In this document: positions 1-39,948 of the stretch, piece by piece
Layout of the letters: each line of letters begins with the position of its first letter
Numbering within the stretch: the first letter of the stretch is position 1
DNA from: an uncultured bacterium
GTDB lineage: Bacteria; Patescibacteriota; Patescibacteriia; Patescibacteriales; UBA12465
Direction of reading: 5' to 3'
NCBI GenBank assembly: GCA_903874345.1
Contig: CAIQRY010000062.1
Coordinates: 1 to 39,948, forward strand
Length of the DNA stretch: 39,948 bases
Notes under the pieces: generated by a model
What the model saw: only the letters and a program-made list of their open reading frames with translations
What the model was told of the DNA's origin: nothing
Databases searched by the model: none
Position numbers and translations under genes: made by a program

Positions 1-5
1 TAAAC

Positions 6-34
6 TTGACTTATTTTTAATAATATGATATAAT
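6..34 (+). promoter_or_regulatory. sigma70-type promoter for ORF 115-996
   Basis: TTGACT-N17-TATAAT with extended -10 TG. Confidence 0.75.
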
Positions 35-114
35 AAACCTAACAATAATTGCTATATTTGAATTTATTTACTATTATAAACATAGTTAGTGATTTAAAAA
101 TTAACTAAACTAAT

Positions 115-996
115 ATGAATATCGACAATCTCGAAAAAGTGCAACCGGCTAAGGTAGAAACTAGTCCTAAACCGGCCGAAAATGAAATTTCGACGGAAGA
201 ATTAGCTAGACAAGCCGTTAATAAAGAGGCGGAAAACGCTAGAATGCAAGCCGCTCTTATTGCTGAACAGCAAACGCCAGAAAAAATAGCCCAAGCGCGC
301 GAAGAAATTCAAAACATCGGCGCCGCTGAAAATAAAATGGGCGCGGAAAAAGTAGAGGCTTTACCGCAAACACCGGCCGAACAACGCTTATTTGAAAATC
401 TTGGTTATAACCAAGAATCGTTAGCGCAAGCTAAAGCCGAATTTTCTAAATTACCCGCCGCCGAAGCCTACAATAAATTTCAGCTGCTTTCTTTAGAAAA
501 AACTAAAGGTTTTTTAAGTAAAAAACAAAGCGAACTATTAGCGGGCGGGAAAAATGACGCTAAAAAAAGCGAACTGAATAATATCTTAAGAAAATTAGAT
601 TCTACCCTAAAATCCGCGGCTGATCTAAGCAAAGGAGGCAACGCTCTCAAGGAATATGCGGAAATAATGACTGGCCATGTTAATAAAGGAGGCGATGGTT
701 ACATGCTGATGGATTCTTTAGACAAAACCTATAAAGATTCAGGCTACAAAGCTGGTTTATTTAATAATAAAAAAGTATACCAAAGTTTCCAAGAAGATTT
801 AGCCGCAAATATTTTAACACCGGAACAGCAAAATGCCCTTGAGGTGATTGGAAAAGAAACCAGAAAGGAATCGCCGGATTCCGTCGCGGGCGCCATGGCG
901 AGCGGTATAAGCCAAAGTGGAGCCAGAATGGAAAAAGTCGGTTCACGCCAAACAGCCCAAGAAATTTTCGATAAGAAATTCAAGCAAGCGGCTTAA
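115..996 (+). CDS. Hypothetical Ala/Glu/Lys/Gln-rich, probably coiled-coil protein
   Basis: 293 aa ORF with promoter TTGACT-N17-TATAAT at 6-34; no recognised domain. Confidence 0.75.
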   Translation: MNIDNLEKVQPAKVETSPKPAENEISTEELARQAVNKEAENARMQAALIAEQQTPEKIAQAREEIQNIGAAENKMGAEKVEALPQTPAEQRLFENLGYNQESLAQAKAEFSKLPAAEAYNKFQLLSLEKTKGFLSKKQSELLAGGKNDAKKSELNNILRKLDSTLKSAADLSKGGNALKEYAEIMTGHVNKGGDGYMLMDSLDKTYKDSGYKAGLFNNKKVYQSFQEDLAANILTPEQQNALEVIGKETRKESPDSVAGAMASGISQSGARMEKVGSRQTAQEIFDKKFKQAA

Positions 997-1025
997 TTGA
1001 CAAATCAAATTCATTTTGTTATATT
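997..1025 (+). promoter_or_regulatory. sigma70-type promoter for rpmA
   Basis: TTGACA-N17-TATATT. Confidence 0.75.
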
Positions 1026-1097
1026 TAAACCATAAAATATCTAAATAACCCTAGAATGCTAGTCTCTGGCTAGCATTTTCGGTGTAAAGCAATCCAT

Positions 1098-1418
1098 ATG
1101 TCACATAAGAAAGCCGCCGGGTCAACCTCCTTAGGCCGTGAGTCCGAAAGCAAACGACTAGGCGTAAAACTGACCGATGGCGAATGGGCGAAAGTCGGCG
1201 CAATCGTCATTAGACAAAGAGGCACTAAATATCAGCCTGGCTTAAACGTGAAAAAAGGCGGGGACGATACTTTATTTGCCATCAAAAGCGGTTTTGTTAA
1301 ATTCTCAACCAAACGCTTAAAGAAATACGACAATTCCTTAAAAGTCTGTAAGATTGTCAGCATTATCCCTAAAGAAACACTCAAACCTGTAAAGGCAAAG
1401 GCCAAAGCCAAAAAATAA
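1098..1418 (+). CDS. rpmA: 50S ribosomal protein bL27
   Basis: N-terminus [23 protein letters not shown] and [22 protein letters not shown] are typical of bL27. Confidence 0.95.
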
Positions 1419-1428
1419 ATTTTCAATT

Positions 1429-1463
1429 AAAAAACAGGCTCCTTAATCGGAGTCTGTTTTTTA
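1429..1463. terminator. Bidirectional terminator between rpmA and pyrG
   Basis: AAAAACAGGCTCC-ttaatc-GGAGTCTGTTTTTT. Confidence 0.85.
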
Positions 1464-1469
1464 TTATTC

Positions 1470-3146
1470 TTATTTCTTATTTTTACAAACTCGAACAAAT
1501 TCCACGAATAAGGGGTGCGGGGACAAAGGGCGAGAAATATATTCCGGGTGAAATTGCGTGCCAACGAAAAACGGGTGATCGGTAATTTCAATCGCTTCCA
1601 CAATTTTACCATCCGGCGAAGTTCCGGAGATGCTTAGCCCAAGCTTTTCAAACGCCTCGCGATAATCATTATTAAATTCATAACGATGGCGATGGCGTTC
1701 GCTCACGATTTTTTTATCTGTTAATTTAGCATAAGCCTGCGCTAAATGAGTCTGCGGTTTTATTTTACAGGGCCAACCGCCTAAGCGAATCGTTCCGCCG
1801 TAACCCTTTTCTTTAATAAGCTCTTCTTGCCCCGGCATCAGATGAATCACCGGATGTTTTGTCTTCGGATCAACTTCAAAGGAATTAGCATCTTTAAAAT
1901 TAGCGACATGACGAGCAAATTCAATCACGGCCATTTGCATGCCATAGCATAAACCAAAATAAGGCACCTTATTTTCGCGACAATATTGAATGGTTTTTAT
2001 TTTTCCTTCCGAACCGCGACCGCCCCAGCCCTGCGGCACAATAATACCATCTAAACCTTTCAAAATCTTTGTTCCCTCTTTTTCAACTTCTTCGGCGCCG
2101 AGCCAATGAATTTTCACTTTACATTTATTATATGCCCCGGCATGCTTAATCGCCTCGATTACGGAAATATAGGAATCACCTAAAGAAAAATCTCCGGAGG
2201 CAAAGTATTTACCGACGATACCGATATTTACGACCGGGCTCGTTATTTTGGAACTCGCCACCATCTTTCTCCACGCCTGATTATTATTCTTGTGCCCTAG
2301 AGGTAATTCGAATTTTTCCAAAATTCGATCACCCAAATGATCTTTTTCAAAATTTAAAGGAATATCATAAATCGATTCAATATCGGGCGCCGAAATAACA
2401 TTAGCAACCGGAACACCACAATTAATCGATAATTTTTCCTTACGGTGCATATCAAGTGGTCGTTCGCTACGACCAATCACAAAATCCGGCTGTATCCCGG
2501 CTCCTTGCAAAGCGCGAATCGCATGCTGCGTCGGTTTGGTTTTCATTTCCCCGATTTTATTAGGAATAGGTAGATATGAAACAATCACAAATAAAACATC
2601 TTTCGGATGATATAATTTCATGACTCTAGCCGCTTCCAAAAAAATTAAATTTTCATATTCACCGACCGTGCCGCCAATTTCAATAATCATAATTTCGGCC
2701 TTCGTCTTTTTAACGGCTATATCGATTCGATCGCGAATCTCTTGAGGAATATGCGGCACAACCTGAACGCATTTCCCTTTATAGCCTAAATTGCGTTCTC
2801 GATTAATGACTGTCTGATAAATACGACCGGTGGTCATGTAATTGGCCCGATAAATATTGGTGTTTAAAAATCGTTCATAATTACCCAAATCCTGATCGGT
2901 TTCATCAGCGTCTTCGGTCACGAATACTTCCCCGTGCTCAATCGGATTCATGGTCCCGGCATCGACGTTAATGTAAGGATCCATCTTAATGGCGCTAACG
3001 TTATAGCCGCGAGCCTGGAGGATTTGGCCAATAGACGCCGCTGTTACGCCTTTGCCGACCCCGGACATAACTCCGCCCACCACAAAAATAAATTTGGGAT
3101 TAGATTTTTTTTCCTTATTTTTACTACTAATTTTACTAATTGACAT
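1470..3146 (-). CDS. pyrG: CTP synthase
   Basis: GGVMSGVGKGVTAASIG, MDPYINVDAGTMNPIEHGEVFVTEDADETDQDLGNYERF, and a GATase domain with YFGLCYGMQ. Confidence 0.97.
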   Translation of the reverse strand: MSISKISSKNKEKKSNPKFIFVVGGVMSGVGKGVTAASIGQILQARGYNVSAIKMDPYINVDAGTMNPIEHGEVFVTEDADETDQDLGNYERFLNTNIYRANYMTTGRIYQTVINRERNLGYKGKCVQVVPHIPQEIRDRIDIAVKKTKAEIMIIEIGGTVGEYENLIFLEAARVMKLYHPKDVLFVIVSYLPIPNKIGEMKTKPTQHAIRALQGAGIQPDFVIGRSERPLDMHRKEKLSINCGVPVANVISAPDIESIYDIPLNFEKDHLGDRILEKFELPLGHKNNNQAWRKMVASSKITSPVVNIGIVGKYFASGDFSLGDSYISVIEAIKHAGAYNKCKVKIHWLGAEEVEKEGTKILKGLDGIIVPQGWGGRGSEGKIKTIQYCRENKVPYFGLCYGMQMAVIEFARHVANFKDANSFEVDPKTKHPVIHLMPGQEELIKEKGYGGTIRLGGWPCKIKPQTHLAQAYAKLTDKKIVSERHRHRYEFNNDYREAFEKLGLSISGTSPDGKIVEAIEITDHPFFVGTQFHPEYISRPLSPHPLFVEFVRVCKNKK

Positions 3147-3168
3147 AAATTAATAAAAGTATTATAAT
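3140..3168 (+). promoter_or_regulatory. sigma70-type promoter for ORF 3228-3536
   Basis: Perfect TTGACA-N17-TATAAT, overlapping the pyrG start region on the other strand. Confidence 0.75.
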
Positions 3169-3227
3169 TAAACAATAATAAACGTTCATTAAATTTCCAC
3201 CAAAATTAAACTAAAAAAACCAGAATC

Positions 3228-3536
3228 ATGACTATCAAAGAAAACAGGAAATTAGGAATCTCTAAAAAATCAGGATCTTTCCGCCTCGAAGAAAATAACG
3301 AAGAGGCAAGCACGTCTGAGTCAATCGAAGATTTGGCTCAAACCATGGTCGATGATTACACCGACATTGCCAAACAAATTCTTGATGCGAAAAGATTAAA
3401 CGAGGATTTACGAACTTCATGGGAACTTATTGAAATTTGTGATTCCATCACCCCCAGAGATCTCAGAAATTTCCTCAATGCTCTGGAGGAAATCTATCTG
3501 ACTGAATACAGCCAAATCATGACTGAGTCGGATTAA
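3228..3536 (+). CDS. Hypothetical acidic 102 aa protein
   Basis: ORF with consensus promoter TTGACA-N17-TATAAT (3140-3168) and a downstream hairpin/T-tract. Confidence 0.65.
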   Translation: MTIKENRKLGISKKSGSFRLEENNEEASTSESIEDLAQTMVDDYTDIAKQILDAKRLNEDLRTSWELIEICDSITPRDLRNFLNALEEIYLTEYSQIMTESD

Positions 3537-3557
3537 CCGGGAATCAAACTTTAAACT

Positions 3558-3588
3558 AAGCTGTCTACCCCAAGGCGGCTTTTTTTTA
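3558..3588 (+). terminator. Terminator after ORF 3228-3536
   Basis: AAGCTG...CGGCTT followed by T-tract. Confidence 0.5.
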
Positions 3589-4809
3589 TTTCTTCTTGAG
3601 TAAAATCTGAACAGCTTTATTTAATTGTGGATCAAGATTCTTATCAACATCAGTTTGGGTTAGCGGCACAACTACGGACGGTGTAATTCCCTTTTCATTA
3701 ATAAAATCACCGGCCGGCGTTAACCAATGAGCAATTGTTACTTTCAGGGTCGAGCCACCAGATAAAGTCTGTAAAGCCTGGACCGAACCCTTACCAAAAC
3801 TGGTTTCACCGACTAAGGTGGCTTTTTTATAATCACGTAAAGCTCCCGCTAAAATTTCGGAGGCGGAGGCGCTACCCGCATTAATCAAAACTACAGTCGG
3901 AATATTGGCGAGACGAGCATTACCGCTAGACGGATATTCTGTTCGTTTATTGCCCGCTTCTTGTTCGGCTACGACCGGTCCGACCTTAATCCATTCACTC
4001 GCCATAGTCACGGCGGTTTCTAAATAACCACCCGGATTATTGCGTAAATCCAAAATAATACCTTTGGGATTTTTGGCTAGCGCTTCTTGAACAGCATTAT
4101 TAAATAAGGCGTCGGTATCATTATTAAAATTACTGACTCTAATTACCATTAACCCATCGGAACGCATTTCTGTTTTTACACTTTTCACGATTATTGTTTC
4201 GCGCGTAATAATATAGTCCTTGGGTTTATCCGTTCCTCTAATAATCGATAAAGTTACTTTGGTGCCTTTATCGCCGCGAATCTGCTTAACCGCCTCATCA
4301 ATGGTTAAATTCATCGTGGATTTACCGTTAATCGAATAAATCTTATCTCCGGCGCGGAGTCCAGCTTTTTGAGCGGGCGTGCCATCAAGCGGCGCAATAA
4401 TCGTCACAATATTATTTCTCATGCCAACTTCGGCGCCAATACCGCTAAAAGTGCCGGCTAAATCGTCGGCAAATTGTTTCGCTTCTGTGGGATCCATAAA
4501 AACCGTATACGGATCGCCGGAGGCAGACGCCATCCCCTTAAGCGAACCATAAAACAGCTTCTCATCGGTTAGTTTGCTTTTATCAACAAAATTATTCTTT
4601 AAAGCATCCCAAACCTCGGCATAAAGCCCAAAATTAATAGTGGTGATGGTCGCCGTCCCCTCATCTTGCGCTAAGGCAATCTGTTTAAAGCCCAGATTAG
4701 CCAAACGACTTTTAGTTTTACCCGTATAAAAACCACCGACGAAAGTGCCGGCCAAAACCAAGACCAAAATAGCACTGACCAGGACTTTCTTTAAATTATT
4801 TTTATTCAT
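3586..4809 (-). CDS. S41 family C-terminal processing peptidase (CtpA-like) with PDZ domain
   Basis: N-terminal TM segment, PDZ (GIGAEVGMRNNIVTIIAPLDGTPAQKAGLRAGDKI), NAGSASASEILAGALRDYKKATLVGETSFGKGSVQ catalytic region. Confidence 0.95.
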   Translation of the reverse strand: MNKNNLKKVLVSAILVLVLAGTFVGGFYTGKTKSRLANLGFKQIALAQDEGTATITTINFGLYAEVWDALKNNFVDKSKLTDEKLFYGSLKGMASASGDPYTVFMDPTEAKQFADDLAGTFSGIGAEVGMRNNIVTIIAPLDGTPAQKAGLRAGDKIYSINGKSTMNLTIDEAVKQIRGDKGTKVTLSIIRGTDKPKDYIITRETIIVKSVKTEMRSDGLMVIRVSNFNNDTDALFNNAVQEALAKNPKGIILDLRNNPGGYLETAVTMASEWIKVGPVVAEQEAGNKRTEYPSSGNARLANIPTVVLINAGSASASEILAGALRDYKKATLVGETSFGKGSVQALQTLSGGSTLKVTIAHWLTPAGDFINEKGITPSVVVPLTQTDVDKNLDPQLNKAVQILLKKK

Positions 4810-4820
4810 AAAATTGTAAT

Positions 4821-5426
4821 TTACTTTCTTAAAAATATCGGTTTCGCCGCATCTCTTAAATCAATGAGTCGCGACGGCGCGCGGCGGCAAGAACCGATAT
4901 CAACAACTAAATCCGGCGCCAAACGACGATTCGGGAAATATGACGCTAAATTTTTTAAATTAGTTAAGGGCTCATGGCCGCTTAAATTCAAGCTAGTTGA
5001 AACTAAGGGGCAGGCGGCCGACATACCTATTTTAATTAATAATTCGCTTTTAGGCAACCGGACAGCTAAACCATCCGACTTACCGGTCAAAACTCGCGGT
5101 AAACGGCCGCGATGGCGCAGGATAACGGTCGTCGGACGCCGCGTCGAGAGCCAATATTTTTTTAGTTGCGCCTCTTGCCGCGACGAAACAAAAACATATT
5201 TTTTTAACATCTTAAAATCGCTGACTAAAACAATTAAGGGCTTGTCAGCGCCATTGCCCTTTAATTTTTTTATTCGTCTAATCGCCTTAGCGTCACTCGC
5301 CAAACAACTTAAGCCGTAAATCGTATCAGTCGGCAAAACCAAAATCTTGCTTTTTTTTAAAGCGCCGGCAATGTTCCTAATAATGGCCGGCGCGATATTC
5401 TTAGTTTTAAGTTGCAACTTAAGCAT
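4821..5426 (-). CDS. L-threonylcarbamoyladenylate synthase (YrdC/Sua5 family)
   Basis: LPTDTIYGLSCLASD, KPLIVLVSD, RRPTTVILRHRG, LVSTSLNLSGHEPLTN motifs. Confidence 0.9.
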   Translation of the reverse strand: MLKLQLKTKNIAPAIIRNIAGALKKSKILVLPTDTIYGLSCLASDAKAIRRIKKLKGNGADKPLIVLVSDFKMLKKYVFVSSRQEAQLKKYWLSTRRPTTVILRHRGRLPRVLTGKSDGLAVRLPKSELLIKIGMSAACPLVSTSLNLSGHEPLTNLKNLASYFPNRRLAPDLVVDIGSCRRAPSRLIDLRDAAKPIFLRK

Positions 5427-5431
5427 GGGAA

Positions 5432-5947
5432 TTAAATCAGAGATTTTAAGGCTAACAAGGCTTGCGACAAAAGGGGTTCGGTAATTTTGGAAATCATCAC
5501 CAAGAAGGGGGCGATTTTCGAATTCGTAATCTGGTCGCCAAAAAAAGTATTAATCATGGAATATTTAGAAATAACCAAGAGAATTAAACCAATAAAAATA
5601 GCTCCTTCTAAAAAACCGAACACAGCGCCCAAAAGATTATCGATGTATTTGCTACCGGGAATAATTGCCAACAGTTTAAAAGTTTTCTGAAGAAATAAGA
5701 AGAAGAGATCAACGACCCAGGCGGCGACGACAAAGAGGACGATAAAAGCAATAATCTTCGCAATATCGTCATGACCATTAGCCAGGCCCTTACCTAAGTT
5801 AAATAGGACCAGATAAAAATGACTGGCCACATAAGCACCGACGACGAGACCGATAATTCGACCCACCGTTCTAATTAAACCCTTAAATAGGCCGTTAATA
5901 ATAAACCCGGCCATGATAACGATGAGAATGATGTCGAAAGTAGACAT
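5432..5947 (-). CDS. CvpA family membrane protein
   Basis: FDIILIVIMAGFIINGLFKGLIRTVGRIIGLVVGAYVA; four TM segments. Confidence 0.8.
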   Translation of the reverse strand: MSTFDIILIVIMAGFIINGLFKGLIRTVGRIIGLVVGAYVASHFYLVLFNLGKGLANGHDDIAKIIAFIVLFVVAAWVVDLFFLFLQKTFKLLAIIPGSKYIDNLLGAVFGFLEGAIFIGLILLVISKYSMINTFFGDQITNSKIAPFLVMISKITEPLLSQALLALKSLI

Positions 5948-5958
5948 ATGAAAAAAAA

Positions 5959-7401
5959 TTATAAACGAGGAAAAAGCGATTCGCCCTTCTTAATCTGAGA
6001 AGCTGAAAATTGGGCTTGAATTTTTTGAGCCGAGAATGGTAAAAATGGTTCTAATAAATAGGCCAAATTTAAAATATCTTGCGCTAAGGGCTTTAAAATC
6101 AGAGCGACTTCTTCCGTATTTTTAATTTTCCAAGGCGCGGTCTGGCTTAAATTTTCATCACAGGCTCTAATTTTTTCCCAGATGACCTGCAAGGCTTCAT
6201 TAAAACGATATTCACTCATCTTGATTTTTAGCTCTCCTGCGGTCGCAACTATTCCGGGGTCACTTAAATTTACTTGGAGAGCGGTCGAAATCGCGTTCTT
6301 CTCTAAAAGATTAGAAACACGCGCCACTAAATTACCCAGACCATTAGCGAGATCGGCATTATAGCGATTAAAAAATTTTTCTTCAGAATAATCACCATCT
6401 TCAAAAGGGGCGATTTCCGAGAGAAGATAATAGCGGACGGCATCCGTGCCGTATTTATCCACTATTTCATAAGGATTGACCACGTTACCCAAACTCTTGG
6501 ACATTTTCTGCCCGTTGGCGGTCAGGAAGCCGAAAACCAAGACTTGGCGGGAATTTGGTAAACCGGCGGACATGAGCATGGCCTGCCACATCGCGGTCTG
6601 TGGTCTTAAATTATCTTTACCGCAAACTTGAATTCCGGGCCAGTAATTTTTAAAGTCGCCGGTCTCATCAGGCCAACCCAAAGTTGAAATATAATTAACT
6701 AATGCATCGAACCAAACATACATCACTTGTTCGGGGTCACCCGGCACGTCGACGCCATGCGGCATCTTTGATTTCAAGCGTGAAATACTAAAATCCTGCA
6801 AACCGCTAGCGACAAAACTGCGAATTTCTTTGATTCGACTCGCGGGCACGACAAAATCCGGATGTGCATCATAGAAGGCTAAGAGTTGGTCCTGATATTT
6901 TGAAAAACGGAAAAAATAATTCTCCTCTTTGATAATTTCCAGTTCTGCATTCGGATGCAAAGGACAACGACCGTTTACTAAATCGGAGTCAGTCTTTTCC
7001 ATTTCGCAACCCACGCAATATTTAATTTCGTAATTCTTCTTATAAATATCCCCTTTCGCGTCGACGCGGCGCCAGAATTCCTGCGCGGCCGCTTTGTGCG
7101 TCGGATCAGAGGTCCGGATAAATTTTGTATAGGAAAGATTTAGTTTTTCTTTTAAGGGTAAAAACTTAGCCGAATAAGAATCGCAATATTCCTGGACACC
7201 TAAACCCAACTCCTTGGCGCGCAAATAAATTTTTAAACCATGTTCATCGGTTCCAGTATTAAAAAAGACTTCTTTTCCCGCTTGTTGGACGTATCGCGCA
7301 ATTACATCCGCCTTAATAATCTCGGCCGCAAAACCAATATGCGGCTCAGAATTAATATAAGGCAAGGTAGTGGTGATGTAGAAATATTTATCCGACTTCA
7401 T
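5959..7401 (-). CDS. metG: Methionine-tRNA ligase
   Basis: YITTTLPYINSEPHIGFAAEIIKADVIARY, FNTGTDEHGLKI, KMSKSLGN (KMSKS). Confidence 0.97.
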   Translation of the reverse strand: MKSDKYFYITTTLPYINSEPHIGFAAEIIKADVIARYVQQAGKEVFFNTGTDEHGLKIYLRAKELGLGVQEYCDSYSAKFLPLKEKLNLSYTKFIRTSDPTHKAAAQEFWRRVDAKGDIYKKNYEIKYCVGCEMEKTDSDLVNGRCPLHPNAELEIIKEENYFFRFSKYQDQLLAFYDAHPDFVVPASRIKEIRSFVASGLQDFSISRLKSKMPHGVDVPGDPEQVMYVWFDALVNYISTLGWPDETGDFKNYWPGIQVCGKDNLRPQTAMWQAMLMSAGLPNSRQVLVFGFLTANGQKMSKSLGNVVNPYEIVDKYGTDAVRYYLLSEIAPFEDGDYSEEKFFNRYNADLANGLGNLVARVSNLLEKNAISTALQVNLSDPGIVATAGELKIKMSEYRFNEALQVIWEKIRACDENLSQTAPWKIKNTEEVALILKPLAQDILNLAYLLEPFLPFSAQKIQAQFSASQIKKGESLFPRL

Positions 7402-7404
7402 ACT

Positions 7405-8091
7405 TTATTTTTTAATTAAAACGACGAATTCTCCTTTTAAATTACTTTCTTTGCTTTGTAGAGCCGTTAAAATTTCCTCTGGCGAACCAAAATAAAAACT
7501 TTCAAATAATTTAGTCAGTTCCCGCGCCACCATCACTTCTGTCCCGTCCGGGAATTTTAAGGCACTTAACTCTTCCAAGAGCTTAACAATCCGATGTTTA
7601 GATTCATATAGGACAACTGAGTATTCACTGGTTAAAATCTGTTTGAGCATGGTTTGTCTTCCCTTCTTGTGGGGCAAGAAACCGAGAAACAAGAAACGAT
7701 CGAAACCGACGCCGCTTAAGGAAACAGCCGCCGCTAGAGCAGAGACGCCCGGGACACTTTCAATTTTTATAGCGTTACCTAGTTTCTCCCGCACGGCCGA
7801 TACTAGTTTGCCGCCCGGGTCAGAAATACCCGGCGTACCAGCATCGGTTACCAAGGCTAAGCTCTTCCCCGTATTTAGTAAATCGATTATCCGATCAATC
7901 TTCAATTCGCCCGAATGCTGATGATAAGAAATAGTGGATGTCTTAATTTGATAATGATCTAAAAGATGTTTGGTCGTTCTGGTATCTTCGCATAAAATAA
8001 AATCCGCTTCTTTCAAGGTGCGCAAGGCGCGAAGCGTCATATCTTCTAAATTACCGATTGGTGTAGCGACAATCCTTAAAATACCTGACAT
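7405..8091 (-). CDS. rsmI: 16S rRNA (cytidine1402-2'-O)-methyltransferase
   Basis: ILRIVATPIGNLEDMTLRALRTLKEADFILCEDTRTTKHLL; LVTDAGTPGISDPGGKLV; ARELTKLFESF. Confidence 0.95.
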   Translation of the reverse strand: MSGILRIVATPIGNLEDMTLRALRTLKEADFILCEDTRTTKHLLDHYQIKTSTISYHQHSGELKIDRIIDLLNTGKSLALVTDAGTPGISDPGGKLVSAVREKLGNAIKIESVPGVSALAAAVSLSGVGFDRFLFLGFLPHKKGRQTMLKQILTSEYSVVLYESKHRIVKLLEELSALKFPDGTEVMVARELTKLFESFYFGSPEEILTALQSKESNLKGEFVVLIKK

Positions 8092-8094
8092 AGC

Positions 8095-9825
8095 TTAACC
8101 TTCCATCTTTTCTCGCCGCTCCCGGACATATTTTGTCCAGTCTTCCGCAATCTCGACCAAGATCTTAAACGGCGCTTCAATAATGAAGTCAAAAATAAAG
8201 ATAAAAATATTAACTTTCGAAACATTACTCGACAACCAGCGGCCGACGAGAATAATCGGCATGTAAAATAAATCGATAAGGAGGGTTAGTAAATTTTCGC
8301 GGCGTTCAACAACCATGAGTTCTTTGACGCCTTTCGTCACAATAATACTAAAGAAACTAACAAAAGCTAAGAAGAAAAGGAAGATCAAAACACTGACCCA
8401 GGTAAAACCGATGACGCCCAAGGCTAAAACAATAAAATAAATAGAGACGCAGAAAGCGGCCGCATAAATCAGATTAAAGATGGCATGCTTGAAGATATTG
8501 CGGCGCGGCGGTCGACGTAAAACTATTGGCTGCTTTCGCTCTTCGCCGACAAAGGTAATCTCCTTAATACCGTTTATAATCTTAACCGTATTATCTTCGC
8601 TCGGTGTTCGCGTCGTTAAAACGATAAAAAATAATAATACGGCCGGAAAAGAAATATTAATCGCTAAATTAAAAAGATTAAGCGGTTCATTCAACCAATT
8701 AATCGCCGGGATTTCAATGGCAATGGCAAAAACAGACTTGGTCAGGAAGATATAAATGATACTGCGGAAAGCAGCCTTCCAAAGCCGGCTTTTCGCTTTC
8801 TTATATTTTTCACCAATTACCTTGCGAACCGAAGCGATAAAGCCTTTTTCATTTTTCTGCAGTTCTCCATAAGACTTAACTGGGTCGCGGGTAATGGTTT
8901 CCGCTAGAATGGAAAAATACAAAGAGTAAAGACGAGTTATTTTATCTAATTGTTTTGCTAGAGGGTGATTCAACTGTTCATTAACCAAAATATTAAGAGC
9001 GCTCATGTTGCTGGCCATGTCTTTTATTTTCTGATTATCCGCTTCCGTCAGAGTCTCATGTTTATCCATGACCAACCAATCGCTGTTATAATATTTAAAA
9101 AGAATAAACTCCAGCATGTCCGTGTCGAACTTTAAATACTTCCGGCCAATACTTAAATAAATCTGAATTTCCAAATCACCCTCATATGGCAGGTCGGCCG
9201 GTAGTTTAACATTTTTAGAAATCACATCGAACATGTTACTGACAATAGTCTGCCTAATCGGATTCGGTGCTAAATTTTCTTCAATTTCGCAAGCCGCCAG
9301 ATTAATAATCCAGGAAATCAAATGATTTTTTTCATTAATCAAGTCTTTCGCTTTGGTAATATCGGTTTTAATGTTCAAGGAAGAATTTATTTTCAAGACA
9401 ATCTGATTTTTTAAACGGAAATATTTTTCGAGTAGCGTCGCAATTTCCCTAATCTTAGTTTCCGGAATTTTATTATTTGGTAAATAACTACCCCGAATTA
9501 ACTCAATCAGCAAATGACTGGCAATATCCTCACTATGATTTTCTTTGATGACGCCTTCAATTACAATTTGACGACGCAAAATACGAGCAATCGCGTTTTT
9601 ACGTAAAAGATGCTCTTCCTCGTAATCAACCGCGTTACGCACCTTCTCATAAAAAAAGGCCAAACGAGAAATCAGCGTCGAAACTTTTATTCTCGGCTCA
9701 TTATCGTCCAGCTCTTCTTTTTTATTATTTTCACCGTGGATGACTTGGAATAGCTTTTTGGCTTTGTCGTTAATTTCCACCGGCTGGCCATCTTCCGTTC
9801 TTTTGATTAGATTCGGACTAACCAT
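8095..9825 (-). CDS. Hypothetical large membrane protein (576 aa)
   Basis: Long soluble N-terminal alpha-helical region followed by several TM segments; no recognised family. Confidence 0.8.
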   Translation of the reverse strand: MVSPNLIKRTEDGQPVEINDKAKKLFQVIHGENNKKEELDDNEPRIKVSTLISRLAFFYEKVRNAVDYEEEHLLRKNAIARILRRQIVIEGVIKENHSEDIASHLLIELIRGSYLPNNKIPETKIREIATLLEKYFRLKNQIVLKINSSLNIKTDITKAKDLINEKNHLISWIINLAACEIEENLAPNPIRQTIVSNMFDVISKNVKLPADLPYEGDLEIQIYLSIGRKYLKFDTDMLEFILFKYYNSDWLVMDKHETLTEADNQKIKDMASNMSALNILVNEQLNHPLAKQLDKITRLYSLYFSILAETITRDPVKSYGELQKNEKGFIASVRKVIGEKYKKAKSRLWKAAFRSIIYIFLTKSVFAIAIEIPAINWLNEPLNLFNLAINISFPAVLLFFIVLTTRTPSEDNTVKIINGIKEITFVGEERKQPIVLRRPPRRNIFKHAIFNLIYAAAFCVSIYFIVLALGVIGFTWVSVLIFLFFLAFVSFFSIIVTKGVKELMVVERRENLLTLLIDLFYMPIILVGRWLSSNVSKVNIFIFIFDFIIEAPFKILVEIAEDWTKYVRERREKMEG

Positions 9826-9969
9826 AAAACAATTACGAATTAATAATTAAAAATCACGAATATTCGCAATTTTATCTTCTATTATTATTGTATCTGGTTT
9901 AAAGCTAAAAGGCAATCCCGCCGGCCAGACGAAGCCGGCCCGCCTAGCTAAAGAAACCAGACTGACCCC

Positions 9970-9998
9970 TTGACATTCCCCTGGCTATTTTGTATCAT
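9970..9998 (+). promoter_or_regulatory. Promoter of secE-nusG-rplK-rplA
   Basis: TTGACA-N17-TATCAT. Confidence 0.7.
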
Positions 9999-10069
9999 TT
10001 CCTTAGATATTAACAGTGGCCGAAGAGGCTATTTTTTAGATAGAATCCCTCAAGGACTATCGCCTATAT

Positions 10070-10255
10070 ATGAATAAACTTACTAACTACATTCGGGAGT
10101 CAGTTCAGGAAATGAAAAAGGTCACCTGGCCGACCAAGAAAGAAACTTATAACTATACCTTGCTCGTCATCGGCGTTTCGATCGGTGTCGCCGCTTTTTT
10201 AGGTATTTTAGACTATATTTTCAATTTTGGTTTTCAATTTATTATTAATAAATAA
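10070..10255 (+). CDS. secE: Preprotein translocase subunit SecE
   Basis: YIRESVQEMKKVTWPTKKETYNYTLLVIGV and a single TM; immediately upstream of nusG. Confidence 0.95.
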   Translation: MNKLTNYIRESVQEMKKVTWPTKKETYNYTLLVIGVSIGVAAFLGILDYIFNFGFQFIINK

Positions 10256-10290
10256 GCTTAACTTAAGCCAACTTAATCGTTCTTAAATCT

Positions 10291-10836
10291 ATGGCCAAGC
10301 AACTTTTAAATCAAGGCCGTCGCTGGTACGTCATCCATACTTATTCCGGTTACGAAGAAAATGTCGCCCAAAACTTGAAACAGAGGGTCGAGTCTTTAGA
10401 CATGGAAGACAAAATTTTTAACATTCTGATTCCGACCGAGAAAAAAATCAAAATTAAAAACGGTAAACGCAAAGTCGTGGAAGAAAAAATCTTCCCGGGC
10501 TATATTCTTGTCGAGATGGAAGTAACGGACGAATCCTGGTATATCGTCAGAAATACACCGAATGTGACCGGATTCATTGGCACAGGTACGATTCCGACGC
10601 CAATCGGTGAAGCGGAGGTCAAAGCCTTGCAGAAACGCATGGGCGTTGAGGATCCGAAATTCCAGATCGATGTTATGGTTGGCACGCCGGTTCGCATCAA
10701 CGAAGGTCCGTTCAAGAATATGGAAGGTAAAGTAACGGCCGTGGACGAAGCCAAGGGCAAAGTCAAGGTTTCAGTGTCCATGTTCGGTCGTGAAACGCCG
10801 GTTGAGCTTGATTTCTTACAGATTAAAAAAGTATAA
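10291..10836 (+). CDS. nusG: Transcription termination/antitermination protein NusG
   Basis: RRWYVIHTYSGYEENVAQNLKQRVES; KIFPGYILVEMEV; KOW EGPFKNMEGKVTAVDEAKGKVKVSVSMFGRETPVELDF. Confidence 0.97.
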   Translation: MAKQLLNQGRRWYVIHTYSGYEENVAQNLKQRVESLDMEDKIFNILIPTEKKIKIKNGKRKVVEEKIFPGYILVEMEVTDESWYIVRNTPNVTGFIGTGTIPTPIGEAEVKALQKRMGVEDPKFQIDVMVGTPVRINEGPFKNMEGKVTAVDEAKGKVKVSVSMFGRETPVELDFLQIKKV

Positions 10837-10881
10837 ATAATTTAGGAGCGGCGCTTCTCCGTTTCCCAAGCTAAAAATTTT

Positions 10882-11304
10882 ATGGCTAAAAAGATAAAAA
10901 CTAAAATAAAGTTACAGATTGCGGGCGGTCAGGCCAATCCAGCGCCTCCCGTCGGTCCGGCTTTAGGTCAACACGGTCTAAATATCGCCGGCTTCTGTAA
11001 GGACTTTAATGATCGCACCAAAGATAAGATGGGCGATATCATCCCGGTCGAAATCACGGTTTACGAAGATCGTAGCTATGATTTTATTCTAAAAACTTCA
11101 CCGGCTTCCGAATTAATTAAGAAAGCGGCTGGGATTAAAAAAGGTTCGGGTAAACCCTTAACCGAAAAAGCGGGTTCGATTACCGCTAAACAATTAGAGG
11201 AAATCGCCAAAACCAAGATGCCGGACTTGAATGCGAACGATATTGAAGCCGCCAAGAAAATTATCGCCGGCACGGCTCGTCAAATGGGTGTAGAAATTAA
11301 ATAA
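10882..11304 (+). CDS. rplK: 50S ribosomal protein uL11
   Basis: [40 protein letters not shown]. Confidence 0.98.
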
Positions 11305-11366
11305 TTAATATAATTGTGGGAGTTTGCCCGCCGCTTGGCGGGAAACGCTAGCACCACGACAAACGT

Positions 11367-12116
11367 ATGGCTAAAGAAAAAAAAGAAACGGCTGAAAAAG
11401 CCGAAAAGAAAACGACTAAAAAAGCGGATAAAAAAGTCGCTCCTAAAAAGAAAAGGGTCGATCATTCCGCGATTTATGATCGCTTAAAAAATTACTCTAT
11501 TGAAGAGGCCTTAGAAATCGTTAAAAAAATTAATAAGACTAAATTTGACGCTTCGGTTGAAGTGCATTTCCGGCTTGGTATTAATACCAAGAAAGGCGAC
11601 CAGCAAGTACGCGGCGCGGTTAGTCTCCCGAATGGGACAGGCAAAACCGTTAAAGTCGCCGCTTTCGTCTCACCCGAAAATGAAAAGGCGGTTAAAGCGG
11701 CCGGCGCCGATTTTGTCGGCAGCGAAGAGCTTATCGCTGAAATCAAGAAAACCGAAAAAACGGATTTCCAGGTCGCCATTGCCGAACCGGCTTTGATGAA
11801 AAACTTAGCGGTCATTGCCAAAATCTTGGGAACGCGCGGCTTAATGCCCTCCCCTAAGAACGACACGGTTACCACTAACCCGGTTAAAGCGGTTGAGGAA
11901 CTGAAGAAAGGTAAAATCAGCTTTAAGAACGACGATACGGGTAATGTCCATACCGTTATTGGTAAAGTTAGCTTCGACACTAAAAAACTAACGGAAAACT
12001 TTCAGACTCTTCTTGAGACGATTAAAAAAAGCAAACCGTCTTCTTCAAAAGGCGTGTTTATCAAGAATATCAGCATCTCCTCGTCTATGAGCCAAGGGGT
12101 TAAAGTTAGCGCTTAA
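11367..12116 (+). CDS. rplA: 50S ribosomal protein uL1
   Basis: FDASVEVHFRLGINTKKGDQQVRGAVSLPNGTGK; ILGTRGLMPSPKNDTVT; Lys-rich N-terminal extension. Confidence 0.97.
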   Translation: MAKEKKETAEKAEKKTTKKADKKVAPKKKRVDHSAIYDRLKNYSIEEALEIVKKINKTKFDASVEVHFRLGINTKKGDQQVRGAVSLPNGTGKTVKVAAFVSPENEKAVKAAGADFVGSEELIAEIKKTEKTDFQVAIAEPALMKNLAVIAKILGTRGLMPSPKNDTVTTNPVKAVEELKKGKISFKNDDTGNVHTVIGKVSFDTKKLTENFQTLLETIKKSKPSSSKGVFIKNISISSSMSQGVKVSA

Positions 12117-12137
12117 GAAATAATTTAAAGATTATTA

Positions 12138-12169
12138 AAAAGGACTACTGTTAAAGGTAGTCCTTTTGG
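12138..12169. terminator. Terminator after rplA (convergent with purB)
   Basis: AAAAGGACTAC-tgttaaag-GTAGTCCTTTT, perfect 11 bp stem. Confidence 0.85.
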
Positions 12170-12191
12170 TATACGTTAGTCGGTGGTTCGA

Positions 12192-13610
12192 TTATTCGAA
12201 GTCCCGGTTGCCAATATAATTTTCCGGCGTCAAAGCTAATAGTTCTTGAGCGACCTTTTCAGACAGTTCGCTATCCAGAACGATTTGAGTAATCAGGTCC
12301 TGCATGTTTTCTTTGGTAATCTCCTTCTTCCCCCTCGTCAGGTCTTTGAGCAGATCATAAGATTTCTTTACTCCTTCCCGACGCAGAATAATCTGAATCG
12401 GCTCGGCCAAAACAGCCCAGTTTCTCTCCAGCATCAACCTAATCTGTTCCTTATTAACTTCCACCTTGCCCAGACCTTTTTTTAATGATTTCAAACCAAT
12501 CAAAGTATGGCCAAAGGCGGTTCCGAAATTCCGAATGACCGTGGAGTCGGTCAAATCACGCTGCAAGCGAGATATCGGTAGCTTGTTCCGGAAATGATCA
12601 AATAAGGCGTTGGCGATCCCCAGATTCCCTTCGGTATTTTCGAAGTCGATGGGATTAATTTTGTGCGGCATGGTTGAGGAGCCAGTCTCTCCTTCTTTCG
12701 GTTTCTGGCTGAACACCTGCATGGAAATATATGTCCACATATCCCGGCTGAAATCGATCAGGATCGAATTCGTGCCGTGGATAGTGCTAAATAGTTCCAC
12801 GTAGGTGTCATGGTCGTCAATCTGTGTTGAATACGGATTATAGACAAAGGGTAAAATGATTTTCTCTCCCTTGACCACTTCGAAACGATTCAAGCGCCCA
12901 ATGAATTTTTGGGAATAGACACGCCAATTAACTTTTGGCCAAGCCGCGTAAAGCGCGTTGTGTCCCCCAGTGGCGCCGCCGAATTTAACGAATAAGGTTG
13001 ATTTCCGGAGCTTTATATATTTCTTCATTAAGCGCTCACAGAAAACATTCACTTCCCAACCGACCGTAGTTGGTGAAGCAGGTTGGCCATGAGTATGGGC
13101 TAAAAGAGCCACAGTCCTATTACCCAAGGCCTGAAGTCTCAAGCTGTAAAGGACGCCCTCATACCAGTCGAGTAAAGTCTTCACACCGCCACGCAACATG
13201 AAAGCAAAAGCCGTGTTATTCACGTCTTCGGAGGTTAGACCGATGTGAACAAACTCGCTGAGATCAAATAAAGTTTTATGACCTTCCAGAATTTGCTGTA
13301 AAAAGCGGACCACGGCGTTAACATCGTGGTTGGTCGTTTTCTCAATCTCCTTGATCATCTCATAGTGAGCTTCGGAAAAATGCTGATAAAAACTCAGCAG
13401 AAAATCTTTTTCCAGAGGAGTGATCCGGCGGATAAGTCCGATTGACGATAAAAAAAGCAACCACATAATCTCAATCAAAAAGCGAAAGCGCATTAAGGCG
13501 AATTCACTGAAGAAGAAGGCCAGTTCCTTGGTCTTGTCATGATATCTGCCATCAATGGGGGAAATCGCCAAACCAGGCGATAATTCAAAATCAACTTGTT
13601 TTGTTTCCAT
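12192..13610 (-). CDS. purB: Adenylosuccinate lyase
   Basis: LAISPIDGRYHDKTKELAFFFSEFALMRFR; EKTTNHDVNAVVRFL; HIGLTSEDVNNTA; GSSTMPHKINPIDFENTEGN. Confidence 0.96.
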   Translation of the reverse strand: METKQVDFELSPGLAISPIDGRYHDKTKELAFFFSEFALMRFRFLIEIMWLLFLSSIGLIRRITPLEKDFLLSFYQHFSEAHYEMIKEIEKTTNHDVNAVVRFLQQILEGHKTLFDLSEFVHIGLTSEDVNNTAFAFMLRGGVKTLLDWYEGVLYSLRLQALGNRTVALLAHTHGQPASPTTVGWEVNVFCERLMKKYIKLRKSTLFVKFGGATGGHNALYAAWPKVNWRVYSQKFIGRLNRFEVVKGEKIILPFVYNPYSTQIDDHDTYVELFSTIHGTNSILIDFSRDMWTYISMQVFSQKPKEGETGSSTMPHKINPIDFENTEGNLGIANALFDHFRNKLPISRLQRDLTDSTVIRNFGTAFGHTLIGLKSLKKGLGKVEVNKEQIRLMLERNWAVLAEPIQIILRREGVKKSYDLLKDLTRGKKEITKENMQDLITQIVLDSELSEKVAQELLALTPENYIGNRDFE

Positions 13611-13670
13611 GTTTCAATAATTTGGGTTAGATTTATGATAATTTTTAAAGTTCGATTTGGGTAATAGAAA

Positions 13671-13699
13671 ATACTACTATATAGCCAGCAAATAGTCAA
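13671..13699 (-). promoter_or_regulatory. Promoter of purB
   Basis: TTGACT-N17-TAGTAT on minus strand. Confidence 0.6.
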
Positions 13700-13734
13700 T
13701 ATTTTATCGTTTATTCGACTGTTAATAGCTAATC

Positions 13735-13763
13735 TTGACTTTTTACAATAAATAGCGTATAAT
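13735..13763 (+). promoter_or_regulatory. Promoter of RRM gene
   Basis: TTGACT-N17-TATAAT. Confidence 0.75.
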
Positions 13764-13869
13764 TATTTACAGGTAAGCAATTTTTAAAGAAAAGAGCGGA
13801 CCAAGAATCCGTTCTTTCTTTATAAAAAAGGTCGTCTTACGATTTAATAAAAATTAGAGTAAAACAAAG

Positions 13870-14127
13870 ATGAAAAAATTATTCGTCGGCGGTTTGTCTT
13901 TCAAGACGACCGAAGAAGGCTTAGCAGAAGCTTTCGGTAAGGCCGGCCAGGTTATCTCTGCTGTGATCATCACTGATCGCATGACTCACCGCTCCAAGGG
14001 TTTCGGGTTCGTGGAAATGACTAATGACGATGAAGCAGAAGCTGCTATCGCCATGTACAACAACCAGGAATTAGATGGCCGCAAAGTGGTCGTCAATGAA
14101 GCTCGTCCTTTGGTCAAGAGATTCTAA
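13870..14127 (+). CDS. RRM-domain RNA-binding protein (small, cyanobacterial Rbp-like)
   Basis: KKLFVGGLSF (RNP2) and SKGFGFVEM (RNP1), 85 aa. Confidence 0.95.
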   Translation: MKKLFVGGLSFKTTEEGLAEAFGKAGQVISAVIITDRMTHRSKGFGFVEMTNDDEAEAAIAMYNNQELDGRKVVVNEARPLVKRF

Positions 14128-14157
14128 TCGAAAATCTTATCAATCTAGGATACAAGC

Positions 14158-14187
14158 AAAAACACTTCCGCTCGGGAGTGTTTTTGT
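14158..14187. terminator. Terminator after RRM gene
   Basis: AAAAACACTTCC-gctc-GGGAGTGTTTTT. Confidence 0.85.
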
Positions 14188-14206
14188 ATTGCTTAATCTA
14201 AAAATC

Positions 14207-14641
14207 TTATTTTTTCTTTTTACCTGCTTTCCTGGTGACTTTCTTGATGGTCGGAATTTTTGCTTTCCCCTGCTTCGCCTCATAATCCGCAATCGCCTTC
14301 TTCAATCCCTGGACGGCCATCACTGAACAATGAATCTTTTGCTGCGGCAAACCGCCGAGCTCGGTCACGATTTTCTGCCAGGGGTATTTTTTCGCTTCGG
14401 CGACGGTCATGCCTTTAATTTTTTCCGTCATAATCGACGCAGTCGCGATATTAGACGCGCAACCGAAAGATAGGAATTTTACATCCTTAATCTTTCCCTT
14501 TTCGACTTTCAAGAAAAAATCGAGCTGGTCGCCACAGACCGCATTACCGATTTGGGCAAAACCGTCCGGCTTCTTTATTTCCCCAATATTCTGGGGATGC
14601 AAGAAATGATTAATGGTTTTTTTAGTGTATTTTAGAGCCAT
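14207..14641 (-). CDS. Fe-S cluster assembly scaffold, IscU/NifU N-terminal family
   Basis: FLHPQNIGEIKKPDGFAQIGNAVCGD; FGCASNIATAS; QKIHCSVMAVQGLKKAIADY; Lys-rich C-terminal tail. Confidence 0.92.
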   Translation of the reverse strand: MALKYTKKTINHFLHPQNIGEIKKPDGFAQIGNAVCGDQLDFFLKVEKGKIKDVKFLSFGCASNIATASIMTEKIKGMTVAEAKKYPWQKIVTELGGLPQQKIHCSVMAVQGLKKAIADYEAKQGKAKIPTIKKVTRKAGKKKK

Positions 14642-14650
14642 ATAATTATA

Positions 14651-14679
14651 TTGACAAAATTTAAATTATTTGATATTAT
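14651..14679 (+). promoter_or_regulatory. Promoter of ORF 14715-15104
   Basis: TTGACA-N17-TATTAT with TGA extension. Confidence 0.7.
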
Positions 14680-14714
14680 TTAATGTTAATTCGTACATTT
14701 TAATGCTATATACC

Positions 14715-15104
14715 ATGAAAACAAATTCTGAATTATCCAACTTATCCAATTGGTTTATGTTTATGTTTTTTGGCTTCTTGTCGGCAGTCTGTAGCGTTAT
14801 TCCAGTTATTCTTACAGGAATACTTTCGCTTCTGGCCGGCCTATCCGTTGAAAGAGCGAGAAATTTGCATTATGCTGCTCCGCGTTGGTTTTGCTGGTTA
14901 GGTTTAGTGACTGGCACGCTTATACCGCTTATTTCTTTCCTAATTCACGCTGGCAAGATCGAAATCAACCTCGTCTGGATAGTTTTCGCTACTAACGTTA
15001 TCACGACAGCGATTATCTATCCCATCGGGGTATTATTCTCCATCTACCAGGAAAAAAGAAGGATTAAATTTAATGAGCAATTACAGAAACAAGCGCTCGC
15101 TTAA
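14715..15104 (+). CDS. Hypothetical membrane protein (about 3 TM)
   Basis: ORF called from TTG at 14670 but that codon overlaps the -10 (TATTAT 14674-14679); ATG at 14715 (MKTNSELSN) is a better start. Own promoter and terminator. Confidence 0.65.
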   Translation: MKTNSELSNLSNWFMFMFFGFLSAVCSVIPVILTGILSLLAGLSVERARNLHYAAPRWFCWLGLVTGTLIPLISFLIHAGKIEINLVWIVFATNVITTAIIYPIGVLFSIYQEKRRIKFNEQLQKQALA

Positions 15105-15117
15105 ACAAATTAATGAC

Positions 15118-15143
15118 AGGGGTCCCTCCGGATCCCTTTTTTA
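15118..15143 (+). terminator. Terminator after ORF 14715-15104
   Basis: AGGGGTCC-ctcc-GGATCCCT followed by T-tract. Confidence 0.8.
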
Positions 15144-16295
15144 TTTAATCGGACTAAAACTTCTCAGGCGTTTAATGCTATCTGCCAAACATTTTACGGT
15201 ATAATCAATTTCCGATCTAGTATTATAACGACCCAAAGAAAAACGAATATTACTGTTCAAGAAGTTCTTATTTAAACCAATCGCTTGTAAAACATAGGAG
15301 CCACGCAGATCCGTGGCTGAGCAAGCGGAACCGGTTGAAACATAAACGCCTTTGAAGGAGAGATCCATTAAAATCGCTTCGCCTTCCACGGAATGAAACA
15401 TGACATTTAAATTCGCCGGCGTCCGGTCTTTTAAAGAACCGTTAACCGCCACGTTCGGAATTTCTTTCTTAATCTTCTGCCATAAATAATCGCGCAGGCT
15501 TTTTACTTTTTTTAAATATGCTGATCTTTCTTGATAAGCTAATTCCAGGGCATAAGCCAATCCCATAATTCCGGGCAAGTTATAGGTTCCGGAACGATAA
15601 CCGTCTTCTTGACCGCCACCGATAATGAGCGGTTTTATTTTTACTTGCCGATTGATATAAGCGACGCCAACACCTTTCGGACCATAAAACTTATGACCGG
15701 ATAAACTTAAGAAATCAAGACCCATTTTTTTAACATCCAATTTTAAATACGGCACGGCTTGTACGGCGTCGGTATGGAAATAAGCGTCATGCTCATGCGT
15801 AATTTTAGCGAGCGTTGTAATATCTTGAATTGTCCCGATTTCATTATTAACCGCCATAACCGAAACCAAAATCGTTGACGAATCGATCAGGCGACGCAGA
15901 GCTTCTGGTTCAATAATTCCCTCTCGGTTGACGGGCAAATATTCGACTTTGAAACCTTCCTTGATTAATTCGCGTGCTGATTCAAGCACACAGGGATGCT
16001 CAATCGCCGAGACGATAATCTTATTTTTCTTCTCAGTTCGATTCGCCCGGGCTACGCCTTTAATAATAAAATTATTGGCTTCGGTCGCGCCAGAGGTAAA
16101 AATAACGTTAACACTATCACCGTTAATTGCCTTGGCAACCAGGTTCTTAGCACCCTCCAAAGCCAAAAAGGCCTCTTGGCCTAAGGCGTGAATAGAGGAG
16201 GCGTTGCCATATTTTTCCGTAAAATATGGCTTAATTTTAGCTAATATCCGCGAATCGACACGGGTGGTCGCCGCATTATCTAAATATACTTTCAT
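15141..16295 (-). CDS. Cysteine desulfurase (NifS/IscS family)
   Basis: VYLDNAATTRVD; HTDAVQAVPYLKLDVKKMGLDFLSLSGHKFYGPKGVGV (PLP Lys); STGSACSA catalytic Cys. Confidence 0.96.
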   Translation of the reverse strand: MKVYLDNAATTRVDSRILAKIKPYFTEKYGNASSIHALGQEAFLALEGAKNLVAKAINGDSVNVIFTSGATEANNFIIKGVARANRTEKKNKIIVSAIEHPCVLESARELIKEGFKVEYLPVNREGIIEPEALRRLIDSSTILVSVMAVNNEIGTIQDITTLAKITHEHDAYFHTDAVQAVPYLKLDVKKMGLDFLSLSGHKFYGPKGVGVAYINRQVKIKPLIIGGGQEDGYRSGTYNLPGIMGLAYALELAYQERSAYLKKVKSLRDYLWQKIKKEIPNVAVNGSLKDRTPANLNVMFHSVEGEAILMDLSFKGVYVSTGSACSATDLRGSYVLQAIGLNKNFLNSNIRFSLGRYNTRSEIDYTVKCLADSIKRLRSFSPIK

Positions 16296-16391
16296 ATCTA
16301 AATTTTATTTTAATTTTAGTTGGATTTTAACTATAACAAATTTACTAACTTATGTCTATTATAAGCTATTTTGACCTTTTTTAAAACTATA

Positions 16392-16420
16392 TTGACAAAT
16401 TTTAAATATAATGCTATAAT
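16392..16420 (+). promoter_or_regulatory. Promoter of ORF 16476-17555
   Basis: Perfect TTGACA-N17-TATAAT with TGC extended -10. Confidence 0.8.
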
Positions 16421-16475
16421 AGTCTATTGAACATTAACAAAATTAACCCAGTTAAAACCCCAAAAATAACCAAAA

Positions 16476-17555
16476 ATGAAAAAGATTATCCTGCATTTCA
16501 TCGTGCTTTTCGCCTTAATAGGCGCTCTAACCAGCTGCAGCGAAAAGAAAATTATTTCCGCTGATGTAATCATCGAACCCGTCGGTCAGAAATGGTTTGT
16601 TTTAAAATCAGTAGAGCCGGACAGAACAATGAACAATCATTGGCCGGTCATTTACCTGACCAAGAAAAAAGGCTTCCCCAACGACTATTCCCACATCTGG
16701 CATGAGCAGGCTGAGAATGGACTGATCAAGTTCCTTGACTACACCAAAAACCCGGTCTGCCTCGCCGAGGGTCCCTACTTTGTCACTGACACCTTAGCCA
16801 GTGTTGACTCTGAAATTTACGCCAGGACATTCGACAACAATGGTCCGACCTCTCGCTGGGAGCTACTGAGCTCTGCCTATATTACTAAGAAGGCGACTGA
16901 TTTTGATCTTTTCAAAACAATCTCGTGTTCTGGTAAACATTTCTGGACTGAAAAAGTAACCACTGACATGACCACTAGGATTTCTTACCAAGCGGATACT
17001 AAAAAACTAATTTCTTACAAAAAAATTGTAGAAAATCCGCCGACCTTTGTGGTTATACCGTTAATCTTGCTGACCTTAATGTTATTTTTTTCTCTTGGTA
17101 GCATAACCGGCTGGACCAACTTCGACGAAGATAACTCGGCTGCTTATAACCTTGGAATTAACCTGGCGTTTGCCAGTTTTTGCCTTGCATTTTGGTCAAG
17201 CTTTGCTATTGATATTTTTAATGGGTGCGCCGGATGGGAAAAAATATTATGGACATCCCTCATTTCAGCCGTCTACGCCTTTTTTGCCTGGCTTTGCTAC
17301 TGGTTAATCGGCCTTATGCTGCAGTACGTTACCCAGCTTAAAAGAATCCCGATGCCCCGAAATGAAGGAGGAAAAGCCGGATATATTGTCGCCTATGCGA
17401 TTGTTGCTTCCCATTCTTTCCTATTCATGATGGGCTCCCTGGACTATTCCTGGGTACCAATGATCCTTCTCCTTCTGCCGAATATTGTCGTTTGGAACAT
17501 TATGGCTATCAAAGCTTACAAAAACAAAAAGAAAGAAAAAACGGCTACGACCTGA
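16476..17555 (+). CDS. Hypothetical lipoprotein with C-terminal polytopic membrane domain
   Basis: Signal peptide with lipobox LTSC; about 4 TM helices in the C-terminal half; consensus promoter and terminator. Confidence 0.75.
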   Translation: MKKIILHFIVLFALIGALTSCSEKKIISADVIIEPVGQKWFVLKSVEPDRTMNNHWPVIYLTKKKGFPNDYSHIWHEQAENGLIKFLDYTKNPVCLAEGPYFVTDTLASVDSEIYARTFDNNGPTSRWELLSSAYITKKATDFDLFKTISCSGKHFWTEKVTTDMTTRISYQADTKKLISYKKIVENPPTFVVIPLILLTLMLFFSLGSITGWTNFDEDNSAAYNLGINLAFASFCLAFWSSFAIDIFNGCAGWEKILWTSLISAVYAFFAWLCYWLIGLMLQYVTQLKRIPMPRNEGGKAGYIVAYAIVASHSFLFMMGSLDYSWVPMILLLLPNIVVWNIMAIKAYKNKKKEKTATT

Positions 17556-17578
17556 TTAGACCAGGCCTAAGCCAAAAC

Positions 17579-17611
17579 AAAAGGCTCGAATACTCTTCGG
17601 GCCTTTTTTAT
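17579..17611 (+). terminator. Terminator after ORF 16476-17555
   Basis: AAAAGGCTCGAA-tactc-TTCGGGCCTTTTTT. Confidence 0.85.
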
Positions 17612-17624
17612 TTTCCTTAATCTT

Positions 17625-18374
17625 TTATTTCACGAGTTCTACTCCGGTTACGGTTACGTAATTTACCGGCATGGAGTTTTCACCGCTCGGTGAAGTTTTA
17701 ACCGGAGAGTTCTCAATTTTTCTCACGATATCCATTCCGCTCACCACTTCTCCAAAATTAGTATAGCTGCCATCAAGCCAAGGGGTTGAATCAGCTGTTA
17801 CAATAAAAAATTGTGAACCATTGGTATCAGGACCGGCATTAGCCATGGCTAGGCTACCGGCGACGAGCTTATGACCGCTATCTTCGTTCTTGAACTGATA
17901 GCCTGGGCCACCCTGGCCATAAATTAAAGCGTCGCTTCCCTTACTGTTCGGATCACCGCCTTGAATCATGAAATCCTTAATAATCCGATGGAACTTGGTA
18001 TTATCATAGAAACCGGCCTTAGCTAAATTCAAAAAATTATTAGCGGCCAAGGGCGCGGTCGCATATAATTTAACCGTGATATTTCCCAGGCTAGTTTTAA
18101 TAATTACCTGCGAATAATCTTTTAATAAATTAGTTTGTTGGTCAGGAGCTTGCATAGTCGTTGTGCTTTGAACCGGCGTGACAGTCGCGTTTTGGTCGGC
18201 GATTGGCGTCGTCGGTGCGGTGGCCGTTTGGTCATCCGCTAAATTATTATCTTCGTCTTGTGTCGGGCTAGACGGCGTGACCGCTTCTTCGCCACTAGGT
18301 GACGGTTTCGTCGTACAGGCCGAGACGCTTAAGGCCACGAAAATAATGGCCAGAAGGAAAAGTAGTTTCTTCAT
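17625..18374 (-). CDS. Cyclophilin-type peptidyl-prolyl cis-trans isomerase, lipoprotein
   Basis: MKKLLFLLAIIFVALSVSACTTK lipobox start; FHRIIKDFMIQGGDPNSKGSDALIYGQGGPGYQFKNE; GSQFFIVTADSTPWLDGSYTNFGEV. ORF track start 18440 overlaps cca; start trimmed to the lipoprotein signal. Confidence 0.93.
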   Translation of the reverse strand: MKKLLFLLAIIFVALSVSACTTKPSPSGEEAVTPSSPTQDEDNNLADDQTATAPTTPIADQNATVTPVQSTTTMQAPDQQTNLLKDYSQVIIKTSLGNITVKLYATAPLAANNFLNLAKAGFYDNTKFHRIIKDFMIQGGDPNSKGSDALIYGQGGPGYQFKNEDSGHKLVAGSLAMANAGPDTNGSQFFIVTADSTPWLDGSYTNFGEVVSGMDIVRKIENSPVKTSPSGENSMPVNYVTVTGVELVK

Positions 18375-18384
18375 AGTTGTTAAG

Positions 18385-19839
18385 TTAAACTTTAAATTGT
18401 TTTTTAATTTCTTTGTCTTCCGCTTCCCGTTTTTCCGCAATTAACTCCTTAGCTTTAATACGCAATTCCTCGAGATTTAATTTGTCCAGCTCTTTCGCCC
18501 GGGCGCTTAATTTTTTCTTGTCATTTTTTTCCGGTTCTTCAAGCACTTCGCCGAGTAAGACATCTAAAATCGCCCCGATTTTTGGGGAGGGCGGAATTTT
18601 CAAAGTTTTCATCAAATCATCGCCGTTTAATTTCAACATTTTTACCGAGACCGGATCATTCTGCACCTTTTCCATCATATACTGCAAATGCCGTAATTTA
18701 TAAGGCATGGCTTTAGGCGTACCCGAACCTAAACGATCAGCGATACGTAAATCAATTAAGTCTTTCAGATTTTCTTTACCGACTTTAGCGATCAGGCGCC
18801 GCACCGAGGCGGCCGTCACTTCCCCGACATTATAATAAAACATGTGACTCTTAACAAGATTCACGACGCGTAAACGATCTTCGTTAGAAAATTTAAGCCG
18901 CGTCATGATGCGTTCCGTCATTTTCGCGCCAAGATATTCATGATTATAAAAAGTGGCAATACCGCCGATGATTTTTCGAGTTTTAGGTTTAGCAACATCG
19001 TGTAGTAAAGCGGCGAAACGCACGGGCCACTCGCGGCTCGGACAATATTTTAAAGCTAAAACATTATGTTTAAAGACCGGATAAATATGATGTCTGTCCT
19101 GGTTAACCCCGACTCCCTGCTCGAGCTCCGGTAAAATATATTGCAATAATTTCGCGTCATGAAGAAGCATGATGCCTTCGGACGGGCGGTCGGAAGCTAA
19201 AATCTTAATTAATTCATCGCGAATTCTTTCCTGCGACACAAATTTTAAACTACCGGCTAATTTTGTAATCGCCCGTTGTGTTTTTGGTTCGAGTTCGAAA
19301 CCTAATTGAGCACTAAAACGAATAGCGCGCATCATTCTTAATGCGTCTTCCTTAAAACGATCACTGGGTTCGCCCACCGCGCGAATTACTTTGGCCTTAA
19401 TATCTTTTTGACCACCAAAAAGATCGACGACTTTATGTTCCACGGTCGGATCAAGCGCTAAAGCGTTAATAGTAAAATCACGACGCTCTAAATCCTTATC
19501 TAATTCAGTTTCAAAACGAATCTGATCCGGATGACGGCGATCAGAATAACCCTGCTCGCTCCGATAAGTCGTAATTTCCACAACCGCTTCTAAAGCGCCT
19601 TTGGTTTCACCAACTTTAAGCGCGGCGCGAATCGGGAGTAAAACAGTACCAAAAATATTTTCATATTTCGCGTCAGGAAAAACTTTAAGCATTTGTTCGG
19701 GCAAGGCATTAGTCGTAATGTCCCAGTCCTTAGGCTCTTTATTCATTAAAATATCCCGGACACAGCCACCGACAATATAGGCCTCGTATCCGGAGGCCTT
19801 TAAGTCTTTAATAATTTTTAGGATATAGGACGGAATCAT
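18385..19839 (-). CDS. CCA tRNA nucleotidyltransferase / poly(A) polymerase family with HD domain
   Basis: AYIVGGCVRDILMNKEPKDWDITTNALPEQ; RRDFTINALALD; FKEDALRMMRAIRFSAQL; HD motif LLHDVAKPKTR. Confidence 0.94.
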   Translation of the reverse strand: MIPSYILKIIKDLKASGYEAYIVGGCVRDILMNKEPKDWDITTNALPEQMLKVFPDAKYENIFGTVLLPIRAALKVGETKGALEAVVEITTYRSEQGYSDRRHPDQIRFETELDKDLERRDFTINALALDPTVEHKVVDLFGGQKDIKAKVIRAVGEPSDRFKEDALRMMRAIRFSAQLGFELEPKTQRAITKLAGSLKFVSQERIRDELIKILASDRPSEGIMLLHDAKLLQYILPELEQGVGVNQDRHHIYPVFKHNVLALKYCPSREWPVRFAALLHDVAKPKTRKIIGGIATFYNHEYLGAKMTERIMTRLKFSNEDRLRVVNLVKSHMFYYNVGEVTAASVRRLIAKVGKENLKDLIDLRIADRLGSGTPKAMPYKLRHLQYMMEKVQNDPVSVKMLKLNGDDLMKTLKIPPSPKIGAILDVLLGEVLEEPEKNDKKKLSARAKELDKLNLEELRIKAKELIAEKREAEDKEIKKQFKV

Positions 19840-19840
19840 A

Positions 19841-20107
19841 TTATTCCTGCTCTTTCATAATCGTTAATTTAACATTCGTGTGCATTAAGGCTTTTAATTT
19901 TTGTTCTAAGTCCGCAATCTTCGGCCCCTCACCTTCGACGGCTAGAGTAATGAGGCCAGTGCAATGCTCAAAACAATTTCTTTGAACATTAACGCCTAAG
20001 CGGGCAATAATCAAGTGCCCGGCGTCGGTTAAAATTTTATTGAGCTCCGAAGACACCGCCTGACGGTCGGTCGTGAGAATAGAAATCGTGGCGAGAATAC
20101 GTGACAT
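19841..20107 (-). CDS. ACT-domain protein, TM1266-like iron-only hydrogenase system regulator
   Basis: 88 aa ACT-like fold (ISILTTDRQAVSSELNKILTDAGHLIIARLGV...GLITLAVEG) directly downstream of the [FeFe] hydrogenase gene. Confidence 0.75.
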   Translation of the reverse strand: MSRILATISILTTDRQAVSSELNKILTDAGHLIIARLGVNVQRNCFEHCTGLITLAVEGEGPKIADLEQKLKALMHTNVKLTIMKEQE

Positions 20108-20138
20108 AAAATTAAAATAAATTTCTTATTATGACGTC

Positions 20139-21902
20139 TTAGCGTCCGGTCGGTAAAAAGCGGAAGATTGCGCCTTGAGACGGACGAACTATTTTTAGGA
20201 TAGAACTACTAGTCTTCTTATATTTAGTCTCTAAAAGCTTTTTCGTCAAGCCATTTTTCTTAGCCCAGTCATAATAATCAACCATCGCCTTATTTTCGTG
20301 CGCCCGGCGGAGCGTCCGACTCTTATCAATCGCGTACAGACCAGCGAGACGCTTCTCGCGTATAGCGCGAGTCGTGGGAATAGGTTGACCACCACCACCT
20401 AAGCAGCCGCCCGGACAAGCCATGACTTCAATATAATGGTATTTTTTTAAACGCGGCAAAACTTTAGAAATATGTCCAATACCATTAACGACGCCAACAC
20501 GAATTTTCTTACCGTCTAAATTAATCGTTGCTTCCTTAAAACCGGCCAAGCCACGGACTTCTTTAAATTCTAAACGGTTCTCGCAAGTCGGTTTTTTACT
20601 ACGAGCACAAATTAAAGCGTTAGCCGTGCGAAGTGCCGATTCCATTACCCCGCCCGAGGCGCCATAAATCGCGGCCGCACCCGAACCGGGATTAAACAGA
20701 TTCTCGCCCTTACCCTCTGGTAAATTTTTAAAATCAATCTGATGTTTCTTAATTAAAAAAGCAAATTCACGAGTCGTCAAAACATGATCAACTAAGGGTT
20801 TTCCCTTATAACTTAATTCTGGCCGCGCCGCTTCGTATTTTTTCGCCGTACAGGGCACGATCGAAACAACCGTTATTTTTTTCGGATTAATTCCTTTTTT
20901 TTGCGCCCAATAAGTTTTAATCGCGCCGGCCGAATGGATATGCGGTGAACGGGCCGTCGTTAGATGCGGGAGTAATTCCGGATGATAGAACTCGGCATAA
21001 GCGACCCAGGCTGGGCAACAAGACGTGGTCATGGGGAAAATTGCTTTCTTATCATTCAGGCGCGCCAAGAGTTCCTCCGCCTCCACCATAGTCGTAATAT
21101 CGGCCCCGAAATTAACGTCGAAAACATATTTAAAACCTAATTTCCGAAGCGCGCTATAGCATTTCCCTTCATAATTCTGGCCGTAAGGCAAATCGAATTC
21201 TTCGCCAATCGAAACGCGAATCGAAGGTGCAAATTGGGCAACCACAATCTGATTCTTATCAGCTAAAGCTTTTTCCACGTCCGTCCAAGCATATTGCTCC
21301 TGCGCCGCGGCGACCGGACAATGCAAGGCGCATTGACCGCAGTAAATACAGGCGGTCTTTTTATCAATAACAGGCACGACTTCCTGATTAACACCACTCC
21401 CCTCCATTTTTAAGTAATCAATATGCTGCAATTCATGACAGGCTTCGATACAATTTTTACAATCAATACATTGGCTGCCGTCAATTTCCACCGCATTCGC
21501 GAACTTATAGGTTTTCCGGTTTTTCTTGCGCTCCGGAAAACGGCTAACATTTAAACCGTATTCACCGGCCAAACGCAAAAGTTCGCAATCATAGCGATAA
21601 GTGCAGTCGGGACATTTGCGCACATGTTCGGCGAACAGAAGTTCGATATTAAGATTACGAGATTTTTTAACACGCGCGCTCGTCGTTAGAATCTCAATCC
21701 CCTCTTGAACTTTAGTGGAGCAAGCCGTAACGAGACGCGTTCGGCCTTTAAGTTCCACGACACAAACGCGGCAATTAGCCTTAACGGTCAGATCCGGATG
21801 ATCGCAGAGGGTCGGAATCTTAAAACCGTTCGCCCGCGCGACGTCTAAAATAGTTTGTCCCGGTTCGGCCGTGACTAATTTATTATTGATTCTTAGCTTC
21901 AT
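20139..21902 (-). CDS. [FeFe] hydrogenase, catalytic subunit (HydA-like, with ferredoxin-like N-terminus)
   Basis: N-terminal 2Fe-2S (CDHPDLTVKANCRVC), HVRKCPDC..C cluster, two 4Fe-4S motifs, H-cluster motifs TTSCCPAW, VPCTAKKYE, EVMACPGGCLGGGGQP. Confidence 0.95.
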   Translation of the reverse strand: MKLRINNKLVTAEPGQTILDVARANGFKIPTLCDHPDLTVKANCRVCVVELKGRTRLVTACSTKVQEGIEILTTSARVKKSRNLNIELLFAEHVRKCPDCTYRYDCELLRLAGEYGLNVSRFPERKKNRKTYKFANAVEIDGSQCIDCKNCIEACHELQHIDYLKMEGSGVNQEVVPVIDKKTACIYCGQCALHCPVAAAQEQYAWTDVEKALADKNQIVVAQFAPSIRVSIGEEFDLPYGQNYEGKCYSALRKLGFKYVFDVNFGADITTMVEAEELLARLNDKKAIFPMTTSCCPAWVAYAEFYHPELLPHLTTARSPHIHSAGAIKTYWAQKKGINPKKITVVSIVPCTAKKYEAARPELSYKGKPLVDHVLTTREFAFLIKKHQIDFKNLPEGKGENLFNPGSGAAAIYGASGGVMESALRTANALICARSKKPTCENRLEFKEVRGLAGFKEATINLDGKKIRVGVVNGIGHISKVLPRLKKYHYIEVMACPGGCLGGGGQPIPTTRAIREKRLAGLYAIDKSRTLRRAHENKAMVDYYDWAKKNGLTKKLLETKYKKTSSSILKIVRPSQGAIFRFLPTGR

Positions 21903-22636
21903 TATGATTTAATTTTAACTAAATCTTTGAAGAGATGATAAGTGAAAATCATAGCCATCGGACCGATCAGCATATTTGCAATCTGGACCAAGGTGCTCCA
22001 AATATAATAGAAAGTGCTGGTTTGAGAAACCGCATACATCGGCAAGGAAATAATCACGATAAAGAGCCAAAGGGCAAGACCAAAAAGTAAAACGCGCCCA
22101 AAAACAGCCCACCAATAACCACGCACTAAATGATAGCTGCGTAGAACGGCGTCGATGTCACGTTTACCTTCAAAGAAAAAAGCATAAGCCGTAAGACAAT
22201 AAAAAACCGAGAAAATAAGCATGGGAATTACCAAGGCAAAGAACCATAATATGGACAGAATGAGCGTCAGAAGCACCAAGACGATATAAGACCAGAAATA
22301 ATCTTTTGATTCCTCAAAAATTTTTCGCTCTGATCCGGCAAACTCTTTCTTAAGCAACAAGAACATCGAGATGTAAGTCCGAATAAAGAAATAAATCATG
22401 AAGAGGAAGGACCAAAAAGCGAGGAAGATGGCGATGCCTTTAAAGGTCCAACTATTACCCAGGCTTGTTTCGTTCAAAGCAAACAAAAGAAACATGACCG
22501 CAACGGGAATAAGAGCATAAACAATGCCCCAGACATAAACCATCACGATCTTTTTTAAATTTTTCCACCAAAGTTTAATTGCCTGTTCAATCATTTTTAG
22601 AACCGGCGTAATCTTCGGTTTTTTTGTCTCACTCAT
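21902..22636 (-). CDS. Hypothetical polytopic membrane protein
   Basis: About 6 hydrophobic segments; overlaps hydA start (TAATG), operonic. Confidence 0.8.
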   Translation of the reverse strand: MSETKKPKITPVLKMIEQAIKLWWKNLKKIVMVYVWGIVYALIPVAVMFLLFALNETSLGNSWTFKGIAIFLAFWSFLFMIYFFIRTYISMFLLLKKEFAGSERKIFEESKDYFWSYIVLVLLTLILSILWFFALVIPMLIFSVFYCLTAYAFFFEGKRDIDAVLRSYHLVRGYWWAVFGRVLLFGLALWLFIVIISLPMYAVSQTSTFYYIWSTLVQIANMLIGPMAMIFTYHLFKDLVKIKS

Positions 22637-22646
22637 AAAATTAAGA

Positions 22647-23678
22647 TTACTTTTTTAAAATATTTTTAAGATAACTTTTAAACGGTTTAGGAGCATCAGA
22701 ACCCAAGGCGCAAAAACTACTATCCGCTAAATTATCTAATAACTCATTAAATAATTTATGATCGGGCTCCGGATGATTAAATAATTCAAAGAGGCGGTAA
22801 GTTCCTTCCCGACAAGCGGTGCAATTACCACAACTTTGCTCATGATAAAAATTTAACCAATATTTAAATAATCTATCCTTTTTAGTACTTCTCTCATCAT
22901 AAACCATAATGGAGCCGGCGCCGGAGACAGGCTGATCAAGCTGCTTGGAATTTAAAACTTCACCTGCCGCTTCCCCGCCGACTTGGACAAAAAAGCTGTA
23001 GGACGGATAATTATTCGTTCGATGCAAAACTTCGGCGATTGATAAATCAGCCGGCAAAGAATAAACGCCGCGATGCTTCACCGAACCGTTAATGGTATAC
23101 CAACGCTCGTTTTTAAATTTCCCGCGCGCGACCAGGCTAACGTTATAAAAAGTTTCGGTATTATTTATTAAGGTTGGATGACCATGCAGGCCATGCTCGG
23201 TCGGATAAGGCGGTTTAAGCCGCGGTTCAACTTTTCGTCCTTCAATTAAATTTAATAAAGCGGATTCTTCACCACTAATATAAGTTAAAATTTCCGGCTT
23301 CACAATAAATTCCATTTTCTCGCCTAACTTTTTATACTTCGGGAGAGTTAAAACTTTTTTTAAGCCCGGACCGTAAGCGCGGAAATATTCGCGGTTCAAG
23401 AAAAAATAAATTTTATGAACTTTAGCCGGGTTTAAAAACTCTTCGGCTAAATAAACGCCATTTATTACTTCCTGCGGAAAATTCTTAATTAAGTAACCGT
23501 CTTTCTTAACGCCGGGCTCGCCTTCGGCACCATTCACAACAATATAGGCGATTTTCCGCGTTGCTAGCGCGCTTTTAACCGCTGCCCATTTCTGGGCGAC
23601 CGGATACGAAGCGCCGCCGCGGCCGACTAAATTCGCGTCAGTAATTTTTTTCAAAATATTTCTGCTATTTACCGGCAT
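22647..23678 (-). CDS. NuoF/HydB-like NADH-binding flavoprotein subunit
   Basis: GRGGASYPVAQKW, NGAEGEPGVKKD, GEESALLNLIEG, INNTETFYNV, ESCGNCTACREGTYRL + FCALG 4Fe-4S motif. Confidence 0.9.
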   Translation of the reverse strand: MPVNSRNILKKITDANLVGRGGASYPVAQKWAAVKSALATRKIAYIVVNGAEGEPGVKKDGYLIKNFPQEVINGVYLAEEFLNPAKVHKIYFFLNREYFRAYGPGLKKVLTLPKYKKLGEKMEFIVKPEILTYISGEESALLNLIEGRKVEPRLKPPYPTEHGLHGHPTLINNTETFYNVSLVARGKFKNERWYTINGSVKHRGVYSLPADLSIAEVLHRTNNYPSYSFFVQVGGEAAGEVLNSKQLDQPVSGAGSIMVYDERSTKKDRLFKYWLNFYHEQSCGNCTACREGTYRLFELFNHPEPDHKLFNELLDNLADSSFCALGSDAPKPFKSYLKNILKK

Positions 23679-23683
23679 GAAAT

Positions 23684-24697
23684 TTATTTAATAAATTTGC
23701 CTAAATAATTCGCGAGCTCCACAAAGCGATTCGAATAGCCCCATTCGTTATCATACCAAGCGATGACTTTTAAGAGGTCGCCACCAACTATTTTTGTGCA
23801 TTTTAAATCGACAATGGCGCTATGCGGGTTGCCGATAATATCGGTCGAAACTAATTCTTCATTCGAAGCTTCGATAATATTTTTCATTTTACCCTTAGCC
23901 GCTTTTAGGAAAGCGCGGTTCACGGCTTCGACCGTGGTTTTTTTATTTAAAACATAAACCGTATCGCATAAGGAACCGACGGGCGTGGGGACCCGGACGG
24001 ATAAGCCGTCAAAACGATTCTTTAAGGACGGGATTGTTTCGGCGGCAGCAATGGCGGCACCGGTCGTGGTCGGGATAATATTAATCGCGGCAGAACGGGC
24101 GCGGCGCAAGTCTTTATGCGGACCGTCGACTAAATTCTGATCCGCGGTATAGGAATGAACTGTGGTCATCAGGGCTTTTTTAATCCCGAAGACGTCTTTG
24201 ATAACCTTAGTTGTCGGGGCCAAGCAATTGGTCGTACAGGAGGCGCAGGAAATAAGATTATCATTTTTGGTTAGTTTATTTTCATTAACCCCCATAACAA
24301 TAGTCTTCACGCTTCCTTTCTTAGCGGGCGCCGATAAAATAACTTTTTTGGCACCAGCCTTCAGATGCATAGTTAAACCCTCCTTATCCGTAAATCGTCC
24401 GGTACATTCTAAAACAACATCAACCTTCATGTTTTTCCAGGGGAGCTGGGTCGGGTCTTTAACCGCTAAAACCGGGATCTTTTGGCCATTGACCAAGAGC
24501 GAATCTTTAGTCGCGCCAATCTTCTGTTTCGTCGTGCCGTAGCAGGAATCATATTGCAAAAGATGCGCTAAGGTCGCCGGGTCAGTTAAATCATTAATCG
24601 CCACGACTTTAATGTTCGGAAAACGCATCCAAATAACCTTAAAAGCGGCGCGGCCAATTCGACCGAAACCGTTAATGGCTAAATTCATTTTTTTCAT
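23684..24697 (-). CDS. gap: Glyceraldehyde-3-phosphate dehydrogenase, type I
   Basis: NGFGRIGRAAFKV; SCASCTTNCLAP; WYDNEWGYSNRFVELA. Confidence 0.98.
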   Translation of the reverse strand: MKKMNLAINGFGRIGRAAFKVIWMRFPNIKVVAINDLTDPATLAHLLQYDSCYGTTKQKIGATKDSLLVNGQKIPVLAVKDPTQLPWKNMKVDVVLECTGRFTDKEGLTMHLKAGAKKVILSAPAKKGSVKTIVMGVNENKLTKNDNLISCASCTTNCLAPTTKVIKDVFGIKKALMTTVHSYTADQNLVDGPHKDLRRARSAAINIIPTTTGAAIAAAETIPSLKNRFDGLSVRVPTPVGSLCDTVYVLNKKTTVEAVNRAFLKAAKGKMKNIIEASNEELVSTDIIGNPHSAIVDLKCTKIVGGDLLKVIAWYDNEWGYSNRFVELANYLGKFIK

Positions 24698-24762
24698 ATA
24701 AAAAACTTAAAATAATTCTAAATTATTACTAAAATATTATAGCATATTTCCTAAAAATAATA

Positions 24763-24799
24763 AAAAACGCGACCCAGCAAATAGGGTCGCATTTTTTTA
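24763..24799 (-). terminator. Terminator of ricT-like gene
   Basis: GCGACCC...GGGTCGC flanked by A/T tracts; minus-strand T-tract. Confidence 0.85.
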
Positions 24800-24823
24800 T
24801 ATCAATTCTCTCAATTTTTTTAG

Positions 24824-25648
24824 TTATTTCTTCTTATTATGCCGATTGATATCAACTTCAATAATCACGTCTCTTTCGCCCTCCTTATCAGCGTTGATTT
24901 TGACGTCCACAGTCTGCTTTAAGATATGATGGCCGACTACCACGCCGCGAGTGCCGTCGACATTAACGCGCGTCCCAATGGGCGGGAGTTCCCCGGCCAT
25001 GGCTTTATAGCCTTCGTATTCATAAGACAAGCAGCACATCAAACGGCCGCACATCCCCGAGATTCTTTCGCTCCCGCGATGGACAACTTGTTGCGCTTCG
25101 GCCATCTCCGAAGTAATGGATGAGAATTCATTTAAAAATCCGCGGCAACACAAACCACGACCGCAAGGACCGCAATCACCAGTAATCCGCGCTTCGTCGC
25201 GCGTTCCAATTTGCGTCAAACGAATATTCACACCGAAGTGCCCAGCTAAATCTTTGACCAATTCGCGAAAATCAACCCGACCGTCGGAGATAAAGGCAAA
25301 ATTTAAACGGTTCCCTTCATAAGAAGAATGGACATCAACGAGTTTCATGGGAAGGCTATGCTTCTTAATCATTTCTCGACAATACTCCATGATTTCTTCT
25401 TTCTTTTCCGGCGTTGGCAATTTCGCCACGTCATCATATTCGGCTTTGCGTAAAATCGGTTTTATTTCCCGAGCGCTCGTTGTCGTCTTATCGTCAAAAA
25501 TAGAAATAATACGACCGAGTTCACGACCGAGTTCGGTTTCCACAATCACGAATTCGCCGGCCGAGAGCGCTAAATCGCCCACGGAAAAATTATAAACCTT
25601 GTCCCAGGGCGCAAATTGTATTTGAGCAAGTATCATGGTATTAAACAA
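24824..25648 (-). CDS. PSP1 domain protein (RicT/YaaT-like)
   Basis: CGPCGRGLCCRGFLNEFSSITSEMAEAQQ and SGMCGRLMCCLSYEYEGY; alternative start MILAQ at 25636. Confidence 0.9.
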   Translation of the reverse strand: MFNTMILAQIQFAPWDKVYNFSVGDLALSAGEFVIVETELGRELGRIISIFDDKTTTSAREIKPILRKAEYDDVAKLPTPEKKEEIMEYCREMIKKHSLPMKLVDVHSSYEGNRLNFAFISDGRVDFRELVKDLAGHFGVNIRLTQIGTRDEARITGDCGPCGRGLCCRGFLNEFSSITSEMAEAQQVVHRGSERISGMCGRLMCCLSYEYEGYKAMAGELPPIGTRVNVDGTRGVVVGHHILKQTVDVKINADKEGERDVIIEVDINRHNKKK

Positions 25649-25676
25649 TTAACCCCGGGGTAACCGGGGTTAATAA

Positions 25677-26471
25677 TTAGAGAGCAAAACGGACGAACTT
25701 TAAGACGTTCGTACCGCCTAAAATATCTTTGACTTTTTTCTTATCATCTTTAATATACTCCTGTTCGATTAAGCAAACTTCGGAATAAAACTTATTCATT
25801 TTGCCTTCGACGATCTTATCAACCATAGCCGCCGGCTTCCCTTCTTTGAGCAATTGTTCTTTATAGATTTCTTTTTCATGGGCCATTTCTTCAGCCGCGA
25901 CTTCCGAGGATAAGATATATTTCGGATTGGCTGCCGCGACTTGCATCGCGACTTCCATGGCAATATCTTCTTTGCCCGCCGCGTCGAGGGCGACTAAAAC
26001 GCCCATTCGGCCACCTAAATGAGAATAGGCCGCTACGCTCGCGCCGGAAACAGTCGCAAAGCGCTTAAGACCCATTTTTTCGCCGGTCGTGCCGCTTAAA
26101 TTATCAATATTTTCCTGAACCGTGCCCTTTTCCATAGAGAGAGCCAACAAGGCTTCTAGGGTCGCCGGTTTATTAGTCTTTACTAAAGCTAAGATCTGAT
26201 CGGCAAAAGCCTGAAATTTTTCATTGCGAGCGACAAAATCGGTTTCGGAATTAAGCTCAATCATATAAGCTTCATTCTTCGCGTCGCTTACGCCAACTTT
26301 AATTACGCCCTCGCTCGCTTCGCGATCGGTGCGTTTAGCGGCTTTGGCGATTCCGCTCTTGCGTAAAATATCGACGGCTTTTTCGAGGTCGTTACCCGCT
26401 TCTTTCAAAGCCTTCTGGCAATCAACCATACCCGCGCCGGTCATTTCGCGCAACTGTTTAATGAGTTCCAT
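25677..26471 (-). CDS. tsf: Elongation factor Ts
   Basis: IKQLREMTGAGMVDCQKALKEAGNDLEKAVDILRKSGIAKAAKRTDREASEG; MIELNSETDFVARNEKF. Confidence 0.97.
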   Translation of the reverse strand: MELIKQLREMTGAGMVDCQKALKEAGNDLEKAVDILRKSGIAKAAKRTDREASEGVIKVGVSDAKNEAYMIELNSETDFVARNEKFQAFADQILALVKTNKPATLEALLALSMEKGTVQENIDNLSGTTGEKMGLKRFATVSGASVAAYSHLGGRMGVLVALDAAGKEDIAMEVAMQVAAANPKYILSSEVAAEEMAHEKEIYKEQLLKEGKPAAMVDKIVEGKMNKFYSEVCLIEQEYIKDDKKKVKDILGGTNVLKFVRFAL

Positions 26472-26502
26472 ATTGTTAAATGAAAATTTATAAGAAGTAA
26501 AT

Positions 26503-27195
26503 TTATTTGACGTTCTTTTTGCCTTCTAAGACCGCATCGCGAATGGACGCTAAAATTAATTTAATGGTCTTAGTCGAATCGTCATTGGCCGGAATCGGAT
26601 AAGTAACTTCTTCCGGATTGACGTTCGTATCGCAAATAGCAATAATCGGAATATTTTTCTGACGCGCTTCCTTAACCGCCGTTTCTTCCTCTTTAATATC
26701 CCAAATAAATAAAGCGTCTGGCATCTTGTTTAACATCGTTAAGCCGCCAACGCGCAGTTCTAATTTTTTAATTTCACGTTCGAAATCCAAACGCTCCTTT
26801 TTCGTGTATTTATCTAATTTACCCGTATCGCGTTTCTCAATTAAATCAAGATATTTCTTCACGGATTTCTTAACCACGGCAAAATTAGTTAAATAACCGC
26901 CGAGCCATTTACCGACGATATACGGTTGGCCGACTTCGACCGCCATTTTCTTAAGCGGTTCGGAGACCTGGTTCTTAGTGCCGACAAATAAAATACTTTT
27001 ACCCTCGCTAACTAATTTCGCCATGAATTCAAAAGCTTCTAACATTTTTTCCTGAGTTTTCTTGAGGTCAATAATGTAGATGCCATTTTTCGACGTGAAA
27101 ATGAATTGCTCCATTTTCGGATGCCAACGGTTAGTCCGATGGCCGAAGTGCATGCCGGCTTTCAGCATGTCTTCTAACTTGGGAACAGTTAACAT
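26503..27195 (-). CDS. rpsB: 30S ribosomal protein uS2
   Basis: LKAGMHFGHRTNRWHPKMEQFIFTSKNGIYIIDLKKT; PIIAICDTNVNPEEVTYPIPANDDSTKTI. Confidence 0.98.
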   Translation of the reverse strand: MLTVPKLEDMLKAGMHFGHRTNRWHPKMEQFIFTSKNGIYIIDLKKTQEKMLEAFEFMAKLVSEGKSILFVGTKNQVSEPLKKMAVEVGQPYIVGKWLGGYLTNFAVVKKSVKKYLDLIEKRDTGKLDKYTKKERLDFEREIKKLELRVGGLTMLNKMPDALFIWDIKEEETAVKEARQKNIPIIAICDTNVNPEEVTYPIPANDDSTKTIKLILASIRDAVLEGKKNVK

Positions 27196-27330
27196 ATTTT
27201 TCTTTTTTAGCTCGACTTAAAAAGCCGAGTTCGTCTGCTCCCCAGCTCCGGTAATCCGGAGAAGAAAAAGATGGCTAAAAGCCAACGGGAGCATGATGAT
27301 TATTAATAAAATAGAGGTAAAACCTCTGTG
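27196..27330 (-). promoter_or_regulatory. Structured 5' leader of rpsB
   Basis: AGAGG-TTTTA-CCTCT; outer GCTCCC/GGGAGC enclosing TGGC-TTTTA-GCCA and CTCCGG-ATTA-CCGGAG; then CTCGGC-TTTTTAA-GTCGAG. Confidence 0.65.
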
Positions 27331-27334
27331 TCTA

Positions 27335-27363
27335 AATATAGATTAAATTTTGGCCATTGTCAA
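27335..27363 (-). promoter_or_regulatory. Promoter of rpsB(-tsf)
   Basis: TTGACA-N17-TATATT on minus strand. Confidence 0.75.
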
Positions 27364-27374
27364 GAGAAAAGGCC

Positions 27375-28838
27375 CTATTGCTGATAGAAATCCTTGACGG
27401 CCTGATTAAAAGTCACCACAGCCTGATTATAAGAGTTAACTTTAGTCTGGTAATTGGCATAAGCGTCATTATACTGGTTAACCGCGTTATTATAAGTCGG
27501 GACTAAACTATTATACTGCGCGTAATTGCCGCTCGCATAATAAGCGTCTAATTGCTTCTTCAAATCACTAACCGCGGTCGCCTGGGCATTAATACTGGTC
27601 TCTAAATTATCAATAATCGCTTGATTAGTGCTTAAATCCGTTTGCTGTTGTTTTAAATTCGCGATTTTAGCCTTAACAGCGCTAAGCCCGGTATAAGACA
27701 CGCCGGTCGTTTTCTGATAAATCTCGACTTTTCCTAAAACCGCGGAATTAAACAAATTATCAAAGTCATTCGTGGTCGCTTTCGCTTGGCCATTAATTGA
27801 CTGCGGAATTATGCCTAAGGGAAAATAATTAGTCGTCTCGGCGTAACAATAGCCGGAACCATTTAAAGAATCCGCGACCGGGCACTGTAGCCCCACCGCG
27901 CTATGATTAATATCCGGGAAGTCTAAAATCGCGGCGCCATAACCTAAATCGCGTAACAGGGCGACGGCTAAAAATGTTTTATCCGAACAAACACCGCGAT
28001 CGAGATACAAAGTTTCATAAGGATAATAAGGATCAAGATTGCGGTCGCTATTTAAACTTAATTTTCCGAAATCATAAGGGATATACTGAATAAAAGACAG
28101 AGTGAATTCAGCGAGCTCATCGCTCGTCCAATTATTACTTAGAGCGGTCGCCCGCAAAGAGGCGGCTAGATTATTTAAAGTCAGGTCGCCGCTTCGGGCT
28201 TTCAAAAATAAGCCATAGAAAGCGTCACGCGGATTAGCGGGCGGATTGCTTGTGCTATAAGTATAAACTTTCGGCGAATTTTTATAAGTGTTATAAAGAG
28301 TCGATGATAAATTTAGACTAACATTATAAGCGGTCGTTTGATATTTAAAATTAAAATTACTGGCTGACAAAGTCGCGGGTACATCAGCGCCGGGAGCTAT
28401 CGGAATCTTCGCGAGATTAGCGTCCGTAATTCCTAGGCCTTGCTGGCGAATGACCTGAAAAGCGGTCGCAGGATCGCCAAGCGACAATAACTTTAAAGTC
28501 AGAGGATTAATATAATAAGCCTGACCTTTATCTTGTACTTTAAGGAGGATGCGGCCGCCTAAACGACTCGGCGCACCCTGGACTAAAAATTTACTTAGGT
28601 CCGTATTAGTCACGCCCAAACCTAAATTACGCATCAGATTAAGGGCGTCGGCCGGACGACCTAAATAATAACGTTCGCTATTTAAGGGATTAACATACCA
28701 GGCTTGGCCCTTGTCTTCAACCTGTAATAAAATACGACCGTTTAAATTTAGTCCCGCGGCTTGGGCAATATTAAAAACACCGGCGAGCGCCGCAACAACG
28801 ATTAAAGATAAAAATATTTTTGATATTTTTTTGAACAT
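27375..28838 (-). CDS. Secreted transglutaminase-like protein with two N-terminal repeats and C-terminal coiled coil
   Basis: Signal peptide; duplicated module GRILLQVEDKGQAWYVNP...YLGRPADALNLMRNLGLGVT; LDRGVCSDKTFLAVALLRDLGYGAAILDFPDINHSAVGLQC (Cys/His of transglutaminase-like fold). Confidence 0.8.
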   Translation of the reverse strand: MFKKISKIFLSLIVVAALAGVFNIAQAAGLNLNGRILLQVEDKGQAWYVNPLNSERYYLGRPADALNLMRNLGLGVTNTDLSKFLVQGAPSRLGGRILLKVQDKGQAYYINPLTLKLLSLGDPATAFQVIRQQGLGITDANLAKIPIAPGADVPATLSASNFNFKYQTTAYNVSLNLSSTLYNTYKNSPKVYTYSTSNPPANPRDAFYGLFLKARSGDLTLNNLAASLRATALSNNWTSDELAEFTLSFIQYIPYDFGKLSLNSDRNLDPYYPYETLYLDRGVCSDKTFLAVALLRDLGYGAAILDFPDINHSAVGLQCPVADSLNGSGYCYAETTNYFPLGIIPQSINGQAKATTNDFDNLFNSAVLGKVEIYQKTTGVSYTGLSAVKAKIANLKQQQTDLSTNQAIIDNLETSINAQATAVSDLKKQLDAYYASGNYAQYNSLVPTYNNAVNQYNDAYANYQTKVNSYNQAVVTFNQAVKDFYQQ

Positions 28839-28846
28839 GATGATTA

Positions 28847-29518
28847 TTAATCAACAAGCGTGACGAATAAATCTTCGGCGGGCGGGGTCGGCAGATGGCT
28901 TGCATCATTAAGATAATTAATTTTCAGGTAGCCGTTTCGATCAATGACTAATTTTGTGACCGAGGACTGAAAAATTTCTAAAGATAAAAAACCAATGGCG
29001 TCAGCGTTAAGAATGCCGGTCACAAGGGCCTTAATAAAATTGCCGTGCGAAAAAAGTGCAATCTTCTTCCCTTTATTATGCTTAAAAATGTCCGCTAAGG
29101 CGCGGCGCGCCACGGTCTGCATCTCATCCAACTCTTTATCGAGAATGCGATAATGTTTTAATTTTTTTTCCCGCGTTTTTTCCGACATCTGGAAATATTT
29201 GATGCGATACCACTTGACCCAGTCGATTTCATCCAAGCGCTTATCGATCAGAATTTCTTTTTTCGCCTTTTCGGCATAGTCCATGGCCGTTTCCTGCGCT
29301 CGAACCAAGCTACTGGTATAAATCCGATCGAGCTTCATGGTCATTAGTCGCTTGGTTAGATAACGGCGCTGTTTAAGACCCGCGGGCGACAAGGGCATGT
29401 TTCGTTCGCCGACTTTCTTTTCTAAACGATAGTCGGGGTGGCAGTGGCGAATTAAATAAATTTCAGTATAGGGCCGAACGGTTTTCGGCTTTAATTTACT
29501 ATAGGGATTTTTATACAT
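28847..29518 (-). CDS. Histidine phosphatase superfamily protein
   Basis: IYLIRHCHPDYRL (RHG-type motif with C), YTSSLVRAQETAMDYA, LFSHGNFIKALV. Confidence 0.88.
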   Translation of the reverse strand: MYKNPYSKLKPKTVRPYTEIYLIRHCHPDYRLEKKVGERNMPLSPAGLKQRRYLTKRLMTMKLDRIYTSSLVRAQETAMDYAEKAKKEILIDKRLDEIDWVKWYRIKYFQMSEKTREKKLKHYRILDKELDEMQTVARRALADIFKHNKGKKIALFSHGNFIKALVTGILNADAIGFLSLEIFQSSVTKLVIDRNGYLKINYLNDASHLPTPPAEDLFVTLVD

Positions 29519-29519
29519 A

Positions 29520-30233
29520 TTATTTACTCTTTAGGAATTCTTCGACTTCTTGATAGCCACTCGACCCGAAAATAATTTCCGTCGGAATTTTAAATGGCAA
29601 TTCGGCTAAAATACTATCATCGCCAAGCCAAGTAATAAAATGGGCATCGGAATTAATAACAATTTTAGTTTTATTAGCAATTGTCCAATCGATTACTCGT
29701 TTAACATCAGCAATAAACGCTTCATTTTTTAAATTTCGTCTGATGACACTTAAATTAATCTCCAAAAGAACTCGATATTTTAAGCCGGCGGCCATGACCG
29801 CTTCCAAATCTACCGGATAAAGTGGTAAATATGGATGCGAAATGATATGAATCCGATTCTGGGCCATAGCCTTAATAATCGCCGCTGTATTAGCCGCGCG
29901 ACCTAAACCCGGAGGCATAGAAACGGTGTGCAGGCCGGCAAGAACGATATCTAATTTAGTTTGATCAGTAGATGGTAAATCTAGCGTTCCATCAGGATTA
30001 ATATTTGCTTCGCAACCTTTTAAGACGCGAACGTCGAATAATTTTTCCGGAACGCAATTAATGTTGGAGAAATAATATTTATAACCTTCGCAATCCGGCA
30101 AGACTAAGGGTCCATGATCGGTAATAGCAATCGCTTCTAAGCCTTTTTCCGAAGCGTCTTTAGCGATTTCTAAAATTGTATTATAAGCATGACCACTGGC
30201 GACAGTGTGAAGATGAAAATCAAACTTCAACAT
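29520..30233 (-). CDS. PHP domain phosphoesterase (YcdX-like)
   Basis: FDFHLHTVASGHAYNTI, AITDHGP, HIISHPYLPLYP, VINSDAHF. Confidence 0.9.
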   Translation of the reverse strand: MLKFDFHLHTVASGHAYNTILEIAKDASEKGLEAIAITDHGPLVLPDCEGYKYYFSNINCVPEKLFDVRVLKGCEANINPDGTLDLPSTDQTKLDIVLAGLHTVSMPPGLGRAANTAAIIKAMAQNRIHIISHPYLPLYPVDLEAVMAAGLKYRVLLEINLSVIRRNLKNEAFIADVKRVIDWTIANKTKIVINSDAHFITWLGDDSILAELPFKIPTEIIFGSSGYQEVEEFLKSK

Positions 30234-30259
30234 ATAGAAATAGTTAAATGAATTTAAGT

Positions 30260-30850
30260 TTAGAGATTACGAGCCGCAAAGTCCCAATTCCATAAGTTAC
30301 GCATGACAGTATCAACGAAATCAGCGCGACGATTCTGGTAATCAAGATAATAGGCATGTTCCCAGACATCAACGGTCAATAAATTTTTCAAGTTTGGGCC
30401 AAACGGCATTTCGGCATTAGCGGTTTTCATAATTTTAAGCTCGCCATTATCAAGCACGAGCCAAGCCCAGCCGCTCCCGAACTGTGCGAGAGCCGCGGCT
30501 TTGAATTCAGCATATAATTTTTCCAAATCACCAAAATTTTTATTAATTAAAGATAAAAGTGCGGCGCTTGGTTCCATCTTAGCCGCGGCCGGACGCAAAC
30601 TATTCCAGAAAAAAGTATGGTTATAATGTTGTGCGGCATTATTAAAGATTGCTTTCTGATTCGGATTGGTCGCAGTTTTCAGAAGAATGTTTTCTAAGCT
30701 TTCGTTTTCTAAATCAATACCAGTGATTAGCTTATTTAGATTATCAACATAAGTCTGGTGATGCTTGCCGTAATGGAACTCTAAAGTGCGCCCGGAAATA
30801 TGTGGTTCTAAGGCCTCTTTACTAAAAGGCAAAGGAGACAAAGTAAACAT
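30260..30850 (-). CDS. sodB: Superoxide dismutase, Fe type
   Basis: LEFHYGKHHQTYVDNLNKL; AAQHYNHTFFWNSL (AAQ is typical of Fe-SOD); FGSGWAWLV; DVWEHAYYLDYQNRRADFVD. Confidence 0.95.
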   Translation of the reverse strand: MFTLSPLPFSKEALEPHISGRTLEFHYGKHHQTYVDNLNKLITGIDLENESLENILLKTATNPNQKAIFNNAAQHYNHTFFWNSLRPAAAKMEPSAALLSLINKNFGDLEKLYAEFKAAALAQFGSGWAWLVLDNGELKIMKTANAEMPFGPNLKNLLTVDVWEHAYYLDYQNRRADFVDTVMRNLWNWDFAARNL

Positions 30851-30884
30851 ATGTTTGAGATTAAATTTTTAATTTTTTACTAAA

Positions 30885-30930
30885 CGGCCCAGGTAGCCCC
30901 GGTCAAGTTTATTGCCGCTTGTCCGGAGCT
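30885..30930 (-). promoter_or_regulatory. Structured 5' leader of sodB (hairpin with possible pseudoknot)
   Basis: AGCTCCGG-A-CAAG / CTTG-A-CCGGGGCT stem; loop CGGC complementary to downstream GCCG. Confidence 0.5.
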
Positions 30931-30984
30931 AAATCGGTCGTAGGCATTATTATAACAGTAATTAAGCGAAGTAGCCAGACTAGG

Positions 30985-31013
30985 TTGACAATTTATAATA
31001 AATATGCTAATAT
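30985..31013 (+). promoter_or_regulatory. Promoter of ORF 31091-31756
   Basis: TTGACA-N17-TAATAT. Confidence 0.7.
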
Positions 31014-31090
31014 AGAGAGTTAATTATTACCTTAAAAAATATTGTTAATATTAGAGAAATATTAAAAACAATCATAAAAACCATTTAATC

Positions 31091-31756
31091 ATGAAGAAAA
31101 TTATTTACGTGTTTGGCGAAAAACTGAGCACTAGCGCTAAATTAGCGCAGCGGATTTGCAAAACAGCCGGCTATCCGACGGCCATAGACACGAAGGATAT
31201 ACTTCTACCCTTCTTCGTTGACAACCTGGTGGCTGATATTCATAGCCATGAATACGACCTTATTCTCTTCGAAACTGTTCTCACAAACGGGTCAGCTAAG
31301 CGAGTCATCATCGAATTTCAGAACGATGAAAAAGGCAAAGCCATCGAAAAATTTCTGGATCACATGAATATGGCACGCTACAAAAAAATATTAGCTGATA
31401 CTAATTTGCCTGAAGAGGAAAACTGCAATGAGTTGCACCGCGTATTCTACGAAAGCTTTGAAGAAGCAGCTTACCAGCTTACCTTCCCGTACACGAAGAT
31501 TAACCTGGGGCAGCAATCTGTTCCTTTCGTATACGGACCGATACCGGAAATCGAAAAAGCGGCTCAGGCGCTCGAAGTGCCCTATATCCTGAGCGAAGTG
31601 CTCGATGATAATACTCGGAGAATTACCCTGGGCGGAAATTACTCTTTCGACCTGCCGGAAAAATTTCAGGCTTGGGCGAAAAAAGAATTCAGCGAAAAGA
31701 GCGATGAAACCGTAAAAAGTTTCAATGAGAATAACACGGCCGTTATCCTCGAATAA
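31091..31756 (+). CDS. Hypothetical protein (orphan; apparent diverged paralogue of 31899-32783)
   Basis: Own promoter TTGACA-N17-TAATAT (30985-31013) and terminator; shared pattern with next ORF (RICKTAG / KTCQQAG; ILADTNLPEE / IIASDNFPEK). Confidence 0.7.
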   Translation: MKKIIYVFGEKLSTSAKLAQRICKTAGYPTAIDTKDILLPFFVDNLVADIHSHEYDLILFETVLTNGSAKRVIIEFQNDEKGKAIEKFLDHMNMARYKKILADTNLPEEENCNELHRVFYESFEEAAYQLTFPYTKINLGQQSVPFVYGPIPEIEKAAQALEVPYILSEVLDDNTRRITLGGNYSFDLPEKFQAWAKKEFSEKSDETVKSFNENNTAVILE

Positions 31757-31786
31757 AAATTTCAAAGACATTGCTCGATTACTAGC

Positions 31787-31812
31787 CCGGAACAAAATTC
31801 CGGGTTTTTTAT
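31787..31812 (+). terminator. Terminator after ORF 31091-31756
   Basis: CCCGGAA-caaaa-TTCCGGG-TTTTTT. Confidence 0.85.
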
Positions 31813-31828
31813 TTAGCGAATTTATTGA

Positions 31829-31857
31829 TTGACAAAAAGGGTGACAATAGCTAAAAT
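31829..31857 (+). promoter_or_regulatory. Promoter of ORF 31899-32783
   Basis: TTGACA-N17-TAAAAT. Confidence 0.7.
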
Positions 31858-31898
31858 TTCTAGTTAAAGTCCTTTAATAAAAACAAATACCCCGAGAT

Positions 31899-32783
31899 AT
31901 GAAAACCCTAGAAATCAACGAAACAATCGTCCTTATCGGGACGAACAAAAGCTTGAGTAGCGACGAGGTTAGAAAAACCTGTCAGCAGGCAGGCTTATTG
32001 TCAGCCACGGCGCACGGCTTTGAAGAATTTTTTATCAATAACGACCCAACACATCCGCGTCATTACCATGATGAGTTCTGGAATAATTGTCAGATCGTTC
32101 TTTTCGACTGCCCACAGCGCTTTGTCAGGACATACCAAATTGTCGGCGACTTCCGAAGACGATTGGAAATTAAAGATGCCCTCAATTCAACCAGCCTTTT
32201 CCAATTTTTGAAATGGCGCAATCTCGAACCGACGGCCGAACAGCTGATGATTATCGCCAGTGATAATTTTCCGGAAAAAGCTTATGACAACGAAATCGAA
32301 GGAATAAGGCCGAAAGATTTTTTCCATTTCCGTTTAGAGCAACATGCCGAGGACATGCCCGGGAAAAAAATGTCAGGAGACTGGTGGTTCTTTGTAGTCC
32401 AGCAGGCCGCAAAGGCGATCAGGGACTCGGCTATTAAGCCAATCGGGCCGAACCAAAGCCTGGTCCATTTAGTCCAGGAACCGAGTCTGAGCCTCTGGGA
32501 ATACGAGGAGGCTTCGCTTAAGAATGATTTGTCCCCCTTTATCCTTTTTCAGGAACATCGGGAAGATGAAAAGATAAGCGAACAGAGCGAACTCGTTTTC
32601 AGCGGCCGGACGAATCCGAAGAATCTGTATGATTTTGTCAGCTTTGTCCGCGAACTTGAAAAAGACACGCCGCTCTTAACCCTTAAAGTCGATGCGGTTA
32701 AAAACAGGGCTATCGCCTTATTCAAGGCTTATCTTCCCTGTCATTTTCATTCCCCCCGCGTCGCTTCAAGCGCCATCGCTTAA
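31899..32783 (+). CDS. Hypothetical protein (orphan)
   Basis: Own promoter TTGACA-N17-TAAAAT (31829-31857) and terminator. Confidence 0.7.
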   Translation: MKTLEINETIVLIGTNKSLSSDEVRKTCQQAGLLSATAHGFEEFFINNDPTHPRHYHDEFWNNCQIVLFDCPQRFVRTYQIVGDFRRRLEIKDALNSTSLFQFLKWRNLEPTAEQLMIIASDNFPEKAYDNEIEGIRPKDFFHFRLEQHAEDMPGKKMSGDWWFFVVQQAAKAIRDSAIKPIGPNQSLVHLVQEPSLSLWEYEEASLKNDLSPFILFQEHREDEKISEQSELVFSGRTNPKNLYDFVSFVRELEKDTPLLTLKVDAVKNRAIALFKAYLPCHFHSPRVASSAIA

Positions 32784-32812
32784 AGAAGCAAAAGCCGAAC
32801 CAAATAAAGCAC

Positions 32813-32838
32813 AGCCCGCCTAAAAACGGGCTTTTTTA
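32813..32838 (+). terminator. Terminator after ORF 31899-32783
   Basis: AGCCCG...CGGGCT-TTTTT. Confidence 0.8.
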
Positions 32839-32857
32839 TAAGAATATGAAAGCTTAA

Positions 32858-32886
32858 TTGACATCTAAACAAAAAAATAGTAGAGT
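32858..32886 (+). promoter_or_regulatory. Promoter of ORF 32914-33846
   Basis: TTGACA-N17-TAGAGT. Confidence 0.55.
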
Positions 32887-32913
32887 AGAAATACGCTCTT
32901 TAAAACTAATCCT

Positions 32914-33846
32914 ATGGAAGCACCAAAAGGACGAAATGTTTATTTTAATCCGGGGAAGCCGGAACTTATTTTTGCACTCGCTTCCCTACTTTTGGAAGCG
33001 ACGAAGAATAGGGAGAATCTATATTTCTACCCGGTGAATTTTCAACATTTACTTGATTATCCGCCGACCCTGTCCTCCTACGTTCTTGATCTTTGTGGCG
33101 AAGCTAAAGATATGGCCCGGTTTCTTGAGAAACATGGTCATAAAATAAGACTTTGGCTTATCCCGGAAAAAGATAGCGCGAGCCTGCAACTAATTACGAC
33201 CAGGCAGGCCAAAAGTTATCACGTCGTCGTTTATCCCGAGGCCTCTTGTCTCAAAAAGATGGGAGAACTCGAATATTTTATGATGACGGAATGGCTATAC
33301 GGCGCTGATCAGATGGCCGAGTTAAATCGCCAACATAAGCTTTCCAGTGGTAATTCAACGATCAATTACTACTTGAAGGCCTTCCGGGTCGCGCAGGCTT
33401 TAGACCAGGATTCGAATAATCAAAAAACGGATTTGTTTTTCCGAGAAGCAGCCAAGGATATCGCCCTCGAGCCGAAAAGTCGGCAGATACGCGAACTCAG
33501 TGACCGCTATGATAATCTGGAATCAAACACGCGTAAAGGCATTTCTTCCTTTACGACGCACTCTCCGTTCTCTAATTGCCGGGTGGCGGTCAACAAAAAA
33601 ATCGGCTATGCCGATTTGGGGAAAATCAGTACACTGATTGACCTTAAGGCGATCATTAGCGCCGGAAAACAGAGATTCGATATTCTGATCATTTATTGCA
33701 ATTACCAGGACCAACCGGAGACCGGAATATATTTCCGCGACCCAGAAGATCGAAACAGCTGGCAATTAGACTCGCCAATTAGGCAGGTTAGCAAAAGAAA
33801 AGCCGAGGAGCTCGTCCTCAAGGAACTCAAGAAGTTAAAAATTTAA
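32914..33846 (+). CDS. Hypothetical protein, possibly degenerate DHH/DHHA1-like
   Basis: Own promoter and terminator; N-terminal alpha/beta pattern and C-terminal IGYADLGKISTLIDLKAIISAGKQRFDILIIYCNYQ...TGIYFRDP resembling DHHA1. Confidence 0.65.
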   Translation: MEAPKGRNVYFNPGKPELIFALASLLLEATKNRENLYFYPVNFQHLLDYPPTLSSYVLDLCGEAKDMARFLEKHGHKIRLWLIPEKDSASLQLITTRQAKSYHVVVYPEASCLKKMGELEYFMMTEWLYGADQMAELNRQHKLSSGNSTINYYLKAFRVAQALDQDSNNQKTDLFFREAAKDIALEPKSRQIRELSDRYDNLESNTRKGISSFTTHSPFSNCRVAVNKKIGYADLGKISTLIDLKAIISAGKQRFDILIIYCNYQDQPETGIYFRDPEDRNSWQLDSPIRQVSKRKAEELVLKELKKLKI

Positions 33847-33869
33847 GTAGCACTCGAAGCTTACAAAAC

Positions 33870-33897
33870 CACCCGACAAAAATCGGGTGTTTTTTTA
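33870..33897 (+). terminator. Terminator after ORF 32914-33846
   Basis: CACCCGA-caaaaa-TCGGGTG-TTTTTTT. Confidence 0.85.
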
Positions 33898-33913
33898 TGA
33901 TGCGAGAATTAAA

Positions 33914-34681
33914 TCATTTTCCGTCATCCGCAAAAAATTCATAACCGCCGATTAAGACCGGAGTTGATAAGAAATACCAAATAATAACATCGTCAAGCGG
34001 GAAAGTCTTGCCGGCCAAAACAACGGCTAATAAATATTCGCCCGGCCACCACCAACTACCGATGGCGAGCGAAACATATTCATAAACAAAGAAGACGAGG
34101 GCAAAAAAAAGTGTCGGGAGCCAAGTTTTAATTAGGAGTTTTGGTCTATGAGTGAAAATAATTATACCGGGCACGAGCAGAATCATTAAGGAAAGCGTGT
34201 GATAATTAAAAGCAATCCAATTCGCGTTAACAAAGAAAAGGGTAAAGACTAGAGTCGTGAGCAAACAATAAGCTAAGACGAGATAATGAATGCGACGCGA
34301 AATCCGACCGCCGTTATCATGATCAATAAAATATTCATAAAAGCTCAGGACCCAGAAAAAATTTAAAAAAGCGAAAAGAATATTTTCTAATGGAGCGACG
34401 CCAAACAGACGCGGTAAAACCGATTGCACATCCCAGGCATTAGTCAGCCGCGCCATGATTTCCACAGCCGGTGCGAATAAAAGAGCCGAGAGCAAAGAAA
34501 AAATCAGAATCTTCGCGCGGGAGTGCTTGAGCCAGAAAAAATTAACCAGGGCGGGCGGAACTAAAACAATAATAATTGAAAGCAAATAAACCGGTTTAAA
34601 AATAAAAACGAAAAAGCAGGCCAAGGAGACATAAGCCAAGAGGAGAAAGAGGCGGAGGCGACGATTAGCTTTTCGGGGCAT
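33914..34681 (-). CDS. Lycopene cyclase-domain-like polytopic membrane protein
   Basis: Two repeat halves with APLENILFAFLNFFWVLSFYEYF and FPLDDVIIWYFLSTPVLIGGYEFF, resembling the P-x-E-(E)-x-L-F motifs of CrtYc/CrtYd-type cyclases; multi-TM. Confidence 0.6.
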   Translation of the reverse strand: MPRKANRRLRLFLLLAYVSLACFFVFIFKPVYLLSIIIVLVPPALVNFFWLKHSRAKILIFSLLSALLFAPAVEIMARLTNAWDVQSVLPRLFGVAPLENILFAFLNFFWVLSFYEYFIDHDNGGRISRRIHYLVLAYCLLTTLVFTLFFVNANWIAFNYHTLSLMILLVPGIIIFTHRPKLLIKTWLPTLFFALVFFVYEYVSLAIGSWWWPGEYLLAVVLAGKTFPLDDVIIWYFLSTPVLIGGYEFFADDGK

Positions 34682-35072
34682 AGAAGTAATTTATTATCTT
34701 CGGTAAATAAGACACCGTTTTAAGTTTTTTTATTTTTTTTGAATTAGCCCATTGATATTCGTCGTGATCCTGAAAATTTAATTTTAGGCGTCCGCGATAT
34801 TTTTTTGTCCAAAAAAATAAGATAATAAACTGCGTCTGTTTCGCCTTATCCCAATTGCTAACCGAAGCAAATATCTTTGGTTCAATAATTTTCAAACCTG
34901 TTTCTTCGAAGGCTTCCCGAATCGCGCCTTTAGCCGGCCCTTCCTTAAGACGCAAGGAGCCGCCGGGCAAATCCCAGAGACCAGGCAAAACTTTTTCCTG
35001 CTTAGCGCGTTTAATAATTAAAACCTGGTTTTTCGGATTTAAAATTAAGGTATGGACAATAAGATGGGGCAT
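34665..35072 (-). CDS. NUDIX hydrolase
   Basis: Complete Nudix box GGSLRLKEGPAKGAIREAFEETGL. Confidence 0.95.
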   Translation of the reverse strand: MPHLIVHTLILNPKNQVLIIKRAKQEKVLPGLWDLPGGSLRLKEGPAKGAIREAFEETGLKIIEPKIFASVSNWDKAKQTQFIILFFWTKKYRGRLKLNFQDHDEYQWANSKKIKKLKTVSYLPKIINYFYAPKS

Positions 35073-35077
35073 ATTAT

Positions 35078-35707
35078 TTATAATTTTACTTCTTCCCCAT
35101 CGCCGAGCAGTTGCGCTTTTCCGTCTTTGACTAAAATTGCTTGTTCATCGGTCAAAATCCTAACCGAATAACGAGAGGCGGCGATTCCTTGCACAACGGG
35201 ATCATGATGTTCGGGCGCATAATGGACAGAAACGGAAAACGGGACTAAATTCATGGCGCTTAAATCAGTTAAACCGTAGTGGTCATATTTATCCTGATGT
35301 CGCCAGAGAGCCATTTCAATCGTCGGGCAAGCGACATAAGCGCCAGCACTTCCGCCCATATAAATAAGACCTTGCGGGAGTAGCTCTTTAATGACTTTAT
35401 CAAAACCAGTGGCCCGCATGGCTCGAAGAAGATAACAGGTATTACCGCCTTCCATAAAAATCGCGTTTTTATCGGCCAAAAATTTTTTTAATTCGGAAGA
35501 GCTATACCCTTCGATATCTAAAGGAGTTACGTCATAACCCTTGGCCCGCATCATTTCTAAAAAAACATCGGTAAACCCGGTATAGGTCGTCGGTTTAGCC
35601 GCGGTCGTAATATAGGCAATTTTGATTTTCGAAGCATCTGGAAAAAGCCGGGCTAAACCCTGCTCAATCACGAACTCGGTATTGGAGGCGAGTAAGAGTT
35701 TGGACAT
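35078..35707 (-). CDS. Peptidase E-like (S51 family, type 1 glutamine amidotransferase-like)
   Basis: AIFMEGGNTCYLLRAMRATGFDKVI; YMGGSAGAYVACPTIE nucleophile motif. Confidence 0.85.
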   Translation of the reverse strand: MSKLLLASNTEFVIEQGLARLFPDASKIKIAYITTAAKPTTYTGFTDVFLEMMRAKGYDVTPLDIEGYSSSELKKFLADKNAIFMEGGNTCYLLRAMRATGFDKVIKELLPQGLIYMGGSAGAYVACPTIEMALWRHQDKYDHYGLTDLSAMNLVPFSVSVHYAPEHHDPVVQGIAASRYSVRILTDEQAILVKDGKAQLLGDGEEVKL

Positions 35708-35766
35708 ATATTTATATAAATAATTATAGCATATTAGGCATTTTTCGCTATTTTAACAAGTTAAAT

Positions 35767-35797
35767 AAAAAAGCCGCTAGTGGTTAAGCGGCTTTTG
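35767..35797 (-). terminator. Terminator of zinc-ribbon ORF
   Basis: AAAAAAGCCGCT...AGCGGCTTTT; minus-strand T-tract. Confidence 0.8.
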
Positions 35798-35822
35798 TAT
35801 TACTTTTTCATACTCCGTTTAT

Positions 35823-36572
35823 TTACTCGGATTTGACCTGCTCAGACAACCATCTAACCACGGCGAGCCATTCTTTTTTTTCTCTTTCGAATCTTTGGCC
35901 AGAGGCTCCTTCCTTGGCAATTTTTTCAAGAACCTCATATTCTTCCTTAGTCAACTCGATCTTCTTCAGAATACTGATAACGACATAGCTCAAGATCGAT
36001 GCACCCTTACTATAAGACTGCAGGGTTTTGCATAAGTCATCGAAGCTAACCTTTTCCTTTTTGGAATAATTTTCTAAGTTTCTGAAACTCCACACACCAT
36101 CGTTTGGCGGGGTTACTTCGGGTTCTTTAACATTTTCTGCTTCTACCCACTTGCCGCTTCTTATGACTTCAACTTCTTGCTGCTGAGCGATTGATAAGGC
36201 TCTTTTAAAGTTAAAGATCGGCTCCTTATTAATTCGGCAACCGGCATCTTCGGCAAAAGCCTTCGACGGGTCGAAGTAATTATAGACGAAAAAAACCGGA
36301 TACCAGAGGCAATCTTTTGGCACTCCTTCTTTGGGGTGACTGCCGTAGTTAAGCCAAATTTCTTTTCTGATAACGATTGACGATGCCTGGCTACCATCCG
36401 GCGCCCATAAAATGGTTGTTGTTAATTGATCAGGCCATAATCCTTTCGGAAAATAATCGTTGTACGAATGCACTTCTTTGCAACGAGGGCATTTAATGCC
36501 TTCCGGCGTCGCCAGAAGTTTGCCGCAACATGGGCAGCGAAAATTGCTTTGGATAATTGATGTTCTAGACAT
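35823..36572 (-). CDS. Hypothetical protein with N-terminal zinc ribbon
   Basis: FRCPCCGKLL...IKCPRCKE; promoter TTGACA-N17-TATATT; AGGAGG Shine-Dalgarno 7 nt before ATG. Confidence 0.75.
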   Translation of the reverse strand: MSRTSIIQSNFRCPCCGKLLATPEGIKCPRCKEVHSYNDYFPKGLWPDQLTTTILWAPDGSQASSIVIRKEIWLNYGSHPKEGVPKDCLWYPVFFVYNYFDPSKAFAEDAGCRINKEPIFNFKRALSIAQQQEVEVIRSGKWVEAENVKEPEVTPPNDGVWSFRNLENYSKKEKVSFDDLCKTLQSYSKGASILSYVVISILKKIELTKEEYEVLEKIAKEGASGQRFEREKKEWLAVVRWLSEQVKSE

Positions 36573-36644
36573 TCTAAATCCTCCTAAGTTAAGTTTGACA
36601 ATGAACTTTAATTAATCTAATTCTTCTTTACTGAAGAATATTTG

Positions 36645-36673
36645 AATATAACATAACACTATATTTTTGTCAA
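36645..36673 (-). promoter_or_regulatory. Promoter of zinc-ribbon ORF 35823-36572
   Basis: TTGACA-N17-TATATT on minus strand. Confidence 0.7.
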
Positions 36674-36687
36674 CATATAATCTAAGA

Positions 36688-36717
36688 TTGACTCCCCTCC
36701 CCTAGCCCTGTTAATAT
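36688..36717 (+). promoter_or_regulatory. Promoter of ORF 36799-37380
   Basis: TTGACT-N18-TAATAT. Confidence 0.6.
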
Positions 36718-36798
36718 AAGCCTATCGTAAACTGACAATAAGTCAGTAATTCCTTAGTCCTTTAAACAAAAATTGCAAACCCTCAAAACCAGAATCGT

Positions 36799-37380
36799 AT
36801 GAAGAAACACCTGCGGCTTGCCTGTAGCGGCGAACACGCCTGGATGGTTCATGCCATTAACCTCTTGATCAAGAGGCACCGGGAAATCAAAAACATTGAT
36901 TTCTATAATAACTTCCGACACTTCCTCAAAACTCCGATCCAGGAAAATGAGGAAATTATCAGTCTCGGTTTTTCTCCTCAGGACGAACATGAACAAGAAA
37001 AGTTTTATTTGTTCGTTCAAAAACACCGTCCGCAAATTAAGCTCATGTTCCTGCCGGCCACGCCCTATTGCCGCCAAGAAAAAATCAAAAGCCTAAATCA
37101 GGAACAAACATTCGTCCATCTCTATTCGGCAAACTGCTTACCCCTCTTGGCTGAGCTTAATTACGGTCCGAAAGAACCTCTCCTTTACCTCGCCCATCAT
37201 CCCGGCCCTCGCTTCGTCAACGCTCATAAAATCATCTACGACCAGGTCGACGTCCAAGGCTTTAAACGCTTGCTTCATTTCTTCACCGAAGCCATCCGCG
37301 AAGTAAACAGCGGGAAGCCCAGTCCAGACATAAATCGCTGGCTCGAAGTCTACGAGTTGCGCCAGGCTCAACAAAAATAA
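36799..37380 (+). CDS. Hypothetical protein (short paralogue of 32914-33846)
   Basis: NIDFYNNFRHFLK...IKLMFLP...FVHLYSANCLPLLAELNYG aligns with NLYFYPVNFQHLL...IRLWLIP...HVVVYPEASCLKKMGELEY of 32914-33846. Confidence 0.7.
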   Translation: MKKHLRLACSGEHAWMVHAINLLIKRHREIKNIDFYNNFRHFLKTPIQENEEIISLGFSPQDEHEQEKFYLFVQKHRPQIKLMFLPATPYCRQEKIKSLNQEQTFVHLYSANCLPLLAELNYGPKEPLLYLAHHPGPRFVNAHKIIYDQVDVQGFKRLLHFFTEAIREVNSGKPSPDINRWLEVYELRQAQQK

Positions 37381-37401
37381 TTAAATACATTTCTGTCTAT
37401 C

Positions 37402-37431
37402 AAAAAAGCCCGACAATTGCCGGGCTTTTTC
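37402..37431. terminator. Bidirectional terminator between ORF 36799-37380 and the MazG-like gene
   Basis: AAAAAGCCCG-acaattgc-CGGGCTTTTT. Confidence 0.85.
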
Positions 37432-37449
37432 ATTATCTTATATTTTTAA

Positions 37450-38136
37450 TTATGATTTATAATTAATAATTGCATTAAAGTTACAGGTGCAGGGCGCGCT
37501 ATGACAGACATGACAGTTATCATAGAAAATCGCCGCCAGTTCGTGCGCTAAATCTAAATCAAGTGAATTAAAGACACCAACCAGGCAAGAAAAAAGATCA
37601 GCGGCTTCGAGCGAGACCTGCTCAAAACTACGGTCGTCATGACTGCCGCGATAAGCCAAGAGCGCTTCGCTCAGCTCTCCAATTTCTTCAGCTAAATGGA
37701 TACTCACGTCTTCCAGAGTCCGTTTTTCCGGCGGATAAATGACGCGGAACATGTCTTGAATCTCGCGCAAAGTTTTCGGCCGGCGGGATTCGTTCGGCAC
37801 AATCTTTAATCGTTCCTCAGTCTTTTTCTCACGACAAGCGCAGGGCGCGCAGTTACAATAAGAGCAAACTCCGGGAAAACGTTTCCAAACTTCTTCCTCT
37901 AAATTAACATGAAGCTGATTAAGAAGCGACATGAACCAAGTGCTGGTAATGAGCAGATTTTGTTTAATTTTCTCCTTGTCTCCCTTGCGGATACCCTTGA
38001 GGCCGCGCATAGCAAAACGTTCGATATTGAATTCGATGTCGTTCTGACTGAAATAACGGTCGTTAGATTGGCCATAGACAGCTCGGGTGAAATCCTGGAA
38101 GCCGGCAAGGCTAATGTTTTCATTAACGGCAGACAT
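37450..38136 (-). CDS. MazG-like all-alpha NTP pyrophosphohydrolase domain protein with duplicated Cys-rich motif
   Basis: LAEEIGELSEALLAY...EAADLFSCLVGVF (ExxE / ExxD), plus CSYCNCAPCAC and CHVCHSAPCTC. Start trimmed from 38181 (overlaps rlmN) to ATG 38136. Confidence 0.75.
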   Translation of the reverse strand: MSAVNENISLAGFQDFTRAVYGQSNDRYFSQNDIEFNIERFAMRGLKGIRKGDKEKIKQNLLITSTWFMSLLNQLHVNLEEEVWKRFPGVCSYCNCAPCACREKKTEERLKIVPNESRRPKTLREIQDMFRVIYPPEKRTLEDVSIHLAEEIGELSEALLAYRGSHDDRSFEQVSLEAADLFSCLVGVFNSLDLDLAHELAAIFYDNCHVCHSAPCTCNFNAIINYKS

Positions 38137-38147
38137 ATAAATTAAAA

Positions 38148-39176
38148 TTATTTTTTCTTTTTTCCTCTGAGTTGCCCGCAAGCGGCCAAGATATCGCCGC
38201 CAAAGCTGAGGCGGACGGTCGCGGGCACGCCGTTCTTTTCCAAGACCGCCTTAAACTTTTCAATTCTTTCGGGAGATGAAGCCTTGAACTGGCCGGTCGG
38301 ATTATACGGAATTAAATTAACCATGTAGAGCGGCTTATTCATTAGAGCGGCTAAATCCGCTGCGTCCTTATCAGTATCATTAATATTTTTAATCATTAAA
38401 TACTCGAACATAACCCGGCGGCCGGTTTTTTCAATATAATTATCAACCGCACGCAGGAGTTCGCGCAAGGCGTATTTTTTGGCGATTGGCATTAAGTCGC
38501 GGCGTAAGTTATCGTTCGCGGCATGAAGCGAAATCGCTAAATTAACCTGCAACTTTTCGCCGGACAGACGCTTGATGCCTTCAACCACGCCGGAGGTAGA
38601 GACGGACAAACGACGGGCGCCGATATTTAGGGTTTCCGGATTATTTAAAAATTTCACGGCTTTAATAAATTCGGCATAATTCAAAAACGGTTCACCCATA
38701 CCCATAAAAACAATATTATCAACTTTCTCGACTACGGCATTCGGATTTTTTGAGGTTTCCTTTTTCAAATATCTTTCCCAGAACACAACCTGCTCAACTA
38801 TTTCTTCGGCGGTTAAGTTACGTTCAAAACCAAACTGCCCGGTCGCACAAAAAGCGCAATTTAAAGGACAGCCGATCTGTGACGAAACGCAGACCGTATT
38901 ACGATGTTCTTTTTGACGAATTAAAACGGTTTCAATTGCTCGTTCGTCTTCTAAGGTAATCAAGGCTTTAAGAGCGCCAGCATGACCCTTACCTTTAAAA
39001 ATCTGGGCCGTAATCTCTAAGGGGCATTCGAGGGCTAAGGTTTCGCGTAGCGCTTTGGGCAGGTTCGAAACTTCGTCCCAAGAGCCAATAAAATCCTGCC
39101 AGACGGCTTTATTAACCTGAGCGTAACGATATTTTGGTTCCTTAGCTAAAATTTTGCTTAAATTAGATAAATTCAT
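38148..39176 (-). CDS. rlmN: 23S rRNA (adenine2503-C2)-methyltransferase, radical SAM
   Basis: VCVSSQIGCPLNCAFCATGQFGFERNLTAEEIVEQV; NIVFMGMGEPFLNY; RLSVSTSGVVEGI. Confidence 0.97.
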   Translation of the reverse strand: MNLSNLSKILAKEPKYRYAQVNKAVWQDFIGSWDEVSNLPKALRETLALECPLEITAQIFKGKGHAGALKALITLEDERAIETVLIRQKEHRNTVCVSSQIGCPLNCAFCATGQFGFERNLTAEEIVEQVVFWERYLKKETSKNPNAVVEKVDNIVFMGMGEPFLNYAEFIKAVKFLNNPETLNIGARRLSVSTSGVVEGIKRLSGEKLQVNLAISLHAANDNLRRDLMPIAKKYALRELLRAVDNYIEKTGRRVMFEYLMIKNINDTDKDAADLAALMNKPLYMVNLIPYNPTGQFKASSPERIEKFKAVLEKNGVPATVRLSFGGDILAACGQLRGKKKK

Positions 39177-39177
39177 T

Positions 39178-39948
39178 TTATTTCTTTTTTAAAATAATTT
39201 TTACAATCTCACTATGGCCCACGGTTTTCATGGGTGGCCCCCAAGTGCCGGTTCCGGAACTAACGACTAAATTAAAATCACCTTCGGTCACGAGGCCGTA
39301 ATTATAGCCATGGTAATAAAGTTTAGTCACAAAGTTAAGAGGAAATAACTGGCCGTCGTGAGTATGTCCGGAGAGCTGCAAATCAATACCCGCATTTTTC
39401 GCGAGCGGGATATCGTTCGGGTCATGAAACATGAGGAGGCTCGGTAAGTTCTTATTATAAGCAACCTGACTTAAAATCGCCTGATCAAGTTCAAAATCAT
39501 GATTAAAGGAATAATTTATGCCGATAATCTGCAGGCCGTCGACGAGTTTCATCTTATTATCTAAAATAGTCACGCCACTATCTTTTAAAAGACCAATCGC
39601 TCGTTCAAAACCTAAATATAAATCATGATTACCTAAAGAATAATAAAGGCCCTGGGGCGGCTTTAAAGCGCTTAAATGATGGTCAAACCAGGAAAAATCC
39701 GCTTCCATACCATCAAATAAGTCACCGGTGATAAAGACGGCGGCCGGATTAAGATCTTGGATCTGTTTAATCAAGCGGCCAAAAAAACGTTCACGATAAA
39801 CCGGACCGAGATGCACATCGGAAATATGAACAATAGTTTTATTTTCCCAGGCAATCGGCAAATCTTTAATAGCGACGGTATATTCGGTCACGCGCGGACT
39901 AGTTGCGTTATAGACGCCCCAAGCCGAGAGCAAAAATGAAGAGCCAAA
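39178..39948 (-). CDS. Metallophosphoesterase (YkuE-like), truncated by window edge
   Basis: VHISDVHLGPVYRE, GDLFDG, YSLGNHDLY, LSGHTHDGQLFP; reading frame is open through 39948 so the true start is outside. Confidence 0.9.
   Translation of the reverse strand, partial: FGSSFLLSAWGVYNATSPRVTEYTVAIKDLPIAWENKTIVHISDVHLGPVYRERFFGRLIKQIQDLNPAAVFITGDLFDGMEADFSWFDHHLSALKPPQGLYYSLGNHDLYLGFERAIGLLKDSGVTILDNKMKLVDGLQIIGINYSFNHDFELDQAILSQVAYNKNLPSLLMFHDPNDIPLAKNAGIDLQLSGHTHDGQLFPLNFVTKLYYHGYNYGLVTEGDFNLVVSSGTGTWGPPMKTVGHSEIVKIILKKK

Follow-up and report, generated by a model that had tools for sequence, protein, structure and literature searches.

A divergent rpsB leader from Patescibacteria in which a uS2-responsive pseudoknot may cover the translation start region

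The rpsB motif was described from Proteobacteria, Cyanobacteria, and Firmicutes (Meyer et al. 2009, PMC2704228). It is composed of a stem P1, a three-stem junction with a variable or absent P2 and P3, and a pseudoknot formed between J2-3 and the 3' extension of P1 (PMC2704228). The rpsB leader of E. coli represses in response to S2, with S1 being needed for the full effect, and the ribosome-binding site (RBS) is reviewed as not being part of its S2 operator (PMC10931766). In Rfam, this leader corresponds to the t44 family (RF00127). The leader presented here is likely a Patescibacteria form of the rpsB motif, through which uS2 would exert feedback by way of a pseudoknot over the start region.

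The window, i.e. the whole stretch of DNA analysed (39,948 nucleotides), belongs to a small Patescibacteria genome of 835 kb in 68 contigs, whose nearest named relatives are Candidatus Falkowbacteria. On its minus strand, the ATG of rpsB is at 27195 and the stop codon of the upstream gene at 27375. The consensus promoter that a sequence-only reading of the window had placed between them is indeed present at 27363-27335, with 11 of 12 consensus matches. The predicted transcription start lies about 133 nt 5' of the ATG, for a leader of about 130 nt, and promoters of a similar kind precede rpsB in most family- and order-level relatives. rpsB and tsf are probably co-transcribed. The features of the locus are as follows.

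27335..27363, minus strand: promoter, TTGACA-17 nt-TATATT (11/12 consensus matches).
27313..27327, minus strand: 5'-terminal hairpin AGAGG-UUUUA-CCUCU, with a U-rich stretch downstream (from the fold; family-level accessory element).
27287..27298, minus strand: 5' strand of P1, with a bulged A at 27294 (from the fold and relatives).
27272..27284, minus strand: P2 hairpin UGGC-UUUUA-GCCA (from the fold; optional, near relatives only).
27262..27269, minus strand: J2-3, U-rich, 5' strand of the pseudoknot, UUUUUCUU (complementary to 27204-27197; covariation).
27246..27261, minus strand: P3 hairpin CUCCGG-AUUA-CCGGAG (from the fold; hairpin kept while its sequence varies).
27232..27242, minus strand: 3' strand of P1, GGGAGC-A-GA-C-G (from the fold and relatives).
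27211..27229, minus strand: P4 hairpin CUCGGC-UUUUUAA-GUCGAG, located 3' of P1 and 5' of the second pseudoknot strand (from the fold; optional).
27197..27204, minus strand: 3' strand of the pseudoknot, AAGAAAAA, at the Shine-Dalgarno position (pairing with J2-3; covariation).
26503..27195, minus strand: rpsB, ribosomal protein uS2, the gene downstream of the leader (PF00318, E 1.2e-81).
25677..26471, minus strand: tsf, elongation factor Ts (EF_TS, E 2.6e-66).

The leader RNA (27330-27196) folds at -45.2 kcal/mol, compared with -27.5 +/- 3.4 kcal/mol for shuffled sequences (z = -5.16), and none of 200 shuffles was as good. The 5' hairpin, the GCTCCC/GGGAGC outer helix, the two inner hairpins, and the last hairpin were all found at the sites where the sequence-only reading had put them, and all are part of the minimum free energy (MFE) structure. 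That reading had overlooked two features, an extension of P1 past the bulged A and the pseudoknot. In the core of P1, GCUCCC (27292-27287) pairs with GGGAGC (27242-27237), and the helix extends outward beyond A27294 through C27295-G27235 and U27296-A27234; P1 consists of seven pairs, the bulged A, then the C-G and U-A pairs. The three-way junction that had been proposed stands in the window, where P1, P2, and P3 are all present, but the core of the element is made of P1, P3, and the pseudoknot, with P2 being optional and missing from most relatives. Likewise, the hairpin described just before the ATG (P4) exists but is optional, and most order-level relatives lack it.

A hairpin near the predicted transcription start occurs in 63% of 43 relatives, compared with 23% of shuffles at equal score. 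Within the family, a GAGG...CCUC hairpin with a U-rich tail (27313-27327 in the window) recurs upstream of rpsB. Our guess is that the 5' hairpin shields the mRNA end. Both this hairpin and P2 are followed by U-rich sequence and are listed as terminator-like; together with the recurrence of the 5' hairpin and its tail near the predicted start in relatives, this would fit a transcription attenuator, one or the other hairpin being an intrinsic terminator. Such an attenuator is unlikely, given that the stems are short (5-6 pairs, 3 G-C), that a terminator 20 nt past the start would require an antiterminator, none of which was found, and that the U-rich strand persists in most relatives though P2 is absent, a persistence for which the pseudoknot accounts. 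Attenuation by P2 was rejected because P2 is optional.

The comparison drew on rpsB leaders of about 59 order-level genomes and of 88 genomes across the phylum. Pair counts covered 18 pairs in a fixed register in 36 sequences, i.e. the 38 of the alignment without L112 and without L017, in which J2-3 is displaced. Sequence anchors delimited the blocks: P1 and J2-3 were taken as columns of a structure-free MAFFT alignment, and the pseudoknot 3' strand was anchored at the last AAG before the ATG. Among these 36 relatives, 90.6% of cells were paired, against 79.7 +/- 0.8% after shuffling and 54-62% with partners slid. Two-sided changes numbered 94, against 30 after shuffling, and the covariation score was 0.404, against 0.185 for shuffled sequences and 0.08-0.14 for slid partners. 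The bulged A of P1 is invariant in the same set. A strict descriptor recognizes 90% of 59 order-level leaders and 1.5% of shuffles, and the layout that order-level leaders have in common is CUCAUACUC...UUUUCCUUG-hairpin-GAGUAGAGG...AAAGGAAA-AUG, or close forms of it. The sequence-only reading had named a junction without conservation or covariation in relatives as evidence against its proposal; the structure survived this comparison, with two-sided changes at 8 of 10 P1 pairs and the element located directly 5' of rpsB in relatives too.

The overlooked pseudoknot is formed by UUUUUCUU (27269-27262) and AAGAAAAA (27204-27197), which are complementary over 8 nt and both single-stranded in the MFE structure. 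As modelled, it covers the translation start region, with 6-12 nt from the G of its 3' strand to the ATG. In the order set, UC in J2-3 accompanies GA before the ATG and CC accompanies GG, with joint change in 10 sequences and one U-G; four of the eight pairs are invariant in this set and are therefore uninformative. Across the phylum, J2-3 is mostly UCCU, and AGGA, with which it pairs, usually doubles as the Shine-Dalgarno. Because ribosome binding keeps AGGA fixed, information comes from the positions flanking it; the CCU anchor was picked by hairpin and P1 scores, independently of these flanks. Of 97 phylum leaders, 66 have the first position after AGGA paired, compared with 47.0 +/- 4.2 after permutation. 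When each of 44 families is represented by a single sequence, this position is paired in 79% (z = 4.5), UA, UG, CG, AU, and GC all being seen, whereas in the same 44 families the second flanking position is weaker (z = 2.4) and positions beyond it give no signal. This anchored test replaced an unanchored search for the best complement between leader body and start region, whose signal was weak (z of 3.8 overall and 1.1 within the order), because AT-rich leaders match by chance.

Other arrangements of the 3' strand were observed. Four Patescibacteria leaders (L188, L209, L224, and L227) carry AACCCC directly before AAGGA, as if strands of the E. coli type and of the Shine-Dalgarno type had both been kept. 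In leaders from Ktedonobacteria/Chloroflexi (L084, L087, L089, L104, and L110) and Megasphaera (L077 and L105), the likely 3' strand (AGGG or ACAGG) abuts or partly coincides with the Shine-Dalgarno, and overlap of the two is thus perhaps not unique to Patescibacteria.

A Shine-Dalgarno-like motif precedes only 4 of 41 window genes, though the genome retains a canonical 16S-type 3' end, GGATCACCTCCTT. Order-level relatives carry AAAGGAAA where the window has AAGAAAAA; the window's rpsB is also without the GG, and J2-3 is altered in step. Because the GG was lost and yet J2-3 changed along with it, this is read as selection for the pairing itself. The leader might alternatively be a constitutive element, acting in mRNA stability or as a ribosome standby site, with no feedback switch. 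5'-terminal hairpins protect mRNA, which counts in its favour, but the pseudoknot still follows the start region when the Shine-Dalgarno is gone, and the leader resembles the S2-responsive leader of E. coli; a purely constitutive role is improbable. Another ligand, such as EF-Ts, bS1, or a further ribosomal protein, would make the likeness to the S2 leader a mere resemblance. In its favour, tsf is part of the operon and E. coli S2 needs S1 for its full effect (PMC10931766). Such a ligand is nevertheless very improbable, in view of the likeness to the S2 class and of the position of the confirmed cases, directly before rpsB.

Returning to feedback by uS2, we infer that uS2 is the ligand, that it represses, and that the pseudoknot takes part in this repression. 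P1 with its bulged A would hold P3, together with P2 in the window's genus, and present the U-rich J2-3, which would form the pseudoknot with the nucleotides immediately 5' of the start codon. When in excess over 30S subunits, uS2 would bind P1 and the junction and stabilise a weak pseudoknot, so that the landing site of the ribosome would be blocked and less rpsB and tsf would be translated. Most simply, the pseudoknot would itself occlude the start region, with uS2 stabilising it. An S1-repeat protein, a bS1 candidate, is present, in keeping with this proposal. The predicted energy of the pseudoknot is about -4.0 kcal/mol in the window, compared with -6.4 kcal/mol in relatives from the order and -9.3 kcal/mol in E. 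coli. This weakness counts against the proposal, but it would suit a protein-dependent switch, without being proof of one.

An Rfam search of the window, which the sequence-only reading had proposed as a check, gave matches at chance level only, both at the gathering cut-off and up to E 10, and no t44. The t44 model did match three distant Patescibacteria relatives (L140, L168, and L144) at the right place, with 22-23 bits against a cut-off of 44. A cross-phylum covariance model, R2, was based on 15 non-Patescibacteria leaders, labelled as Bacteroidota, Chlorobi, Ignavibacteria, KSB1, Caldithrix, Chloroflexi, Proteobacteria, one unnamed bacterium, and E. coli. It finds Patescibacteria rpsB leaders on the rpsB sense strand (best E = 3e-11), as well as six order-level relatives of the window (E 2e-4 to 0.013). 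The window itself is unmatched by R2, and its link to the class runs through these intermediates; it is reached by the order model only, which was built with the window included. The order model has a single match in the window's own genome, at rpsB, and recovers leaders across the phylum in the correct orientation. Over 287 phylum genomes it gave 28 matches, which were not used as an estimate of prevalence because several weak ones lie away from rpsB. The analysis shows the structure, its covariation, its place before rpsB, and its relation to a known motif. Judged from sequence comparison, the window leader is probably a divergent variant of the rpsB motif, or uS2 autoregulatory leader class, and this S2-leader variant appears widespread in Patescibacteria.

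Five rpsB leaders of one family in the phylum set, f67 (L148, L156, L174, L194, and L206), are without the motif. Some of these five have another inverted repeat further upstream, GGGAACCCGC...GCGGUUUCCC, possibly a replaced leader. In L157 (33-97), a short ORF in a different frame separates the leader from the rpsB match, and the start or frame is ambiguous.

A literature search found no report of an S2 leader in Patescibacteria, which does not make the absence of such a report certain, and the main text of a 2020 survey of novel ribosomal leaders mentions neither uS2 nor Parcubacteria nor Patescibacteria. With the leader described here, a known ribosomal feedback RNA would be extended to a very large and mostly uncultured phylum. 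The arrangement also suggests a simple answer to how the S2 leader halts translation though its E. coli form excludes the RBS, a point described as unclear in a 2024 review. For curators, this would be grounds for broadening Rfam t44, which is classed as an sRNA and does not capture the Patescibacteria members.

Compared with the rpsB motif, the location before rpsB(-tsf), the long P1, the P2/P3 junction, and the pseudoknot between J2-3 and the P1 3' extension are all found here. The differences are the host, Patescibacteria, and the pseudoknot 3' strand, which lies at the Shine-Dalgarno position. With t44 of E. coli, the element shares its place as an rpsB leader, a P1 followed by GGAGG on the 3' side, and an inner hairpin. 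The pseudoknot is UUCCU/AGGA in Patescibacteria (UUUCUU/AAGAAA in the window's family), whereas it is GGGGU/ACCCC in E. coli, where ACCCC is located 5' of the Shine-Dalgarno and over 20 nt away from the ATG. With confidence evenly balanced for and against, we propose that in Patescibacteria, and apparently in Ktedonobacteria and Negativicutes, the pseudoknot moved onto the Shine-Dalgarno, such that uS2 would directly open or close the RBS, and that lineages dropping the Shine-Dalgarno, such as the window's genus, kept the pairing by compensating change.
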